Positions 1-64,000 of a DNA stretch of 64,000 bases are shown one piece after another; within the stretch, counting starts at the first letter, position 1; the number at the start of each line of letters is the position of its first letter. The notes beneath the pieces are model-generated. The model saw only the letters and a program-made list of their open reading frames with translations, did not search any database and was not told the origin of the DNA. The DNA comes from Rhodospirillum centenum SW (GTDB lineage Bacteria > Pseudomonadota > Alphaproteobacteria > Azospirillales > Azospirillaceae): NCBI RefSeq assembly GCF_000016185.1, contig NC_011420.2, positions 1,384,501 through 1,448,500 on the forward strand, in the 5' to 3' direction. Made by a program: the position numbers and the translations under genes.

Positions 1-1191
1 CCCGTCCAGCACCTCCACGATCAGGTCGCCGACCTGCGCGAACTCGGCCGTGCCGAAGCCGCGGGTCGTGGCCGCCGGGCTGCCCAGGCGGACGCCGGAG
101 GTGACCAGAGGCTTCTCCGGGTCGAACGGCACGCCGTTCTTGTTGCAGGTCATGCCGGCATGCTCCAGCGTCGCCTCGGCCGCCTTGCCGGTCAGCCGCT
201 TCGGGCGCAGGTCCACCAGCACGATGTGGCTGTCGGTGCCGCCGGAGACGATGTCCAGGCCGCCGGCGACCAGCCGGTCCGCCAGCACCCGGGCATTGTC
301 CACGACCGCCTGGGCATAGGCCTTGAACTCCGGCCGCAGCGCCTCGCCGAAGGCGACCGCCTTGGCGGCGATGACATGCATCAGCGGGCCGCCCTGGAGG
401 CCGGGGAAGACGGCGGAGTTGAACTTCTTGCCCAGTTCCGGATCGTTCGAGAGGATCATGCCGCCGCGCGGGCCGCGCAGCGTCTTGTGCGTGGTGGTGG
501 TCACCACATGCGCGTGCGGCAGCGGGCTGGGATAGACGCCCGCGGCGACAAGGCCGGCATAGTGCGCCATGTCCACCATGAGATAGGCGCCGATCTCGTC
601 CGCGATGCGGCGGAAGCGGGCGAAGTCGATCTGGCGGGGATAGGCAGAGCCGCCGGCGATGATCAGCTTCGGCCTGTGCTCGCGGGCCTTGGCCTCGACC
701 TCCTCATAGTCGATCAGATGGTCGTCGCGGCGCACGCCGTAGCTGACGACCTTGAACCACTTGCCCGACTGGTTGGCCGGGGCGCCGTGCGTGAGATGGC
801 CGCCGGCCGCGAGATCCATGCCCATGAAGGTGTCGCCGGGCTGGAGCAGCGCCATGAACACGGCCTGGTTCGCCTGCGCGCCGGAATGCGGCTGCACGTT
901 CGCGTAGGCGCAGCCGAACAGCGCCTTGGCGCGCTCGATCGCCAGCGTCTCGGCGATGTCCACGTACTCGCAGCCGCCGTAGTAGCGCCGGCCGGCATAG
1001 CCCTCGGCATACTTGTTGGTCAGCACCGAGCCCTGCGCTTCCAGCACCGCCTGCGAGACGATGTTCTCGGAGGCGATCAGCTCGATCTGATCCTGCTGCC
1101 GGGTCAGCTCGCTGCGGATGGCCTGGAACAGGTCCGGATCGCTGTCCGCGAGCCGGTCGGTGAAGAAGCGGGAACCCGTCTGCATGTCCAT
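1..1191 (-). CDS. glyA: Serine hydroxymethyltransferase, 3' end cut by window edge
   Basis: PLP enzyme interconverting serine plus tetrahydrofolate with glycine plus 5,10-methylene-tetrahydrofolate; the main cytosolic source of one-carbon units. Read on the minus strand, 397 codons are visible from an ATG at 1191 (a second ATG lies at 1185), ending at a codon boundary at base 1. Characteristic segments are present: the N-terminal LIASENIVS, the [13 protein letters not shown] substrate loop, and [14 protein letters not shown], whose lysine forms the PLP Schiff base. Family members are about 420-435 residues, so roughly 25-40 C-terminal residues lie outside the window. It starts 34 bp after the rpiB stop on the same strand, so the two probably form an operon; rpiB-glyA linkage is common in alphaproteobacteria. 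No defects seen in the visible part. Confidence 0.97.
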
Positions 1192-1225
1192 GTGTGGCTA
1201 TCCTCAGTGCTCTCGATCCGGACCG

Positions 1226-1660
1226 TCAGCCGAGCTTGGCGACGCGGCGGGCATGGCGACCCCCCTCGTAGGGCGTCGCCAGGAAGGTGGCGGCGCAGTC
1301 GCGCGCGACCTCGATCCCGGTCGTCCGGGCCCCCAGGACCAGGACATTGGCGTCGTTGTGCTGTCTCGACAGACGGGCCGTCGTGATATCGTGGCAGAGT
1401 GCGGCGCGCACATGCCGGTGACGATTGGCAGCGATGCTGATGCCGATGCCCGTACCGCAGATCAGGATGCCCCGCTGCGCCCGCCCGTCCTTCAGGGCGG
1501 CGGCGATGACGTCGGCGAAATCCGGATAATCCACGGACTCACGACCGTCGGTGCCGAGATCGAGCACCGCACGCCCCTCCCCCTCCAGCATCTCCTTCAG
1601 CGAGGCCTTCAGGTCGTAGCCGGCGTGATCGGAAGCGATGGCGATGGTTTCGGCGGTCAT
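1226..1660 (-). CDS. rpiB: Ribose-5-phosphate isomerase B
   Basis: Cytosolic isomerase interconverting ribose 5-phosphate and ribulose 5-phosphate in the pentose phosphate pathway (RpiB/LacAB family). 144 residues, the usual length. Near the N-terminus SDHAGYDLK supplies the phosphate-site segment, and the central GILICGTGIGISIAANR contains the catalytic cysteine and glycine-rich loop typical of RpiB. Followed after 34 bp by glyA on the same strand, and divergent from mucR across about 430 bp. Some family members act on other sugar phosphates (allose, galactose); the pairing with glyA favours the housekeeping role. Confidence 0.95.
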   Translation of the reverse strand: MTAETIAIASDHAGYDLKASLKEMLEGEGRAVLDLGTDGRESVDYPDFADVIAAALKDGRAQRGILICGTGIGISIAANRHRHVRAALCHDITTARLSRQHNDANVLVLGARTTGIEVARDCAATFLATPYEGGRHARRVAKLG

Positions 1661-2092
1661 CGGCGTCAGAATCCCAAACCTAGGGGGTCATAACCGATGC
1701 GGACCCTATCAGATGACGGACGGCCGCACCAGTTCCAGCCGGGGATGCCTCCGCAGGTCCGGATTGCCGGACGCGCGGGCCTTGGCAAAGCGAATCGCGC
1801 CCAAGGTCTGCTGAAATCCGTTCCATCTTGTCGCACTTCGCGGGTGGTATGGGGCTAAGTCGCGGAGCTTCGCCGCGCTATATCGAACCGAAAGACACTA
1901 CTACAGAGGTCTAGTCCATTCAGTTTCCGGCCGCATGTCACCAGCGTTCATATGGCCAGATCACGGCGGTAACTTGTGGTTCAAAACCGCTCAAAATAAC
2001 CTGGAACAGATCGGCTACCTTTTTCATTGACACCCAAGGGAGCCTATGCCAAGCGGTAATTCCACATTCAAGGAACGGTCAGGACACTAGCA
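1661..2092. other. Divergent rpiB / mucR intergenic region
   Basis: About 430 bases without a gene between two divergent transcription units. It is less GC-rich than its surroundings, especially 1880-2060. A perfect TTGACA lies at 2027-2032, oriented toward mucR, but I do not see a good -10 box at 16-18 bp from it. I see no RNA gene or riboswitch. MucR proteins commonly autoregulate through AT-rich DNA, so the operator probably lies here, but I cannot point to it. Confidence 0.4.
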
Positions 2093-2536
2093 ATGACGGA
2101 TCAGCAGGCGAATGACATTCCCGTTAGCGATCTCCTGCGCATGACGGCGGAGATTGTCTCCGCCTACGTGGGCAAGAATACGCTGCCGACCCAGCAGATC
2201 CCGGAAGTCATCAATACGGTCTACAGCTCCCTGAACGGGTTGCAGGGCGCCGGCCGGGAGACGCAGGCCGAGCCGCCGCGCCCCGCCGTGCCGATCAAGA
2301 AGTCGGTCACGCCCGAATACATCGTCTGCCTGGAAGACGGCAAGAAGCTGAAGATGCTGAAGCGGCATCTCCGCTCCACCTACAACATGACGCCGGACGA
2401 ATACCGCGTGAAGTGGGGCCTGCCGCCCGACTATCCGATGGTCGCGCCCAACTATGCGGCGCAGCGCTCCGATTTTGCGAAGAAGATCGGTCTGGGCCGT
2501 TCTTCAACCCGGCAGGCGCGCCGCCGCGCGTCCTGA
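2093..2536 (+). CDS. mucR: Ros/MucR family zinc-finger transcriptional regulator
   Basis: DNA-binding regulator of the alphaproteobacterial Ros/MucR family, which silences genes by binding AT-rich targets and controls exopolysaccharide, motility and, in Caulobacter, G1-phase genes. 147 residues, the usual size. The N-terminal half (about 10-55) is the oligomerisation region. The prokaryotic zinc finger lies around 79-97: YIVCLEDGKKLKMLKRHL, then MTPDEYRVKWGLP. The finger has one cysteine, an aspartate and histidines, as in Ros. The C-terminus is basic (RQARRRAS). It is a single-gene unit ended by a strong terminator about 55 bp downstream. Its target genes cannot be read from the sequence; sciP at 53.8 kb is a possible regulatory partner. 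Confidence 0.95.
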   Translation: MTDQQANDIPVSDLLRMTAEIVSAYVGKNTLPTQQIPEVINTVYSSLNGLQGAGRETQAEPPRPAVPIKKSVTPEYIVCLEDGKKLKMLKRHLRSTYNMTPDEYRVKWGLPPDYPMVAPNYAAQRSDFAKKIGLGRSSTRQARRRAS

Positions 2537-2591
2537 TCCGGTGCCGGCCGGATCGCCCGATCCGGCGGGAAGTCATCGCACAGACTGGAAA

Positions 2592-2617
2592 GGCCGCCCC
2601 CCCGGGGCGGCCTTTTT
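2592..2617 (+). terminator. Rho-independent terminator of mucR
   Basis: A GGCCGCCCC / GGGGCGGCC stem (9 bp) with a short C-rich loop, followed by a TTTTT tract, about 55 bp after the mucR stop codon. A textbook intrinsic terminator. Confidence 0.9.
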
Positions 2618-2757
2618 CTCTTGCACCGATTCTGCCCGGTCGGATGCCCGGCGGCGTGGAAGGTGCGGCAGCACTCCTGCCAGTTGTCCCAGGAACAGGG
2701 AGTGCGCGGAACAGCCGATGGAGAAGGGATGGGGACGAAATCTCCGGGTGGGACGGG

Positions 2758-2973
2758 TCAGCGGGTGCGTGGAGATGATGCCGGGCCGCCCTGCTGCCCG
2801 CGGGCCAGGACAAAACGGAGCTTGTTCACCGCCGCCCGGCTGAGGGTTTCCTGTCCTGCTGTCGCAGGACCCTGGATCACTACCTCGGTGTTCGTGACCG
2901 GATCGATCGCCGAGACACGGACGATCGATCCGACCCGCTGGAACTCGATCAGATAGCCCCCGGAAACAGCCAT
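2758..2973 (-). CDS. Small conserved alphaproteobacterial protein (DUF6898-like)
   Basis: 71 residues with no signal peptide or membrane segment. The core, roughly residues 5-55, reads as a compact beta-rich domain (YLIEFQRVGSIVRVSAIDP, then TNTEVVIQGPATAGQ) followed by a helix ending in NKLRFVLARGQQ. From memory this pattern matches small proteins annotated as DUF6898 in Rhodospirillales and rhizobia; their function is unknown and the family assignment is not verified here. It is transcribed in the same direction as, and 19 bp downstream of, the LdtR-like regulator, so it is probably co-transcribed with it. Confidence 0.7.
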   Translation of the reverse strand: MAVSGGYLIEFQRVGSIVRVSAIDPVTNTEVVIQGPATAGQETLSRAAVNKLRFVLARGQQGGPASSPRTR

Positions 2974-2992
2974 GGCGGAAGGCTCCGACCGC

Positions 2993-3478
2993 TCATGCGG
3001 CCGATGTCATCGTGAAGTTGCTGTAGTCGAGTGAGGCGGACCAGAAGCGCTCCAGCTTGCGCATGATCTCGTTTGCCCGGGCCAGCTCTTCCGAGGAGAG
3101 CCCGCCCTTGTCCAGGGATTCGATCTGGCGCTCGAACAGGGCGCTGACCTTGTCCCGGAGCCCCAGCCCCTTCTCCGACAACCGGACGCGGACGGAGCGC
3201 CGGTCGTGCGGCGACCGCTCCTGCACCAGATAGCCGTTCTCGTACATCTTCTTGACGTTGTAGGAGACGTTCGAGCCAAGATAGTAGCCGCGGGCGGTCA
3301 GTTCGCCCACGGTCATCTCGTCGTCCCCGATGTTGTAGAGGATCAGGGCCTGGACGTTGTTGATGTCCTGGATGCCGAGCCGATCCAGCTCCACCTTGAG
3401 GACTTCCAGGAAGTGCCGGTGGAGACGTTCGATCAAGAGGATGCTGTCGTAATAGGGCTGCCGCAAGGCAATCTCCAT
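2993..3478 (-). CDS. ldtR: MarR family winged-helix regulator, LdtR-like
   Basis: 161-residue MarR-type repressor. The open frame extends upstream to 3661, but the extra residues look non-coding. The start at 3478 (MEIALRQPYYDS) gives family length. The winged helix is clear: MTVGELTARGYYLGSNVSYNVKKMYENGYL is the recognition helix region, followed by the wing SPHDRRSVRVRLSEKG. The RGYYLGSNVSYN segment is what I recall from LdtR, the Liberibacter/rhizobial regulator linked to an L,D-transpeptidase gene and stress tolerance. No L,D-transpeptidase gene is in this window, so its targets are elsewhere or different. It sits 67 bp downstream of mmsB and may be independently expressed. Confidence 0.85.
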   Translation of the reverse strand: MEIALRQPYYDSILLIERLHRHFLEVLKVELDRLGIQDINNVQALILYNIGDDEMTVGELTARGYYLGSNVSYNVKKMYENGYLVQERSPHDRRSVRVRLSEKGLGLRDKVSALFERQIESLDKGGLSSEELARANEIMRKLERFWSASLDYSNFTMTSAA

Positions 3479-3545
3479 CCTTCCCGTTCGGGCTGGTCGG
3501 ACCGGATACGGTCTCGCGCATGAAAGTGCAACAGAGAGTAACCGA

Positions 3546-4433
3546 TCAAAGCCCTTTAAGCATCTTGATAATGCCAGAAAAATCCAGATCACCGCGGCCT
3601 GATGCAGAAAAAAGTTGGTAAAGGGCCGCCGCCTGGGCCCCCAGCGGCGTGGATGCGCCAACGGCGGCGGCGGCCTGCTGCGCCAGCTTCAGGTCCTTGA
3701 GCATCATGTCGGCAGTAAATCCCGCCTGATAGTCTCGGTTCGCGGGCGACGTCGGCACCGGACCGGGCACCGGACAGTAGCTGGTCAGCGACCAGCACTG
3801 ACCCGAAGATTTAGAACTGATATCGAAGAGTTTCTGGCGCTCCAGCCCGAGCTTGTCCGCGAGCGCGAACGCCTCGCCCACGGCGATCATGGAGATGCCA
3901 AGGATCATGTTGTTGCAGATCTTGGCCGCCTGCCCGGTGCCAGGGCCGCCGGCATGGACGATGGTCTTGCCCATGACCTCCAGAATCGGCCGCGCCCGGT
4001 CGAAGGCGGTGCCCGAGCCGCCGACCATGAAGGTCAGGGTGCCGGCTGTGGCCCCTCCGGTCCCGCCGGAGACGGGGGCGTCCACCATGTCATGGCCGGC
4101 CTGCCCGGCGGCGTCGGCGACGGCGCGGGCCGTCTCCACGTCGATGGTGGAACTGTCGATCAGCAGGGTTCCCGGGCGGACCCGGGCGATCACCCCGGCC
4201 TCGCCCAGATAGACGCCGCGGACATGCGGCCCGGCCGGCAGCATCGTCACCACCGCATCGGCGGTCGCCACGGCATCCGCCGAAGAAGCCGCGCGGGCGA
4301 TCCCCGCTTTGCCGGCTGCGTCCAGATTGGCCTCGGACACGTCGAAGCCTGTCACGGCATGCCCGGCCTTTACCAGATTTGCCGCCATCGGCAGGCCCAT
4401 GTTGCCGAGCCCGATGAACGCCACGCTCGCCAT
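3546..4433 (-). CDS. mmsB: 3-hydroxyisobutyrate dehydrogenase
   Basis: NAD-dependent oxidation of 3-hydroxyisobutyrate to methylmalonate semialdehyde in valine degradation. 295 residues. The N-terminal Rossmann motif is AFIGLGNMGLPMAANL. The substrate loop is DAPVSGGTGGATAGTLTFMVGG, and the catalytic lysine lies in GTGQAAKICNNMI, as in the beta-hydroxyacid dehydrogenase family. Two ATGs are possible: at 4439 the GGGAGG Shine-Dalgarno touches the start, while at 4433 it has a 6-base spacing, so 4433 is chosen. It follows the hydrolase and acyl-CoA dehydrogenase genes on the same strand in pathway order. mmsA, the next step, is not in the window. Confidence 0.93.
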   Translation of the reverse strand: MASVAFIGLGNMGLPMAANLVKAGHAVTGFDVSEANLDAAGKAGIARAASSADAVATADAVVTMLPAGPHVRGVYLGEAGVIARVRPGTLLIDSSTIDVETARAVADAAGQAGHDMVDAPVSGGTGGATAGTLTFMVGGSGTAFDRARPILEVMGKTIVHAGGPGTGQAAKICNNMILGISMIAVGEAFALADKLGLERQKLFDISSKSSGQCWSLTSYCPVPGPVPTSPANRDYQAGFTADMMLKDLKLAQQAAAAVGASTPLGAQAAALYQLFSASGRGDLDFSGIIKMLKGL

Positions 4434-4503
4434 CGCCATCCTCCCTCTGTCGCCGTTCCGCGCCTGGCCCCGGTCCGGGCAAGCACCCCCGGACGGTCCC
4501 GCG

Positions 4504-5598
4504 TCAGTCGGTGAACACCAGTTCCCGCGTGCCGACCGGAGCGAAGTGGCGGTTCACCATCTCCTCCGTCACCTCGGCCAGGGTGGCCGGCTGCCAGCGC
4601 GGGGTGCGGTCCTTGTCCACCAGCACGGCGCGGATGCCCTCGTAGAAATCGTGCCCGGCCATGAAGGCCTGGGTCATGCGGTATTCAAGCTGCATGCAGG
4701 CGTCGAAATCGAGCCCTTCGCCGACTCGCATCTGCTTCAGCGTGACCTTCAGACTGGTCGGCGACAGCCCGGCCATGGTGCGGGCGGTCTCCTGGGACCA
4801 GCCGGTGCCGTACTGTTCCAGCGCGGCCATGATCTCCTCGACCGAAGAGAAGGCGAAGCTGTGGTCGATCTCGTGCCGGAAGGGCTCGATCAGCGCCTCC
4901 CCCGCCGGCTCGCTGGCATGCCGGTCGAGAACCGCCGACACCGCCTCCGGCGCCGCCCCCCCGCGCCCGAGAGCGGCCGCGAGATCGTCCACCAGCGTGT
5001 CGAGCCGGTCGCCGGGAACATGGTGGGTGGCAATGCCGGTGTGCAGCAGGTCCACCGCCTTCAGCCGGGCGCCGGTCAGCGCCAGATAGGTGCCGATGCG
5101 GCCGGGCAGCCGGGGCAGGAAGTAAGTGCCGCCGACATCCGGAAACAGGCCGATGCCCGTCTCCGGCATGGCGAACAGGGTCTTCTCCGTCACCACCCGG
5201 TGCGAGCCATGGACCGAGAGACCGACGCCGCCGCCCATGGTGATGCCGTCGAGCAGCGCCACGAAGGGCTTGGGAAAACGCTTGATCCGGTGGTTGAGGA
5301 TGTACTCCTCGCGGAAGAAGTCGCGCGTCAGCGCACCGTCGCTCTCCCCCTTCTTCCAGGCCAGACCGTCGTCATGGACGGCGCGGACATCGCCGCCGGC
5401 GCAGAAGGCACGGTCACCGGCGCCGCGGATCAGCACCGCCGTCACCGCCGGATCCCGCGCCCAGGCCTGGAGCTGCGGGTCGAGGACCCGGATCATCCCC
5501 AGCGTCAAGGCGTTCAGCGCCTTCGGCCGGTTCAGCGTGACAAGGCCGAGCGGCCCCCTGGTTTCACACAGCACATCCTGGGTCAATGCCGTCCCCAT
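4504..5598 (-). CDS. 3-hydroxyisobutyryl-CoA hydrolase (crotonase family)
   Basis: Crotonase-fold enzyme releasing 3-hydroxyisobutyrate from its CoA ester in valine catabolism. 364 residues with the start used here. The longer frame begins at a TTG (5670) with no supporting signal, whereas the ATG at 5598 leaves the usual 8-10 residues before LGLVTLNRPKALNALT. Diagnostic segments are the CoA/oxyanion loop GAGDRAFCAGGDVRAVH and the HIBCH-type MGGGVGLSVHGSHRVVTE with PETGIGLFPDVGGTYFLPRL. The long C-terminal region (about 200-360) is typical of HIBYL hydrolases rather than simple enoyl-CoA hydratases. The flanking dehydrogenases support this role. Confidence 0.9.
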   Translation of the reverse strand: MGTALTQDVLCETRGPLGLVTLNRPKALNALTLGMIRVLDPQLQAWARDPAVTAVLIRGAGDRAFCAGGDVRAVHDDGLAWKKGESDGALTRDFFREEYILNHRIKRFPKPFVALLDGITMGGGVGLSVHGSHRVVTEKTLFAMPETGIGLFPDVGGTYFLPRLPGRIGTYLALTGARLKAVDLLHTGIATHHVPGDRLDTLVDDLAAALGRGGAAPEAVSAVLDRHASEPAGEALIEPFRHEIDHSFAFSSVEEIMAALEQYGTGWSQETARTMAGLSPTSLKVTLKQMRVGEGLDFDACMQLEYRMTQAFMAGHDFYEGIRAVLVDKDRTPRWQPATLAEVTEEMVNRHFAPVGTRELVFTD

Positions 5599-5680
5599 CC
5601 CCTGTTCCACCCGCACCGATGCTCCATACCGGAGCCCCGCGGCCGGGCCACCCCCTCGGGAAATCGCCAATGCCCCGCGC

Positions 5681-6823
5681 TCATGCCCCGGCCAGAAGCC
5701 GGCGCGCCACGATCATCCGCATGACCTGGTTGGTGCCTTCCAGGATCTGGTGGACACGCAGGTCGCGGACGAACCGTTCCACGGGGTACTCCTTGATATA
5801 ACCGTAGCCGCCGTGCAGTTGCAGCGCGTCGTTACAGACCTTGAAGCCGATGTCGGTGGCGAAGCGCTTCGCCATGGCGCAGAAGGTCGTGGCCTCCGGG
5901 TCGCCGCGGTCCAGCGCGTCGGCGGCGCGATGCACCATCAGGCGCGCCGCGTCCAGCTCCGTCGCCATGTCGGCCAGCATGAACTGCAACGCCTGGAACT
6001 CGGCGATCGGCCTGCCGAACTGCTGGCGGGCGGTCATGTGGTCGCGCGCCAATTCAAGGCAGGTGCGCGCGCCCCCCAGCGAACAGGCGGCGATGTTGAT
6101 GCGGCCGCCGTCCAGCCCCTTCATGGCGAAGCGGAAGCCCTCCCCCTCCTCGCCCAGCCGGTTCTCCACCGGCACGCGGCAGTCCTCGAAGATCACCTGC
6201 GCGGTGGGCTGGCTGTTCCAGCCCATCTTGCGCTCCTTCTTGCCGAAGGAGAGGCCGGGCGTCCCCTTCTCCACCACCAGCGCGGAGATGCCCTTCGGCC
6301 CCGGCCCGCCGGTGCGGCACATCACGATGTAGAGGTCGGTCGCACCGGCGCCGGAGATGAAGGCCTTGGTGCCGTTCAGCACGTAGTGGTCGCCCACCCG
6401 CTCGGCCCGGGTCCGCAGGGAGGCGGCGTCGGAGCCGCTGCCCGGCTCCGTCAGGCAGTAGCTGCCCAGCCGGTCCATGGCGAACATCGACGGCAGCCAG
6501 CGCGCCCGCTGCGCGGGAGAGCCGAAGCTGTCGATCATCCACGACACCATGTTGTGGATGGTCAGATAGGCGGCGGTGGAGGGACAGGCGGCCGACAGTT
6601 CCTCGAACAGGATCGCCGCGTCCAGCCGCGTGAGGCCGGTACCGCCATGTTCCTCCCGGCAGTAGAGGCCGGCGAAGCCCAGCGCGGCCGCCTTGCGCAG
6701 CACGTCCACGGGGAAGATGCCCTGCTCGTCCCACGCCGCGGCGTTCGGGGCGAGATGCTCGCGCGCGAAGCCGCGGGCGAGTTCCTGGAAAGCCGTCTGG
6801 TCGGGGGAGAGGCGGAAGTCCAT
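5681..6823 (-). CDS. Acyl-CoA dehydrogenase, probably isobutyryl-CoA dehydrogenase
   Basis: FAD-dependent acyl-CoA dehydrogenase, 380 residues from the ATG at 6823 ([13 protein letters not shown]). The open frame continues upstream through the 14-bp repeat, but that part is low-complexity and not protein-like. Signature segments are [16 protein letters not shown] for FAD binding, and [32 protein letters not shown], whose LEGTNQ glutamate is the catalytic base in the short-chain/branched group. Next to 3-hydroxyisobutyryl-CoA hydrolase and mmsB, the most economical substrate is isobutyryl-CoA (valine route); a 2-methylbutyryl- or short-chain role cannot be excluded. Confidence 0.9.
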
Positions 6824-6884
6824 GGTCCTGCCGGTCTGCGGGATCGGGACCGCGATGATAGTTTGCCCCCTTCCCCTGTCAATC

Positions 6885-6954
6885 AAACCCCGTCGGGCAA
6901 ACCCCGTCAGGCAAACCCCGTCGGGCAAACCCCGCCGGGCAAACCCCGCCGGGG
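6885..6954. repeat. 14-bp tandem repeat, five copies
   Basis: Five consecutive units of AAACCCCGTCGGGC (units 3-5 vary at one or two positions) with an exact 14-bp period, followed by a degenerate sixth unit. It lies in the divergent interval between the acyl-CoA dehydrogenase start (6823) and the lipid kinase start (7126). A GTTTGCCCC stretch at 6861-6869 is the reverse complement of part of each unit, so hairpins are possible. The period is not a multiple of three, so this is not coding repeat. Confidence 0.9.
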
Positions 6955-7125
6955 AACCCCAGGGGGCCGGTCCCGTAAGGCGTGCCGGCTCGCCCCACGG
7001 AACCCGTGCCGCTGCCGGCCGTTCTCTCACCAGGCCGCCCGACGGAGGAGCGGCCGGCTGCATCCGGACGAATCCATGCGGACACCCGCCCCCCGATCCA
7101 CCCCGCCCGGACAGGGCCAGACACC

Positions 7126-8058
7126 ATGAAACTCTGCGTGATCCTCAACAGCAGTGCCGGGTCGCTGCTTGACATGCCCGTCACCGACGCCATCGCCGAG
7201 GTGGAGCATGGCTTCCGGGATGCGGGGCACGACGTGGTCTGCGTCGCCTCCCCCGGCACCGACGTGCCCGACGCGATCCGCCGCGCCCTGGACCGGCCCG
7301 GCGTGGACACCATCGTCGTCGGCGGCGGCGACGGCACCATCGTGACGGCGGCGCACCTGTTGCAGGGCACCGGCTGCACGCTGGGCGTGCTGCCGCTGGG
7401 CACGATGAACCTGCTGGCCCGCGACCTGGGCCTGCCGCTGGACCTGCCGGGCGCGGTGCAGGCCCTGGCGCATGGCCGGCCGGAGCGGATCGACATGGCC
7501 GAGGTGAACGGCCATCCCTTCCTGAACAACTCCGTGATCGGCTGGTATCCCCGCATGGTGGCCGAACGCGAGCACCAGCGCGGTGCCCACCATATCCGCA
7601 AATGGCCGGCGATGGCGCTCGCCGCCGTCAAGACCCTGGTGGACAACAGGCGCCTGTCGGTCGAGGTGGATCTGGGCCACGGGCCGCAGCGCATCCAGAC
7701 GCCGATCCTGGCCGTCGCCAACAATGTCTATGACGGCGGCTTCGGCCCGATCCTGCGCCGGTCCACCCTGACGGCGGGCAAGCTGGGCGTCTACATCGCG
7801 CACTACCGCAGCCGCTTCGGCCTGCTGGCCCTGGCGACAGGGTTCGCCGTCGGGCGCTGGCAGGAGCTGCCGGGAATCGACACGCACGAGGTCCACAGCG
7901 TGACCGTCCACACCCGGCGCCGTCGGCGGATCAAGGTCGCCAATGACGGGGAGGTGCTGGAGCTGGAGACCCCGCTGCGCTACCGCATCCTGCCGGAAGC
8001 CCTGACCGTCCTGCGCCCGGCGTCGGAGGAACCGGCCAGCCTCCGCCAGACGGCCTGA
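7126..8058 (+). CDS. Diacylglycerol/sphingosine kinase-family lipid kinase
   Basis: 310-residue member of the DAGK catalytic (DagK/YegS/LCB5) family, which phosphorylates lipid alcohols using ATP. The nucleotide-binding [16 protein letters not shown] and the following [16 protein letters not shown] are the two conserved glycine-rich motifs. The C-terminal half (about 130-300) is the beta-sandwich lipid-binding domain, with [12 protein letters not shown]. It starts at the ATG at 7126; the frame extends further upstream into low-complexity sequence. A metallophosphoesterase gene starts 9 bp after its stop, so the two are probably co-transcribed. The true substrate is unknown. Confidence 0.88.
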
Positions 8059-8067
8059 GCCGGCGGC

Positions 8068-8928
8068 ATGCGCCGGATCGCCCACATCTCGGACCTGCAT
8101 TTCGGCCGCATCGACCCGGCGGTCGTCGCGGCGCTCCGGGACGATCTGGCGGCGCAGGCGCCGGATCTGATCGTCGTCAGCGGCGACCTGACCCAGCGGG
8201 CGCGGCCGTCGCAGTTCCGCGCGGCCCGCGCCTTCCTGGCCGATCTGCCCGCACCGCACATGGTGGTGCCGGGCAACCACGACCTGCCGGCCTTCAACCT
8301 GCTGGCCCGGCTGGTCGATCCGCTGCGCAACTACCGCCGCTACATCGCCGAGGATCTGGACCCCTTTCTGAACCTGGGCAACCTCGCGGTGCTGGGACTG
8401 AACACCAGCCGGTCGCTGATCCTGGACTTCGCCGAGGGTCGGGTGAACCAGCGCCAGATGGACCGCATCCTGGGGTGCCTGCGGGAGCTGGGACCGGAGG
8501 TCTTCAAGGTCGTCTTCACCCACCACCCGTTCCTGCCGCCGCCCGACCATCCCGGCCGCCGGCTGGTCGGCCGCGCGACCCGCGCCCTGCGCGCGCTGGA
8601 GGCGGCGGGCGTGGACCTGCTGCTGGCCGGCCATCTGCACCGCGCCTACAGCGGCGACGTGATGAGCCACCATGCCCATGTCGAACGCTCGATCCTGGTG
8701 GCGCAGGCGTCCACCGCGACCTCCACCCGCCTGCGCAACGAACCCAATGCCTGGAACCTGATCGAGATCGCGCCGCCGTCGCTGGTCCTGCGGCTCCGGA
8801 CCTGGGAGGGCGAGCGCTTCATGCCGGGGCTGGTGACGGCCTGGGAGAAGCACGGACCCCGCTGGGAGAAGCGCGGCGAGGATACCGGGCTGGCCGAACT
8901 GGACCGCCGTCTGGCCGCACGACGGTGA
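8068..8928 (+). CDS. Calcineurin-like metallophosphoesterase
   Basis: 286-residue metallophosphoesterase. All metal-ligand motifs are present in order: ISDLHFG near the N-terminus, SGDLT, PGNHD, THHPF and AGHLHRAY. They coordinate a dinuclear metal centre typical of phosphodiesterases such as CpdA-like cyclic-nucleotide or nuclease-type enzymes. No signal peptide, so cytosolic. It starts 9 bp after the lipid kinase stop and is followed about 95 bp later by hemB. The sequence does not decide between a cyclic nucleotide, a phospholipid or another phosphodiester as substrate; the neighbour gives a weak hint of lipid metabolism. Confidence 0.85.
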   Translation: MRRIAHISDLHFGRIDPAVVAALRDDLAAQAPDLIVVSGDLTQRARPSQFRAARAFLADLPAPHMVVPGNHDLPAFNLLARLVDPLRNYRRYIAEDLDPFLNLGNLAVLGLNTSRSLILDFAEGRVNQRQMDRILGCLRELGPEVFKVVFTHHPFLPPPDHPGRRLVGRATRALRALEAAGVDLLLAGHLHRAYSGDVMSHHAHVERSILVAQASTATSTRLRNEPNAWNLIEIAPPSLVLRLRTWEGERFMPGLVTAWEKHGPRWEKRGEDTGLAELDRRLAARR

Positions 8929-8983
8929 CGGGATGTCGCGCCGCGGCGCCTACGGGCTTTGCCGGCGCGGCGGATGGGCATAG

Positions 8984-10081
<1,098 letters not shown>

Positions 10082-10107
10082 CCCCAGGCATCCGGTGACA
10101 GAGACCA

Positions 10108-10132
10108 GGGCCCCGCGACACCGGCGGGGCCC
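10108..10132 (+). terminator. Terminator of hemB
   Basis: A 9-bp stem GGGCCCCGC / GCGGGGCCC (10108-10116 with 10124-10132) with a 7-base loop and a short pyrimidine tail (TTCT), 27 bp after the hemB stop. Confidence 0.75.
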
Positions 10133-10782
10133 TTCTCGTATCCGGAACAGCCCCCCGGACACCACCTTCCGGACAGGCGGCCACCCACCCGTTCGTATGC
10201 AGCGCGCCGCCGCCAGCGGGAATCGCCCGCCTTTCCGGCCCCTGACTCCCCCCTGATCCGCGGCCGTCCCGGCGACGGGGCGGCGCGCGCACAGAGACGA
10301 CGGCCGCGGCGGACGGTCTCCTGCCCCCGGGCAGGCAGATCGTCGCCCACCCCACGGCGTCCCCCCGCAGTTCCTCCGAGCATCCCTCCTCGACTGTCCG
10401 CGGCCGGATACCTGGACAGCGGCAACGGTGACCTGCCCGCCGCCGGCCCGCCATACCAACGCGCGACACGAGAACCGATTCGCCCCGCCAGAATTTAATG
10501 ATTACACACGCCATTACAGCGATCATAAACAAACAATACCAGAACAGAATTCAAATTTAACACCGCATTAGTAAATGCGGATTTTTTAAATCAATAGAAT
10601 AGGGGCGCCAGACACACGACCTCCGTATACATTTCACAACGCCAGCAAATCTCTACATTAATCCCGGACATAGCGAGCTTCCATTATTGGGAAATCTCGC
10701 AGAACGCGACCCAGAATCGGAATCGGAGACGGCCGTCGTTCCTCGGAACGACCGGGACGGAGCCGCGTTGCCGGAAGGAGAG
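10133..10782. other. 650-bp non-coding region with AT-rich island
   Basis: No convincing gene on either strand. 10133-10490 is GC-rich; minus-strand frames here lack domain-like composition. 10490-10690 drops sharply in GC content (runs such as AATTTAATGATTAC and AATTCAAATTTAAC), very unlike the rest of the window. It contains a terminator-like hairpin at 10563-10587 that belongs to no annotated gene. The island could be the regulatory region of the following gene, a small-RNA locus, or a MucR/H-NS-like silencing target. Confidence 0.5.
10563..10587 (+). terminator. Orphan terminator-like hairpin in AT-rich island
   Basis: CCGCATT / AATGCGG stem (7 bp, loop AGTA) immediately followed by ATTTTTT: a good intrinsic terminator for plus-strand transcription. 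The nearest upstream gene, hemB, already has its own terminator 430 bp earlier, so this one may end a short unannotated RNA. Confidence 0.6.
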
Positions 10783-11280
10783 ATGATGAGTGCAGGACGT
10801 GGCCTCGCGGCCATCCTGGGGGCGGTGCTTTGCCTGATCGCAGCCGCCCCCGCCAAGGCCGGCGTGCCGGAGGGCAGCCGGATCGCCACACCGCTGGCGG
10901 AAGGGCTGCTGACCTGGGTCGAAAAGCGTCTGGGGGCCGCCGACGTGCCGCTTCCGATCATCGTCGCCAGCCGGACGGCGCTGGAGGAGACGAACAGGAT
11001 CGTGCAGCACGCCCGCCAGGGGGAGCGGATCAAGGCGCTCTATTTCCCGGGTCTGATCGTGCTGGACAACGAGACCTGGAGCGAGGCCGACGTGGTGGAG
11101 GTCAGCTACCTGCTGCACGAACTGGTCCACCATGTCCAGGCCCGCCAGGGCTACGTCCCGGCCTGCCCCGCGGCCTATGAGCGGGACACCTACAATCTTC
11201 AGAACGAATGGCTGAAGGAACAGGGGCGCCCCCCGCTCTACACCGCCGACTGGATCGCGGAGAAGTCGCGCTGCGACTGA
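10783..11280 (+). CDS. Secreted HExxH putative metallopeptidase-like protein (DUF6647-like)
   Basis: 165 residues from the first of two adjacent ATGs, preceded by AAGGAG. The upstream part of the open frame lacks coding character. Residues 1-27 form a signal peptide (hydrophobic core then AAAPAKAG). The mature part contains HELVHHVQ, a zincin-type HExxH motif, after a segment proposed to strip and display a beta-rich edge (IKALYFPGLIVLDNETW). The C-terminal part has two cysteines, in VPACPAAYERD and the terminal KSRCD, possibly a disulfide. It resembles small proteins of unknown function that carry the zincin motif; substrate unknown. A third metal ligand is not obvious, so peptidase activity is inference. 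Confidence 0.75.
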   Translation: MMSAGRGLAAILGAVLCLIAAAPAKAGVPEGSRIATPLAEGLLTWVEKRLGAADVPLPIIVASRTALEETNRIVQHARQGERIKALYFPGLIVLDNETWSEADVVEVSYLLHELVHHVQARQGYVPACPAAYERDTYNLQNEWLKEQGRPPLYTADWIAEKSRCD

Positions 11281-11287
11281 CCAGGTC

Positions 11288-12289
11288 TCAGCCGGCGTGC
11301 CGGCCGAAGAACGCCGTCAGGCAGCGGTCGTGCCAGACACCGCCGGGGGCATGGAACCCGACATGCCCGCCCCCGGCCGGCAGCAGCGGGTGCAGGGACG
11401 GGTTCCGCTCCCACGCGACGGCGCGGTAGCAGTCCCCCGGTATCCAGGGATCGTCCAGGGCGTGGATGACCAGGGTCGGCACCCGGATCGTCTCCAGGAA
11501 ACCGGCGGCGGAATTGACCCGGTAGTACTCCTCCGCCCCGCTCCAGCCGTTCCAGGGCGCGACGAACAGGTCGTCGAAGTCCCAGACCGACCGGCTGCGC
11601 CGGATGGCGTCGATCCAGCGCGGCTCCAGCCCCGGACCGGGGGCCAGCGACTCCTCCTTCATCCGGGCCAGCAGCCAGCGATGGTAGAGGCGGTTGCGCG
11701 GCTCCAGGAAGGCGAGGCTGCTGCGGCGCAGATCGATGGGGGCGGAGATGCTGGCGGCGGCCCGCACCGGCACCGGCAGATCGCCCTCCCCCAGCAGCTT
11801 CAGCAGCGCGTTGCCGCCCAGGGAATAGCCGGCCATCACGACGCCGTCCGCGGTCAGGGCCGGCGGAAGCTGCGCCAGCACCTCGCGGATGTCCCGGGTC
11901 CGGCCGGCATGATAGCGCAGGCGGCAGAGATCACGGCTGGGACCGGCCCCGCGCAGGTTCAGGCGCAGCACCGGCCAGCCTGCGGCCAGCAGCGCCACCG
12001 CGGTCGCCTGCATGTAGCTGCCCGTCTCGCACCCCGTCAGCCCGTGGATCAGCACGGCCAGGGGACGCCCTGCCACCGGCCGGCCTGGACGGTTCAGCAG
12101 CCCCAGCAGCACGTCGCCGCTGCCGTCCGCCATGGGAAAGCGCAGCCGCTCCCCCGCCGCCAGCCGGAAACGGGGCCGGCTCAGGGTGTTGCGCACCGTC
12201 TGGAGATGGGGACCCCGCCAGGGCCAGCGCTCCCGGAAGGGCGGCAGGTTGATCGCCCCTTCCAGCATTTCCGGTATCGTCTCAGACAT
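11288..12289 (-). CDS. YheT-like alpha/beta hydrolase
   Basis: 333-residue alpha/beta hydrolase of the YheT/EMB8 group. The N-terminal PFRERWPWRGPHLQTVRNTL segment is characteristic of this family. The oxyanion region is LIHGLTGCETGSYM, the nucleophile elbow is MAGYSLGGNALLKLLGE, and the catalytic acid and histidine are expected in IHALDDPWIPGD and GGGHVGFH. No signal peptide. Physiological substrate unknown; relatives act on short acyl esters. It lies 12 bp downstream of another alpha/beta hydrolase on the same strand, so they are likely co-transcribed, and is convergent with the metallopeptidase-like gene. Confidence 0.88.
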   Translation of the reverse strand: MSETIPEMLEGAINLPPFRERWPWRGPHLQTVRNTLSRPRFRLAAGERLRFPMADGSGDVLLGLLNRPGRPVAGRPLAVLIHGLTGCETGSYMQATAVALLAAGWPVLRLNLRGAGPSRDLCRLRYHAGRTRDIREVLAQLPPALTADGVVMAGYSLGGNALLKLLGEGDLPVPVRAAASISAPIDLRRSSLAFLEPRNRLYHRWLLARMKEESLAPGPGLEPRWIDAIRRSRSVWDFDDLFVAPWNGWSGAEEYYRVNSAAGFLETIRVPTLVIHALDDPWIPGDCYRAVAWERNPSLHPLLPAGGGHVGFHAPGGVWHDRCLTAFFGRHAG

Positions 12290-12301
12290 CGCGGCCGCCC
12301 G

Positions 12302-13147
12302 TCAGTCCGCCGCCAGGAAGTCGCGCACGAGGCGGATCTGCGCCGGGTCCATCAGGGCCGGCGCATGGCCGGCGCCCGGAATCTCCGCCAGCCGGGTCGG
12401 TGGCCCCTCCACCAGCATGCGCTGTGCCGTCTCCGACAGCAGCAGATCGGACTCGGCCCCGCGGATCACCAGCACCGGGCAGCGGATCGCCTTCCACACG
12501 GGCCACAGGTCCACGTCCGCGACCGGCTGCCCCTGGAAGGCGCGGGCGATGCCGGTGTCGTAGGCCAGGGTCAGCCGACCGTCCGGCAGTGTCTGCGCCC
12601 CGTGTTCGGCCAGATGCCGCCACTGCGCGTCGGAAAGCGCGCCGAAGCCGGCATAGGTGGCGCGCAGCCACGCCTCCACCGCCGCAAGGTCGGGGAAGGT
12701 CTGCGCACTGCCGACATAGGCCGCGATCCGCTCCAGCGCCGCCTTCGGCACGAAGGGGCCGACATCGTTCACCACCAGCCGGCGGATCGGACTGTTCGGC
12801 TGGGCCGCCAGCAGCATGCCGATCAGCCCGCCCATGGAGGTGCCGACCCAGTCCACCTGTTCCACGTCCAGCCGCGCGATCAGGGTCGCCATGTCGGACA
12901 GGTACTGCGGATAGCCGTAGAGGTCGGGGTTGCCGAGCCGGTCGCTGCGGCCCCGCCCCACCACGTCCGGGCAGACGACCCGGGCCGGCAGCGCCGCGGC
13001 GAGGTCGTGCGCCAGCGGGTCGAAGTCGCGGCCGTTGCGCGTCAGCCCGTGGACGCAGACGACGGTGCGGGGACCCGCGCCCCATTCGGTGTAGGCCACG
13101 CTGTGAAAGCCGGTGGCGGACAGGCCGAGGAAGGAACGCTGCTGCAT
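12302..13147 (-). CDS. Alpha/beta fold hydrolase
   Basis: 281 residues from the ATG at 13147 (MQQRSFLGLSATGFHSVAY); the frame runs further upstream but into sequence belonging to the neighbouring decarboxylase region. Motifs: CVHGLTRNGRDFDPLA (oxyanion), WVGTSMGGLIGMLLA (nucleophile serine), IRGAESDLLL (acid) and IPGAGHAPALMD (histidine). Cytosolic. Family members range from esterases to C-C hydrolases, so the substrate cannot be read from sequence. It is spaced between a PLP decarboxylase (upstream) and a YheT-like hydrolase (downstream) on the same strand. Confidence 0.86.
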   Translation of the reverse strand: MQQRSFLGLSATGFHSVAYTEWGAGPRTVVCVHGLTRNGRDFDPLAHDLAAALPARVVCPDVVGRGRSDRLGNPDLYGYPQYLSDMATLIARLDVEQVDWVGTSMGGLIGMLLAAQPNSPIRRLVVNDVGPFVPKAALERIAAYVGSAQTFPDLAAVEAWLRATYAGFGALSDAQWRHLAEHGAQTLPDGRLTLAYDTGIARAFQGQPVADVDLWPVWKAIRCPVLVIRGAESDLLLSETAQRMLVEGPPTRLAEIPGAGHAPALMDPAQIRLVRDFLAAD

Positions 13148-13211
13148 CGGGGGATCGCCGCTGTCGGAGCCTCTGCGTCGATTACCACGGGCGCGGCCGG
13201 ACCGGAACCGC

Positions 13212-14399
13212 TCATGCAGCCGCGCGCTGGTGATGATCGGGCACCCGCATCGCCGCGGTGGGCAGGAAGGCGGAATCGTCCACCCGGACGGCGCGGCCGG
13301 GGAAGAAGCCGTTGAACCAGGTGCGGGTGGCGGTCGTGTAGGCGCCACACTGGCCGATCTCGATCCAGTCGCCCTCCCGGATGTCCGCCGGCAGCATGTA
13401 GGGGCCGGGCATCTGGTCGTAGCAGTCGCAGGTGGGACCGAACAGGCCGAAGGGCACCAGCTCGTCGGAGAAGGCGTGGCCGGGCCGGACCGCCCGCATC
13501 GGCATGTGGATGCCCGGGAACTTCAGGTCGCAGAGGCTGCCGTAGAGCCCGTCGTTGAGATAGAGGTGGCGGTCGCGCCGAAGTTCGACCCGCACCACCA
13601 GCGAGGCGCCGGTCGCCACCAGCCCACGGCCGGGCTCGCACCAGACGGCGCAGCCCTCCGGCCGCCGCAGCGTCTCCAGCCCGGTGCGGATCGCGGCCAT
13701 GTAATCCTCCAGCGGCGGCGGTTCATGCCCGACATAGGCGGTGGGAAAGCCGCCGCCGACGTCGATCACCGCCAGCTCGGCACCGGCAAGGTCCTGACAG
13801 GCCGCGGCCAGCCGCAGCGCCGCCGTATAGCTGCCGGGGTTCAGGCACTGCGAGCCGACATGGAAGCAGAGTCCGACCTTCAGCCCCCGCCCGGCCGCCG
13901 TCCGCAGCAGGTCCGCCCCCTGCTCCACCGTGCAGCCGAACTTGCCGCCCAGATCGTAGACGGCCGCGCCGCGCGCCGTGGCAAGACGGACGACGACGGT
14001 CACGTCGCGGGCACCGCCGGTCTCCGCCGTCACCTTCTCCAGCTCGTCCCGGTGATCGACGACAAAGGTCCGCACCCCCATCCGCTCGTAGGCGTCGCGC
14101 ACGGCACCGCGCTGTTTGACCGGATGCATGAAGTAGCAGCCGCCGGCGGCGAAGTGGCCCTTCACCAGCTCGATCTCCTGCAAGGACGCCGTGTCGAAGT
14201 GGCGGATGCCGCCGGCCCAGAGCGCATCCAGCACCAGCGGCTCGGGATTGCATTTCACGGCGTAGAGGACATGCCCCGGAAAGGCCGAGACGAACTGCCG
14301 CGCGCGGGCCGTCAGCTCGTCGGGACGGTAGCAGTAGACGGGCTCTTCCGGTTCCAGGGCCGCGACCATGGCGTCGGCATCGGCGAATCTCGGCAGCAT
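13212..14399 (-). CDS. Ornithine/lysine decarboxylase-type PLP enzyme (fold III, group IV)
   Basis: 395 residues, start at 14399 (MLPRFADADAMV). Decarboxylates ornithine, and in some alphaproteobacterial relatives also lysine, to putrescine or cadaverine for polyamine synthesis. YAVKCNPEP carries the PLP lysine (about residue 49). FHVGSQCLNP and DVGGGFPTAY bind the cofactor phosphate, and CEPGRGLV follows. FGPTCDCYDQM contains the active-site cysteine typical of eukaryotic-type ornithine decarboxylases. These features separate it from diaminopimelate decarboxylase. Substrate preference between ornithine and lysine cannot be judged here. Confidence 0.88.
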   Translation of the reverse strand: MLPRFADADAMVAALEPEEPVYCYRPDELTARARQFVSAFPGHVLYAVKCNPEPLVLDALWAGGIRHFDTASLQEIELVKGHFAAGGCYFMHPVKQRGAVRDAYERMGVRTFVVDHRDELEKVTAETGGARDVTVVVRLATARGAAVYDLGGKFGCTVEQGADLLRTAAGRGLKVGLCFHVGSQCLNPGSYTAALRLAAACQDLAGAELAVIDVGGGFPTAYVGHEPPPLEDYMAAIRTGLETLRRPEGCAVWCEPGRGLVATGASLVVRVELRRDRHLYLNDGLYGSLCDLKFPGIHMPMRAVRPGHAFSDELVPFGLFGPTCDCYDQMPGPYMLPADIREGDWIEIGQCGAYTTATRTWFNGFFPGRAVRVDDSAFLPTAAMRVPDHHQRAAA

Positions 14400-14751
14400 G
14401 GCGGAACTCCCGCGTCTGGTGGGCCCTGCCCGGGCTTCGTCGCGGCATCCGGAGGATGCACGCCCACCATGATGACGCTGCCACCGCGCGGTCGGAAAGC
14501 GGGGTCCGCAAAAAGAAACGCGGCCGCACCCCGCGGCCTCGCCACCCGCAGGATCGAAAGCGAATCGTTCCGTCAGCGAAAAATTCTGACCGGCGACGGA
14601 AACATGTCCGCCCCCTCCGCCGACTCGGGACCTTCGGCGGGGTTTGCCGCCCCGGGGGGCTCTGCTACAACGGCGCGGGTCCCGGAGGCTGCCCAGGGCG
14701 CACCGACGGGTCAGCAGTGAACCAGAAAAACGACCGAGGAAAGGACGCCCC
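14400..14751. other. Divergent decarboxylase / aldehyde dehydrogenase intergenic region
   Basis: About 350 bases between divergent genes. I see no gene, RNA or strong promoter. A 38-codon plus-strand frame (14604-14720) has no ribosome-binding site and a composition like the surrounding GC-rich spacer. A GGATCGAAAGCGAATCG stretch near 14551 stands out only for lower GC. Confidence 0.3.
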
Positions 14752-16251
14752 ATGTCGCATCCCCTGCTACAGCCGGTTCTCGATCCCCATGCGCTGGCCC
14801 GCTCGCTGTCGGGCCGGCACCTGATCGGGGGCGAGCTGGTGCCGGCGGCCTCCGGCCGGACCTTCAACGTGGTGAACCCGGCGAAGGGGGAGGTCGTGGG
14901 ACAGGCCGCGTTCGGGGAGGCGGCGGACGTGGAGGCGGCGGTGGCCGCGGCCGTGAAGGCGCAGGCCGACTGGAAACAGCGCCCGGCGCGCGAGCGCGGA
15001 AAGCTGGTCGCCGAGTGCGGCCGGCTGCTGACCGCGCATGTGGAGGAGCTGGCGCGGCTGATCACGCTGGAGACCGGCAAGGCCCTGCGGACGGAGAGCC
15101 GGGTCGAAGCCGGCGTGCTGTCCGACAGCTTCGTCTTCTACGGCGGGCTGGCGCCGGAGCTGAAGGGCGAGACGGTCCCCTTCAATCCGAAGATGCTCAC
15201 CCTCACCCAGCGCGAGCCGATCGGCGTCGTCGGCGCCATCATCCCGTGGAACGTGCCGCTGCTGCTGATGGCGCTGAAGATCGCCCCGGCGCTGGTGGCG
15301 GGCAACGCGGTCGTCGTGAAGTCCGCCGAGGAGGCGCCCTTCACGGTGCTGCGGGTCTGCCAGATCCTGAACCAGGTGCTGCCGCCGGGCCTGTTCAACA
15401 TGCTCTCCGGCTACGGCCCCGAATGCGGCGCGCCGCTGGTGGCGCATCCGAAGGTCGGCAAGGTGACCTTCACCGGCTCGGTCGAAACGGGGCGCATCGT
15501 CTACCGCACGGCGGCGGAGAAGCTGATCCCGGTGACGCTGGAGCTGGGCGGCAAGTCGCCCATGATCGTCATGGCCGACGCCGACCTGGACAAGGCGGTG
15601 GACGGCGCCGTCATCGGCATGCGCTTCACCCGCCAGGGTCAGAGCTGCACAGCGGCCAGCCGCATCTTCGTCCACGACAGCATCCACGACGCCTTCGTCG
15701 CAAAGCTGAAGGCGAAGGTGGATGCCATGGTCATGGGCGATCCGCTGGACGAGCGCACCGACATCGGCGCCATCGTCTCCCCCGGCCAGTTCGAGAAGGT
15801 GACGGACTATATCCGCATCGGCCAGGAGACGCCCGGCGCCACGGCGCACACCTGTTCCCGCCGGCCGGACGATCCGGCGCTGGCCAAGGGCCTGTTCGTG
15901 GAGCCGGTGATCTTCACCGGCCTCACCAACGACAGCCGGCTGGCGCGGGAGGAGATCTTCGGGCCGGTCACCTGCGTGATCCGCTTCAGCGACTATGAGG
16001 ACGTCATCCGGCAGGCGAACGATACCGAATACGGTCTCGCCGCCACGATCTGGACCCGCGACCTGAAGACGGCGCTGGACGCCACCCAGCGGCTGGAGGC
16101 CGGTCTGGTCCAGGTCAACCAGAACCTCGTCGTGCAGCCGAACATCTCCTACGGCGGGGTGAAGACCTCCGGCCTGGGCAAGGAGGCCAGTCTGGAGGCG
16201 ATGCTGGAGCACTTCACCCACAAGAAGACGATCATTCTGAACATGGCATGA
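14752..16251 (+). CDS. Aldehyde dehydrogenase family protein
   Basis: 499-residue NAD(P)-dependent aldehyde dehydrogenase, start ATG at 14752 after GAGGAAAGG. Ordered motifs: GAIIPWNVPLLLMALKIAPA (N-terminal nucleotide domain), FTGSVETGR (Rossmann turn), TLELGGKSPMIV (catalytic general base glutamate) and RQGQSCTAASRIF (nucleophilic cysteine), then EEIFGPV and the C-terminal GGVKTSGLGKE. All catalytic residues are present. Substrate not identifiable; the divergent polyamine-forming decarboxylase makes an aminoaldehyde possible but this is speculation. Confidence 0.92.
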   Translation: MSHPLLQPVLDPHALARSLSGRHLIGGELVPAASGRTFNVVNPAKGEVVGQAAFGEAADVEAAVAAAVKAQADWKQRPARERGKLVAECGRLLTAHVEELARLITLETGKALRTESRVEAGVLSDSFVFYGGLAPELKGETVPFNPKMLTLTQREPIGVVGAIIPWNVPLLLMALKIAPALVAGNAVVVKSAEEAPFTVLRVCQILNQVLPPGLFNMLSGYGPECGAPLVAHPKVGKVTFTGSVETGRIVYRTAAEKLIPVTLELGGKSPMIVMADADLDKAVDGAVIGMRFTRQGQSCTAASRIFVHDSIHDAFVAKLKAKVDAMVMGDPLDERTDIGAIVSPGQFEKVTDYIRIGQETPGATAHTCSRRPDDPALAKGLFVEPVIFTGLTNDSRLAREEIFGPVTCVIRFSDYEDVIRQANDTEYGLAATIWTRDLKTALDATQRLEAGLVQVNQNLVVQPNISYGGVKTSGLGKEASLEAMLEHFTHKKTIILNMA

Positions 16252-16282
16252 CGGACCCGGCGGCGACGGACGGAGGGGCGGC

Positions 16283-18613
16283 ATGGGACTGCTGAGGCGC
16301 GCCGGCCGGTTCCTCCTGGTCCTGCCGCTGATCGTGCTGTCCGTCGCGGGCGGTGCGCTCGCCCTGCTGTTTGGCGCCCTCTCCCTCTGGCAGCCCGGCC
16401 GCGACGGTGAGGTCGCGCTGCCCGGCCTGTCCGCGCCGGTGGAGGTGGTCCACGACGCCCATGGCGTGCCGCACCTGTTCGCCGCGACGGAGACGGACGC
16501 CTACCGCGTGCTGGGCTGGCTGCATGCCCGCGACCGGCTGGCACAGATGGAGGCGCAGCGCCGCATCGGTGCCGGACGGACGGCGGAGATCGTGGGCAGC
16601 CCCGCCCTGCCGCTCGACCGCTTCATGCGGACCCTTGGTCTCTACTCCCAGGCGGAACGGGCCTACGAGACGCTGCCGCCGCCGGTGCGGGCCGCCGTCG
16701 ATGCCTATACCGAAGGGGTGAACGCCTGGCTGGAGCGGCCGACGGGGCCGCTGCCCGTGGAGTTCTGGCTTCTCTGGCACCGACCGGAGCCCTGGCGCCC
16801 GGCGGACACGCTGGTCTACGGCAAGCTGATGTCGCTGCTGGGCGGGTCCTGGCGCAACGACCTGCGCCGGGCGGCCCTGCTGGAGAAGCTGGGACCGGAG
16901 CGGCTGGCCGACCTGTTCCCCGACGATCCGCCGGACGCGCCGGCGACGCTGGCGGCAGCCGACGGCGTGGACTGGGTCCGCCTCGCCGCGGCCCTTTCCG
17001 GCCTGCTCCCGGAGGAGGGGGCGGCGAGCAACTGGTGGGCGCTGGCCGGATCGCGCACGGCCAGCGGCCGGCCGATCCTGGTCAACGATCCGCACCTGAA
17101 CATCCAGGTGCCCAGCCAGTGGTATCTGGCCCGCATCGTCACCCCCGACCTGACCCTGGCCGGCGCGTTCGCGCCGGGCGTGCCGTTCCTCATCATGGGC
17201 CACAACCGGCATGTCGCCTGGGGCTTCACCACGCCTTACAGCGATACCGAGGACCTGTTCGTGCTGCCGGCGGACACGCCGGGCGTCGCCGTACGGACGG
17301 AGACGATCGGCGTCCGCTTCGGCCGCACGGTGCAGCACCGGGTGCGCGTGGCGGCGCAGGGGCCGGTACTGTCCGACATCACCGACGCCGCAGCGGAAGC
17401 CGCCGGACCGGGCCGGATGGTGGCGCTGGCCTCAGCGGCCCTGCGCGAGGCCGACCCCAACGTCGCCGCCACCTGGGCGCTGAACCACGCCCGCAGCGTG
17501 GCCGAGGCGCGGGAGGCGCTGAAGGACTACGCAGCACCACACCAGAACGTCGTCCTGGCCGATACGGAGGGGCATATCGGCTTCGTCTCCGCCGGGCTGA
17601 TCCCCGTGCGGGAGGGCTTCGACGGACGCCTTCCCGTCGCAGCGGAGGCGGGCCGCTGGACCGGATTCGTGCCGTTCGAGGCGCTGCCGCAGGCGGTTGA
17701 CCCGCCGGACGGACTGCTGGTCAACGCCAACAACCGCGTCGTGCCCGCCGGCCGGCCCGATCCGCTGGGCGGCGACGCGGCCGAGCCCTGGCGGGCCGCG
17801 CGCATCCTGGACCTGCTGGAGGGGCGCCGGGTGCACGACATTGCCGGACAGGAAGCCATCCTGGCCGACATCCTGTCAAAGCCGGCGCAGGCGCTGCTGC
17901 CCTACCTGACGGCGCTGCCGCCGGAGATGCCGCTGGAGGCGGACGCGCTGGCCCAGTTGCGCACCTGGGACGGGCGGATGCGGGCCGACCGGCCGGAGCC
18001 GCTGATCTTCGAGTGGTGGCTGAAGGAGGTGCATGCCGCGCTGCTGCGCGACGAGCTGGGCGACCTCTATGCTGGCGGGCTGGATGCCCGGCTGGTGCTG
18101 CACCTGCTGCGCGACCGGCCGGACTGGTGCGACGACACCGGCACGCCCGTGCGGGAGGACTGCGCCGCCATCGTCCGCCGCGCCCTGCGCAGCACCCTGG
18201 AGACGCTCAAGGAGCGTCACGGCCCGCATCTGGTCGCCTGGAACTGGGGCTGGGAACACCGGGTGGAGACGGGGCACGCGCTCCTGGCCCGTGTGCCGGT
18301 GCTGTCCTGGTGGTTCTCACGGATGCATGCGACGGACGGCGGATTCTATACCGTCAACCGGGCCGGCGGCAGCGGGACGGGGGAGCGCCGCCCCTTCCAG
18401 CATGTCCATGGGGCCGTCTTCCGCGGCCTCTACGATCTGGCCGACCTCGACCGTTCCCGCTTCGCGGTGCTGGGCGGCCCCTCCGGCGATCCGCTGTCGC
18501 CCTGGTTCGACACGCTGACACCCGTCTGGGCCGCGGGCCGGCATGTCACGCTGGCAGGCGACGCCGCAGCCCTGGCACCGGCCGCCCGGGGCCGCGAACT
18601 GTTCCGGCCCTAA
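16283..18613 (+). CDS. Penicillin acylase family Ntn-hydrolase
   Basis: 776-residue precursor. An N-terminal signal or anchor segment (about 10-36) directs it to the periplasm. The alpha chain follows with HARDRLAQMEAQRRIGAGR. The autocatalytic site is EEGAASNWWALAGSRT: Ser249 would become the N-terminal nucleophile of the beta chain after cleavage. The beta chain keeps LVNDPHLNIQVPSQWY and MGHNRHVAWGFTT, typical of penicillin G acylase, quorum-quenching AHL acylases and aculeacin acylases. Without structure I cannot assign penicillin, N-acylhomoserine lactone or lipopeptide as substrate. The 3' end overlaps the convergent flavin reductase gene by 4 bp. Confidence 0.9.
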   Translation: MGLLRRAGRFLLVLPLIVLSVAGGALALLFGALSLWQPGRDGEVALPGLSAPVEVVHDAHGVPHLFAATETDAYRVLGWLHARDRLAQMEAQRRIGAGRTAEIVGSPALPLDRFMRTLGLYSQAERAYETLPPPVRAAVDAYTEGVNAWLERPTGPLPVEFWLLWHRPEPWRPADTLVYGKLMSLLGGSWRNDLRRAALLEKLGPERLADLFPDDPPDAPATLAAADGVDWVRLAAALSGLLPEEGAASNWWALAGSRTASGRPILVNDPHLNIQVPSQWYLARIVTPDLTLAGAFAPGVPFLIMGHNRHVAWGFTTPYSDTEDLFVLPADTPGVAVRTETIGVRFGRTVQHRVRVAAQGPVLSDITDAAAEAAGPGRMVALASAALREADPNVAATWALNHARSVAEAREALKDYAAPHQNVVLADTEGHIGFVSAGLIPVREGFDGRLPVAAEAGRWTGFVPFEALPQAVDPPDGLLVNANNRVVPAGRPDPLGGDAAEPWRAARILDLLEGRRVHDIAGQEAILADILSKPAQALLPYLTALPPEMPLEADALAQLRTWDGRMRADRPEPLIFEWWLKEVHAALLRDELGDLYAGGLDARLVLHLLRDRPDWCDDTGTPVREDCAAIVRRALRSTLETLKERHGPHLVAWNWGWEHRVETGHALLARVPVLSWWFSRMHATDGGFYTVNRAGGSGTGERRPFQHVHGAVFRGLYDLADLDRSRFAVLGGPSGDPLSPWFDTLTPVWAAGRHVTLAGDAAALAPAARGRELFRP

Positions 18614-19092
18614 CCGCCCAGCCGGTCGTAGCGGCCACGGAAATAGAGCAGCGGCCGCCCCTCACCCCGGTGCGCCAGCTTCACGACGCGACCCACCATG
18701 ATGACATGGTCGCCGCCGTCGTGGCGGGCATGCGTCACGCATTCCATCGCCGCCAGCCCGCCGGCCAGGACCGGGCTGCCGGTCTGCCAGGTCTCGAAAT
18801 CGGCGGCACTCCAGCGATCCGGCATCGGCAGGCGGGCGAAACCGTCGGACAGGTGCTTCTCGTGCTCCGCCAGCATGGTGAGCGCGAAGCTGTCCGAGCG
18901 TTCGAAGGCGCCCAGGCTCTCGGCCGTGCGGTTGAGGCAGAACAGGACCAGCGGCGGGTCGAGCGAGACGGAGGTGAAGGAATTGACCGTGACGCCGATC
19001 AGCGTGCCGTCGCTGTCCCGCGTGGTGGCGACGCAGACCCCCGTGGCGAAACAGCCCAGGGCATCGCGGAAGGCACGCGCATCGAAGCTCAT
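18610..19092 (-). CDS. Flavin reductase family protein
   Basis: 160 residues, matching the FMN-binding split-barrel flavin reductases (HpaC/DszD type) that supply reduced flavin to two-component monooxygenases. The N-terminal ALGCFATGVCVATT and VTVNSFTSVSLDPPLVLFCL are the family signature, and HDGGDHVIMVGRVV contains the usual GDH motif. No partner monooxygenase lies nearby, so the electron acceptor is unknown. Overlaps the convergent acylase gene by 4 bp at its 3' end. Confidence 0.9.
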   Translation of the reverse strand: MSFDARAFRDALGCFATGVCVATTRDSDGTLIGVTVNSFTSVSLDPPLVLFCLNRTAESLGAFERSDSFALTMLAEHEKHLSDGFARLPMPDRWSAADFETWQTGSPVLAGGLAAMECVTHARHDGGDHVIMVGRVVKLAHRGEGRPLLYFRGRYDRLGG

Positions 19093-19235
19093 CGACGGAC
19101 TCCCGGTAAGGGCTGCCGTGGGGAACTAGCCGACCGGCCGGGCATGCGCAAGGGCATCGGCGGACGGATTAACCTCTTTTGCACCGGGAGGCCGGATTGT
19201 AGACTTCCGGTCGAGGCAGAAAAGCGGGGCCTTCG

Positions 19236-20330
19236 GTGGCAGGCGGCGGCGGGCAGAATCTGGCCCCGATCATCATCAAGAAGATCAAGAAGGGCGGCGA
19301 AGGGCACCATGGCGGTGCCTGGAAGGTGGCCTATGCCGACTTCGTGACCGCGATGATGGCGTTCTTCCTGCTGCTCTGGCTGCTGAACGTCACCACGTCG
19401 GAGCAGAAGCAGGGCATCGCCGACTATTTCAGCCCGGCCAGCCCGTCCAAGCAGGAGAGCGGCGCCGGTGGCGTCCTGGGCGGCCAGACCATCACCGTGC
19501 CGGGCGCCAAGATCAACCAGAGTTCCCCACCCCAGCTTACCGTGCCGGTGCCGAGCATGCCGGCCTCGGCCAATTCGGAAGAGCAGGTCGAGGATTTCGA
19601 CTCCAGCACCAAGGGGCGCCCCGACGGCACCCAGGACAAGGTCGGCCAGGGCGAGGCGGGCGACAGCGGCGGCCCTGGCGACAGCCGGCTGGACGCGCTG
19701 GAGAAGGCCGGCGAGATCCGGCAGGCCGACAAGAACCGCGACGGCAAGATCGACGAGAAGGAGCTGAAGGAGGCGCTGGCGAAACTGGAGCAGGAGCAGT
19801 TCCAGCGAACGGCGCAGGAGCTGCGGCAGGCGATCCAGCAGGTCCCGGAACTGCGCGAGCTGTCACAGAATCTGGTGATCGACAACACGCCCGAGGGACT
19901 GCGCATCCAGCTCGTGGACCAGGAGGGCTATTCCATGTTCCCGTCGGGCAGCGCCAACATGCTGCCGCAGACGGCCCAGCTCATGGCCCTGGTGGCGCAG
20001 GCGGTGGGCAAGCTGCCCAACCACCTGTCGGTCAGCGGCCATACCGACAGCACCCCCTTCGCCGCCGGCAGCAGCCGGAGCAACTGGGACCTGTCCACCG
20101 AGCGCGCCAACGCCAGCGTGCGCGCCCTGCTGGCCGCCGGTGTGCCGGAGAACCGCATCGATCAGGTTACCGGCCGGGCCGACCGCGACCACCTGTTCCC
20201 GGACGATCCGCGCTCCCCGCGCAACCGCCGGGTCAGCATCGTTCTGCTGCGGGAACAGGAACTGGCCGGCGGCGCGGCTCCCGCCGGTGCGGCACCGGCA
20301 CAACCCGCGGGTCCCACGCCGCGGCGCTGA
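19236..20330 (+). CDS. motB: Flagellar motor stator protein MotB with EF-hand-like insertion
   Basis: 364 residues, GTG start. Forms the stator with MotA, conducts protons and anchors to peptidoglycan. After a basic cytoplasmic N-terminus (KKIKKGGEGHHGG) comes the single membrane helix, with the ion-carrying aspartate in AYADFVTAMMAFFLLLWL (Asp35). The C-terminal OmpA-like domain (about 215-340) has SGHTDSTPF and the NRRVSIVLLRE end. Between plug and OmpA domain lies an unusually long linker (about 65-205). At 165-176 it holds DKNRDGKIDEKE, a full 12-residue EF-hand loop flanked by helical residues 150-164 and 177-203. No motA is adjacent; unlinked motA/motB is known in Caulobacter. Confidence 0.95.
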   Translation: MAGGGGQNLAPIIIKKIKKGGEGHHGGAWKVAYADFVTAMMAFFLLLWLLNVTTSEQKQGIADYFSPASPSKQESGAGGVLGGQTITVPGAKINQSSPPQLTVPVPSMPASANSEEQVEDFDSSTKGRPDGTQDKVGQGEAGDSGGPGDSRLDALEKAGEIRQADKNRDGKIDEKELKEALAKLEQEQFQRTAQELRQAIQQVPELRELSQNLVIDNTPEGLRIQLVDQEGYSMFPSGSANMLPQTAQLMALVAQAVGKLPNHLSVSGHTDSTPFAAGSSRSNWDLSTERANASVRALLAAGVPENRIDQVTGRADRDHLFPDDPRSPRNRRVSIVLLREQELAGGAAPAGAAPAQPAGPTPRR

Positions 20331-20499
20331 TCCCCCGCCGCGCCGCTGACCGGTGGTGGCGCAGCACCGCCCGGATTCCCCGATCGGAAGGCACTGGCAA
20401 GCGCCAATATATCTGTTAGAGTTTTTGCGTCTGCGAACGGCCCCGGCGGCGAAACGCTCAAGCCCGGGCCCCGGACAGGGATTTCAGACGGGGTGGGAC

Positions 20500-22095
20500 G
20501 TGAGCGGTTCTGGGGATGGCGTCGCACGGATGCTCGCATCCTATGACGCGAATGGTTTCTATGACGAGCTGTTCGGCGGACCGGGAAATCCGGCGCTCCA
20601 CACCGACCCGATCCGCAGCCGGCTGGGCGATCTGGACTTCTCCGACCTGAAGCGGCGCGCCCGCGATGCGGAGCGTGAGCTGTACAACCTCGGCATCACC
20701 TTCCTGGTCTACAGCGAAGCCCGGGCGGTCGATCGCATCCTGCCCTTCGACGTCATACCCCGGATCATATCGGCCGCGGAATGGGCGCGGTTGGAGGCCG
20801 GTGTGCAGCAGCGCGTGAAAGCGCTGAACCTGTTCCTGCACGACATCTATCACGATCAGAAGATCCTGAAGGACGGCATCGTCCCGGCCGATCTGGTCCT
20901 GGGCAACCACAATTTCCGACCGCAGATGATCGGGCTGGACGTGCCGTTCGGCACCTACATCCACATCATGGGCGTGGATCTGGTGCGCGACGACGCGGGC
21001 ACCTTCCGGGTGCTGGAGGACAACGGCCGGGTCCCGTCGGGCGTGTCCTACGTCGTCGAGAACCGGCACATGATGATGCGGGCCTTCCCCGATCTGATGT
21101 CCGACATCGGCATCCGTCCGGTGGACAATTACGGCGTCAAGCTGCTGGAGGCGATGTGCGAGATCGCCCCGGCCGATGCCACCGACCCGCACGTCGCCCT
21201 GCTCTCCCCCGGCCCGTACAACTCCGCCTATTTCGAACACATCTTCCTGGCGCGGGAGATGGGCGTGCCACTGGTGGAGGGGCGCGATCTGGTGGTCCAG
21301 AACGACCGGGTCTACATGCGGACCACCAACGGGCTGGAGCGGGTGGACGCGCTCTACCGCCGGGTCGGAGACGACTTCCTGGACCCGCTTGCCTTCAACC
21401 CCGACAGTTGCCTGGGCGTGCCCGGCATCTTCGAGGCCTACCGCAAGGGCAACGTGGCGCTGGCGAACGCCATCGGCACCGGCGTGGCCGACGACAAGGC
21501 CGTCTATGCCTATGTGCCGCGGATGATCCGCTACTATCTGGGGGAAGAGGCGATCATCCCCAATGTGGAGACGCACATCTGCCGCGAGCCCGAGGCGCTG
21601 AAATACACGCTCGACAACCTGGACCGGCTGGTGGTGAAGCCGGTCGGCGAGGCCGGCGGCTACGGCATCACCATCGGCCCCATGGCGAGCAAGGCGGAGC
21701 TTGAGGACTGCCGGGCCAAGCTGCTGGCCGACCCCGCCAACTACATCAGCCAGCCGATGGTGGCCCTGTCCGTCTGCCCCACCCTGGTGGACGGCGGGAT
21801 CGAGCCGCGGCATGTGGATCTGCGCCCCTTCGCCATCACCGCCCGCGACACCTGGGTGCTGCCGGGCGGTCTGTCGCGCGTGGCGCTGAAGAAGGGCACC
21901 CTGATCGTGAATTCCAGCCAGGGCGGCGGCTCCAAGGACACCTGGGTGCTGGAGAGCGACGGTCCGGCGGTGGCCGCCCTGGACGACGGCCCGGCGACGG
22001 TCCCGACGCCGGTGCGGGCCCAGAACCAGACCCAGGGACCCGGGACGGGGCAGGCCATGGCGCAGCCCCAGGTGACGGGGGAGACCGCCGCATGA
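20500..22095 (+). CDS. Circularly permuted ATP-grasp protein (DUF404/DUF407)
   Basis: About 531 residues from a GTG at 20500 preceded by a weak purine-rich GGGTGG; the frame is open from 20353 and an ATG at 20530 is an alternative. Family features: YDELFGGPG at the N-terminus, VDLVRDDAGTFRVLEDNGRVPSGVSYVVENR (ATP-grasp metal and nucleotide region), LVVKPVGEAGGYGITIGP and NYISQPMV. Such proteins occur with an alpha-E domain protein and are thought to form a peptide-ligase-like pair; the true product is unknown. The last residues (about 490-531) are low-complexity. It overlaps the alpha-E gene by 4 bp (ATGA), so translation is coupled. Confidence 0.9.
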   Translation: MSGSGDGVARMLASYDANGFYDELFGGPGNPALHTDPIRSRLGDLDFSDLKRRARDAERELYNLGITFLVYSEARAVDRILPFDVIPRIISAAEWARLEAGVQQRVKALNLFLHDIYHDQKILKDGIVPADLVLGNHNFRPQMIGLDVPFGTYIHIMGVDLVRDDAGTFRVLEDNGRVPSGVSYVVENRHMMMRAFPDLMSDIGIRPVDNYGVKLLEAMCEIAPADATDPHVALLSPGPYNSAYFEHIFLAREMGVPLVEGRDLVVQNDRVYMRTTNGLERVDALYRRVGDDFLDPLAFNPDSCLGVPGIFEAYRKGNVALANAIGTGVADDKAVYAYVPRMIRYYLGEEAIIPNVETHICREPEALKYTLDNLDRLVVKPVGEAGGYGITIGPMASKAELEDCRAKLLADPANYISQPMVALSVCPTLVDGGIEPRHVDLRPFAITARDTWVLPGGLSRVALKKGTLIVNSSQGGGSKDTWVLESDGPAVAALDDGPATVPTPVRAQNQTQGPGTGQAMAQPQVTGETAA

Positions 22096-23057
22096 CCAGC
22101 CTGCTGGCCCGCTACGCGGAATGCATCTTCTGGATGGCCCGCTACATGGAGCGGGCGGAGAACCTCGCCCGCATCCTGGACGTGCACGAAACCTTCGCGC
22201 GCGACAGTCACGGCGCCAAGTCCTGGCTTCCGATCGTGCAGTTGAACGCCGACCAGGACCGCTTCTTCGCCCGGCACAGCTCGGCCGGGGCGGACAACGT
22301 GATCCATTTCTATGTGCTGGACCAGGAGAACCCCACCTCCATCATCTCGGCGGTGCGGATGGCGCGGGAGAATGCGCGGCAGCTCCGCCCGCTCATCAGC
22401 ACGGAGATGTGGACCCAGATCAACGTCTTCTACAACACCCTGCTGGAGCTTCCCCCGACGGAACTGACGCGCCCCAACCTGCCCCGTCTCTGCCGGATGA
22501 TGAAGGAGGCGTGCCAGACCCATACGGGGATCACCGAGGGCACCTTCTTCCGCGACCAGGGCTGGTACTTCTACCAGCTTGGCAAGTACCTGGAACGAGC
22601 CGACCAGACCACCCGCCTGCTGGACATGAAGTACCACTCCCTGCTGCCACGGACGGCGGACATCGGCTCCCCCATCGACATCAGCCAGTGGAGCGCGCTG
22701 CTGCGTTCCGCCTCCGCCTACCATGCCTTCCGCCGCGTCTATCCGCGTGGAATGACCCCCGCCGCCGTAGCCGGATTTCTGCTGTTCAACGACGCTTTTC
22801 CGCGGTCTGTGGTTGTCTGCACCAACCAGATCGACCAGTTATTGTCACGGCTGACGTCGAAATACCGGCTCCGGCGTGGTAATCTCGCCATGGAACGTGT
22901 GGACGAGATCCAGGCCGCCCTGGAGACGCACACGATCGAACGGGTCATCGCGCACGGGCTGCATGAATACCTGGACTGGCTGCAACTTCGCCTTTCCGAT
23001 GTCTCTCTGGAGATCGGGCGGGCTTTCTTCGGGATGGAGCAGCCGGCAGCCGCCTGA
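22092..23057 (+). CDS. Alpha-E domain protein (DUF403)
   Basis: 321-residue all-helical protein of the alpha-E family, the regular partner of circularly permuted ATP-grasp proteins. The N-terminal ARYAECIFWMARYMERAENLARILDV is the family hallmark. Its start overlaps the ATP-grasp stop by 4 bp. In other bacteria the pair is often joined by a transglutaminase-like protein and a proteasome-like hydrolase; neither is seen here. Possible roles in amide-bond formation or peptide tagging come from comparative genomics only. Confidence 0.9.
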   Translation: MTSLLARYAECIFWMARYMERAENLARILDVHETFARDSHGAKSWLPIVQLNADQDRFFARHSSAGADNVIHFYVLDQENPTSIISAVRMARENARQLRPLISTEMWTQINVFYNTLLELPPTELTRPNLPRLCRMMKEACQTHTGITEGTFFRDQGWYFYQLGKYLERADQTTRLLDMKYHSLLPRTADIGSPIDISQWSALLRSASAYHAFRRVYPRGMTPAAVAGFLLFNDAFPRSVVVCTNQIDQLLSRLTSKYRLRRGNLAMERVDEIQAALETHTIERVIAHGLHEYLDWLQLRLSDVSLEIGRAFFGMEQPAAA

Positions 23058-23141
23058 CCCGCATTCCCCCTGCCGTCGCCGCGGCAGCATCCGCACAGGC
23101 GTCCTCCGCCCGCTGTCAGGCATCGGAACGGCGCCCGGCCC

Positions 23142-23891
23142 ATGAGTGTCATCCAGCCCCCCATCCGTCCGTTGCAGCAGTTCTACCGGTCGGGGCCGAT
23201 GCCCTGCCCCTATCTGCCCGGGCGGGTAGAGCGCAAGCTGTTCACCCGCCTGTCCGGACTTCAGGCAGCCGACATCAACTCCACCCTGTCCCGCGCCGGA
23301 TTCCGGCGCAGCCATGACATCGTCTACCGCCCCGTCTGCCCCGGCTGCACGGCCTGCGTGCCGGTGCGCATCCCCGTGGCTGCGTTCGAACCGGACCGGA
23401 CCATGCGGCGGACCCTGCGGCGCAATGCCGACCTGACGGTCACGGCCGTGCCCGCCCGCGCCACACTGGAACATTACCGGGTCTTCGCGCTCTATCAGAC
23501 CTCGCGGCACGGCGACAGCGACATGAGCCGCATGCGCTTCCCCGAGTTTTCGGCCATGATCGACGAGGGCCGGGTGGACACCTGCCTGTTCGAGGTGCGG
23601 GACCGCACCGGCAGGCTGCGCGGCGTCGCCCTGGCCGACCGGCTGGAGGACGGGTACTCCGCCGTCTACAGCTTCTTCGATCCGGCGGAGCCCCGGCGCA
23701 GCCTGGGCACCTTCCTGATCCTGCAACTGGTCGCGGAAGCGCGGGCCGAGCGCATGCCTTACGTCTATCTGGGCTACTGGATCGGAAGCAGCCGCAAGAT
23801 GGCCTACAAGGCCCGCTTCCGCCCCCTGGAAGTGCTGGGCCGTGACGGCTGGGGCGCCATCGATCTGCCCGCACCGGACGAACCGGCCTGA
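23142..23891 (+). CDS. bpt: Aspartate/glutamate leucyltransferase
   Basis: 249-residue aminoacyl-tRNA-protein transferase of the ATE/Bpt family, which adds leucine to N-terminal aspartate or glutamate, creating N-degrons for the ClpS/ClpAP pathway. Landmarks are PMPCPYLPGRVERKLF near the N-terminus, RPVCPGCTACVPVRIPV with its conserved cysteines, RTLRRNADL, YSFFDPAEPRRSLGTFLIL and YVYLGYWIGSSRKMAYKARF. Length and motifs fit Bpt rather than eukaryotic Ate1. It starts 84 bp after the alpha-E gene on the same strand and could be in the same transcript. Confidence 0.94.
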   Translation: MSVIQPPIRPLQQFYRSGPMPCPYLPGRVERKLFTRLSGLQAADINSTLSRAGFRRSHDIVYRPVCPGCTACVPVRIPVAAFEPDRTMRRTLRRNADLTVTAVPARATLEHYRVFALYQTSRHGDSDMSRMRFPEFSAMIDEGRVDTCLFEVRDRTGRLRGVALADRLEDGYSAVYSFFDPAEPRRSLGTFLILQLVAEARAERMPYVYLGYWIGSSRKMAYKARFRPLEVLGRDGWGAIDLPAPDEPA

Positions 23892-23943
23892 CCGGCGGGA
23901 CCCTGCCCCTCCCGGCAGCGTTTCTCCAGACGGGAGGATGCAG

Positions 23944-24729
23944 ATGGATCGACGGTTGTTTCTGGTATCGGCGACGCTCCTGGGCGCCGCTGCGGCTCTC
24001 GTCGGACCCGTGCGGGCGCTGATCCACCCCGCGGTGCCTGCCGGCACCCGCCGCGTCATCGTCGGCGCGCCGGGGGCGGATGAAGGGGCTCTGGGCCTGC
24101 TCGGCGGCCTGCCCTTCGGACCGGAACCCGAGGCGGTGCAGGCCTGGCTGCGGACGGCCGAGGGCCGGGACCTGTGGCGGGACGCCTTCGGGGCGGCGGG
24201 GCTGGAGGCCCGGCCCGTGGCGCTGGAGCCCGCTCCCGGCCCTACAATGCCGCCAGGATGGCCGGACCTGCCCGCCCTTTCCGGCTGCCGCGTCACCGCC
24301 CCCTGGCCGCTGCGGACGCTGTGGCAACGCCTGGGGGCCGCCCCGGCCGGACCGGAGGCGGCGGCGGACATCGTCGATCCTGGTCCGGCCCCCGGCCCCT
24401 GGCGGGGGTTCGGGCCGCGCTGCCGCATCGTGGCGGAGGTCCGCCCGCTGGGGTCCGGCCCGGCCCTGGTGTCGAGCGGATCGCCGCCGCCCGTCACGGA
24501 CGGGAGGGGCGCCACCTCCCAGCCTCTGCCGGCAGAGGTTCTGGTCGCCGCCGGCGGCGCCTGGAGCGCCCTGCGCGCGGATCTGCTGAACCATCCCGAC
24601 CCGCTGCACCGGCGGCTGGCGGCAGCGCTGCTGACCCTGCCCCGACCGACGGAGGACCTGTCCGCGCTCTGGCCCTGGGAGACGGCAGCCACGCGCGCGT
24701 CGGTTGCCCGGCCCTCCCAGGCCCTCTAG
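23944..24729 (+). CDS. Exported protein, divergent relative of TRAP substrate-binding proteins
   Basis: 261 residues. Two ATGs (23938, 23944) follow GGGAGG; the second has proper spacing. Signal peptide at 1-25 (MDRRLFLVSATLLGAAAALV). The rest is not recognisable alone, but it lines up with the next gene's DctP protein. GLPFGPEPEAVQAWLRTAEGR matches FPYGLTANELDAWVHHGGAQ, DLPALSGCRVT matches DLRGLKIRT, and EVLVAAGGAWSALRADLLN matches DLRAVIAQAAQAENNDMLA. It is over 100 residues shorter than DctP and lacks the N-terminal ligand lobe and the conserved arginine context, so classical transport is doubtful. It may be an ancient duplicated gene that decayed or took a new role. The homology is my by-eye alignment, not a computed one. 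Confidence 0.65.
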   Translation: MDRRLFLVSATLLGAAAALVGPVRALIHPAVPAGTRRVIVGAPGADEGALGLLGGLPFGPEPEAVQAWLRTAEGRDLWRDAFGAAGLEARPVALEPAPGPTMPPGWPDLPALSGCRVTAPWPLRTLWQRLGAAPAGPEAAADIVDPGPAPGPWRGFGPRCRIVAEVRPLGSGPALVSSGSPPPVTDGRGATSQPLPAEVLVAAGGAWSALRADLLNHPDPLHRRLAAALLTLPRPTEDLSALWPWETAATRASVARPSQAL

Positions 24730-24766
24730 TCTGGGGCGTCGCATCCGTCCAGCCACCGAGGCCCCT

Positions 24767-25891
24767 GTGAAGCGCCGCGCCTTCCTGACCGGCAGTGCCG
24801 CCGCCGCGGCAACCCCGGCCGTCCTTGCCTCCCTGGCTGCCGGGGGCGTTGCCGCACCCGCCATCGCCAGTGGACGGATGGAATGGCGCATGGTGACGAG
24901 CTGGCCCAAGGGACTGCCCGGCGTCGGCACCGGCGCGGAGCGGCTGGCACGGCGGATCGGCGAGATGACGGACGGGCGGCTGACGGTGAAGGTCTTCGCC
25001 GCGGGCGAACTTGTGCCCGCGCTTCAGTGCTTCGACGCGGTGGCGAACGGCACGGCGGAAATGGCCCACGACGCGGCCTACTACCACCTGTCCAAGTCCG
25101 AAGGCTGCGCGTTCTTCACCGCCTTCCCCTACGGTCTGACGGCGAATGAACTGGATGCCTGGGTCCACCATGGCGGAGCACAGGCCCTCTGGGACGAACT
25201 GTATGCGCCGTTCGGGCTGAAGCCCTTTCTGGCGGGCAATACCGGCACCCAGATGTTCGGCTGGTTCCGCAAGGAGATCCGCTCGGTGGCGGACCTGCGC
25301 GGACTGAAGATCCGCACCCCCGGCAACAACGGCCGGGTTCTGGCCCGGCTGGGCGCTACCGTCGTCAATGTGCCGGGCGGCGAAATCTACGGCAACCTGC
25401 AGTCCGGCGCCCTGGACGCCGCGGAGTGGGTCGGCCCCTTCAACGATCTCGCGCTCGGCTTCTACCAGGTGGCGCCCTATTACTATTCACCCGGCTACCA
25501 GGAACCCGGAGCCGGGTTGCAGCTCATCGTGTCCAAGGCGAAGTACGATGCCCTGCCGGCCGACCTGCGCGCCGTCATCGCCCAGGCAGCCCAGGCCGAG
25601 AACAACGACATGCTGGCGGAATACACGGCCCGCAGCGGTGCCGCACTGGCGACGCTGGTCCGGCAGCACGGGGTGAAGCTGCGGCGGCTCCCGGAGGACG
25701 TGCTGACAGCCCTGGGGGGCGCCGCCAACGAGGTGCTGAACGAGATCCATGCGGCGGGCGACCCGGTGACCCGCCGTATCATCGAAAGCTATATCCGGTT
25801 CCGCGCCGAGGTCGTCCCCTGGAGCCGGGTGGGTGAGTTCACGCTGGAGCAGGCCCGCCTGCTGGACATCCCGCACACCCTGCGGGGCTGA
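24767..25891 (+). CDS. TRAP transporter substrate-binding protein (DctP family)
   Basis: 374 residues from a GTG start at 24767; the upstream frame overlaps the previous gene and is not needed. A Tat-like leader (KRRAFLTGSAAAAATPAVLASLAAGG) precedes the mature start. Family motifs: WRMVTSWPKGLPGVGTGAERL, EMAHDAAYYHLSK, VADLRGLKIRTPGNNGRVLARLG (with the conserved arginine that binds carboxylate) and DAAEWVGPFNDLALGFYQVAPYYYSPG. This is the subgroup that binds alpha-keto or hydroxy acids, sometimes with calcium. No DctQ/DctM permease lies nearby, so it is either an orphan binding protein serving a distant permease or a partner of the adjacent divergent protein and cytochrome. Confidence 0.9.
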   Translation: MKRRAFLTGSAAAAATPAVLASLAAGGVAAPAIASGRMEWRMVTSWPKGLPGVGTGAERLARRIGEMTDGRLTVKVFAAGELVPALQCFDAVANGTAEMAHDAAYYHLSKSEGCAFFTAFPYGLTANELDAWVHHGGAQALWDELYAPFGLKPFLAGNTGTQMFGWFRKEIRSVADLRGLKIRTPGNNGRVLARLGATVVNVPGGEIYGNLQSGALDAAEWVGPFNDLALGFYQVAPYYYSPGYQEPGAGLQLIVSKAKYDALPADLRAVIAQAAQAENNDMLAEYTARSGAALATLVRQHGVKLRRLPEDVLTALGGAANEVLNEIHAAGDPVTRRIIESYIRFRAEVVPWSRVGEFTLEQARLLDIPHTLRG

Positions 25892-25964
25892 ACCGGGGAA
25901 CCAGGACCGCACGCGGGCGTTCGGGGTCCGCAGGCACGCCCGTCCCATGCCGGAGGTGAAGCTC

Positions 25965-26315
25965 ATGACGCGCGCACGTCCGTTCCCGCTGGCCGTTCCG
26001 TTCCTGACATCCCTGCTGCTGGTCGCCCCCCTTCTGCCGGCCGCGCCGGCGGATGCCGCCGACCGACCCGCCGATGCCCGGATCGGGGGCGAACTGGCCC
26101 AGTCCCGGTGCACGGCCTGCCATGTGGTGGCAGCCACCGGCGGCGGGACCGACCAGGCGCCGGCTCTGCCGGCGGTCGCTGTCGCCCGAAGCGACGGTGA
26201 GCTGGCAGCGTTCCTGGCCCGGCCGCACGGCGCCATGCCGCCGATCAGCCTGACCCGGCAGGAGATCGCCGATCTGGTCGCTTATCTGGGGACGCTGCGC
26301 CCGCCGCCCCCCTGA
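25965..26315 (+). CDS. Small periplasmic c-type cytochrome
   Basis: 116 residues from the ATG at 25965, which follows GGAGGT. Signal peptide about 1-34 ending in PADAAD. One haem c site, SRCTACHVV (CxxCH); the probable methionine axial ligand is in HGAMPPISLTRQEI near the C-terminus, as in class I cytochromes c. It lies 73 bp after the DctP-type gene on the same strand. The partner oxidoreductase is unknown and not in the window. Confidence 0.88.
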   Translation: MTRARPFPLAVPFLTSLLLVAPLLPAAPADAADRPADARIGGELAQSRCTACHVVAATGGGTDQAPALPAVAVARSDGELAAFLARPHGAMPPISLTRQEIADLVAYLGTLRPPPP

Positions 26316-26573
26316 ACGGGGGAACGGGAGCGGCCCGGTCCGCGCCCTTTTGACGCGCCCGTCCTGACGGATACCGTCGTGCGCACGAGGACGGATATCC
26401 GCAGCAGAAGGTGACTGCCACAGGAACGGCGGGCAGAAGGCCGCGGAAACTGTGAGGGCCGGAAGACCATTCGCATTCTAACGAAAGCGATACCCGACCG
26501 GCCGGGTTGCCGCCGGCGTCTGCATACGATAGGCACCGCCATATCTGCCGGACAGGCCGAAGTCATTCCGATC

Positions 26574-26601
26574 GTGACCAGCGGCGGGAATGATCTATAC
26601 T
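26574..26601 (+). promoter_or_regulatory. Candidate sigma-70 promoter of the response regulator
   Basis: TATACT at 26596-26601 is one base from the -10 consensus; GTGACC at 26574-26579 is a weak -35 at a 16-bp spacing. It lies 43 bp before the start codon of the following response regulator, within a 329-bp gene-free stretch (26316-26644) that otherwise shows nothing recognisable. Confidence 0.4.
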
Positions 26602-26644
26602 GAATACTCCTTGCAGGATGTGACGCGAGAGTGCCGCCGCGACG

Positions 26645-27085
26645 ATGAACCGATCCAGAGAACTACCCAGCCATTTACCGTCTGCCCGGATCATGATTGT
26701 CGAAGACGATGCCCTCGTCGCGCTCGGCATCCGCATGACGTTGCAGGACCTGGGCTATGATGTCGTCGGAATTGCGGCGTCGGAGCCGGAAGCTGTCGAT
26801 CTGGCGGCGGCAGCCCGACCATCGTTGGCTCTGATGGATATCCGTCTGCGCGGCGTGGTGGACGGGATCGATACGGCTCGTCGCCTGCGAAGCGAGTACA
26901 ATATCCGCTCGATCTATCTGTCGGCGTATACGGACGAAAACACCATGACCCGTGTCGCCCAGACCTATCCGGTGGGCTTCGTGCAGAAGCCCTATTCCGC
27001 GCCGCAGCTCAAGGCCGCGCTGGAACTGGCGCTGCGACGGCTGGGCAGCGCCGGCAGTACGCCGGCGGAACCGTCGGCCGGCTGA
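26645..27085 (+). CDS. Single-domain response regulator
   Basis: 146 residues consisting of one receiver domain and no output domain. The acidic pocket is MIVEDDALVALGIRM (Glu20, Asp21, Asp22), the phosphoacceptor is LALMDIRLRG (Asp65), and the conserved lysine is in FVQKPYSAPQL. All catalytic residues are intact. The sequence, with its RLRGVVDGIDTARRLRSEY helix, resembles CheY-like or PhyR-like receiver domains used as phosphate shuttles. The cognate kinase is not nearby, so the pathway is unknown. Confidence 0.88.
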   Translation: MNRSRELPSHLPSARIMIVEDDALVALGIRMTLQDLGYDVVGIAASEPEAVDLAAAARPSLALMDIRLRGVVDGIDTARRLRSEYNIRSIYLSAYTDENTMTRVAQTYPVGFVQKPYSAPQLKAALELALRRLGSAGSTPAEPSAG

Positions 27086-27217
27086 ACCCCCGTCCGGCAA
27101 TCCCAGTTTTGTCACGCGCGCCGCGCCCGGCTTCGGGGAATGGCCGGCGGTCCTTCGTGTTCATCCGGGTGACGGGGGCGGCAACGGCCCTCGCTTCCGA
27201 CAGAAGGAGAACCCGAG

Positions 27218-27505
27218 ATGCGCGCCAGACTCTGGCTGGTTCCGACCGTGCTGCTGCTGGGCCTTGCGGCCTGCGGCGATGATACCGCAGGCGGCGGCAA
27301 CACCACGGGAACGTCCCCGGCCCCCGCCACCTCGACCCCGCCGGAACCTTCGGGCACGACCGGCAGCCCGACCATGCCGGGCACGACGGCCCCCGGGCCG
27401 GCGCCCCCCGGAACGACGACGCCGGGTACCACGACCGGCACGAACGATACGAGCCCGGGCACCGGCAGCACCGGCTCGACCAGCGGACAGCCGGGCGGCG
27501 GCTGA
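27218..27505 (+). CDS. Small Thr/Pro/Gly-rich lipoprotein
   Basis: 95 residues. The signal peptide ends in a lipobox LLGLAAC with Cys19 as lipid-attachment site. The mature part consists almost wholly of threonine, proline, glycine and serine (runs such as PGTTAPGPAPPGTTTPGTTT), expected to be disordered and possibly surface-exposed. The start is preceded by AGAAGGAG. No function can be assigned; similar low-complexity lipoproteins are common in Rhodospirillales. Confidence 0.75.
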   Translation: MRARLWLVPTVLLLGLAACGDDTAGGGNTTGTSPAPATSTPPEPSGTTGSPTMPGTTAPGPAPPGTTTPGTTTGTNDTSPGTGSTGSTSGQPGGG

Positions 27506-27530
27506 GCGCCGCCCGGCCTCACGCCATCCG

Positions 27531-27923
27531 TCACGCAGGCGGGACCGGCCTGGGCCGCCGGTCCTCGCCGATGGCGACATAGGTGAACACACCTTCCGTC
27601 ACCTTGTAGGCCTGGCTGGCGGCGCCCCGTCGGACCCAGACGTCGATCTTCACGCGGATCGAGGTCGTGCCCACCCGTTCCACCGCGCAGTAGCAGTTCA
27701 CCTCGTCCCCCAGGCTCACCGGCCGGTGGAATTTCATCGCTTCGATCCCGATCGTGGCGACACGCCCCTGGGCGCGCCGGGCCGCGATGACGCCTCCGGC
27801 CACGTCCATCTGAGACAGCACCCAGCCGCCGAACACGTCCCCGTTGCCGTTCAGGTCGCGCGGCATCGCAAAGGTGCGGAGCGCCGGGGCGTCGCGGTCG
27901 AAATCCGGCATCGTCTCATCCAT
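27531..27923 (-). CDS. Acyl-CoA thioesterase (YciA-like hotdog fold)
   Basis: 130 residues from the ATG at 27923 (MDETMPDFDR); a longer start at 27950 and a shorter one at 27911 are possible. The hotdog signature is DLNGNGDVFGGWVLSQMDVAGGVIAARRAQ, with the aspartate typical of YciA/BACH thioesterases, then KFHRPVSLGDEVNCYCAVERVG. Hydrolyses acyl-CoA to free acid and CoA; chain-length preference unknown. It is divergent from parE. Confidence 0.88.
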   Translation of the reverse strand: MDETMPDFDRDAPALRTFAMPRDLNGNGDVFGGWVLSQMDVAGGVIAARRAQGRVATIGIEAMKFHRPVSLGDEVNCYCAVERVGTTSIRVKIDVWVRRGAASQAYKVTEGVFTYVAIGEDRRPRPVPPA

Positions 27924-27991
27924 GGTCGGGTAGACTCCTCTCGACAACATTACAAAATCTGGTAGCGCCCCTGCATGGGGACCGCTTCACC

Positions 27992-28021
27992 TTGAAAGCG
28001 CTCGGCGCGGGTCCCTATAAT
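27992..28021 (+). promoter_or_regulatory. Near-consensus sigma-70 promoter abutting parE
   Basis: TTGAAA (27992-27997) and a perfect TATAAT (28016-28021) at an 18-bp spacing. The parE ATG starts at 28027, only 5 bases after the -10 box, so the expected transcription start falls on or next to the start codon. No Shine-Dalgarno fits in between. Confidence 0.75.
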
Positions 28022-28026
28022 GGGCC

Positions 28027-30018
28027 ATGACCGACCTTTTCCAGAACACCGCCCGCAAGCAGGACACCTATTCCGCCCAGGACATCGAGGTCCTGGAGGG
28101 ACTGGAGCCAGTCCGCCGGCGGCCCGGCATGTATATCGGCGGGACCGACGAGCGGGCGCTGCATCATCTCGCGGCCGAGGTGCTGGACAACGCCATGGAC
28201 GAGGCGGTGGCGGGCCATGCCACCCGCATCGACATGGAACTGACGGCGGACGGCACCGTCACGGTACGGGACAACGGCCGCGGTATCCCCGTGGACGAAC
28301 ACCCGCGCTACCCCGGCAAGTCGGCGCTGGAGGTGATCCTCACCACCCTTCACTCCGGCGGCAAGTTCTCGGGCAAGGTCTACGCCACCTCCGGCGGCCT
28401 GCACGGCGTCGGCTCGGCGGTGGTGAACGCGCTGTCCGACAGGCTGCGGGTGGAGGTGGCGCGCGACCGCCAGCTCTGGACCCAGGAATACTGCCGCGGC
28501 GTGCCGCTGGGGCCGTTGACCAATGTCGGCCCCGTTCACAACCGCCGCGGCACGGTGGTGAGCTTCCACCCCGACCCGCTGATCTTCGGCGATGGCGCCG
28601 TCTTCAAGCCGGAGCGGCTGTACCGGATGTGCCGCTCCAAGGCCTATCTCTACCGTGGCGTGGAGATCCGCTGGAGCTGCGATCCCGCCCTGCTGCCGGC
28701 CGACGGCTCCGTCCCGGCGGCGGAGACCCAGCACTTCCCCAACGGCCTGCTGGACTACCTGACCGGCACGCTGCGCCAGCGCGCGACGGTGACGCCGCAG
28801 GCCTTCGCCGGGCAGGCGGAGTTCCCGAACGAGGCCGGCCGGGTCGAATGGGCCATCGCCTGGCCCGAGGACGACGAGGGCTTCAGCCACACCTACTGCA
28901 ACACCATCCCGACGCCGCTGGGCGGCACGCACGAGCAGGGTCTGCGTGCGGCGCTGACCCGCGCACTGAAGGGCTATGGCGAGCTGGTGGGCAACAAGCG
29001 GGCCGCCGGCGTGACGGCGGACGACGTGATGGACGGCGCCATGGTGCTGCTGTCCGTCTTCGTGCGCGACCCGCAGTTCCAGGGCCAGACGAAGGAGCGG
29101 CTGGTCAGTCCCGAGGCCCAGCGCCTGACCGATGCCACCATCAAGGACCATTTCGACCACTGGCTCTCCGCCGCCCCGGACGCCGCCAAGGCCCTGCTGG
29201 AACGGCTGATCGAGAAGGCGGAGGAGCGGGCCCGCAAGCGCGCCCAGAAGGAGATGGCGCGCAAGTCGCCGACGCGGCGCCTGCGCCTGCCCGGCAAGCT
29301 GGCCGACTGCTCCCGCCAGAGTGCGGAGAACACGGAGATCTTCATCGTCGAGGGCGACAGCGCCGGCGGCTCCGCCAAGCAGGCGCGCAACCGCGAGATC
29401 CAGGCCATCCTGCCCCTGCGTGGCAAGATCCTGAACGTCGCCTCGGCCAGCGTGGACAAGCTGCGCGGCAACCAGGAGCTGGCCGATCTGGCGCAGGCGC
29501 TGGGCTGCGGCACCGGCAAGGAGTTCTCGCTCGACAAGCTGCGCTACGAGCGGGTCATCATCATGACCGACGCGGACGTGGACGGCGCCCATATCGCGTC
29601 GCTGCTGATGACCTTCTTCTACCGGGAGATGCCCGGTCTGATCCAGGCGGGACACCTGTATCTGGCCCTGCCGCCGCTCTACCGCCTGTCCGGCGGCAAC
29701 ACCGTGCGCTACGCCCGCGACGACGCGCACAAGGACGAGCTGATGAAGACCGTCTTCCGCACCGTCCGCGGCAAGGTGGAGATCAGCCGGTTCAAGGGCC
29801 TGGGCGAGATGCCGCCGTCCCAGCTCAAGGAGACGACGATGGACCCGGCGAAGCGGACCCTGCTCCGTGTCGTCGTGCCCGACCTGCGCGACCCCGAGCA
29901 GAAGGTGGATGCGGAGGAGACCCGCTCCCTGGTCGAGAGCCTGATGGGCCGGAAGCCGGAGCTGCGCTTCAAGTTCATCACCGAGAACGCCCGGTTCGCC
30001 CAGGACCTGGACGTCTGA
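28027..30018 (+). CDS. parE: DNA topoisomerase IV subunit B
   Basis: 663-residue ATPase subunit of topoisomerase IV, which decatenates daughter chromosomes. The N-terminal GHKL domain has [27 protein letters not shown] and [16 protein letters not shown]. The TOPRIM domain has [17 protein letters not shown] and [21 protein letters not shown]. The C-terminal segment ([20 protein letters not shown]) is typical of type II topoisomerase B subunits. ParE rather than GyrB is indicated by [32 protein letters not shown] and the ATP-binding region ending with [25 protein letters not shown]. It has a strong promoter nearly on its start codon (leaderless candidate). An isochorismatase-like gene follows after 34 bp. 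Confidence 0.96.
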
Positions 30019-30052
30019 CCCCGCCCCTGCCCTGCGCCCGGAGAGAAGCCCC

Positions 30053-30604
30053 GTGCTGATCGACGCCGCCGCCTCCCGCCTTGCCGTCATCGACGTGCAG
30101 TCGCGCCTGCTGGCCGCCGTGTCCCGTGGCGACCGGGTGGCTGCCCGTTGCGCCATTCTGGCAAAGGGAGCGGCCCTGCTGGGCGTGCCGGTCTGCGCCA
30201 CGGAACAGAATCCCGCCGGCATCGGGCGGACCGTGCCGGAGCTGGCCGCCCTGATCGGCACCGTCTTCCCGAAGACGACCTTCAGCGCCGGCGGCGATCC
30301 GGCCTTCGCCACCTGGGCCGAGGCCGGCGGGACCGTGGTGCTGTGCGGGACGGAGGCGCATGTCTGTGTGTTGCAGACGGCGCTGGATCTGCGCCGGCGC
30401 GGCCGGCCCGTGGCCGTGGTGGCGGACGCCGTCGGGTCCCGCGATCCCGCCGACCGCGAGGCGGCGCTGAACCGCCTGCGTGTCCACGGCGTGGACATCG
30501 TCACGACGGAGATGGTGCTGTTCGAGTGGCTGGGACGCTACGACCGGCCCGAATTCCGCGCCGTGCTGCCGCTGATCAAGGCCCTGGGGCCGGACGTGGC
30601 CTGA
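30053..30604 (+). CDS. Isochorismatase-family hydrolase
   Basis: 183 residues, GTG start. Cysteine-hydrolase fold: the catalytic aspartate is in [12 protein letters not shown], the lysine in [11 protein letters not shown] and the nucleophilic cysteine in [16 protein letters not shown]. This subgroup (YcaC/nicotinamidase-related) acts on small amides or is uncharacterised; isochorismate as substrate is not implied. Starts 34 bp after parE, probably co-transcribed. Confidence 0.87.
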
Positions 30605-30629
30605 CGCCTAGGGCGCGGGCGATTCCCGG

Positions 30630-30743
30630 TCAGTGGTGGTGCCCACCGTGGGAGGCGGGCTGACTGTTGCCGCCCAGCGCCTGGATGCAGAGCGCGACCA
30701 CGCCGGTGAACACCAGGAACACGCCGATGCCGAGGAACCCCAT
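30630..30743 (-). CDS. 37-residue membrane protein with histidine-rich tail
   Basis: Short minus-strand gene in the gap between the isochorismatase-like gene and the alpha/beta hydrolase. It begins MGFLGIGVFLVFTGVVALCI, a single hydrophobic helix of about 20 residues, followed by a polar segment and a tail ending in HGGHHH. A GGAG ribosome-binding site lies about 10 bases before the ATG at 30743. Composition (one clean helix, no rare residues, polar tail) is much more protein-like than the surrounding frames. Topology is probably N-in with the histidine tail in the periplasm, or the reverse; function unknown. Possible roles include a metal-binding or oxidase-associated micro-protein; no homology is claimed. 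Confidence 0.6.
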   Translation of the reverse strand: MGFLGIGVFLVFTGVVALCIQALGGNSQPASHGGHHH

Positions 30744-30824
30744 GGGACCGCTCCGCCTGGAAGAACTGTGCCGACCATAACGGTCGGCGGCGGAGCCGGC
30801 AAGGAACCTGTCCCCCTTCCCCCG

Positions 30825-31562
30825 TCAGAGCTGGGTCAGCCAGAGGCGCATCAGCGCCGTCGTCGCCTCCGGCTGTTCCATCGGTGCCAGATGCCCGCAG
30901 CGTTCCACGACCGCAAGGCGCCCGCCGGGAATACCGTCCGCCATCTCCTGCGCCTTCTCCGGGCCGGTCAGCGAATCCTCGCGGCCGACGATGACCAGGG
31001 TGGGACAGTGGATGCCCGGCAGATCAGGCCGCGAATCCGGCCGGGTCAGGATGGCCGTCTGCTGGCGGCAGAAGGCGTCGCGGCCGGTGCGCTCGGCCAT
31101 CGCCATGATGGCTTCCGTCACCTCCGTATCGGCCAGCCGGTCGGGATGCACCAGCATGGGCAGCAGCCGCGGCGTCACTCCTTTGAAGCGGCCGGTCTGT
31201 GCCAGCTTGATGAGGGCCTGACGGCGTTCCTTCTGCTCGTCCGTATCCGGCCGGGCGGTGGTGTCCACGAGGCACAGCTTCGCCACCCGCCCGGGCGCCT
31301 GGCGCAGCACCTCGAAGGCGACATAACCGCCCATGGACAGGCCGGCCAGGGCGAAGCGCTCCGGTGCCGTCGCCAGCACCCCGCGGGCCAGCTCCGTCAC
31401 CGACTCGGCCCCCGTCAGGTCAGCGACCCGGATATCCGGAGCGACGTCGGCAAGGTGGCGCGTCTGGTGTGCCCAGAGAGTGGCATCGCAGAGCAGTCCG
31501 GGCAGCAGGACCAGCGGCAGCGCCCCGGTTTCCGGGGGCCGGCCGGTTTCTCCCTTCATCAT
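30825..31562 (-). CDS. Alpha/beta fold hydrolase
   Basis: 245 residues, cytosolic, start at the first of two adjacent ATGs. Motifs: LVLLPGLLCDATLWAHQ (oxyanion side), FALAGLSMGGYVAFEVLRQ (nucleophile serine), VIVGREDSLTGPEKAQ (acid) and VERCGHLAPMEQPE (histidine). Compact size resembles the 3-oxoadipate-enol-lactonase or menH-like group, but the substrate is unknown. No operon partner on its strand except the small membrane protein gene downstream (82 bp). Confidence 0.86.
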   Translation of the reverse strand: MMKGETGRPPETGALPLVLLPGLLCDATLWAHQTRHLADVAPDIRVADLTGAESVTELARGVLATAPERFALAGLSMGGYVAFEVLRQAPGRVAKLCLVDTTARPDTDEQKERRQALIKLAQTGRFKGVTPRLLPMLVHPDRLADTEVTEAIMAMAERTGRDAFCRQQTAILTRPDSRPDLPGIHCPTLVIVGREDSLTGPEKAQEMADGIPGGRLAVVERCGHLAPMEQPEATTALMRLWLTQL

Positions 31563-31793
31563 CCGGTTGAAATCCTTGCTTGTCAGGGCATTCGTTGCTA
31601 TCGATGCGCCCGACCCTAGCGGAAGCTCCGCAAGGCGCCAAGTCGGGCATGGCAGTCACGCATGGTCTTCCGGATGTTTTCGGTTGATCGGCGCGACGCT
31701 TGGTCCATCTATGCGTCTGTACTGCGATGCGGGCGTAGAATTCATCCGCGCCCCACCGGGCACCGCTCCAACGACTGGTCGCGAACAGGTTTT

Positions 31794-33380
31794 ATGCAGT
31801 TCTCCGAACTTGGGCTCGGGCCCGAAGTCCTGCAAGCCATCTCCGAGGTGGGCTACACCACGCCGACACCGATTCAGGAGAAGGCCATCCCCTGGGTGCT
31901 CCAGGGACGCGACGTTCTGGGCTGCGCCCAGACCGGGACGGGCAAGACGGCCTCGTTCACCCTTCCGATGATCGAAATCCTGGCCCAGGGCCGCGCCCGG
32001 GCACGGATGCCCCGGTCGCTGATCCTGGAGCCGACGCGGGAGCTGGCGGCCCAGGTGGCCGACAATTTCGAGATCTACGGCAAGTACCACAAGCTGAACA
32101 TGGCCCTGCTGATCGGCGGGGAGAGCTTCGGCGATCAGGTCAAGAAGCTCGAACGCGGGGTGGACGTTCTGATCGCCACCCCGGGCCGCATGATCGACCT
32201 GTTCGAGCGCGGCAACATCCTCCTGTCCGACATCAAGATCCTGGTGATCGACGAGGCGGACCGGATGCTCGACATGGGCTTCATCCCGGACATCGAGCGG
32301 ATCGTCGGGCTGCTGCCCAAGCTGCGCCAGACCCTGTTCTTCTCGGCCACGATGCCGCCGGAGATCCGGCGCCTGGCCGACCAGTTCCTGATGAACCCGC
32401 GGGAGATCACGGTCGCCCCGCCCGCCTCCCCCGCCGCCACGGTGACCCAGGCCCTGGCGGTGGCCTATGACGAGGACAAGCGCAAGGTCCTGCGGCACCT
32501 GCTGCAGACGGAGGACGTGAAGAACGCCTTCATCTTCTGCAACCGCAAGAAGGATGTCGGCATCCTGCACCAGTCCCTCTCCAGGCACGGTTTCAACGCC
32601 GGTGCCCTGCACGGCGACATGGTGCAGTCGAAGCGGACGGAGACGCTGGAGGCGTTCAAGCAGGGCAGCATCGACCTGCTGGTCTGTTCCGACGTCGCGG
32701 CCCGCGGCATCGACATCAAGGGCGTCAGCCACGTCTTCAACTTCGATGTCCCGTTCAACGCGGAGGACTATGTCCACCGCATCGGCCGCACCGGCCGCGC
32801 CGGCCTTACCGGGCGTGCCTTCACCATCGCCGCCCCCGAAGACGGTCGTCTGGTCCAGGCGATCGAGAAGCTGATCGGCCGGGAAATCCCCCGTGTCCTG
32901 ATCGACGGGCTTGAAACCCCGGAGCTGGAGTTCGAGGAGAGCGGTCGCGGCCGCCGTCGTCCCCGGCGTAAGGACGAAGGTCGGAAGGAAGAAGGCCGCA
33001 AGTCCGAACCCCGCTCCGCCCGCCCGCCCCGCTCCCGCGCGGCCGACCGGACAGAGGCCGGCGATTCTGCCGCAGCCACCCCCGTACCCGAGGAGCGGGC
33101 CGCACGCCCCGAACGCTCGGAACGGTCTGTGCGCGCCCGTCCGGAGAGGACCGACCGTCCGGTCCAGGACCGCCCCGAGCGCCCGGTCCGTGAGGACCGT
33201 CCCCGCGAGGATCGGCGGAGCCGCTTCGCCGACCGTGGTGAGGACCGCCGCCGCCGCCGGGACGAGGACGATGACCGCACGCCGGTGATCGGCTTCGGCG
33301 ACGACGTTCCGGCCTTCATCCTGCGCGCGGCGCGTCCTGTGCGTCCCGCCGCCCTGCCCGACAGCGATGCCGAAGGGTGA
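31794..33380 (+). CDS. DEAD-box RNA helicase, RhlE-like
   Basis: 528 residues from the ATG at 31794 (MQFSELGLGPEVL); the frame upstream is not protein-like. Helicase core: Q motif TPTPIQEKAIP, AQTGTGKT (45-52), PTRELAAQ, IATPGR, DEAD at 153-156 followed by RMLDMGF, FSATMPPEI, DVAARGIDI and HRIGRTGRAG. The C-terminal 140 residues are an arginine/glutamate-rich disordered tail (repeated RPERS/RPERTDRP-type segments), which in RhlE-type helicases binds RNA. Role: RNA unwinding in ribosome assembly or cold adaptation. Immediately followed by the AsnC-domain gene. Confidence 0.93.
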   Translation: MQFSELGLGPEVLQAISEVGYTTPTPIQEKAIPWVLQGRDVLGCAQTGTGKTASFTLPMIEILAQGRARARMPRSLILEPTRELAAQVADNFEIYGKYHKLNMALLIGGESFGDQVKKLERGVDVLIATPGRMIDLFERGNILLSDIKILVIDEADRMLDMGFIPDIERIVGLLPKLRQTLFFSATMPPEIRRLADQFLMNPREITVAPPASPAATVTQALAVAYDEDKRKVLRHLLQTEDVKNAFIFCNRKKDVGILHQSLSRHGFNAGALHGDMVQSKRTETLEAFKQGSIDLLVCSDVAARGIDIKGVSHVFNFDVPFNAEDYVHRIGRTGRAGLTGRAFTIAAPEDGRLVQAIEKLIGREIPRVLIDGLETPELEFEESGRGRRRPRRKDEGRKEEGRKSEPRSARPPRSRAADRTEAGDSAAATPVPEERAARPERSERSVRARPERTDRPVQDRPERPVREDRPREDRRSRFADRGEDRRRRRDEDDDRTPVIGFGDDVPAFILRAARPVRPAALPDSDAEG

Positions 33381-33384
33381 CCCC

Positions 33385-33627
33385 ATGCAGACGATCTTCG
33401 TCCTCGTGAAGTGCGACCTCGGTCAGGCCTACGAGGTCGCCGACCGCGCGGTGCAGGAGATCGAGCAGGTATCGGAAGTCCACTCCGTCTCAGGCCAGTA
33501 CGACCTGATGATGAAGTGCTACCTGGACGACGGAGCCGACATCGGTCACTTCGTCACCGGCCACTTGCAGACCCTCGCCGGGGTCAAGGAAACCTTCACC
33601 ATCATCGCCTTCAAAGCCTTCACCTGA
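33385..33627 (+). CDS. Stand-alone Lrp/AsnC ligand-binding domain protein
   Basis: 80 residues from the ATG at 33385 (MQTIFVLVKCDLGQAYEV), 4 bp after the helicase stop. It is the RAM/SAM (AsnC C-terminal) effector-binding domain only, without a helix-turn-helix. VSEVHSVSGQYDLMMKCYL is the family's central beta-alpha-beta motif with the GxYD sequence that binds amino acids at the dimer interface. Such stand-alone domains oligomerise and may sense amino acids. Coupled to the helicase gene, but a functional link is unknown. Confidence 0.88.
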   Translation: MQTIFVLVKCDLGQAYEVADRAVQEIEQVSEVHSVSGQYDLMMKCYLDDGADIGHFVTGHLQTLAGVKETFTIIAFKAFT

Positions 33628-33731
33628 GGCGGAACCGGGGGACGCGCGCCGCGCATCCCCCGGTGCGGTCCCGCTGCGGCTCCGCCTGCGGTTGACTCGG
33701 GCCGTCCGCTTGGGAAAGGTGGAGCCTGATC

Positions 33732-35975
33732 TTGCCCTCTCCCGCAGACCCGGAGCCTGACGGAGTGACGTCACCTCGGCGCATTCTCGGTGCGGCCGCC
33801 CTTCTCGGGCTGCTGGCAGACCCTGCCATGGCGCAGACGGCCCAGGACGGGCAGCCGGTGCTGTTGAGCGCGGACAGCCTGGACTACAACGAAGACCTCG
33901 GCATCGTCACGGCCCGGGGCCATGTCGAACTGGCCCAGGGCAGCCGCATCCTGCTGGCTGATACGGTCAGCTACAGCGAAAAGACCAACGTCGTCACCGC
34001 CACCGGCAATGTCTCTCTGCTGGAGCCGTCGGGAGAAGTCGTGTTCGCCGACTATGTCGAGCTGACCGACGACATGCGCCAGGGCTTCGTGGACAAGGTC
34101 CGGCTGCTGATGACGGACAATTCCCGCCTTGCCGGCGCCCAGGGCGAGCGGGTTGACGGCCGCTATACCCGCATCGAGCGGGGCGTCTATTCGCCGTGCG
34201 AGCTGTGCAAGGAGGACCCGACGCAGCCCCCGATCTGGCAGATCCGGGCCGCGCGGGTGACCCACGACCAGGAAAGCCGCGACGTCTATTACCGCGACGC
34301 GGTGCTGGAGATCGCCGGCATCCCGGTCGCCTATACGCCGTTCTTCGCGCATCCCGATCCGACCGTGGAACGCCGCTCCGGCTTTCTGGCACCGGGGGGC
34401 GGATTCGGCTCCGACCTCGGCACCTTCGCGCGCCTCTACTACTTCTTCGACATCACCCCGAGCCAGGACTTCACGCTGGAGATGACGCCCAGCACGGAGG
34501 ACGGGCTTCTGCTGGGCGGCGAATACCGGCAGCGCTTCACCAACGGCAGCCTCCGCCTGTCCGGCAGCGCCACCTATGCCGACCTGACCGAAGGGTTCGG
34601 GGAGGAGCAGCGCAGCGAGAAGAAGTTCCGCGGCCATCTGTTCGGCAGCGGGCGCTTCAACATCGACAACGAATGGCGCTGGGGGTTCGACGTCCAGCGC
34701 GTGACCGACAGCAGCCACCTGCGCCGCTACGACTATTCGGACGAAGACCTGCTGACCAGCCGCGGCTTCCTGGAGTGGTTCCGGGCCCGTGACTACTTCT
34801 CGGTGAACGCCTACTCCTTCCAGGATCTGCGTCCCGGCAACGAGGAGGAGGAGCCGCTGGTGATGCCGCTGGCGACCTACGGCGCGCTGGGCGAGCCGGG
34901 GGCGTTCCTCGGCGGCACATGGTCCCTGGACGGCAACCTGCTCGCCCTCTGGCGCAACGACGGCACGGACACCCGGCGCGCCTCCAGCGAGGTGGGCTGG
35001 CGCCGGGACTTCGTGGCGCCGATCGGCCTCGTCACCAGCGTGACGGGCAGCCTGCGCGGCGATGCCTACTGGATCGGAGATCTGCGGACGACGGGTGCCA
35101 ACTCGGCCGATGCCGGATCGGACAGCACCGAGCTGCGGCTGTTCCCGCAGGGGCAGGTGACGATGAGCCTGCCTCTGGTCCGACAGGCTGGAACGGTGCA
35201 GCAGCTGATCGAACCGATCCTCGCCTTCACCGCCGCTCCCAAACTGGACAGTGACGACGTTCCCAACGAGGACAGCCAGGACATCGAGTTCGACCACACG
35301 AACCTGTTCCTGACCTCGCGCTTCCCCGGCGTGGACAGGCTGGAGGGCGGCCAGCGCGTCACCTACGGTCTGCGCGCCGGTTTCTACGGTTTCGGCGGGG
35401 GCAGCAGCACCCTGTTCCTGGGCCAGTCCTACCGGCTTCAGCGCGACAACGACTTCCCCGCCGGCTCCGGCCTGGAGGGACGGCAGTCGGACATCGTCGG
35501 CCGCATCGAGGTGACGCCGAGTCCCTGGCTCGATTTCTCCTACGGTTTCCGCCTCGATTCCGAGACCCTGGACCAGCGCCGGCACGATGTGTTCGGCGTC
35601 GTCGGTCCGCCGGAATTCCGGGTCAGCGGCAGCTACATCTACCTGGACAGGCTGACGCTGGAGGACGGCACGGCGACCCGGAACCGGGAAGAACTGACGC
35701 TGGGCGTGAACTCCGCCTTCTCCGAGAACTGGTCGGTGGGGGTCAGCCACCGCCGCGATCTGGCAACGGGCGGTGGAGCGGTCAGCAGCGGCATGATGCT
35801 GACCTATCAGGACGAGTGCATGACCTTCCAGCTGATCGGTGAGCGCGACTTCACCCGCCGGTCGGGCCTGGACACGGGGGACAAGGTCTATTTCCGGCTG
35901 GTGTTCAAGAATCTGGGCGAGTTCCTGAGCCCGGCGCTGTCGGGGGATGTGTTCGGCCAGGGTCAGGGAAGCTGA
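33732..35975 (+). CDS. lptD: LPS assembly outer-membrane protein LptD
   Basis: 747 residues. The TTG at 33732 has AAGGTGGAG with good spacing and is taken as start; GTG at 33765 is the alternative. Signal peptide to about residue 34 (PAMAQ). Residues 40-150 form the OstA/LptA-like beta-jellyroll (LSADSLDYNEDLGIVTARG, NVVTATGNVSLLEPSGEVV). The rest is the beta-barrel, which inserts LPS in the outer membrane. Family marks are YSPCELCKEDPTQPPIWQI (Cys156, Cys159) and SGFLAPGGGFGSDLG. A single C-terminal cysteine (ECMTFQL) instead of the E. coli CC pair may form the inter-domain disulfide. Usually followed by surA; here by a glutathione peroxidase. Confidence 0.93.
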   Translation: MPSPADPEPDGVTSPRRILGAAALLGLLADPAMAQTAQDGQPVLLSADSLDYNEDLGIVTARGHVELAQGSRILLADTVSYSEKTNVVTATGNVSLLEPSGEVVFADYVELTDDMRQGFVDKVRLLMTDNSRLAGAQGERVDGRYTRIERGVYSPCELCKEDPTQPPIWQIRAARVTHDQESRDVYYRDAVLEIAGIPVAYTPFFAHPDPTVERRSGFLAPGGGFGSDLGTFARLYYFFDITPSQDFTLEMTPSTEDGLLLGGEYRQRFTNGSLRLSGSATYADLTEGFGEEQRSEKKFRGHLFGSGRFNIDNEWRWGFDVQRVTDSSHLRRYDYSDEDLLTSRGFLEWFRARDYFSVNAYSFQDLRPGNEEEEPLVMPLATYGALGEPGAFLGGTWSLDGNLLALWRNDGTDTRRASSEVGWRRDFVAPIGLVTSVTGSLRGDAYWIGDLRTTGANSADAGSDSTELRLFPQGQVTMSLPLVRQAGTVQQLIEPILAFTAAPKLDSDDVPNEDSQDIEFDHTNLFLTSRFPGVDRLEGGQRVTYGLRAGFYGFGGGSSTLFLGQSYRLQRDNDFPAGSGLEGRQSDIVGRIEVTPSPWLDFSYGFRLDSETLDQRRHDVFGVVGPPEFRVSGSYIYLDRLTLEDGTATRNREELTLGVNSAFSENWSVGVSHRRDLATGGGAVSSGMMLTYQDECMTFQLIGERDFTRRSGLDTGDKVYFRLVFKNLGEFLSPALSGDVFGQGQGS

Positions 35976-36056
35976 CCCGGCCGGACGCGGTCCCCGGCTG
36001 GACGCGATCCGGCATCAGCCTACCTTGCTGCGCATCCTGTCCTCCGGAGTGACCCG

Positions 36057-36602
36057 ATGCGCCGTCTCGCCCTGATGCTCTCCCTCCTGGTCGCCACTCT
36101 TTCGGCCGGCCCCGCAGCGGCAGCCGCCACCACGGGCGCGCACGCCTTCTCCTTCGTCTCCATCGACGGCCGGCCACTGCCGCTCTCGGACTTCGCCGGC
36201 CGCGCCGTGCTGGTGGTCAACACCGCGTCGCAGTGCGGTTTCACCCCGCAGTACGAGGGGTTGGAAGCCCTCTGGCAGCAGTACCGTGACCGTGGACTGG
36301 TGGTGCTGGGGGTACCGTCCAACGATTTCGGCGGCCAGGAGCCCGGCAGCGCCGCGGAGATCAAGACCTTCTGCGAAACGACGTTCGGGATCGACTTCCC
36401 GATGACGGAGAAGGTCGCCGTGAAGGGGGATACCGCCCATCCCTTCTACCGCTGGGCAGCAGCAGCCAAGGGCGCGCCGCGCTGGAATTTCCACAAGTAC
36501 CTGATCGCCCCGGACGGGACCCTGCTGGCCGGTTTCGCGTCCGATGTCCGCCCCGAATCCGCCGACCTGCGCGCGGCGATCGAGGACGCGCTGCCACGCT
36601 GA
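36057..36602 (+). CDS. Exported glutathione peroxidase family protein
   Basis: 181 residues; signal peptide about 1-24 ending AGPAAAAA, so periplasmic. Reduces peroxides, typically with thioredoxin or glutathione. The catalytic cysteine is in NTASQCGFTPQYEGLEALW, the glutamine in FGGQEPGSAAEIKTFC and the tryptophan/asparagine in RWNFHKYLIAPDG. The second cysteine in KTFC suggests a thioredoxin-dependent 2-Cys mechanism. Signal-peptide-bearing Gpx is less common than the cytosolic form. Starts 81 bp after lptD. Confidence 0.9.
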   Translation: MRRLALMLSLLVATLSAGPAAAAATTGAHAFSFVSIDGRPLPLSDFAGRAVLVVNTASQCGFTPQYEGLEALWQQYRDRGLVVLGVPSNDFGGQEPGSAAEIKTFCETTFGIDFPMTEKVAVKGDTAHPFYRWAAAAKGAPRWNFHKYLIAPDGTLLAGFASDVRPESADLRAAIEDALPR

Positions 36603-36723
36603 TCCCTCCCTCGCCGACAGGGGCACCTCGATACCTTGAGTTTGCCGTCCGGGCTGGTTACCGTCAGGGCCGATCCGACCACCCCGGTCGGAAAAGCCCA
36701 TCGGGACCGGACCGTTCGCCACC

Positions 36724-37449
36724 ATGCAGTACGGCCTTTACAGCTACGACCGGCGCTACCGGCGCCGCTTCTGGACACGGCTGCTCAAGGTGGTGCTGTG
36801 GCTGGCCGCGCTGCTGGTGCTGGCGACCTTCTCCTATCAGCTCGGCGTCGAGCAGCTCAAAAGCCGCCAGGTCTCGCTCCGGGAGGAGATCAGGGAGCTG
36901 AGGGACGCGAAGGAGGCGGCTGAGCGGCGCTCCGCCCAGCTCCAGCAGATCGCGCAGACGGCGGAGATCCGGGCGAACGAGCTTGAGGTCCGCTACCAGC
37001 GCGACGTTCCGACCGGCGATCTGGCGAAGCTGAGCGATCTGGTGGCGAAGAAGCTGGCGGAGGGCGTGGATATCGGCCGGCTGGCCTTCGTCATCGACCA
37101 GACCGGCAATCCACGGTCGTGCAGTCCGCCCGAGCGCCGTCGATTCGTGCTGCCGACGCCGATCTACAAGGGAGCGAACACCTCCGTCGCCTTCTCCAAC
37201 GGCGCCGTCACCGTCACCGGCGAAGGCGTGTCGGCCCGCAGCGATTCCGGCCAGCCGGAGAGCTGGTTCGACCCGACGAAACCCGTGAAGCTACGCTTCG
37301 TGGAGATCGGGGGCCATACGACGGAGACGACGGGCCTGCTCCCTCTCCAGCATTCCGTGGTTGCCGGGGACAAGGAGTACCGCTTCACCATCACACCGGG
37401 CGCCCGTTCCTTCGTCGAGGTCAGTGGCGACGTCTGCCCGTTCCCCTGA
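36724..37449 (+). CDS. Uncharacterised membrane-anchored coiled-coil protein
   Basis: 241 residues. A basic N-terminus (YSYDRRYRRRFWTR) is followed by a membrane helix (about 19-40), then a coiled coil (about 43-95; LREEIRELRDAKEAAERRSAQL). The remainder is a soluble domain of beta character (RRFVLPTPIYKGANTSVAF, VRLRFVEIGGHTT, EYRFTITPGARSFVEVSG). Two cysteines, in RSCSPPE and the C-terminal DVCPFP, could form a disulfide in the periplasm. No family recognised. Independent unit between gpx and the iron alcohol dehydrogenase. Confidence 0.8.
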   Translation: MQYGLYSYDRRYRRRFWTRLLKVVLWLAALLVLATFSYQLGVEQLKSRQVSLREEIRELRDAKEAAERRSAQLQQIAQTAEIRANELEVRYQRDVPTGDLAKLSDLVAKKLAEGVDIGRLAFVIDQTGNPRSCSPPERRRFVLPTPIYKGANTSVAFSNGAVTVTGEGVSARSDSGQPESWFDPTKPVKLRFVEIGGHTTETTGLLPLQHSVVAGDKEYRFTITPGARSFVEVSGDVCPFP

Positions 37450-37548
37450 GGAAGCCCGAGTCGAATCCGCGCAGAAAGGGAAACCGCGCCGGCGGGGGGA
37501 TCGTGTGATGCTCGGGGCCGTTTCGCAGAGGCAGCCAGGAGCCAAGCG

Positions 37549-38751
37549 ATGGAACCCGACGTCAATGCCCTGCGGGCGGACTGGTCCGAGCCGACGCGGA
37601 TACGGTTCGGTGCCGGCCGTGTCTCGGAACTGCCGGCGGTCTGCCGGGCGCTGGGCATCACCCGGCCGCTGGTGGTGACCGATCCGGGACTGGCCGATCT
37701 CGCCATCCTGCGCAGGGCGGTGCAGAGCTGCGAGACCAGCGGGCTGCTGCCCGGTCTGTTCTCCCATCTGCGGCCGAACCCGACCCTGGACCATGCCCAG
37801 GCGGCGGCCCAGGCCTTCCGTGACGGGGGCCATGACGGCATCATCGGTTTCGGCGGCGGCACCGCGCTGGAGGTGGCCAAGGTCGCCGCCCTGATCTGCG
37901 GGGAGACCGCCCCGCCCCAGGCCTTCGCCGCCGCCCCGGGCGAGACCCCGCGCGTCCCCGGCTTCGGACTCCTGCCGCCCATCGTCGCCGTGCCGACCAC
38001 AGGGGGCAGCGGGGCGGAGGCGCGCGCTTATGCCCTGATCACCGATCCGGACGGCAACCGGCGACGGCGGCGCGTCCTGCTGCATCCGGGCATGCTGCCT
38101 GCCTGCGTCATTGCCGATCCTGTGCTGACCACCGGACTGGCGCCGGCACTGACCGCCGCAACCGGCATGAACGCCCTGGCCCACAATCTGGAAGCCTACT
38201 GCGCCCTGGGATTCGACCCGGCCGCGGACGGCATGGCGGCGGAAGGCGTGCGGCTGCTGCGCCGGCATCTGGCCGACGCCGTGCGCGACGGCAACAACCT
38301 GCTGGCCCGGGGAATGGTGCTGGCCGCCGCCTCGCTGGGCGGCGCGGCGACCCGCAAGGGGCTGGGAGCCGTGCAGGCCCTGACATCGCCCCTCATCGCC
38401 GTGACGGAGGCGCACCAGGGGCTGGTGATGGCGGTCATCACGCCCTACGTGCTGGTCCATAACCGCCCGGCGGTGGAGGAGCGGATCACCCGGCTGGCGG
38501 CCTGCCTGGGGCTGGACCGGCCGGGCTTCGACAGCTTCCTCACCTGCCTGCTGACCCTGCGCGAGGAGCTGGGCATCCCGCACACCCTGCGCGATCTGGG
38601 GGTGACGGAGGAGCGGGTCGCCGACCTGGTGGAGGAGGCCGCGAACGATCCCTTCGCCCGCGGCAATCCGGTACCGTTGACGGCGGAAGCGGCGCGCTCC
38701 CTCTACGCCCGTGCCCTGGACGGCGACCTGGACGGCGCCGACCGACGCTGA
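37549..38751 (+). CDS. Iron-containing alcohol dehydrogenase
   Basis: 400 residues of the group III dehydrogenase family. NAD-binding GFGGGTALEVAKVAA, then VPTTGGSGAEARAYALIT, and the iron ligands expected in IADPVLTTGLAP (Asp), GMNALAHNLEAYCA (His) and ITVTEAHQGLVMAVITPYVL (His). In typical members a further histidine follows; here HNRPAVEE is a candidate. Oxidises or reduces alcohols such as 1,3-propanediol or lactaldehyde; substrate unknown. Confidence 0.88.
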   Translation: MEPDVNALRADWSEPTRIRFGAGRVSELPAVCRALGITRPLVVTDPGLADLAILRRAVQSCETSGLLPGLFSHLRPNPTLDHAQAAAQAFRDGGHDGIIGFGGGTALEVAKVAALICGETAPPQAFAAAPGETPRVPGFGLLPPIVAVPTTGGSGAEARAYALITDPDGNRRRRRVLLHPGMLPACVIADPVLTTGLAPALTAATGMNALAHNLEAYCALGFDPAADGMAAEGVRLLRRHLADAVRDGNNLLARGMVLAAASLGGAATRKGLGAVQALTSPLIAVTEAHQGLVMAVITPYVLVHNRPAVEERITRLAACLGLDRPGFDSFLTCLLTLREELGIPHTLRDLGVTEERVADLVEEAANDPFARGNPVPLTAEAARSLYARALDGDLDGADRR

Positions 38752-38776
38752 GCGGCCGGCCCGTTCCACCCGCGCA

Positions 38777-39133
38777 TCACTTCCGGGTCCAGCGCCCGGC
38801 TGCGTTCATCACGTACTGGCCCGAGGGCGTGGCGCCGACCAGCCGGTCTCCGGCGACGGCCTGGACCTGGGCCAGCGACTGGCCGGTGCTCTGGGCGACC
38901 TGGGCGTACTGCTTGCGCCGTTCGGCATTGACCCGGTCCACCATGCTGCGGACATCGGCCGGCACCTCGTCCTTGACGAAGCCGACCAGACCGTCGGGCT
39001 TCTCCCCGACCAGACCGGCCTGCTTGGCGGCGACAAGGCTCTCCTGCGCCATGACGGGCACTCCGGCGAGAAGCGGACCCGCCAGCACCAGGACGGCAAG
39101 CAGGCGGGCGGCGATGCAGAGAATGGTCTTCAT
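38777..39133 (-). CDS. ydbL: YdbL family protein (DUF1318)
   Basis: 118 residues with signal peptide about 1-29 (AGVPVMAQE). The mature part matches DUF1318/YdbL: KQAGLVGEKPDGLVGFV, VNAERRKQYAQVAQSTGQSLAQVQAVAGDRLV and the ending SGQYVMNAAGRWTRK. In E. coli YdbL is a periplasmic regulator of the YdbH-YnbE bridge carrying phospholipids to the outer membrane. The three genes overlap by 4 bp each, which is strong support for co-function. Confidence 0.9.
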   Translation of the reverse strand: MKTILCIAARLLAVLVLAGPLLAGVPVMAQESLVAAKQAGLVGEKPDGLVGFVKDEVPADVRSMVDRVNAERRKQYAQVAQSTGQSLAQVQAVAGDRLVGATPSGQYVMNAAGRWTRK

Positions 39134-39351
39134 TTCTTCGTGCCCTCCCCGGGCAGACCGAACAGGTCGGGGTTCTCGCGGAACACCTGATCGAGTTCAC
39201 GGTCGATCCTGACCCGGACCTCCTGCTCGACCCGGATGTTCAGGTTGATCTCGATGGGTTTGTCGGGCGCCTGCACCTTCACCGTGGGGGTGCAGGCGCC
39301 GGCCAGGAGGAGCAACACGGTGGCCGCTCGCAAGGGTCTGTCGGTCGTCAT
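39130..39351 (-). CDS. ynbE: YnbE-family lipoprotein
   Basis: 73-residue lipoprotein, lipobox LLLAGAC with Cys20. The mature part (VKVQAPDKPIEINLNIRVEQEVRVRIDRELDQVFRENPDLF) is the YnbE signature. In E. coli, YnbE multimers sit in the outer membrane and dock to YdbH to complete the trans-envelope lipid bridge. Overlaps ydbH and ydbL by 4 bp. Confidence 0.92.
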   Translation of the reverse strand: MTTDRPLRAATVLLLLAGACTPTVKVQAPDKPIEINLNIRVEQEVRVRIDRELDQVFRENPDLFGLPGEGTKK

Positions 39352-41975
39352 TGTGCCTTTCCGTACTGCTCGATGCGGGCCTTCACGGCGTCCGGGATGC
39401 GGTAGGCCCCCAGGCCGCTGCGCAGGATCGTGTCGAGCGCACCGCTGAGATTAAGGTTCAAGGCCACGGGATAGCCACCATAGAACTCCGGGTTGGCGCC
39501 CCGGATGTTCAGCGTCACCCGCATCTCGCCGCCGACGGTGCCGTCGATGCCGATGCCGAGCTGCTGGTAATGGAAGTCCTCCAGCACCTGCATGACCAGG
39601 GCCGTGTTCTCGTTCTTCGAGGCGTCCAGGAAGTCGGGCGGCACGGCGGGATCGTAACGCAGGGTGCCCGGCGCCTCCGCCTCCAGCCGGCCGCCCTCGA
39701 AGCGGATGCGGCGGCCCGCGACGATGACGGGGATGCGGCCGTTCAGGATGCCGGAACCGGCCAACCCCTCCACCCCCGCCGTGCCCAGGACCTCGCCCAG
39801 GCGCAGGCCCCTGGCCTCCAGGGCCAGCTCATGGCGCGGGTCGGACAGGGAGACCGTCACGGGGGCGGCGCTGACCGTGCCGCCGGCCCAGGCGAAGGAC
39901 GCCTGCGCCAGGGTCAGCGTCTTCCCACCGCTCACCCCGAAGCGGATCAGCCCGTCGGTCAGGGGCAGGCCCACATCCAGGAGCGCCGCGGACAGGAGCT
40001 GTTCGCCCGGCGTCGCCAGCGGGCGCAGGCTGCTGGCGGTCAGCACGCCGTTCAGCCCCTGCGCCCTGAAAGCCGGTCCGGCCAGCGTGAGATCGTCCAG
40101 CAGGAGTTCCGCGGAGCCTTTCGAGGCCTTCGGCCCCCAGCCGATTCCGGCGCGCAGGCCGATACGGCCGCGCGCCTCCTCCACCGTGCCCGACAGGAGC
40201 GGGAACAGCTCGGCGGGCGTGCGGCCGCCCTCGCGGAAGCGCAGGGGGTGCAGCACGAGCTTCGCCGAGCCCGTCCCCGACGCCACGTCGTGCGCCCCCG
40301 TGGCGTCGATCACCAGGAAGCCCTCGGCCCCCTGCCCCTCTGCCGTGAAGTCCAGCCGCCCCAGGGGATCGCCGCCGGCCGTGGCGGTGACCGACAGGGG
40401 CGCCACCCAGCCGGTCCCGGGGCCGGCCCGCAGGCTGGAGGCCGCAGCCTCGACGCGGAGCGGTGGCGTTCCCTCTCCGGGGCGGTAGTCGGCGGTCAGT
40501 GTCACCCCCGCGGCGACACCGCCGTAGGGCGGCAGCTCGATCCGTCCGCCGGACAGGGCGAGCGTCGCCCCGGCAAGGCCGCCATCGCGCAGCCGCAGGT
40601 CCAGCCGGTCGATGCCGCCACCGAGCACGGCCTGTCCGATCTCCGCCCCCAGCCCGCCGGTCAGGGAGACGGCCACACCCTCCCCGCCCTGCTCAAAGCG
40701 CAGGCGCAGCGGCTCCGACGCCGGGTCCGCTCCCGGCCGCAGGGCGAGAAACCAGGGTCCGTCCCCGCGCAGCGTCTCGGGCAGCAGGGCGGCGAGGCCG
40801 GGCGCCGGGGCCAGTTCCGCCGTCGCATCGGTCGCCGCCTCGAACAGCAGCGCCCCGCCGTCACGGCGCAATCGGCCGGCCGCCTCCACCGTCGCGGCAT
40901 CGGTCACGCCGGGCCAGCCCAGCCGGTCGCCGCGCAGCGCCAGGTCCACGGGCGGCACGCTGCCGTCCAGGGGACCCGCGGCGCGCAGGCTCAGCAGCGC
41001 GCGGCCCCGCACCGGCAGGTCGAGGCCGGCCAGGGCCAGTGCCGCCGGCAGATCGGGTAGCGTGAGGTCCGCCAGGGCGCTGAAGGCCGGGGCGCCGTCC
41101 GGCCCCGGCGCAGCGTTGCCCGTGACCTGGACGGCCGTACCGCCCGGCGCCCGCAGCACGGCAGCCAGCTCCTGCCGGGGACCGGCGCCGCGCCAGTCGA
41201 GATCGAGGGAGAGGCGTTCGGGCAGCCGCACCTCCGCCCCCCGCACCTGAACCCGGGCCTGTCCCTCCGGCAGCCCGCCGGGCCGCCAGGACAGTTCGGC
41301 CGAGCCGCTCATGCTGCCCGCGGCGTCCCCAGGCGCCGGCTGGATGTCCAGTTCCCCCGCCAGCGCCCCGTCGGGCGCGAGCCGGGCGGAGAGCGTGCCG
41401 ATACCGGCGGCGCCGGCCACGTCCAGCCCCAGCAGGGCATCGACCACGTAGCCGCCGGGGTCCGGCTGGTCGAGTGTGGCGCTGAGGGAAAGCACCGTCT
41501 CCCCGGCCGGGGTGGCGACGGTCAGGCTGCCGCGTTCGATCACGATGCGGTCCACCGGCAGGGCGGGAAGGCCGCCGGACGAGCCCTCGTCAGACGCCAC
41601 CTCCACGGTGCGCCCCTCCAGCCGGACGCCGCCGGCGTCCGCGGCCAGCCGCAGCCGCGCACCGGCCAGGGTGACCCGGTCGATCCGGCCAGCCAGCAGC
41701 CCGGCAGGCGAGTACTCCACGCTCACACGGTCCACCCCCTGGTCGCCGGAGAGTCGCACGGCCGCCGCCGCCCCCGTCAGGCCCAGACGGTCGAGCGCCA
41801 CCTCCGCCTGCTCCCAGCCGGCCGCGCGCAGGGCGGCCTGGACCTGCGATTCGGCCAGACCGGGAAGGGTCACGGCCAACAGGCTGAGCGCCGCCGTGCC
41901 CGCCAGGAGAGCGGCAAGGGTGGCACGCCGTCCTTTGCGGCGTTCTTTCACGGGGCGGGGTCCGGGAACCGACAT
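39348..41975 (-). CDS. ydbH: YdbH family AsmA-like intermembrane lipid transport protein
   Basis: 875 residues from the ATG at 41975 (MSVPGPRPVKERRKG); a start at 42026 is possible and the frame is open even further. An N-terminal membrane anchor (about 16-38) is followed by a long, largely beta-stranded periplasmic repeat, the elongated hydrophobic groove of AsmA-like proteins. The C-terminal part (NIRGANPEFYGGYPVALNLNLSGALDTILRSGLGAYRIPDAVKARIEQY) is typical of YdbH/DUF3971-type proteins. With YnbE and YdbL it should form a phospholipid bridge between inner and outer membrane. Homology is inferred from gene order and composition as much as sequence. Confidence 0.87.
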   Translation of the reverse strand: MSVPGPRPVKERRKGRRATLAALLAGTAALSLLAVTLPGLAESQVQAALRAAGWEQAEVALDRLGLTGAAAAVRLSGDQGVDRVSVEYSPAGLLAGRIDRVTLAGARLRLAADAGGVRLEGRTVEVASDEGSSGGLPALPVDRIVIERGSLTVATPAGETVLSLSATLDQPDPGGYVVDALLGLDVAGAAGIGTLSARLAPDGALAGELDIQPAPGDAAGSMSGSAELSWRPGGLPEGQARVQVRGAEVRLPERLSLDLDWRGAGPRQELAAVLRAPGGTAVQVTGNAAPGPDGAPAFSALADLTLPDLPAALALAGLDLPVRGRALLSLRAAGPLDGSVPPVDLALRGDRLGWPGVTDAATVEAAGRLRRDGGALLFEAATDATAELAPAPGLAALLPETLRGDGPWFLALRPGADPASEPLRLRFEQGGEGVAVSLTGGLGAEIGQAVLGGGIDRLDLRLRDGGLAGATLALSGGRIELPPYGGVAAGVTLTADYRPGEGTPPLRVEAAASSLRAGPGTGWVAPLSVTATAGGDPLGRLDFTAEGQGAEGFLVIDATGAHDVASGTGSAKLVLHPLRFREGGRTPAELFPLLSGTVEEARGRIGLRAGIGWGPKASKGSAELLLDDLTLAGPAFRAQGLNGVLTASSLRPLATPGEQLLSAALLDVGLPLTDGLIRFGVSGGKTLTLAQASFAWAGGTVSAAPVTVSLSDPRHELALEARGLRLGEVLGTAGVEGLAGSGILNGRIPVIVAGRRIRFEGGRLEAEAPGTLRYDPAVPPDFLDASKNENTALVMQVLEDFHYQQLGIGIDGTVGGEMRVTLNIRGANPEFYGGYPVALNLNLSGALDTILRSGLGAYRIPDAVKARIEQYGKAQ

Positions 41976-42140
41976 GGCGGAAGGGGGTTGCGGAAACGAT
42001 CGGTCCCATGATGCCGCGTCCGCCATGACGATGCCACGACGGCGGGATGACGCCCCTGTGGCGCCCCTGCGGCGTCGGGGTGGCGACACCGACGCCGCGA
42101 CGGTAGTGTCGCCCGTTCCACGACCGACCGGGAGATGCCG

Positions 42141-42707
42141 ATGCCCCGCCTGATCGCCATGGTCCTTCTGCTTGCCGGCCTCGTGCTGTCGGCGCCGGCC
42201 CTGGCCCGCGACCTGGAGAACACGCTCTATCTGGACCTGCCGGCCGGGCGGGTGGTGATCGAGATGCGGCCCGATCTGGCTCCCCGGCATGTCGCCCGGA
42301 TCAAGGAGCTGGCCCGCCAGGGCTTCTACGACGGTATCCCCTTCCATCGGGTGATCGACGGCTTCATGGCCCAGACCGGCGACCCGACCGGCACCGGCGC
42401 GGGGGGCAGCGGGCGGACGCTGCCGCTGGAATCCTCGGAAGAGAAGCATGAGCGCGGAATCGTCTCGATGGCCCGCGGCAGCTCCCCGAACAGCGCCGAC
42501 AGTCAGTTCTTCATCATGTACGGCCGTCGCCCCGGGCTGGACCGGCTCTACACCGTCTGGGGGCGCGTGGTGGAGGGGATGGAGCATGTGGACGCCCTGA
42601 AGAAGGGCGACACGGCTGCCGACGGCATGGTCGAGGCCCCGGACCGCATCGTCCGCCTGCGTGTCGCCGCGGACGTGGAGGCCGGACGGCCGGACGCGGT
42701 GCGCTGA
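42141..42707 (+). CDS. Exported cyclophilin-type peptidyl-prolyl isomerase
   Basis: 188 residues. The ATG at 42135 touches the GGGAG Shine-Dalgarno; the one at 42141 has a 6-base spacing and is chosen. Signal peptide MPRLIAMVLLLAGLVLSAPALA. Cyclophilin core: RIKELARQGFYDGIPFHRVIDGFMAQTGDPTGTG, MARGSSPNSADSQFFIMYG, VWGRVVEGMEHVDAL. Periplasmic folding catalyst. The tandem neighbour is a cytosolic paralogue; the two share most of the core, so this is a local duplication with one copy given a signal peptide (or the other losing it). Confidence 0.93.
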   Translation: MPRLIAMVLLLAGLVLSAPALARDLENTLYLDLPAGRVVIEMRPDLAPRHVARIKELARQGFYDGIPFHRVIDGFMAQTGDPTGTGAGGSGRTLPLESSEEKHERGIVSMARGSSPNSADSQFFIMYGRRPGLDRLYTVWGRVVEGMEHVDALKKGDTAADGMVEAPDRIVRLRVAADVEAGRPDAVR

Positions 42708-42795
42708 CCGGTTGCAATCCCGGCCATGCCGGGTAAGGTCCCAGCGGGGCGCAAACCGCCGCCGCACGAGACAGAGACCGAAAAGGAGACGCCCT

Positions 42796-43272
<477 letters not shown>

Positions 43273-43298
43273 CCCGTCCAGCGCAGCACCGCCGGCAG

Positions 43299-43330
43299 CC
43301 GCCGCGTCCCACCCCGGGGCGCGGCGGTTT
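43299..43330 (+). terminator. Terminator of the cyclophilin genes
   Basis: CCGCCGCG (43299-43306) pairs with CGCGGCGG (43320-43327), followed by TTTTCGTTT. It separates the cyclophilins from the flagellar cluster. Confidence 0.85.
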
Positions 43331-43357
43331 TCGTTTCCGGGGTGCGGCACAATTTGC

Positions 43358-43392
43358 CGGGACCGCCCTGCAAGCCCTGCCGACGGGACCGG
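43358..43392. promoter_or_regulatory. Candidate activator (enhancer) sites upstream of flgF promoter
   Basis: CGGGACCG at 43358-43365 and CGGGACCGG at 43384-43392, centres about 26 bp apart, the second about 70 bp upstream of the -24 element; CTGCCGACG (43377-43385) overlaps the second. The same words recur upstream of the flgI and fliK sigma-54 promoters, in a position suited to a bacterial enhancer-binding protein such as FlbD. Confidence 0.4.
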
Positions 43393-43454
43393 ACTGCCCG
43401 GCCCCCGCCCGCTCAGAAAGACCGTAACTATCTGATTTTCCATACGTCCCAGAC

Positions 43455-43471
43455 TTGGCACGCCACCTGCT
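43455..43471 (+). promoter_or_regulatory. Sigma-54 promoter of the flgF operon
   Basis: TTGGCACGCCACCTGCT: GG at 43457-43458 and GC at 43469-43470 with exactly 10 bases between, a near-perfect -24/-12 element (TGGCACG-N4-CTGC). About 63 bp before the flgF start codon. Confidence 0.85.
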
Positions 43472-43533
43472 TATAGGGATGGCGAGGAAGCAGGCCGCTG
43501 CGGCGAGGCACCGGCCGAGAGTTCGAGGCGACG

Positions 43534-44256
43534 ATGGAAAACGTGCTCTATATCGCGCTCTCCCGACAGGAGGCGATGCGTCGGCAGATGGACGTGGTGG
43601 CGAACAACATCGCCAACATGAACACCTCCGGCTTCAAGTCGCAGCGCCCGCTGTTCCTGGAGTATCTGGAGCGCCCGGACCGCCGGCAGGAGCGGATGTC
43701 CTTCGTCCAGGACTACGGCCTGATGCGGAATCTCCAGGCCGGCCCCGTCACCGTCACGGACAATCCGCTGGACGTGGCGCTGCGCGGCGACGGTTACTTC
43801 GCCGTCGAGACGCTGGCCGGTCCCCGCTACACCCGCGCCGGCGGCTTCCAGCTCAACACCGACCGCGAACTGGTGGACCGCAACGGCCTGCCGGTCCTGT
43901 CCGACGCCGGCGCCCGCATCGTCATCCCCGACGGCGCCAACCAGATCAGGATCAAGGGCGACGGCAGCATCGAGACCGAGCAGGGCCCGCTTGCCCGCCT
44001 CAAGGTCGTCAGCTTCGACGACGAGCAGAAGATGCAGGAACTGGGCGGCGGCCTCTACTCCACCGAGCAGGAGGAACGCCCGGTCGAGAAGCCCGAGGTC
44101 ACGCAGGGCGCCCTCGAAGGCTCCAACGTGCAGCCCATCGTCGAGACCACCCAGATGATCGACGTGCTGCGGGCCTACCAGAACACCCAGCGGATGATCG
44201 ACAGCGAACACGAGCGCCTGCGGACCGCGATCCGCCAGCTCGGCCGCGTGCAGTAA
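43534..44256 (+). CDS. flgF: Flagellar proximal rod protein FlgF
   Basis: 240 residues of the flagellar rod. The N-terminal helix of rod/hook proteins is MENVLYIALSRQEAMRRQMDVVANNIANMNTSGFKSQRPLF, and the C-terminal helix is ALEGSNVQPIVETTQMIDVLRAYQNTQRMIDSEHERLRTAIRQLGRVQ; these pack as the coiled D0 domain. Exported by the flagellar type III system (no signal peptide). First gene of the sigma-54-driven flgF-flgG-flgA-flgH unit. Confidence 0.95.
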   Translation: MENVLYIALSRQEAMRRQMDVVANNIANMNTSGFKSQRPLFLEYLERPDRRQERMSFVQDYGLMRNLQAGPVTVTDNPLDVALRGDGYFAVETLAGPRYTRAGGFQLNTDRELVDRNGLPVLSDAGARIVIPDGANQIRIKGDGSIETEQGPLARLKVVSFDDEQKMQELGGGLYSTEQEERPVEKPEVTQGALEGSNVQPIVETTQMIDVLRAYQNTQRMIDSEHERLRTAIRQLGRVQ

Positions 44257-44268
44257 GGAGAGACGACC

Positions 44269-45054
44269 ATGCGCAGCTTGAGCATCGGCGCCACGGGCAT
44301 GCTGGCCCAGCAGCTCAATGTCGAAGTCATTTCGAACAACATCGCGAACATGACGACGACGGGCTTCAAGCGCCAGCGGGCCGAGTTCCAGGATCTGCTG
44401 TACCAGAACATGCGGCGCGTCGGCTCGACCTCCTCGGACGCCGGCACCGTCGTTCCCTCGGGCGTCCAGATCGGCGCCGGCGTGAAGACCGCCGCTGTCT
44501 ACCGGATCAACGAGCAGGGCAACATCTCCGTCACCGGCAACGCGCTGGACCTGGCGATCAACGGCCAGGGCTACTTCCAGGTCGAACTGCCGGACGGCCA
44601 GACCGCCTACACCCGGGCCGGCTCGTTCCAGCTCAACGCCGAGGGCACCATCGTCACCGCCGACGGCTACCAGCTCCAGCCCGGCCTCGTGGTCCCGGAG
44701 AATGCGGTGGACATCACCGTGAACCCGAACGGCGAGGTGCTGGTGAAGCTGGACGGCCAGACCCAGCCTGCGAACATCGGCCAGATCCAGCTCGCCACCT
44801 TCCCGAACCCGGCGGGCCTGGAGGCGATCGGCGACAACCTGCTGCTGGAGAGCCCGGCGTCGGGCAACATCATCGCCGGCAATCCGGGCGCCCCCGGCTT
44901 CGGCCGCGTGATCCAGCAGGCGCTGGAGACGTCGAACGTCAACATCGTCTCCGAGATCACGAACCTGATCACCGCCCAGCGCGCCTACGAGATGAACAGC
45001 CGCGTCATCAGCACCTCCGACCAGATGATGCAGTCCATCTCGCAGATGCGCTGA
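44269..45054 (+). CDS. flgG: Flagellar distal rod protein FlgG
   Basis: 261 residues, usual length. D0 N-helix: MRSLSIGATGMLAQQLNVEVISNNIANMTTTGFKRQRAEFQDLLYQ; the C-helix ends in ALETSNVNIVSEITNLITAQRAYEMNSRVISTSDQMMQSISQM, the diagnostic FlgG ending. Forms the distal rod. Starts 12 bp after flgF with AAGGAG. Confidence 0.97.
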   Translation: MRSLSIGATGMLAQQLNVEVISNNIANMTTTGFKRQRAEFQDLLYQNMRRVGSTSSDAGTVVPSGVQIGAGVKTAAVYRINEQGNISVTGNALDLAINGQGYFQVELPDGQTAYTRAGSFQLNAEGTIVTADGYQLQPGLVVPENAVDITVNPNGEVLVKLDGQTQPANIGQIQLATFPNPAGLEAIGDNLLLESPASGNIIAGNPGAPGFGRVIQQALETSNVNIVSEITNLITAQRAYEMNSRVISTSDQMMQSISQMR

Positions 45055-45086
45055 CGCCCAGGCCCCGCCGATACCGGACGACCGCC

Positions 45087-46067
45087 ATGACCCGCCGCTC
45101 CTTCATCGCCCTCCTGCTCGCCGGCACGCTGCTCACCAGTGCGCTCGCCGGCACCGCCGACGCGGCCGAGCCGCGGCGCGAGGCCACCGTCTCCGGCGAC
45201 CAGGTCCGCCTGGGCGATCTGTTCGACGGACTGCCCGCCGATCAGGCCGAACGGGTCATCGCCACGGCCCCGGCGCCGGGCCAGCGGTCCTGGTTCGACA
45301 GCCCCACCCTGGCCAGCCTCGCCGCCGCCCACGGCATCGACTGGAAGCCCGCCGGCGGCGCCGACCGCACGGTCGTGGTGCGGGCCAGCATCGAGGTCCC
45401 GCGGGAGGAGATCGTCGCGTCCCTGAAGCAGGCAGTTCTGGACGCCGGCGCTCCGGCCGGGCTGGAGCTGACCCTGGAGAACCGTTCCTTCACCCTGTTC
45501 CTGCCGGAAGGGGTGGAACCGACCGTGGCCTTCCGCAATGTCCGCTATGACGAGGTCCGCAACCGGGTGACGGCCGATCTGGTCGCCCCGGCCGAGGGGC
45601 CGGAGCTGGTGCGTCAGACCATCGGCGCCCGCGCCCAGGACATGGTCGAGGTTCCGATCCTGAACCGCCGCCTGGGCTCGGGCGAGGTGATCGGGGATCA
45701 GGACATCGCCTGGATCAAGGTCCCGCGGGAGCGGGTCAGCGCCGATGTGGTGACCGATCTGGAGAACCTGGTCGGCCTCGCCGCCCGGCGGACCCTGGCG
45801 GCCAACCAGCCGGTCCGCGGCCGCGACGTGCGCACCCCCGTGGTCGTCGCCCGCGGCGCCCTGGTCACCCTGCTGCTGCAGACGCCCGCCATGACCCTGA
45901 CCGCCCAGGGCAAGGCCCTGGCCGACGGCGGCCTGGGCGAGAGCGTCCGCATCGTGAACACCACCAGCAACCGGGTCGTGGACGCCACCGTCGCCGGCCC
46001 CGATCTGGTCACCGTCCTGCCCCCGGCGGTCACCGCCGCCCGCCGCATCCATTCCGCCTCGAACTGA
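45087..46067 (+). CDS. flgA: Flagellar P-ring formation chaperone FlgA
   Basis: 326 residues; signal peptide about 1-26 (ALAGTADAAE). Periplasmic chaperone assisting P-ring (FlgI) assembly. The C-terminal SAF-like domain has ILNRRLGSGEVIGDQDIAWIKV, LVGLAARRTLAANQPVRGRDVR and LTAQGKALADGGLGESVRIVNTTSNRVVDATV, ending in a hydrophobic VAGPDLVTVLPP. Somewhat longer than E. coli FlgA, as often in alphaproteobacteria. Confidence 0.92.
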   Translation: MTRRSFIALLLAGTLLTSALAGTADAAEPRREATVSGDQVRLGDLFDGLPADQAERVIATAPAPGQRSWFDSPTLASLAAAHGIDWKPAGGADRTVVVRASIEVPREEIVASLKQAVLDAGAPAGLELTLENRSFTLFLPEGVEPTVAFRNVRYDEVRNRVTADLVAPAEGPELVRQTIGARAQDMVEVPILNRRLGSGEVIGDQDIAWIKVPRERVSADVVTDLENLVGLAARRTLAANQPVRGRDVRTPVVVARGALVTLLLQTPAMTLTAQGKALADGGLGESVRIVNTTSNRVVDATVAGPDLVTVLPPAVTAARRIHSASN

Positions 46068-46078
46068 GGGAGAGCACC

Positions 46079-46858
46079 ATGATCCGCCCTGTCACCACCG
46101 TCGGTACCCGCCGCTCCGGCAAGGTCCTGGTGCTCGCCGCCGCCGTGTCGCTGCTGTCCGCGTGCAGCTCCATGGACCGGCTGGCCAGCGTCGGGCAGAC
46201 GCCGCCGCTGACCCCGATCCAGAACCCGGCCACCGCCCCCGGCTACCAGCCCGTCAGCCTGCCGATGCCGGCCCCGGCCCAGGGCGAGCGCGAGGCCAAT
46301 TCGCTCTGGCGGGCCGGGGCGCGGGCCTTCTTCCGCGACCAGCGGGCCAACCGGGTGGGCGATATCCTGACCATCACCATCCAGATCAACGACAAGGCCC
46401 AGATCCAGAACCAGTCGCAGCGCACCCGCAACGGCAAGGAGAACATGGGGATCCCCGGCCTGTTCGGGCTGCAGCGCAACATCGCCCGCGTGCTGCCGAC
46501 GCCGGACAACGACACGCTGGAGAGTCTGGTGAAGACGACCGCCGACAGCAGCTCGGTCGGCACCGGCAGCATCGGCCGCAGCGAACAGATCAACATGCAG
46601 GTGGCGGCGCTGATCACCCAGGTGCTGCCCAACGGCAATCTGGTCGTGCAGGGCAAGCAGGAGGTCCGGGTCAACTACGAGGTCCGGGAGCTTACCATCA
46701 ACGGCATCATCCGGCCGGAGGACATCACCTCGCAGAACACCATCAGCTACGAGAAGATCGCCGAAGCCCGCATCTCCTACGGCGGCCGGGGCCACATCAG
46801 CGACGTGCAGCAGCCGCGCTGGGGCCAGCAGGTCTTCGACATCGTCGCCCCCTTCTGA
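46079..46858 (+). CDS. flgH: Flagellar L-ring lipoprotein FlgH
   Basis: 259-residue outer-membrane lipoprotein forming the flagellar L-ring. Lipobox LLSAC (Cys29). Signature segments: SLWRAGARAFFRDQRANRVGDILTITIQINDKAQIQNQS, NLVVQGKQEVRVNYEVRELTINGIIRPEDI and the ending GQQVFDIVAPF. Last gene of the unit; starts 11 bp after flgA with GAGGGAGAG. Confidence 0.96.
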   Translation: MIRPVTTVGTRRSGKVLVLAAAVSLLSACSSMDRLASVGQTPPLTPIQNPATAPGYQPVSLPMPAPAQGEREANSLWRAGARAFFRDQRANRVGDILTITIQINDKAQIQNQSQRTRNGKENMGIPGLFGLQRNIARVLPTPDNDTLESLVKTTADSSSVGTGSIGRSEQINMQVAALITQVLPNGNLVVQGKQEVRVNYEVRELTINGIIRPEDITSQNTISYEKIAEARISYGGRGHISDVQQPRWGQQVFDIVAPF

Positions 46859-47223
46859 CCCGACGTCCCCGCACCCCCTGACAGGAGGATCAGACCAGCC
46901 CGTCATCACGGACCTGCCCCGGACCTGGAGACCGCCCTCGCTCGCCCCGAGGCTCCGGGTCCGACGGGAGCGCCCCCGACCGGACGGTCTCGCCCCGTCC
47001 GCCCGCTGTTTCCCCGGTCCCGCTTCCTTCCCGCCTCACGTTTCCTCAACCGACCGGGGCTTTCCCCTCCTCGCCGGCGTCCCTCGCCCGGACGCCACCC
47101 GAAGTCCCCCGAGCCTCGACCTCCTCCCGTCTCCGCCCTGGCGGAAGTTGTCCCGAACGGAAACGGGGCCGGCGAAAGCCGGCCCCGTTCCAGTTCAGGC
47201 ATCGGACCCGCGGGCGAGGACGA
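46859..47223. other. Intergenic region between convergent flgH and dksA
   Basis: About 365 bases, GC-rich, with no gene seen. The only clear element is the hairpin at 47162-47189. The rest contains many imperfect CCCGG/CCGGG words and no promoter. Confidence 0.4.
47162..47189 (-). terminator. Bidirectional terminator hairpin between flgH and dksA
   Basis: A 12-bp perfect stem AACGGGGCCGGC / GCCGGCCCCGTT with a GAAA tetraloop. Read toward the minus strand, the stem is followed by a pyrimidine tail (TCCGTTC), so it best serves dksA; it can also stop readthrough from flgH. Confidence 0.8.
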
Positions 47224-47655
47224 TCAGTCGTCGCGGTGGGTTCGTTCCATGCGCTCATGCCGCTCCTGGGCTTCGAGGCTCATGGTTGCGATCGGACGGG
47301 CCTCAAGACGGCGGACGCCGATCGGGTCCCCCGTCTCCTCGCAGTAGCCGTACTCGTCGTTCTCGATCCGCTCCAGCGCCGCGTCGATCTTGGAGATCAG
47401 CTTGCGCTCACGGTCGCGGGTGCGCAGTTCCAGCGCCCGGTCCGTCTCGGCCGAGGCGCGGTCAGCGATGTCCGGCTCCTGCAACCCACCGTCCTGGAGG
47501 CTCTGCAGGGTTTCCGTCGATTCCTTGAGGAGTTCCGCCCGCCAACGGAGGAGTTTCTGGCGGAAATACTCCCTCATCACCGGGTTCATGAACGGCTCGT
47601 CCTCGGACGGCCTGTAGTCCGGGGGTAACAGAGGAGACGACGACGACATTCTCAC
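47224..47655 (-). CDS. dksA: RNA polymerase-binding transcription factor DksA
   Basis: 143 residues. Binds the RNA polymerase secondary channel and, with ppGpp, tunes rRNA and amino acid promoters. The coiled-coil tip motif DxxDxA is in EPDIADRASAE (Asp62, Asp65, Ala67). The zinc-finger region, C105EETGDPIGVRRLEARPIAT, has only one of the four usual cysteines (Cys105; Thr108, Ser126 and Ala129 replace the others), as I recall is usual for alphaproteobacterial DksA. It should therefore not bind zinc like the E. coli protein. Divergent from flagellar genes but next to fliX on the same strand. Confidence 0.95.
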   Translation of the reverse strand: MRMSSSSPLLPPDYRPSEDEPFMNPVMREYFRQKLLRWRAELLKESTETLQSLQDGGLQEPDIADRASAETDRALELRTRDRERKLISKIDAALERIENDEYGYCEETGDPIGVRRLEARPIATMSLEAQERHERMERTHRDD

Positions 47656-47781
47656 GGTCCGATCCTTCGCCGGTCGAAACGCGCGCGAGTATAGGGACAG
47701 GCCCTTCCTCCCGCAATATCGACCACGAGCCGAGCGCGCTGCAGTAACCCCTTGTAATTAAAGGAAATGGCGCAGAAGCGC

Positions 47782-48198
47782 TCAACCGCCTGTGGAGAGC
47801 TTGGCAATCTCGACCTGCGCGCGCAGGTCGATTTCGTCCAGAACCTGCTGGAGGCGGGGATCGTCCACCTGCGCACGCTGCTCCTGCACGGCCTGAATCA
47901 ACTGCAACAGCCGCTCGCGCGGGTAGGTCCCGGACAGGAGGCCAAGGCGCAGTTCGTCGAGCTTGTCGAGGATCGTCTCCGCCCGCTGCTTCGCCTTCCG
48001 CCGGCCGGTGGTGGCATCCTCCACCTCCTGCAGGGCGAACAGGGGATTGACGGCCGCAGCCGTCTGGGCGCCGCCGACGGGGGCAGCCGATCCCTCACCC
48101 TCCTGCAACTCGCGCAGGAAGTCGGACCCGCCGCTGCCGGTGCGTCGTGCCTTGCCGACCTGACCGGGTCGGAGAGAACCGGGCCCCTCGATCTTCAT
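47782..48198 (-). CDS. fliX: Class II flagellar assembly regulator FliX
   Basis: 138 residues. In Caulobacter FliX is a trans-acting factor that couples early flagellar assembly to the sigma-54 activator FlbD. The C-terminal core has LDELRLGLLSGTYPRERLLQLIQAVQEQRAQVDDPRLQQVLDEIDLRAQVEIAKL, the family signature; the N-terminal half is variable. It is divergent from flgI, the same arrangement reported in Caulobacter crescentus. The nearby sigma-54 promoters fit a conserved FliX-FlbD circuit; flbD itself is not in the window. Confidence 0.88.
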   Translation of the reverse strand: MKIEGPGSLRPGQVGKARRTGSGGSDFLRELQEGEGSAAPVGGAQTAAAVNPLFALQEVEDATTGRRKAKQRAETILDKLDELRLGLLSGTYPRERLLQLIQAVQEQRAQVDDPRLQQVLDEIDLRAQVEIAKLSTGG

Positions 48199-48316
48199 GG
48201 TCGTTGCGACTACGTCTTTCGGGATGCTGCGGGTTCAGCCCCCGCGATACCAGGAGCAACCACCAGATATTGGTAACACCCGCGTCGTCGCCGCGCCTAG
48301 GGCAAATTTTACCCCC

Positions 48317-48357
48317 GCCGGTCCCGGCAGGGCTTTCCGCCCCGGGACGACCGGCAG
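48317..48357. promoter_or_regulatory. Dyad upstream of the flgI sigma-54 promoter
   Basis: Imperfect inverted repeat GCCGGT-CCCGG / CCGGG-acg-ACCGGC (48317-48355) with two direct CCGGCAG words at 48324-48330 and 48351-48357. Lies 46-86 bp upstream of the -24 element, the usual place for a bacterial enhancer. Related to the words at flgF and fliK. Confidence 0.45.
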
Positions 48358-48400
48358 CGCAGAAAGCCTGGAAATCCCAGGCGGCGCAGGGACAGAGACA

Positions 48401-48417
48401 CTGGCACAGCTTTCGCA
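48401..48417 (+). promoter_or_regulatory. Sigma-54 promoter of flgI
   Basis: CTGGCACAGCTTTCGCA: GG at 48403-48404 and GC at 48415-48416 with exactly 10 bases between. TGGCAC matches the -24 consensus, TCGC the -12 except for one base. About 60 bp before the flgI start. Confidence 0.8.
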
Positions 48418-48475
48418 TGGAAGGCCCTGAACCCGATGGCCGCCCCCGATGCGGTCCGCCTGGAGTCGAACCGAG

Positions 48476-49636
48476 ATGACCCGCGACCCGATCCGTTCCC
48501 TGCTCCGAACCACGCTGCGCCGCGGCGGCAGTCTGGCGCTGGCGGTGCTGCTCGCCCTCTCCCTGGTCCTGCCCGCGGCTCCCGCCCGGGCACAGTCGCG
48601 GATCAAGGACGTGGCCGACGTGGAGGGCGTGCGCGACAACATGCTGGTCGGCTACGGCCTCGTCGTCGGCCTGAACGGCACGGGTGACAGCATCAACAAC
48701 TCGCCCTTCACCGAACAGAGCCTGATCGGCATGCTGGAGCGGCTGGGCGTCAACATCCGGGGAGAGACGGTGCGGACCCGCAACGTCGCCGCCGTGATGG
48801 TGACCGCGACGCTGCCGCCCTTCTCCGCCCAGGGCACCCGGATCGACGTCAATGTCGGCACGCTCGGCGATGCCAAGAATCTCCAGGGCGGCACCTTGCT
48901 GGTGACACCGCTGCTGGGCGCCGACGGCGAGGTCTATGCCGTGGCCCAGGGCGCCGTCGCCGTCTCGGGCTTCAGCGCCCAGGGGGCTGCCGCCAGCGTC
49001 ACCCGCGGCGTACCCACGGCCGGCAGGATCGCCGGCGGCGCCATCGTGGAACGGGAGATCGCGTTCGACCTGACCGACCTGCCCTATGTCCGCCTGTCGT
49101 TGCGCAATCCGGATTTCACCACGGCGAAGCGCATCTCCGAATCGATCAACGCCTCGTTCGGATCGCCCGTCGCCCATGCCACCGACCCCGCCTCGGTGCT
49201 GGTGGACGTGCCGCCCCAACGCAAGGCGGACATCGTGGGCTTCATCCGCGACATGGAGCAGCTCCGCGTCACGCCCGACCAGCCGGCCCGTGTCGTCATC
49301 GACGAGGCGTCCGGTGTCATCGTGATGGGCGAGAACGTCCGCATCAGCACCGTCGCCATCGCCCAGGGCAACCTGACCATCCGGATCACGGAGACTCCGC
49401 AGGTCTCCCAGCCCGGCCCGCTGAGCCAGGGCGGACAGACCGCCGTGGTGCCGCGCACCGACATCCAGGTGGACGAGCAGTCGGACCGCAAGCTGGCCGT
49501 GCTCCGCACCGGGGTGTCCTTGCAGGAACTGGTGCAGAGCCTGAACGCGCTGGGCGTCGGCCCGCGCGACATGATCTCCATCCTCCAGTCCATCAAGGCG
49601 GCCGGCGCGCTCCAGGCCGAAATCGAGGTGATGTGA
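48476..49636 (+). CDS. flgI: Flagellar P-ring protein FlgI
   Basis: 386 residues from the ATG at 48476; signal peptide to about residue 39 (PAAPARAQS). Builds the periplasmic P-ring around the rod. Signature segments: RIKDVADVEGVRDNMLVGYGLVVGLNGTGDS, FTEQSLIGMLERLGV, NVGTLGDAKNLQGGTLL and the C-terminal LQELVQSLNALGVGPRDMISILQSIKAAGALQAEIEVM. Overlaps the next gene by one base. Confidence 0.96.
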   Translation: MTRDPIRSLLRTTLRRGGSLALAVLLALSLVLPAAPARAQSRIKDVADVEGVRDNMLVGYGLVVGLNGTGDSINNSPFTEQSLIGMLERLGVNIRGETVRTRNVAAVMVTATLPPFSAQGTRIDVNVGTLGDAKNLQGGTLLVTPLLGADGEVYAVAQGAVAVSGFSAQGAAASVTRGVPTAGRIAGGAIVEREIAFDLTDLPYVRLSLRNPDFTTAKRISESINASFGSPVAHATDPASVLVDVPPQRKADIVGFIRDMEQLRVTPDQPARVVIDEASGVIVMGENVRISTVAIAQGNLTIRITETPQVSQPGPLSQGGQTAVVPRTDIQVDEQSDRKLAVLRTGVSLQELVQSLNALGVGPRDMISILQSIKAAGALQAEIEVM

Positions 49637-49989
49637 TGGACGGCATGAGCCTTTCCCCGCCGGGCCTGGACCAGAGCACCCTCACCCGCAGCGCGCCGAG
49701 GCTGAACCTCGGGCGCACCGCCACCCCGGCGCAGATCGACAGATCCGCGCAGGAGTTCGAGGGCGTCTTCATCAGCCAGATGCTGTCGCACATGTGGTCC
49801 AGCGTGGAGGTCGATCCCGTCTTCGGCGGCGGCCCCGCGGAGGAGACCTTCCGCGGCCTGATGATCGAGGAGCAGGGCAAGGCCATTGCCAAGGCCGGTG
49901 GCCTGGGCATCGCCGACCATGTGCGCCGCCAGCTCCTGCTGATCCAGGAGATGCAGCTTCAGGAGTCCGGACAGGAGCTGCCGCAATGA
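49636..49989 (+). CDS. flgJ: Rod-binding protein, FlgJ N-terminal type (CheL-like)
   Basis: 117 residues. The ATG at 49636 overlaps the flgI TGA by one base; a GTG at 49633 is also in frame. It matches the N-terminal rod-binding domain of FlgJ (SAQEFEGVFISQMLSHMWSSVEV, then GGPAEETFRGLMIEEQGKAIAKAGGLGIADHV), but lacks the muramidase domain of gammaproteobacterial FlgJ. In Caulobacter the equivalent is CheL. A rod cap helper during assembly. Its stop overlaps flgN by 4 bp. Confidence 0.9.
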   Translation: MDGMSLSPPGLDQSTLTRSAPRLNLGRTATPAQIDRSAQEFEGVFISQMLSHMWSSVEVDPVFGGGPAEETFRGLMIEEQGKAIAKAGGLGIADHVRRQLLLIQEMQLQESGQELPQ

Positions 49990-50504
49990 GCACTGCCCCC
50001 GCAGCCCCCGAGCCCCCGGCGACCGGCGTACAGACCGCGCCGTCACCGACGCCACCACCCGTTCCAGCACCGTCGCGTGCGCACGCCCTGATGGACGCCA
50101 TGGCGCGGCTTTCGGAAACGCTGCGCCAGGAGACGGCGATGATCCGGGAGCGGCGGACAGACGGCCTGGACCGGCTGGTGGACAGCAAGCTGCTGCTGGT
50201 CCGGGCCTTCGACGAGGCCGGCCGGGCGCTGCGGGTGGACCGCGCCGCCCTTGCCGCCCTCGACGAATCCGGGCGCCAGCGGCTGCGCGAGCTGGCCGAT
50301 GAATTCCGCGCAGCGGCGGAGGCCAACGCCTCCTCTCTCCGGGCGGCTGCCCAGGCCAGCCAGTCCGTGGTCGACACCCTGGTGGCGACCCTGAACCGCG
50401 AGCAGGCCGCCGATCAAGGCTATACCCTGCGCGGCGGCATGGCCTTGCCTGCCGGCTTCGGCCATAAGGGCGCTCGGCCCGCCACCCTGAACCAGCAGCT
50501 CTGA
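49986..50504 (+). CDS. flgN: FlgN-type export chaperone
   Basis: 172 residues. A proline/alanine-rich N-terminus (1-30) precedes a predicted long helical core (HALMDAMARLSETLRQETAMIRERRTDGLDRLVDSKLLLVRAFDEAG), the FlgN hallmark. FlgN chaperones the hook-associated proteins FlgK and FlgL. Short stop/start overlap (ATGA) with the FlgJ-like gene. Called by helix pattern and operon position more than by sequence identity. Confidence 0.72.
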   Translation: MSTAPAAPEPPATGVQTAPSPTPPPVPAPSRAHALMDAMARLSETLRQETAMIRERRTDGLDRLVDSKLLLVRAFDEAGRALRVDRAALAALDESGRQRLRELADEFRAAAEANASSLRAAAQASQSVVDTLVATLNREQAADQGYTLRGGMALPAGFGHKGARPATLNQQL

Positions 50505-50623
50505 TTCCCCGGTTCCGGGGCGTTACGGGGAGCGCGGGTCCTGCCGGCCCGCCTCCGGACCGTCGCGCGCCCGCGCCACCCGGACCATGTTCCGGCCGCC
50601 GGTCAGCGCCTTCCGGAGACGGC

Positions 50624-50651
50624 CCGGCAGAAACTGCCGACGCATCGGCAG
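50624..50651. promoter_or_regulatory. Dyad upstream of the fliK sigma-54 promoter
   Basis: CCGGCAG at 50624-50630, then a perfect inverted repeat CTGCCGA (50634-50640) cgca TCGGCAG (50645-50651). The dyad centre is about 81 bp upstream of the -24 GG. Contains the same CTGCCG/CGGCAG words as the flgF and flgI regions. Confidence 0.45.
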
Positions 50652-50721
50652 GAGTTTCCCGAGCGCCCGGCCCTCCCTCCCGCTTCCCCGGAAAACCACG
50701 ACCTCCCTGGCGCGGAAAGAG

Positions 50722-50738
50722 TTGGCAAGGCCTTTGCA
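50722..50738 (+). promoter_or_regulatory. Sigma-54 promoter of fliK
   Basis: TTGGCAAGGCCTTTGCA: GG at 50724-50725 and GC at 50736-50737 with exactly 10 bases between; TGGCA and TTTGCA fit both elements. About 37 bp before the fliK start. Confidence 0.85.
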
Positions 50739-50773
50739 TATAACCGGGCGAACCAGACCAGGACGCCACCGCC

Positions 50774-52735
50774 ATGGACATCCTTTCCGCCGCCCCCCAG
50801 AAGACCGCCGCGACCGCTCCGGCCCTGGCCCTCGCGCTGACCGGCGCTGCGCCCCAACAGACGGGTGGACAGCAGGCGGGAACGCAGCAGACGGTGGACC
50901 TGTTCCAGCAGATCCTCGGCGGCATGCTCGGGTTCACAGGCGGCGAGGCAGCGACGGACGGCACGACCGTCCAGCGCCCCCGGCCGTCACCCGGCACGAT
51001 GCCCGCGGTCGCGGGCATCCCCCCGGCGGCCGAAGCCCCCCCACCTCTGCTTCCGGGAGAAGCGGACGCCGGTTCGACCGGGGCGGTCCTGCCTGCCCTC
51101 ACCGTCTTTACGACGCTGACGGCGGGTGCCCTCGCGGCGGAGACACCGGCCGGTGATGCCGGGGAGGTGGCTGAGAGCGGAGCGGTCGATCCGGCGAGCC
51201 TCACGGAGCCCTCCGGCACGGTGACCGTGCCGTTGCAGGTTCCCGCGCCGGGCCTGTCGATCACCGCCCCCCAGGGGAGCCTGCCGCCTGGCGTGACGTT
51301 GCCGGTCGATACTCCGGCCGTGGCCGGTGCCGCTGATCAGGTGGCCCCTGTCCCCGGACTTGCCGGGGAGCCGTCGCCCGTGACCGCAGCCGCACAGGAC
51401 CCGAATTCCCAGGGCTCCAGACGGCTGTTCGCGCCGTCCCTGCCCGCTGCCGACGCGCCCCGGACGGTTGCTCCACAGGGGATGGCAGGGCTGCAGGGCA
51501 GCACAGCCGAGACGACACAGAACCCGCTTCCGGCCGTCGGCGCCATCAGCGGACAGGCTGGAAACGCCGAAGATTCTGAAGGCAGCGAGGAAGCCGGGCC
51601 GGCACATCCCCCGGTATCGACGGGCGACGGGACGCAGACGACCGCCGGGGCGGTGCAGACAGAGGTGGCCCAGCTCGCCGCCGCGACCGGGGCTGCCAGG
51701 ACACAGAATCAGACGGTGGACGCCGGAATCGATGCCGCCGCGGCTCCTGACGCCCTGGGTGACGGTGCAGGCAGGGCGGACGAAGCCGCCAGTGCGGCGG
51801 CCGCTGACGCAGCGCCGAAGCCCGGCTCCGGTGCAGCCCCGGCGTCCGGTGGCAAGCCGCCACGGGCAACCGTTCCGCCAGGGACCACCGGCAAGGGACC
51901 GGACACCGCCGCTGCCGCCTCCGGTGCCGACAGCGACCGCGCGGTTCCCGACAGCGCCCTCGGCTCGGAAGAAACGCGGGAGCGCAGCGCCCGCCGCACA
52001 CCCGCGAAGCCTGCCGCCCAGGAGGCGGAGCCGATTGCCGCCGCTCCGGCCGCACCCCAGGCGCCCCGTCCGGCACAGCCCCTCGGAACCGCCGCCGCGG
52101 CGTCAGGCACCCTGGTGGAGCGGGCGGTCACGGCCAGCGGTGGCAAGGGCGAAAGCGGGTTGGACAGTTCCCTCGGCCGCTCCTCCGGGAGCGAAAGGGA
52201 CATCGCCACGGAGACAGCGGCCCGGACGCTGTCCGGCGACGCCACGCGCGCCGACGGCACCGACTTCGCCTCCCATCTCGCCGCGACCCGTGGCAGCCGC
52301 ACCGCGCCGCAGAGCCTGCCGGCCTTGCACCAGGTCGCCGTGACGATCCAGCGCGGCGTGCAGGAGGGACGCAACCAGCTTACCGTCCAACTCCGACCCG
52401 AGGAGCTGGGCCGGATCGACGTGCGGCTGGAGTTCGAGAGCGGCGGCCGCATCCGCGCCGCCGTGACCGCCGACAACCCCTATACCCTGGACCTGCTCCA
52501 GCGCGATTCCCGCGGCCTGGAGAAGGCTCTCCAGGATGCCGGGTTGCGCGCCGACTCCGGCAGCCTGAGCTTCAGCCTGCGCGACGAGGGCCGGCAGGCC
52601 CAGCAGCAGCAGTCCGACAGGGGCAATGGCCGGGCCGTAGCCTTCGCGGTCGAGGGCGAAACCGCCTCCGACACGCCCCCGTCCCCCCCGCCCGTGCGCG
52701 TCCTCGCGCCCGGCCGCGTCGATGTCCGTATCTGA
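50774..52735 (+). CDS. fliK: Flagellar hook-length control protein FliK
   Basis: 653 residues; measures hook length and switches export specificity. The first about 490 residues are low-complexity, rich in alanine, glycine, proline, threonine and glutamine, the expected disordered ruler. The conserved C-terminal domain (about 520-610) has LTVQLRPEELGRIDVRLEFESGGRIRAAVTADNPYTLDLLQRDSRGLEKALQDAGL, the Flg_hook motif. First gene of the fliK-flgD unit. Confidence 0.9.
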   Translation: MDILSAAPQKTAATAPALALALTGAAPQQTGGQQAGTQQTVDLFQQILGGMLGFTGGEAATDGTTVQRPRPSPGTMPAVAGIPPAAEAPPPLLPGEADAGSTGAVLPALTVFTTLTAGALAAETPAGDAGEVAESGAVDPASLTEPSGTVTVPLQVPAPGLSITAPQGSLPPGVTLPVDTPAVAGAADQVAPVPGLAGEPSPVTAAAQDPNSQGSRRLFAPSLPAADAPRTVAPQGMAGLQGSTAETTQNPLPAVGAISGQAGNAEDSEGSEEAGPAHPPVSTGDGTQTTAGAVQTEVAQLAAATGAARTQNQTVDAGIDAAAAPDALGDGAGRADEAASAAAADAAPKPGSGAAPASGGKPPRATVPPGTTGKGPDTAAAASGADSDRAVPDSALGSEETRERSARRTPAKPAAQEAEPIAAAPAAPQAPRPAQPLGTAAAASGTLVERAVTASGGKGESGLDSSLGRSSGSERDIATETAARTLSGDATRADGTDFASHLAATRGSRTAPQSLPALHQVAVTIQRGVQEGRNQLTVQLRPEELGRIDVRLEFESGGRIRAAVTADNPYTLDLLQRDSRGLEKALQDAGLRADSGSLSFSLRDEGRQAQQQQSDRGNGRAVAFAVEGETASDTPPSPPPVRVLAPGRVDVRI

Positions 52736-52752
52736 GCGATTGAGGCCGCACC

Positions 52753-53682
52753 ATGTCCGTCTCCGGCGTCAGCAGCAGCAGCAATAACAACAACAACACC
52801 CTCACCGGAACCACGGGCGGCAGCAGCCCGATGGCGACCCTGTCGCAGAACTACGAGACCTTCCTCCAGCTTCTGACGGCCCAGCTCAAGAACCAGGATC
52901 CCCTGCAACCGCAGGAGACCTCGGAGTTCACGAACCAGCTCGTGCAGTTCTCCCAGGTCGAACAGCAGATCTCGACGAACTCGAAGCTCGACAACCTGAC
53001 CGGCGTCGTGCAGCAGGGGCAGGCGACCGTGGCGTTGCAGTACATCGGCAAGACGGTCGAGCTTGAACCCAGCGGTATCCCCCTGCTGCCCGGCGGCACC
53101 ACCGTGTCCTACGACATCGACGGCGAGGTCCGCTCGGCCACGCTGGTGATCTCCGACAAGGACGGCAACATCGTGAACACCCAGTCGGTGCAGGTCCGGC
53201 CGGGCCGCAACACCGCCTTCTGGGACGGCAACGACGCCACCGGGAAGGCCATGACCCCGGGCTTCTACACGGCCAGCATCCAGTTCAGCGGCGGCAACGA
53301 TTCACAGGTCGTCCTGACCAACCGTTACGTGCCCTACAGCGGCGAGGCCGTGTCGGTCATCTACGATACCGGCAAGACCGTCACCAACGCCAAGATGGTG
53401 GTGCGTAACATGGAGGGCGAGACGATCTACGAGCAGGCGGTCTCCGGCGCGTCCGGTGCGCAGCGGGTGACCTGGGACGGCAAGGACAAGAAGGGCAAGG
53501 CCGTGGCCAGCGGCTATTACGACATCAACGTGGAATCAACCGAGGCCGGTCCAGGAACGATCCGGACCAGCGTGATGAACCGCATCTCCGGTGTGGACAT
53601 GTCATCCGGCGAGACCAACGTCCTGATCGGCAGTCTGCCCGTTCCCATGTCCAACGTGCGCGCCATCTACGACGCATCGTAA
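52753..53682 (+). CDS. flgD: Flagellar hook capping protein FlgD
   Basis: 309 residues. The cap scaffold needed for FlgE polymerisation. The N-terminal asparagine/serine-rich stretch is followed by SQNYETFLQLLTAQLKNQDPLQPQETSEFTNQLVQFSQVEQQI, the FlgD signature. The C-terminal part has the Ig-like and tudor-like domain segments (WDGNDATGKAMTPGFYTASI, WDGKDKKGKAVASGYYDINVE). Starts 17 bp after fliK. flgE is not in the window. Confidence 0.95.
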   Translation: MSVSGVSSSSNNNNNTLTGTTGGSSPMATLSQNYETFLQLLTAQLKNQDPLQPQETSEFTNQLVQFSQVEQQISTNSKLDNLTGVVQQGQATVALQYIGKTVELEPSGIPLLPGGTTVSYDIDGEVRSATLVISDKDGNIVNTQSVQVRPGRNTAFWDGNDATGKAMTPGFYTASIQFSGGNDSQVVLTNRYVPYSGEAVSVIYDTGKTVTNAKMVVRNMEGETIYEQAVSGASGAQRVTWDGKDKKGKAVASGYYDINVESTEAGPGTIRTSVMNRISGVDMSSGETNVLIGSLPVPMSNVRAIYDAS

Positions 53683-53743
53683 GAACCGGAAAGCCTGCTG
53701 AAACCGGCCGGAACCCGGCGCCTGGGCCCCGGTTCATGGAATG

Positions 53744-53758
53744 TTAAGGCCGCGTTCC
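53744..53758. promoter_or_regulatory. Possible CtrA half-site upstream of sciP
   Basis: TTAA-GGCCGCG-TTCC: one perfect TTAA half plus an imperfect second half at the 7-bp spacing of CtrA boxes, 46 bp before the sciP start. Weak. Confidence 0.2.
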
Positions 53759-53803
53759 TATCGTAAGGGTTACCCCCTGCGATGAAACGGGAGCGCGTAG
53801 GAG

Positions 53804-54106
53804 ATGACGTCCGAAGCGGCGGGCGCTGTGGTGGAATACCGGATCGGGGCCCCGACGGCACCCGACACCGGAGACTCCGATGGCGACGGCCTGCCCCCAC
53901 CCGATACCAAGCGGTGGGTGATGCGGCGCAAGGCTCAGATCGTGGACGGTGTGCGCAACGGCCAGATCTCGCTGGAGGAGGCCTGCCGGCGCTACAGCCT
54001 GACGGTCGAGGAATTCCTCTCCTGGCAGCGCCTGATCGAACGTCACGGCATGCGCGGTCTGCGCACCACCCGGTTGCAGGAATACCGCCGCAGCGAGCGC
54101 CCCTGA
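53804..54106 (+). CDS. sciP: CtrA inhibitor SciP (DUF1153)
   Basis: 100 residues. In Caulobacter SciP binds CtrA and blocks activation of CtrA-dependent genes in G1. Its family signature is exact here: LPPPDTKRWVMRRKAQIVDGVRNGQISLEEACRRYSLTVEEFLSWQRLIERHG, ending GLRTTRLQEYRR. The core is a helix-turn-helix-like trihelical domain. The unconserved N-terminal 30 residues are disordered. Adjacent to flgD, consistent with a role in timing flagellar genes. Together with mucR the window has two parts of the G1-phase regulatory module known from Caulobacter. Confidence 0.93.
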   Translation: MTSEAAGAVVEYRIGAPTAPDTGDSDGDGLPPPDTKRWVMRRKAQIVDGVRNGQISLEEACRRYSLTVEEFLSWQRLIERHGMRGLRTTRLQEYRRSERP

Positions 54107-54127
54107 CCCGGCGGCCGTCCTCCTGAC

Positions 54128-55336
54128 CTACGGCTTAAGGTTCTCGGCGATGCCGTGCAGACCGGCGGCACGCAGAAGGCCCTGACGGTAGCGGACCTCC
54201 CGCGCGGCGATGGCCTTCTCCGCCGCCTCGCCCCCCAGGATCGTACCGTCGTCCCGTTGCAGCCGGCGCACCACCATCGCCAGCAGGCCCGGCTCATCCG
54301 CCGCGTTGAGCTTGTCCAGCGGCCGGTCGGCCGCCATCTCCTTGAGCAGCCGCGCCAGCAGCACCTCCCGCGTCTCCGGCAGCGTGCCGGCATCAAGCAG
54401 GGCGGCGATCCGGCCCAGCCGCGGGTCGCGGGTCCGCGCCGCGCCGTCGGGGCGAGCGTTCAGAAGATCGGCGAGATCGGCCAGGAAATGCCCGAGACTG
54501 GGCAGCGCCCCGAACAGGTCCTGCACCACCTCCCCGAACGAGAGCAGGTCGGCCACCAACCCGTCGATCAGGTGGAGCGATTCCGGATCGGCGGCGGACC
54601 CGGCGAGATCCAGCACCACCTCCAGCCGGCCGGCCAGGGAACGCTGGTCGGCCAGCCAGGCGCTGACCTGGGCGCGGAGCACATAGTCGAACCGGGCCGG
54701 ATCGACGAGACCCCGGAGCCGCACGGCGAAGGCATCCAGGTCGTGGCCGTGAAAGGCCGGCAGCCGCTTGCGCTCCAGCGTGAAGTCCCGGGCCCGGGAC
54801 ACCGCCTCGTCCACCAGCCGATTGAGCACGTTGACCCGCTCGCGGGTCGCCTCGCCCGTCGTCTTCGCCTGGGCGGTGCCGACGCGGTGGATGGCCGCCA
54901 TCAGGAGAGCGCTGGACTCCTGGAGACGGCGGACATGGCTCCAGGCATGCAGCAGTTCCGTCGGCGTCACCTGCTGCCGGGTCAGATATTCCATCAGGGT
55001 AAGGGCGATCAGCCGGCGGCTGTCGGGGCCGAAGAAATCGTCGATCGAGGCACAGACCGCCACCTCCCCCCGGGGCGAGCGGACAGCCGGCGGGCGCTCC
55101 GCCGCCGGCGGGGCCGTCTCCTCGAAGACCACGCGCTGGGTGGTGAAACCGTTGAGCATGCTGCGCGACTGCACCACCTTCGCAGCCGTCCACCGGGTAT
55201 CGCCCAGCATCTCGCGGGCGCGTGCCACGGCCGCTCCCTCGGTCGGGCAGACACGGTCGAGCAGCCAGCGCCCGTCGCGCTGGCCCAGCACCTCGAAACT
55301 CAGGATGCGGTTCCTGACCCAGTCCAGCACCGGCAC
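54128..55336 (-). CDS. Uncharacterised conserved protein
   Basis: 402 residues, convergent with sciP. No signal peptide or membrane helix. N-terminal part (1-80) contains RILSFEVLGQRDGRWLLDRVCPTEGAAVARAREMLGDTRWTAAKVVQSRSM, resembling a small beta-barrel repeat. The rest is strongly helical (about 130-400; leucine and arginine-rich, e.g. LRAQVSAWLADQRSLAGRLEVVLDLAGSA). No family recognised. It is probably an independent unit upstream of der on the same strand (68 bp gap). Confidence 0.75.
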   Translation of the reverse strand: MPVLDWVRNRILSFEVLGQRDGRWLLDRVCPTEGAAVARAREMLGDTRWTAAKVVQSRSMLNGFTTQRVVFEETAPPAAERPPAVRSPRGEVAVCASIDDFFGPDSRRLIALTLMEYLTRQQVTPTELLHAWSHVRRLQESSALLMAAIHRVGTAQAKTTGEATRERVNVLNRLVDEAVSRARDFTLERKRLPAFHGHDLDAFAVRLRGLVDPARFDYVLRAQVSAWLADQRSLAGRLEVVLDLAGSAADPESLHLIDGLVADLLSFGEVVQDLFGALPSLGHFLADLADLLNARPDGAARTRDPRLGRIAALLDAGTLPETREVLLARLLKEMAADRPLDKLNAADEPGLLAMVVRRLQRDDGTILGGEAAEKAIAAREVRYRQGLLRAAGLHGIAENLKP

Positions 55337-55404
55337 CTCCCGACACCCACGGCAGTATCACGCCTTCCAGGCATCAGGAGAAGGACGGAAGCCTTACCGG
55401 CCGG

Positions 55405-56841
55405 TTAATCCTCCGCGTAGGGGTTGGTCGATCCCTTGCGCAGCAGCAGCCGGATGGTGACTCCGGGCATCTCGAACGCCTCGCGCAGGCCGTTCACCAG
55501 ATACCGCAGATAGTGTTCGGGCAGGTCCACCGGCTTGTTCACGAACACGGCGAAAGTGGGGGGGCGTGCCTTCACCTGGGTCATGTAGCGGATCTTGATG
55601 CGGCGCCCCTCCACCAGCGGCGGCGGATGCGTCTCGACCATGCCGCGGACCCAGCGGTTGAGCTGGGCCGTGGGGATGCGCTTGTTCCACAGGGCATAGG
55701 CCTTCTGCGTCACGTCCAGCAGCTCGTCCAGCCGCTGGCCGCGCAGGGCCGAGATGGTGACCGTGGGGATGCCGCGCACCTGCGGCAGGGAGGTCTCCAG
55801 CCGGTCGCGGAGCTGCTTGAGAGCCGCGCCCTTGTTCTCGACCGAATCCCACTTGTTGATGGCGATGACGAGGGCGCGTCCCTCCTCCACCACCATCCGC
55901 GCGATGGTCAGGTCCTGCTTGTCCAGGATGGCATGCGCATCCAGCACCAGCACGACGACATGCGCCATGCGGATCACGCGCAGCGTGTCGGCGACGGCCA
56001 GCTTCTCCAGCTTGCCATCGACGCGGGCACGGCGGCGCAGGCCGGCCGTATCCACCAGCCGGACGGGCTGGCCGCGCCAGTTCCACTCCACGGCGATGGC
56101 GTCGCGGGTCATGCCGGCCTCCGGGCCGGTCAGCACCCGTTCCTCCCCGACAAGAGCGTTCAGCAGCGTGGATTTGCCCACATTCGGACGGCCGACGATG
56201 GCAAGCTGGAGCGCCTTGGGCTCCTCCGGCGCCGGTTCCTCGGCCGCGCCGTCAGCGCCGGCCTCGGCCGGGTCAGGCAGCGCCTCGTCCCAGGCTTCCC
56301 AGATCTCCTCGTCCGGCTGTTCGTCCTCCGGCTTCGGCTCGTAGGGCAGCAGCGCCTCCACGAGGTCGGCCAGCCCCTCGCCATGCTCGGCGGAGAGCGG
56401 CACGGGCTCGCCCAGGCCAAGCTCGAACGCCTCCAGCAGGCCCGGCCGGCCCGCCGCGCCCTCCGCCTTGTTGGCGACCAGGATCACGGGGGTGCGCCCC
56501 TTGCGCAGCCAGCCGGCGAAGTGGTGGTCCAGCGGGGTGACGCCGGCGCGGGCGTCGATCAGGAACAGGGCGACGTCGGCGCGTTCGATGGCGCGCTCGG
56601 TCTGGCGACGCATGCGCGCCTCCAGACTGTCATCAAAGACCTCCTCCAGCCCCGCGGTATCGACCACGGTCAGCTCGATACCGGCCAAGCGCGCTTCGCC
56701 GGCGCGCCAGTCACGGGTGACACCGGGAGTATCATCAACCAACGCCAGACGCTTGCCCACCAGCCTGTTGAACAGGGTGGACTTGCCCACGTTGGGCCGA
56801 CCGACGATCGCAACCGTCAGTCGGCGCTTGGCCTCGACCAT
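55405..56841 (-). CDS. der: Ribosome-associated GTPase Der (EngA)
   Basis: 478 residues from the ATG at 56841. Two tandem GTPase domains: [18 protein letters not shown], then the switch [14 protein letters not shown] and NKAE; second set [38 protein letters not shown]-terminal KH-like domain ([36 protein letters not shown]). Needed for 50S subunit maturation. Between the G domains a linker rich in aspartate, glutamate and alanine (about residues 170-215) is longer than in E. coli. Follows bamB by 11 bp. Confidence 0.97.
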
Positions 56842-56852
56842 GCGGGCCTCCG

Positions 56853-58220
56853 TCAGCGGTAGGCGATCAGGTCGCCGTCGTCCGTCAACACGAACAGCGT
56901 GTTGTTGGCCACGACCGGCGGCACCAGGACCGCGTCGGGCAGGTCCGTCCTGCGGATGACCTCCCCGGTGTCGGGCTGAACCTCGACCAGTTCGCCCAGA
57001 TTGTTCGCCAGGATCAGGCGTCCGCCGGCGAGGATCGGACCGGTCCACTGGATCGGGTCTTCCCGGTCCTCGGGGTCCTCGTACTGCTCAAGCTGGGAGA
57101 TCCAGCGGACCCGGCCACCGTCACGGGTCAGCGCGATGAGCTGAGCCTCGTTGCTGATGACGAAGATCCAGTCGCCGGCCAGCCAGGGGGTGTTGATGCC
57201 GCCGATGTCCTGCTCCCAGACGCGCTGACCGCTGCGCTGGTCGATGGCGACCATCCGGCCGCTGTGGCTGATGGCGAAGACCAGACCGCGGTCGGCCACG
57301 GGCAGCCCGCGGATATCGGACAGCCCGGCCAGATTCTCCCCGCGCCGCGTGGTGGCGAGCACGTCCTGCCAGGTCAGGCGGCCGTTCTCGACACGCAGGG
57401 CGAACAACTCGCCCGAGGAATAGGGCACATAGACCTGGTCACCATCCACCGCGGCGCTGGAACCGCCCAGCAGGGCCGCCGTCTCCAGGATGCCGGTATG
57501 GACCCACTGGAGCACCCGGTTCTCGGCATTCAGCACGACGAACTGGTTATCGATGGTGACGACGAAGACGCGCCCGTCCACGACCGTGGGCGCCGACCGG
57601 ATCGGCCCGGCGATGCGCTGGCGCCAGACCACCTTGCCGTCGGCCGCCTCGACACAGACCACCTCGCCGAAACCGGTGGTAACATAGAGCCGCCCGCCGT
57701 GGAAGCTCACGCCGCCGCCCAGCGCGTCGCCCGTCTGGTCCTCGCGCAGCATGTTGACGGTCCAGATCGTCCGGCCCGTCGCCTCGTCGATGGAATGCAG
57801 GTCGAAATCGGTGTCCAGAACATAGACGCGCCCCTGGGCCACGACAGGTCCGCTGAGCAGACGGTTGTCGGACTCCGATCCGGCGACGCTGGTCCGCCAC
57901 GCCTCTTTCAGCGTTGCGGGCAGGGCGACGTTCCCCATGACGTGGGTGGGGGTGCCCCCCGGCTGGGCCCAGTCGGTGTTGACCACCGCTTCCGGCAGGG
58001 TCACGGCCTGCTGCGCGACCGACGGGTCAGGCTCCAGTGTCTGCTGGAGCTGGAGCACCGAGATCCGGTTGCCGGGCAGGCTCGGACCGTCGTCCTCGCT
58101 GCTGAACCAGTCAGAGATGCCGCAGCCGGACAGCAGAAGCGTGCCCAGGAGCGCGGCCGACACTCTGGCGGCCAGGGGGTAGCCGCGACGGGGCGCGGCA
58201 GCGGGAGAGGACAGGGTCAT
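56853..58220 (-). CDS. bamB: Outer membrane protein assembly factor BamB
   Basis: 455 residues; lipobox LLLSGC (Cys33). PQQ-like beta-propeller with repeated segments [80 protein letters not shown] and later repeats: the eight-bladed BamB propeller, an accessory to the BAM complex that inserts outer-membrane beta-barrels such as LptD. Overlaps the YfgM-like gene by 4 bp. Confidence 0.93.
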
Positions 58221-58876
58221 TTCGGCGGCGCGTAGAAGTCGGCGAGTTCGGTGGCCCGGGCACGGACCCCGGCGGGGGTCTGCGGGTCGTCGGCAAGCTG
58301 GCTGAACAGCTCGCGGGCCCGGGCGGTGTCGCCATCGCGGGCCGAGAGCAGTCCGGCGAGTTCCCGCGCCGACCAGTTCCAAGGATTGTCGGACCCCATC
58401 AGCGGCGTCAACCGCGACAGCAACTGCTTCGGGTCACCGCTGTCCACCTGATGCAGCACGGCCAGCAACTGGGCGAGATCGCGGAAGACCGGATCGGCCT
58501 CGGTCCCGGCAAGCTGGTCGTAGAGCGCGACGGCACCCTCCCGGTCGCCCTGGCGGGCCCGGAGACCGGCTTCGTAGAATCGCGCCAGCGCGGCGTGGGC
58601 GCCGTCCGTCCTGGCCGCGGCCCCGGCCAGCAGATCGGCGGCATTCGTCGCCGGCGCGGACGCCCCGGCCGGAAGCGCCTGAGCCAGGGCGCGGCCGAGT
58701 TCGGCCGTCTGCTCCTGGTTGCGGGCGCTCTGCCAGCGCTGCCAGGCGACATAGCCGGCCGTCGCCGCCACCGTGAGCACGGCAGCCGTGATGAGAACCG
58801 GACCGAAGCGGCGCCAGAGGTTCGCGGCACGCTCTCGGCGGAGGTCCTCGTCAACTTCGCGGAAGATATCAGCCAT
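58217..58876 (-). CDS. YfgM-like membrane-anchored TPR protein
   Basis: 219 residues with an N-terminal cytoplasmic segment (FREVDEDLRRERAANLWRR), one membrane helix (about 24-45, FGPVLITAAVLTVAATAGYVAW) and a periplasmic TPR-like domain of repeated helices (ALARFYEAGLRARQGDREGAVALYDQLA, LSARDGDTARARELFSQLAD). YfgM in E. coli is an ancillary SecYEG/periplasmic chaperone-associated protein. The order yfgM-bamB-der is a conserved linkage. Confidence 0.85.
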   Translation of the reverse strand: MADIFREVDEDLRRERAANLWRRFGPVLITAAVLTVAATAGYVAWQRWQSARNQEQTAELGRALAQALPAGASAPATNAADLLAGAAARTDGAHAALARFYEAGLRARQGDREGAVALYDQLAGTEADPVFRDLAQLLAVLHQVDSGDPKQLLSRLTPLMGSDNPWNWSARELAGLLSARDGDTARARELFSQLADDPQTPAGVRARATELADFYAPPK

Positions 58877-58987
58877 TCGATATACCCGGCTGGACGCCGG
58901 ACTCCTTCGGTCGTGCCGGGCGATAGCAGACGCTGCGCCCCCCGGTCAAGCGATCGCGCCCCGGCCGGGGCACGAGTCGGGGTGTGC

Positions 58988-59542
58988 TCACGCCTCCTCC
59001 CGCCACTTGATCGAGCAACCCATGCTGGGAATCTGGTGCTCCGGACCACGCCCCGTGCGGGCGACCTGGATCATGGCGTTCAGCAGTTCCGGCTCTGCAT
59101 CCGCCACGGCCTGCTTGCGTGAGGCGTCCAGCCGCCCGCGGTACTGGAGTTCCAGCGCGGCGTTGAACCCGAAGAAGTCGGGCGTGCAGACGGCATCATA
59201 GGCGCGGGCGACCTCCTGGGTCGCGTCGATCACGTAGGGGAAGGTGAAGTCGTGCGCCCGGGCGAACCGCTTCATGTTCTCGAAACTGTCGTCGGGATAG
59301 CGTTCGGTGTCGTTGGACATGACGGCGATGGCGCCGATGCCGTGCGGCTTCAGCGCCGTGACGTCGCGCACCAGGCGGTCGATGACGGCCTGCACGTAAG
59401 GGCAGTGATTGCAGATGAACATGACCAGCAGCCCGTTCGGCCCTGCCACGTCCTTCAGGGAGTAGTCGCGCCCGTCGATTCCCGGCAGCCGGAAATCCAC
59501 GGCCTTCCAGCCGAAGTTGCAGATCGGAGTCTCTGCGGCCAT
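58988..59542 (-). CDS. Thioredoxin-fold AhpC/TSA-like protein
   Basis: 184 residues, no signal peptide. Thioredoxin-fold protein with CNHCPYVQAVIDRLV as the redox site (CxxC type), preceded by DFRLPGIDGRDYSLKDVAGPNGLLVMFI. The stretch SNDTERYPDDSFENMKRFARAHDFTFPYVIDATQEVARAYDAVCTPDFFGFN matches the peroxiredoxin-like family of unknown role. Third cysteine in CTPDFFG. Independent unit. Confidence 0.87.
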   Translation of the reverse strand: MAAETPICNFGWKAVDFRLPGIDGRDYSLKDVAGPNGLLVMFICNHCPYVQAVIDRLVRDVTALKPHGIGAIAVMSNDTERYPDDSFENMKRFARAHDFTFPYVIDATQEVARAYDAVCTPDFFGFNAALELQYRGRLDASRKQAVADAEPELLNAMIQVARTGRGPEHQIPSMGCSIKWREEA

Positions 59543-59662
59543 CCCGTCCTCCCCGTCTCGTCCGTTCCGTCAAGCCGTGCTCTATACAGCAATGTCAGCA
59601 AGGCTGAAATGCGGCGGCGCGGTTTTCCGGATCCGGAGCAGGAGAACCCGGACCGCCCGGCA

Positions 59663-60334
59663 TCAGGATACCGGCCGGTCTCCTGGGTCGGGCAGTTCCA
59701 TGCGCTCCGCCGCGACCATGGCCTGGGTGCGGTTGCGGACACCCAGCGCCTTGAAGACAGCCGTGATATGGATCTTCACGGTACCGATGCTGATCCCCAG
59801 GGCGTCCGCGATGTCGTTGTTGCTCCAGCGGTCACGGATCATCGCCAGCACGACACGCTGGCGCGGGGTCAGGTGTTCGGCGGCATCCTCGCGGAAGAAG
59901 CCGGCGGGAACCGGCCCGGCCGAGGTCATCAAGCGCTCGCGGCCGGCACGCAGGCCGAGCAGGGGCGGAATGTAGATACCGCCATTGCGCACCGTCTCCA
60001 GGGCCTGAGCCAGCATGTCCACGGCATCCCCCCGCCAGAGATAGCCCGAGGCGCCCTCCTTGAGCACACTGCGCAGGCGTTCGGGTTCTTCCCCGCCGAC
60101 GACGAGAATCGAGAGCGCCGAGAACTGGCGGCGCAGAGTGGCGATCTCCCCCGGCGCGAAACCCGGCAGGGCCTCGGCAACGATGGCGATGTCGGGCGTC
60201 TGCGCAGCACAGAGCGGATGCAGGTCGGTCCAGGCGGCCGCCTCGGCAAACGTGAACGCGCCGCCACGTTCGCCGGCAGCGCGTTTCAGACGGAGTCTGA
60301 TGGTGGGATCAGGGTCGGCAATCAGCAGGTGCAT
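59663..60334 (-). CDS. NarL/FixJ-type regulator with degenerate receiver domain
   Basis: 223 residues from the ATG at 60334; a GTG at 60358 extends it by 8 residues, and neither has a good Shine-Dalgarno. The N-terminal receiver-like domain keeps the acidic start (LIADPDPTIRLRL) but the phosphoacceptor position reads IAIVAEALPG (Asp replaced by Ala) and the conserved lysine region is GYLWRGD. The C-terminal LuxR helix-turn-helix is intact: LTPRQRVVLAMIRDRWSNNDIADALGISIGTVKIHITAVFKALGVRNRTQAMV. It therefore probably works without phosphorylation. Divergent from the next LuxR-type gene across about 580 bp. Confidence 0.85.
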   Translation of the reverse strand: MHLLIADPDPTIRLRLKRAAGERGGAFTFAEAAAWTDLHPLCAAQTPDIAIVAEALPGFAPGEIATLRRQFSALSILVVGGEEPERLRSVLKEGASGYLWRGDAVDMLAQALETVRNGGIYIPPLLGLRAGRERLMTSAGPVPAGFFREDAAEHLTPRQRVVLAMIRDRWSNNDIADALGISIGTVKIHITAVFKALGVRNRTQAMVAAERMELPDPGDRPVS

Positions 60335-60915
60335 GGCGGAAAGGTAACTGGCGCTCACGGGAGACCAAGCGTTCAGGGGATGCAGATGAGGTTCTTATAA
60401 CCCGCGCGGGATTTTCATACAAGTTTATGCATGCATATATCTGCTGACTGCCATGCCGGGGATTCCCAGAGGTTTCCGGCAGATCACGGCTGTTCCGCAC
60501 ACCCGGGCGCGCAACGCAGCGGTAGTTCCCTACCCCGACCGAACAGTCGTGGAGCATCGTTGCCGCAGGACATCCGCTCGTCAATCGCTGTTGCCGACCG
60601 ACGGATTATCCCCAGATATGACACGATCACCGTTTGCTTGGCTTGAGCGATCCCTGTCCGGCGCTATCGTCAGCGTCGGAACAACGGGAGCGCAGTATCT
60701 TTTAGAAAGATCAACTTTGAAACCATATCGTTTCGAGCAGATTGCTATTCAGAAGTATTAAGCTAGTGGGTGATTTCTACCGAGCTAATGACAAAACGCT
60801 CCAGCGAAATGTTCACGGCAAGCGCGCATACTTTCAGAAGAGCGATGACATGGATGCCCAGAACGATCGGTCAGCGGACCCCGCCAGCAAGGCACGACGA
60901 GGAAAGGTCAGCACC
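60335..60915. other. AT-richer divergent region between two LuxR-type genes
   Basis: About 580 bases. Two palindromes near the minus-strand gene: CCCGCGCGGG at 60401-60410 and TATGCATGCATA at 60426-60437. The second half (60690-60850) has GC content well below average with runs such as AAAGATCAACTTTGAAACC. No gene or RNA seen; plus-strand frames here lack ribosome sites. Confidence 0.4.
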
Positions 60916-61578
60916 ATGCAGGTGTGTCTTGTGCCGGGGAACGAGGTCGTGGCGAGCCAGCTCCTGGCGTCCCTGGACAAGGAGAGCCGGCATCGCGTCA
61001 CGGTCTGCCGCGATATCGCGGAGCTGAGTCAGGCGACAGCTACGCCGGATGTGATCCTGATCGATGTGCAGCAGTTCGCCGCACTCCGGGAGAACGAGCC
61101 GATGGTCTATCTGCGGCTGTCCCGCCGCAGCCGGATCATCGTCATCCTGAGCAGCCGGGAACTGCTGGACGCGGCCCACATCCTGGCCTTCGCGGACGCC
61201 TGGGTGTTCGAGGACATCAATCTGAACCGCGTGAACGAGCTGATCGACCTGGGTGTCGAGGGGCACTGCATCCTGCCCAGACAGTTCCTGTCGCGCATGG
61301 GTGTGGACGAGATCCGACTGACGCTGCTGCCCCGGCTGACCGAGGTGGAATTCCGCTGCCTCCAGCTTCTCGGCCAAGGCCTGAACAACCGTACCATCGC
61401 GGAAGGTCTGAACCTTTCGGAGGCCGTCATCAAGTCGATGGTGCGCAGCGTTCTGGCGAAGCTCCATTTCCGCAACAGGACGGAAGCCGGCGTGTTCGCC
61501 GCCCGGCAGCAGCATGCGCTGCATTCCGCGCGGCAGTCCGACATCCGCACCGGCACCGACGAAGCCCGCTCGGCCTGA
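60916..61578 (+). CDS. NarL/FixJ-type regulator with atypical receiver domain
   Basis: 220 residues from the ATG at 60916, preceded by GGAAAGG at 8 bases; the frame is open from 60742 and an ATG at 60850 is a second option. The receiver-like part has an aspartate at the phosphoacceptor site (VILIDVQQF) but lacks the acidic pair (VCLVPGNEVV) and the conserved lysine. The LuxR HTH reads LTEVEFRCLQLLGQGLNNRTIAEGLNLSEAVIKSMVRSVLAKLHFRNRTEAGVF. Phosphorylation is unlikely. No kinase nearby. Confidence 0.83.
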   Translation: MQVCLVPGNEVVASQLLASLDKESRHRVTVCRDIAELSQATATPDVILIDVQQFAALRENEPMVYLRLSRRSRIIVILSSRELLDAAHILAFADAWVFEDINLNRVNELIDLGVEGHCILPRQFLSRMGVDEIRLTLLPRLTEVEFRCLQLLGQGLNNRTIAEGLNLSEAVIKSMVRSVLAKLHFRNRTEAGVFAARQQHALHSARQSDIRTGTDEARSA

Positions 61579-61807
61579 GCGGGCAGGACAGGCGCGTCGC
61601 CGGAGGCGGACGGAAAACGGGAAGAGAACAGGAAACGGCGCAGGCCCTGGGGCACTGCGCCGTCATCCGGATTCCCGGACGCTTCCCGGGGAGAGATTCG
61701 TTGCCCGACGGGCCCCGCTGCACGGCGCCCCCCTTCAGCGTCGTCTCCTCCGGCGACTCCGGAGCCTCCGCCCGCCCGGAAAGGACAGGCAGAGGCGCCC
61801 GGGCGGA

Positions 61808-62494
61808 TCAGCCGACCGCGGCGGCAGGGGCAGCAGCGCCGGTGAACTCTCCGCCGATACCGTTGTTGAGCGCCCAGATCGCGGCCTGTGTCCGGTTCGA
61901 GGCGTTGATCTTGCGCAGCAGGCTCTTGAGGTGGACCTTCACGGTCGCCTCGGTGATGTTCAGATGGTTGGCGATCATCTTGTTGCTGTCGCCGTTGAGC
62001 AGGCAGCGCAGGATCTGGATCTCCCGCTGTGACAGCCCCTTGCGCGAGACCGGCATCTCCAGCCCGTTGCCGTTCACCCGGCCGCTGATGAGCAGGGCTG
62101 CGAGGTGCGTGGGAAACACCTTCTCTCCCATCATCACCAGACGCAGGGACTGGGTCAGGGCATCCGAGGACAGATCCTTCATCAGATAGCCGTCGGCCCC
62201 GGCTTCCAGCGCATTGGAAAGGCGCCGGGTGCAGAGATCCGTGGTCAGGACGACCATGCGGGAATTCGGCAGCGCCTGGCGCAGGCGGCGCATCGCCTCT
62301 GCCTCCTCCTCACCACCATTGACGAGATCGAGCAGGATGAGGTCGGGCTTCAGGCCTTGATCGGCAACCGTGACCCCCTCACGCACATTGCTCGCCTCGG
62401 CGACGATCTTGAAGGGAGATTCGTCGAGAAGCCGCTTCAGCCCCTCGCGGAAAAGCTTGTTCGCATCAATGAGGAAGGCAGTCACGTTTTCCAT
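61808..62494 (-). CDS. LuxR-type response regulator with intact receiver domain
   Basis: 228 residues, preceded by GGGAG with good spacing. The receiver domain is canonical: LIDANKLFREGL (acidic), LILLDLVNGG (phosphoacceptor Asp), VVLTTD (Thr) and GADGYLMKDLSSD (Lys). LuxR HTH: LSQREIQILRCLLNGDSNKMIANHLNITEATVKVHLKSLLRKINASNRTQAAIWALNNG. Third of three LuxR-type genes within 3 kb. Cognate histidine kinase not in the window. Confidence 0.9.
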   Translation of the reverse strand: MENVTAFLIDANKLFREGLKRLLDESPFKIVAEASNVREGVTVADQGLKPDLILLDLVNGGEEEAEAMRRLRQALPNSRMVVLTTDLCTRRLSNALEAGADGYLMKDLSSDALTQSLRLVMMGEKVFPTHLAALLISGRVNGNGLEMPVSRKGLSQREIQILRCLLNGDSNKMIANHLNITEATVKVHLKSLLRKINASNRTQAAIWALNNGIGGEFTGAAAPAAAVG

Positions 62495-63326
62495 GTTTCG
62501 CTCCCGCGCTAGTTTGGATATGGCGTTTATCGACCAGCGCCCCCTCGGGCGCCCCGTCAGGGCGTACCCCCTGCCCCTCTGTTCTTGTCGCGCTTCCGAT
62601 CCCCTCTTTCGGGCGGAAGTTACGCCGGTATCGACTGGTTTGATATCTCTCGAAGGCCTTAAATCCCGAAGGCTTTAGACCTATGACATCCTTCGGCTCA
62701 GGATATCTTATGTATTCATTCAATACCCCGACCGATTTATCATGAACCGGACGAGATCATAATTCCCGTTTTATTAGATCAAGCGCATACGTCGCCAGAA
62801 AAAACGCATCAGGCGTGCCACAGCCCGCCTTGATGCCGCCGGAATGGCCCTGACGCATCATGCTATCGACGGTGGGTCGGCGCACGGATCTGCGCAGAAA
62901 ATGCAGGGGGAAAGGGAAAAGAAACAATAAATGGTGGATGCGATTAAGCATCGCCTCCACATAAGGTACGTCCGGACGGTCTATATAGTGCGGACCGCCA
63001 TGCCTATTCCATTCTGCCGGCATTCGCCTCCGCCATCCGCTTGGCGCCCGCGTCAGAGCCGCAGGGCATATGGCGGGACGGGATATCCGGTCGGCGGCTG
63101 CCATCCAGGGCAGCAGGTCGGCAATGCCAGGGTGATTATGCCCGTCATCACGACAAGGACAGAGCATTCCAGTCAGGAATACTCCATGGCGCCATGGACA
63201 GGGACATCATCCGTCCGCACCGATGGGCAGAGCCGTATGCCAGGGAGCCGCTCCAGCGGAAGGGGAAAGGGGCCGGCGGGACGGAACGCACGCCCTGGAG
63301 CGGGCCTGCCGTTACTGCCCCTGCCG
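62495..63326. other. 830-bp gene-poor region upstream of LuxR-type regulator
   Basis: AT-richer than average. Contains near-direct repeats CGAAGGCCTTA (62651) and CGAAGGCTTTA (62668) and an inverted repeat CCGAAGG (62666-62672) / CCTTCGG (62690-62696), 150-200 bp upstream of the regulator. A 136-codon minus-strand frame (62757-63167) has cysteine/histidine/proline-rich composition and no ribosome site, so it is not called. No RNA or terminator seen. Confidence 0.45.
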
Positions 63327-63521
63327 TCACTTCACCAGGGAGATCACCCCGACCACGAGCAGGGCGATGGCGGCCCAGGGCAGCAGGGCAGCAGCGATCC
63401 AAACCGCAAGCCGATGATGGCGCGGGAGCAGTTCCAGTTCGGGAGCCGGATGGCCGGACTCCGCCTCCGGCATCCTGTCATCCGGTGCGCACCGTTCGAT
63501 GTCAACCTTGACCACAGACAC
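63327..63521 (-). CDS. Small C-tail-anchored membrane protein
   Basis: 64 residues, GTG start with GGGAG at a 7-base spacing. N-terminal part (1-36) is acidic and polar (VDIERCAPDDRMPEAESGHP), the C-terminal part is one long hydrophobic helix (LAVWIAAALLPWAAIALLVVGVISLVK) ending the protein. Tail-anchored topology. The strong ribosome site and clean helix set it apart from spurious frames. No homologue recognised; function unknown. Confidence 0.6.
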   Translation of the reverse strand: MSVVKVDIERCAPDDRMPEAESGHPAPELELLPRHHRLAVWIAAALLPWAAIALLVVGVISLVK

Positions 63522-63634
63522 AGGCCAGCTCCCGAAGCGAGGCGATCAGTATGCCGCAACGCTAGCCGAACCACCCTTGCCGACAGGTTAAGCCTGACCT
63601 TTCGATCGCGCACGACCGGGGAGGACGCCGGAAA

Positions 63635-64000
63635 TCAGACCAGCCCCCGCTGCTGCGCCTGAGCCAGCAGGATGAACTGGCGCATCATCTGGTTCCGGAA
63701 GCGCAGCCGGTGCCCGCCGGGAACGATGACCTGCTGGAGCACACCGCCCTCGCCCACCGCCAGTTCGTTCAGCACCGACAGCACGCTGGCTTCCGGCAGC
63801 CTGCGCCCGTTCCCGCCCGGACGCAGCGGGACGGCGGGAACGTCCGCCGCGCGGAAGCTGCCGAACTCGTCAAACGGCGCCTGGGCCGCCAGGTACAGGA
63901 CATCCGCGACGGTTCCGTTCTCCTCCGGGCCGATGACCCGGTGATAGGCTTCGACCAGACCTCGCTCCGCCTCGGCAGCGCAGCGGCGCAGCGCATCCGC
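63635..64000 (-). CDS. Unidentified protein, 5' end beyond window
   Basis: 121 C-terminal residues open to the window edge; no start inside. Sequence such as EAYHRVIGPEENGTVADVLYLAAQAPFDEFGSFR and VLSVLNELAVGEGGVLQQVIVPGGHRLRFRNQMMRQFILLAQAQQRGLV is well-behaved protein, helical at the end. No family recognised. Confidence 0.7.
   Translation of the reverse strand, partial: ADALRRCAAEAERGLVEAYHRVIGPEENGTVADVLYLAAQAPFDEFGSFRAADVPAVPLRPGGNGRRLPEASVLSVLNELAVGEGGVLQQVIVPGGHRLRFRNQMMRQFILLAQAQQRGLV

Follow-up and report, generated by a model that had tools for sequence, protein, structure and literature searches.

A candidate local, largely kinase-independent regulator module at the flcA locus of Rhodospirillum centenum

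Three neighboring genes of R. centenum SW, here called A, B and C, encode LuxR/GerE regulators in a window of 64,000 nucleotides (the whole stretch of DNA that was analyzed), and we put it at slightly better than even that they form a local module around the regulator FlcA, largely independent of kinases, in which A acts on FlcA's DNA sites as part of the encystment network. The gene order A(-)B(+)C(-) is that of the flcA locus of Azospirillaceae, as established by mapping published primers (Table 1). Cyst-like differentiation in Azospirillum is known to be regulated by FlcA, at whose locus two more conserved regulators are now placed. Judged from their residues, at least two of the three receivers look unfit to take up phosphate in the usual way, pointing to a control of dormancy genes that is partly free of kinases.

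Table 1. Genes and candidate non-coding elements at the flcA locus of R. centenum (window positions)
Feature	Position	Strand	Basis
A: FlcA-type LuxR/NarL regulator, dead receiver, 223 aa	59663..60334	-	Pfam, residues, tree, AlphaFold
CATA-N6-TATG dyad, A side of A/B divergent gap	60416..60429	.	R. centenum subgroup only, with changes
TATC-N4-GATA element, A/B gap, ~240 bp from B	60607..60618	.	R. centenum subgroup, with changes
TTTGC...CTTGAG element, A/B gap, ~210 bp from B	60633..60647	+	R. centenum subgroup only
B: pseudo-receiver LuxR regulator, Azospirillaceae-specific, 242 aa; probably RC1_1406	60850..61578	+	Pfam, residue counts, loci
C: NarL-like regulator, A. brasilense narL1 orthologue; probably RC1_1407	61808..62494	-	Pfam, tree, primers
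Larger non-coding block upstream of C; candidate operator region	62600..62690, limits approximate	-	Conserved in close relatives, partly in Azospirillum/Skermanella
CATATGYCYAAWGCG-type element ahead of C (R. centenum copy with 3 mismatches), ~190 bp from C ATG	62671..62685	-	Sequence conservation

In 14 loci of the A. brasilense type, both flcA probe primers matched the gene at the A position, facing each other and with at most one mismatch (in 12 of them both primers matched exactly), and both narL1 primers fell within C of the same 14 loci, 114 bp apart and again with at most one mismatch (seven exact for both). The gene at the flcA position of locus L132 encodes 215 aa, the length given for FlcA in the literature. 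The B family was found in 58 of 82 Azospirillaceae genomes, and its gene has a divergent neighbor (flcA or A) at all 58 loci and a convergent C at 40 of them, an arrangement whose conservation exceeds chance. Canonical FlcA occupies the A position in 49 of the 58 B-carrying genomes, and A itself occupies it in the R. centenum group. In addition, an A-type gene is kept in six B-less genomes of genus g12, two of which were checked and have A-C tandems, so that B is dispensable for the persistence of A or C. The 4.36-Mb R. centenum genome has ten GerE matches, three of them A, B and C, with the nearest others more than 300 kb away. The start of A is most likely ATG 60334 rather than GTG 60358 and that of B most likely ATG 60850, for which there is also a longer frame from a TTG at 60742; both choices agree with relatives. 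The locus tags RC1_1406 for B and RC1_1407 for C are probable ones obtained by gene counting, a straight count being off by one.

The helix-turn-helix (HTH) domain is intact in all three regulators, as the first-pass annotation had stated, with GerE scores of 52.7, 39.9 and 75.4 bits for A, B and C, respectively, against a Pfam cut-off of 23.5. For the receivers, the Response_reg score (cut-off 30.2) is above the threshold in C (53.2 bits) and below it in A (15.7), and B gave no Pfam match to this family. The canonical receiver has five residues, namely two acids, Asp, Thr/Ser and Lys, and one lacking any of them is termed a pseudo-receiver (PMC12632262). These positions read DPAGR in A, PGDSE in B, DADTK in C and DDDSK in the R. 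centenum FlcA orthologue, so by residue content A, B and C all fail the canonical set and are pseudo-receivers as that source defines them. The annotation had described one regulator with Ala in place of the phosphoacceptor Asp, which is true of A, where in addition the second acid is replaced by Pro, Thr/Ser by Gly and Lys by Arg. It had also correctly described one without the acidic pair and Lys, namely B, with a Pro-Gly pair and Glu for Lys, although in R. centenum B retains the Asp and Ser of the site. It erred in crediting the third with all receiver residues, because C has Ala at the position of the Mg-binding second acid in R. centenum, and all 46 C-type rows have either Ala or Ser there. 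Asp, Thr and Lys are retained in every one of those rows, and C may still be phosphorylated. Overall, Asp is absent from the phosphorylation position of A and of 50 of the 58 B proteins, and present in C and in R. centenum B.

An intact FlcA orthologue with all five receiver residues is encoded at ~1.754 Mb in R. centenum, 0.3 Mb from the locus, and its receiver is 91–95% identical among close relatives. The HTH of A is 62–64% identical to that of FlcA, and the two receivers are only 25–27% identical; judged from residues alone, A does not share FlcA's phosphorylatable receiver. In the tree A lies within the 51-row FlcA side (99/99) and a 47-row fork (95/89), and in a smaller tree a clade of A with positional FlcA was not rejected (AU p 0.32), by which measure A could descend from an flcA copy at this spot. 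Kinase-independent action of two members, as proposed in the first-pass annotation, is a likely consequence for A and B, since both lack residues needed for ordinary Asp phosphorylation. The competition with an intact member that it envisaged is plausible for A versus FlcA, as the two have the same type of DNA-binding domain, more than for rivalry with C.

The three regulators had also been proposed to share descent, with phosphorylation lost stepwise. In the phylogeny suggested as a check, A belongs to the FlcA family, C groups with proteins of the RC1_0848 type, and B stands by itself at the end of a very long branch; a clade of all three was rejected (AU p 1.77e-7). Receivers that group with different families are the outcome that the annotation itself had named as refuting its proposal. 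Local duplication, with two degenerate paralogues pairing or competing with an intact C, is thus highly improbable: it would account for three adjacent NarL/LuxR-type proteins, two of them lacking key phosphorylation residues, but the proteins belong to separate subfamilies, their HTH identities are merely 33–38%, the receiver of B is well kept in close relatives and C itself lacks one acid. We also consider it very unlikely that A is a dying gene, its receiver lost in functionless drift while a functional FlcA is encoded elsewhere. Its long branch and low receiver identity (28–38% between R. centenum and seven relatives; 36–38% to three close relatives) would be expected of such a gene; however, over the same seven pairs the HTH is 71–78% identical, and the replacements recur among ten genomes, with Gly for Thr/Ser and no acid at the phosphorylation position in all ten and Arg for Lys in nine. 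In addition, the linker LMTxAGPVPAGFFRE is conserved in 10/10, the reading frame is open in every one of these genomes and adjoins B in eight and C in two, and the AlphaFold model of A (pLDDT 87.7) has a well-formed receiver and HTH.

B constitutes a separate pseudo-receiver family, for which we found no published description in the literature searched. None of its 58 members has a complete phosphorylation site. Its receiver is 90–91% identical to those of three close relatives (91–96% for C), and decay as an account of B was rejected on this basis, with the exception of the more distant genomes G022 and G089, against which the receiver of B drops to 41–44% whereas that of C holds at 77–80%. 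An Arg-rich block, QFxALRENEPMxYLRLSRRSRI, is near-invariant in 22 aligned B sequences and differs in three Niveispirillum-type rows shown of a wider alignment. B profile-aligns with NarL over residues 62–218. Its structure model is weak (pLDDT 55.6), so fold ranks obtained with it mean little. The plasmid relatives of B amounted to ten records, all below 60% identity and nine covering less than half of the query.

C is, by primer positions and sequence scores, an orthologue of A. brasilense narL1 rather than a NarL equivalog, as it scores 158.9 bits against the NCBIfam equivalog cut-off of 250. The narL1 transcript is higher in an flcA mutant of A. brasilense, meaning that FlcA lowers narL1 (PMC4264754). 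In R. centenum, ChIP placed CgrA upstream of RC1_1407 (PMC4681086), a gene annotated 'NarL', and RC1_1406 has been published as rising in cysts. In the module that we favor, A would act on FlcA's DNA sites without a kinase, as a competitor of FlcA or in a mixed dimer with it. The activity of B would be set by its amount, as the rise of RC1_1406 in cysts suggests, and by a partner or ligand rather than by phosphate. C is NarL1, which FlcA lowers in A. brasilense, and, if it is RC1_1407, the gene with CgrA bound upstream. Together, the three potentially form a local and largely kinase-independent part of the encystment network.

The non-coding elements in Table 1 are candidate sites. A single DNA site shared between the promoter of C and the A-B gap was rejected, as the C element has at least five to six mismatches in all 11 A-B or flcA-B gaps examined. 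This 15-bp element was not found in front of the flcA orthologue in R. centenum; among ten such regions, one, from genome G088, carries a two-mismatch copy ahead of its flcA orthologue. A plain CgrA site (TGTGA-N6-TCACA) was likewise rejected, the best match being 7/10 letters in the 300 distal bases scanned upstream of C, and no match of at least 7/10 letters occurs in the A-B gap.

How these regulators are switched allows other readings. FlcA has been listed as an orphan response regulator (PMC4618731), and the literature searched gave us no description of its switching mechanism. That each gene encodes an ordinary two-component regulator, with orphan kinases phosphorylating C, and B via its Asp, and the missing residues mattering little, seems quite improbable to us. 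C keeps Asp, Thr and Lys throughout, R. centenum B has its Asp and Ser, and 55 histidine kinases have been stated for R. centenum (PMC4340629). Against this, the phosphorylation position of B is Gly in 48/58 and Ser in 2/58 proteins and none of the 58 has the Lys, so Asp is not essential for the B family; moreover, no kinase was recognized in a non-exhaustive Pfam search of 12 proteins, the three regulators included. Somewhat less unlikely is that B is a ligand-switched regulator like VpsT or CsgD, binding a small molecule or protein on a conserved pseudo-receiver face; candidate ligands would be cGMP, used in R. centenum encystment, and c-di-GMP. Such a role would suit the near-invariant Arg-rich block, a receiver well kept in close relatives while its phosphorylation residues vary, and the ranks of 2–5 that VpsT takes in Foldseek with the B model, but that model is poor, and a dimer interface would explain the block just as well. 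The c-di-GMP motif of VpsT is W[FLM][TS]R, and it is absent from R. centenum B, whose sole Trp lies in DAWVFED. A more elaborate proposal, which we regard as decidedly unlikely, is that the flcA locus encodes a developmental switch of the Azospirillaceae that works independently of phosphorylation. B, as a new class of pseudo-receiver regulator, would use its conserved Arg-rich face to sense a partner or small molecule, and would pair with the FlcA-type protein whose gene lies on the other side of the common promoter region; with a receiver-dead replacement in the R. centenum lineage, a switch once fed by a kinase would have come to be fed by expression, and would set cyst fate.

The R. centenum lineage thus has a protein at the flcA position that lacks the phosphorylation site and keeps the DNA-binding domain. 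The lineage offers a natural experiment on a two-component regulator turning kinase-independent, and specific binding and deletion tests are now feasible in R. centenum, a laboratory species with tractable genetics.

Several known systems provide points of comparison. VpsT of Vibrio cholerae, a pseudo-receiver LuxR protein linked to c-di-GMP, has like B a receiver-like domain with a LuxR HTH, and differs in its motif. FlcA of A. brasilense, a LuxR-UhpA type regulator of flocculation and cyst-like cells (PMC4264754), resembles A in its locus, its HTH and its side of the tree, whereas A has lost the phosphoacceptor along with most of the receiver residues and the R. centenum FlcA orthologue is encoded elsewhere. 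NarL1 of A. brasilense (PMC4264754) is tied to C by the two primers that fall inside it, and C differs from NarL in scoring below the equivalog cut-off and in its Ala or Ser at the second acid. RcsA/RcsB, in which an auxiliary LuxR protein alters the binding of a response regulator, may serve as a model in which A or B would assist a canonical regulator as its auxiliary partner, near polysaccharide genes, although the N-terminus of RcsA is unrelated to receivers (PMC4125116) whereas that of A has a recognizable receiver fold in the AlphaFold model. The BldM-WhiI pair of Streptomyces consists of orphan atypical NarL/FixJ regulators that form a developmental heterodimer (PMC4125116). It belongs to another phylum and is likened to the present proteins by their features; of the five receiver residues, WhiI is missing Lys and a single acid of the pair, and R. 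centenum B lacks Lys and both acids. The features held in common are the NarL type, a conserved context, a degenerate pocket and a role in dormant cells.

Our comparison of related loci indicates that in Azospirillum brasilense-type relatives B, the middle of three neighbouring LuxR/NarL-type regulator genes (A, B and C), is flanked by the genes of the cyst regulator FlcA and of NarL1, one on each side, since primers for flcA and narL1 match there. The flcA probe primers and narL1 qRT-PCR primers are printed in PMC4264754. In 14 A. brasilense-type loci (L126, L130-L142), both flcA primers match at the A position with at most one mismatch, 12 loci being exact for both, and both narL1 primers lie within C, 114 bp apart, with the same tolerance (seven exact for both). 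The flcA frame is shortened in one of the 14, L135 (4594-5100, genome G073), a state seen in one locus of 58. According to PMC4264754, the narL1 transcript is higher in an flcA mutant and NarL1 protein is lower with FlcA present, and one later sentence there words the direction of this effect oppositely. The R. centenum FlcA orthologue is encoded off this locus at 1.754 Mb, shares 68% identity with G006's positional FlcA (Skermanella's genus), and has the same two neighbouring genes in 10 genomes (L237-L243, L245-L247). An flcA homologue appears to be involved in R. centenum encystment (unpublished data in PMC2890560). A nucleotidyltransferase gene (Pfam NTP_transferase, galU-like; L237:2653-3765, minus strand) lies near the R. 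centenum orthologue; the galU transcript of A. brasilense is FlcA-dependent (PMC4264754).

Features of the A-B-C locus, in window positions; gene limits were set from relatives
Feature	Position	Strand	Remark
A	59663-60334	-	
B	60850-61578	+	
C	61808-62494	-	
Element CATATGYCYAAWGCG	62671-62685		about 190 bp before C

B was present in 58 of 82 family genomes and 8 of 13 genera (E <= 1e-20); of 16 same-class genomes outside the family (G023-G038), nine had no B match and seven had weak partial ones (best E 5.6e-9). An A/FlcA-type gene is divergent and upstream of B in all 58 B loci, and C is convergent and downstream in 40. Seventeen of the 18 loci lacking C are from Azospirillum (genus g11), 15 of which carry, at another place in the genome, a C of at least 81% identity, the other two (G055, G066) having merely a ~70% paralogue; the remaining locus, L081 (G003), is cut at a contig edge. 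Some neighbours recur at several loci, though not all: on one side of the cluster Der, BamB and YfgM (all three are missing from the A side in L074 of G008), and on the other an AAA protein together with genes for polysaccharide export and trehalose phosphatase. The latter two lie near C (L073:11707-12546, Poly_export, and 12716-14191), recur in some relatives, and would fit a desiccation-resistant coat. A conserved 402-residue protein without a Pfam match adjoins Der (54128-55336).

All three proteins are LuxR-type regulators with a DNA-binding domain, as the first-pass annotation had it, with GerE above the Pfam cut-off in each. Response_reg exceeded its cut-off in C alone, was weak in A and was absent in B. 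A profile of B aligned its residues 62-218, spanning receiver and HTH, with NarL. AlphaFold gave a good receiver and HTH model for A (pLDDT 87.7) and a poor one for B (pLDDT 55.6), whose fold matches (NarL, VpsT) carry little weight. The five receiver residues (two acids, phosphoacceptor Asp, Thr/Ser, Lys) read D P A G R in A, with the proposed Ala for Asp, and P G D S E in B, which does lack the acidic pair and Lys. C, proposed to hold every receiver residue, reads D A D T K, its second acid being Ala; this position is Ala or Ser in all 46 C-type rows (C orthologues and close paralogues among the loci fetched by then). C scored 158.9 bits where the NarL cut-off is 250, and the published names NarL and NarL1 are therefore probably misleading for it. 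Sets are complete in the FlcA orthologue, a 2.658-Mb gene and a FixJ-like gene at 0.370 Mb, and incomplete in RC1_0848 (D H D T K) and RC1_0849 (G D D S K); at least one residue is missing in five of the eight R. centenum NarL-type proteins examined, a count leaving out two GerE matches (3.838 and 3.967 Mb), and all five lie within the two LuxR clusters.

Shared descent of the three genes was contradicted by phylogeny. In an IQ-TREE analysis of 91 rows (including 10 of A, 12 of B and 18 of C), A and C fell in different families: A formed a clade nested in the FlcA side of the tree (support 99/99 for its 51 rows and 95/89 for an inner fork of 47) and C grouped with RC1_0848-type proteins (99/99), while B made up a single clade, of unsure placement, whose branch is 5.8 changes per site long. 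A joint A, B and C clade was rejected (p 1.77e-7). On an FlcA tree of 46 rows, grouping A with positional FlcA was not rejected (p 0.32), and its grouping with the 1.754-Mb orthologues was marginal (p 0.042); because of long branches the exact place of A is unsure. The same two kinds recur in a second divergent pair, RC1_0848 (C-type) with RC1_0849 (FlcA side), and Azospirillum supplies a third case in its paralogous pairs of TAN with C2. The former pair (L090:5084-5791, minus, and 5853-6707, plus; ~891-893 kb in R. centenum), each member lacking one acidic receiver residue, has similar pairs in G008 and G012 and has been linked to CgrA (PMC4681086).

From its sequence, we regard A as a receiver-dead FlcA-type protein. 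Of the 60 rows for the A position, 49 carry the canonical DDDSK set, 10 are degenerate and one (L135) has a shortened frame; the degenerate ten are R. centenum and nine relatives, B is missing from two of their loci, and all ten share the linker motif LMTxAGPVPAGFFRE. The HTH of A is 62% and 64% identical to those of the R. centenum FlcA orthologue and A. brasilense FlcA, and only 33-35% to those of B and C, whereas its receiver is merely 25-27% identical to those FlcA proteins. Against three close relatives (G008, G012, G088), identities for receiver and HTH were 36-38% and 75-78% in A, 90-91% and 91-95% in B, 91-96% and 100% in C, and 91-95% and 100% in the FlcA orthologue, indicating that only A's receiver is fast-changing there.

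For B, we reject the reading that it is simply decaying, given how well its receiver is kept in those relatives. Against A. brasilense, R. centenum receiver identity is 70% for B, 68% for FlcA and 80% for C, and 22 aligned B sequences show an almost invariant block around QFxALRENEPMxYLRLSRRSRI and SSRELLDAAHILAFADAWVF. Counting against our view, identity to the more distant G022 and G089 is 41% and 44% for the B receiver and 67% and 64% for its HTH where C holds at 80% and 77%, so constraint on B is weaker in that branch, and some genomes without B have lost it or never had it. None of 58 B proteins has a complete residue set and none the Lys; Asp occupies the phospho position in eight. Their sets are LDGSE (42), PGDSE and VDGSQ (5 each), VSDST (2), and LDGSQ, VESAA, VDSES and TDDST (1 each).

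The element CATATGYCYAAWGCG occurred (<=3 mismatches) in 37 of 40 C upstream regions versus 0 of 40 mononucleotide-shuffled ones, a count favoured by seeds from the same alignments and by many near-copies among the 40, which span several genera. Genome-wide in six genomes (<=1 mismatch), it gave eight matches versus one for a backwards control pattern. Four genomes had it in the C promoter, one of them on both strands; the other matches were in the promoter of a C paralogue (L295) and at two sites within or close to other frames (L293, L294). That scan found none in R. centenum (three mismatches) or G088. None of 11 A-B or flcA-B gaps contained the element, nor did the region before the R. centenum 1.754-Mb FlcA orthologue; G088 has a two-mismatch copy before its counterpart (one of 10 regions). 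Its presence before C and a C paralogue of an A. brasilense-type genome may reflect autoregulation or an FlcA site of C-type genes. Conservation of other elements, in the A-B gap, is confined to the R. centenum subgroup.

PMC4681086 prints two R. centenum CgrA ChIP sites that have exact matches at the expected places, that of RC1_1393 (flgI) at 48263, just before the FlgI gene, and that of RC1_0849 between the divergent LuxR pair. The same article reports CgrA binding upstream of RC1_1407 ('NarL') and indirect CgrA control of the response regulator RC1_1406, which is one of ten transcription factors that rise as cysts develop (PMC4340629). With the nearest other GerE gene more than 300 kb away, both tags should belong to the trio. 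Counting genes from flgI gives A 1404, B 1405 and C 1406; with one extra annotated frame (e.g. 60453-60761), we infer B to be RC1_1406 and C RC1_1407. Two extra frames would make A RC1_1406 and B RC1_1407, an assignment we consider less likely, as C most resembles NarL.

In the PubMed Central listings and excerpts searched, which did not include the original 1998 flcA paper, there was no description of A or B at the flcA locus. Orphan atypical NarL-type regulators are already known in development, as with BldM-WhiI (PMC4125116), and pseudo-receivers are common (PMC12632262).
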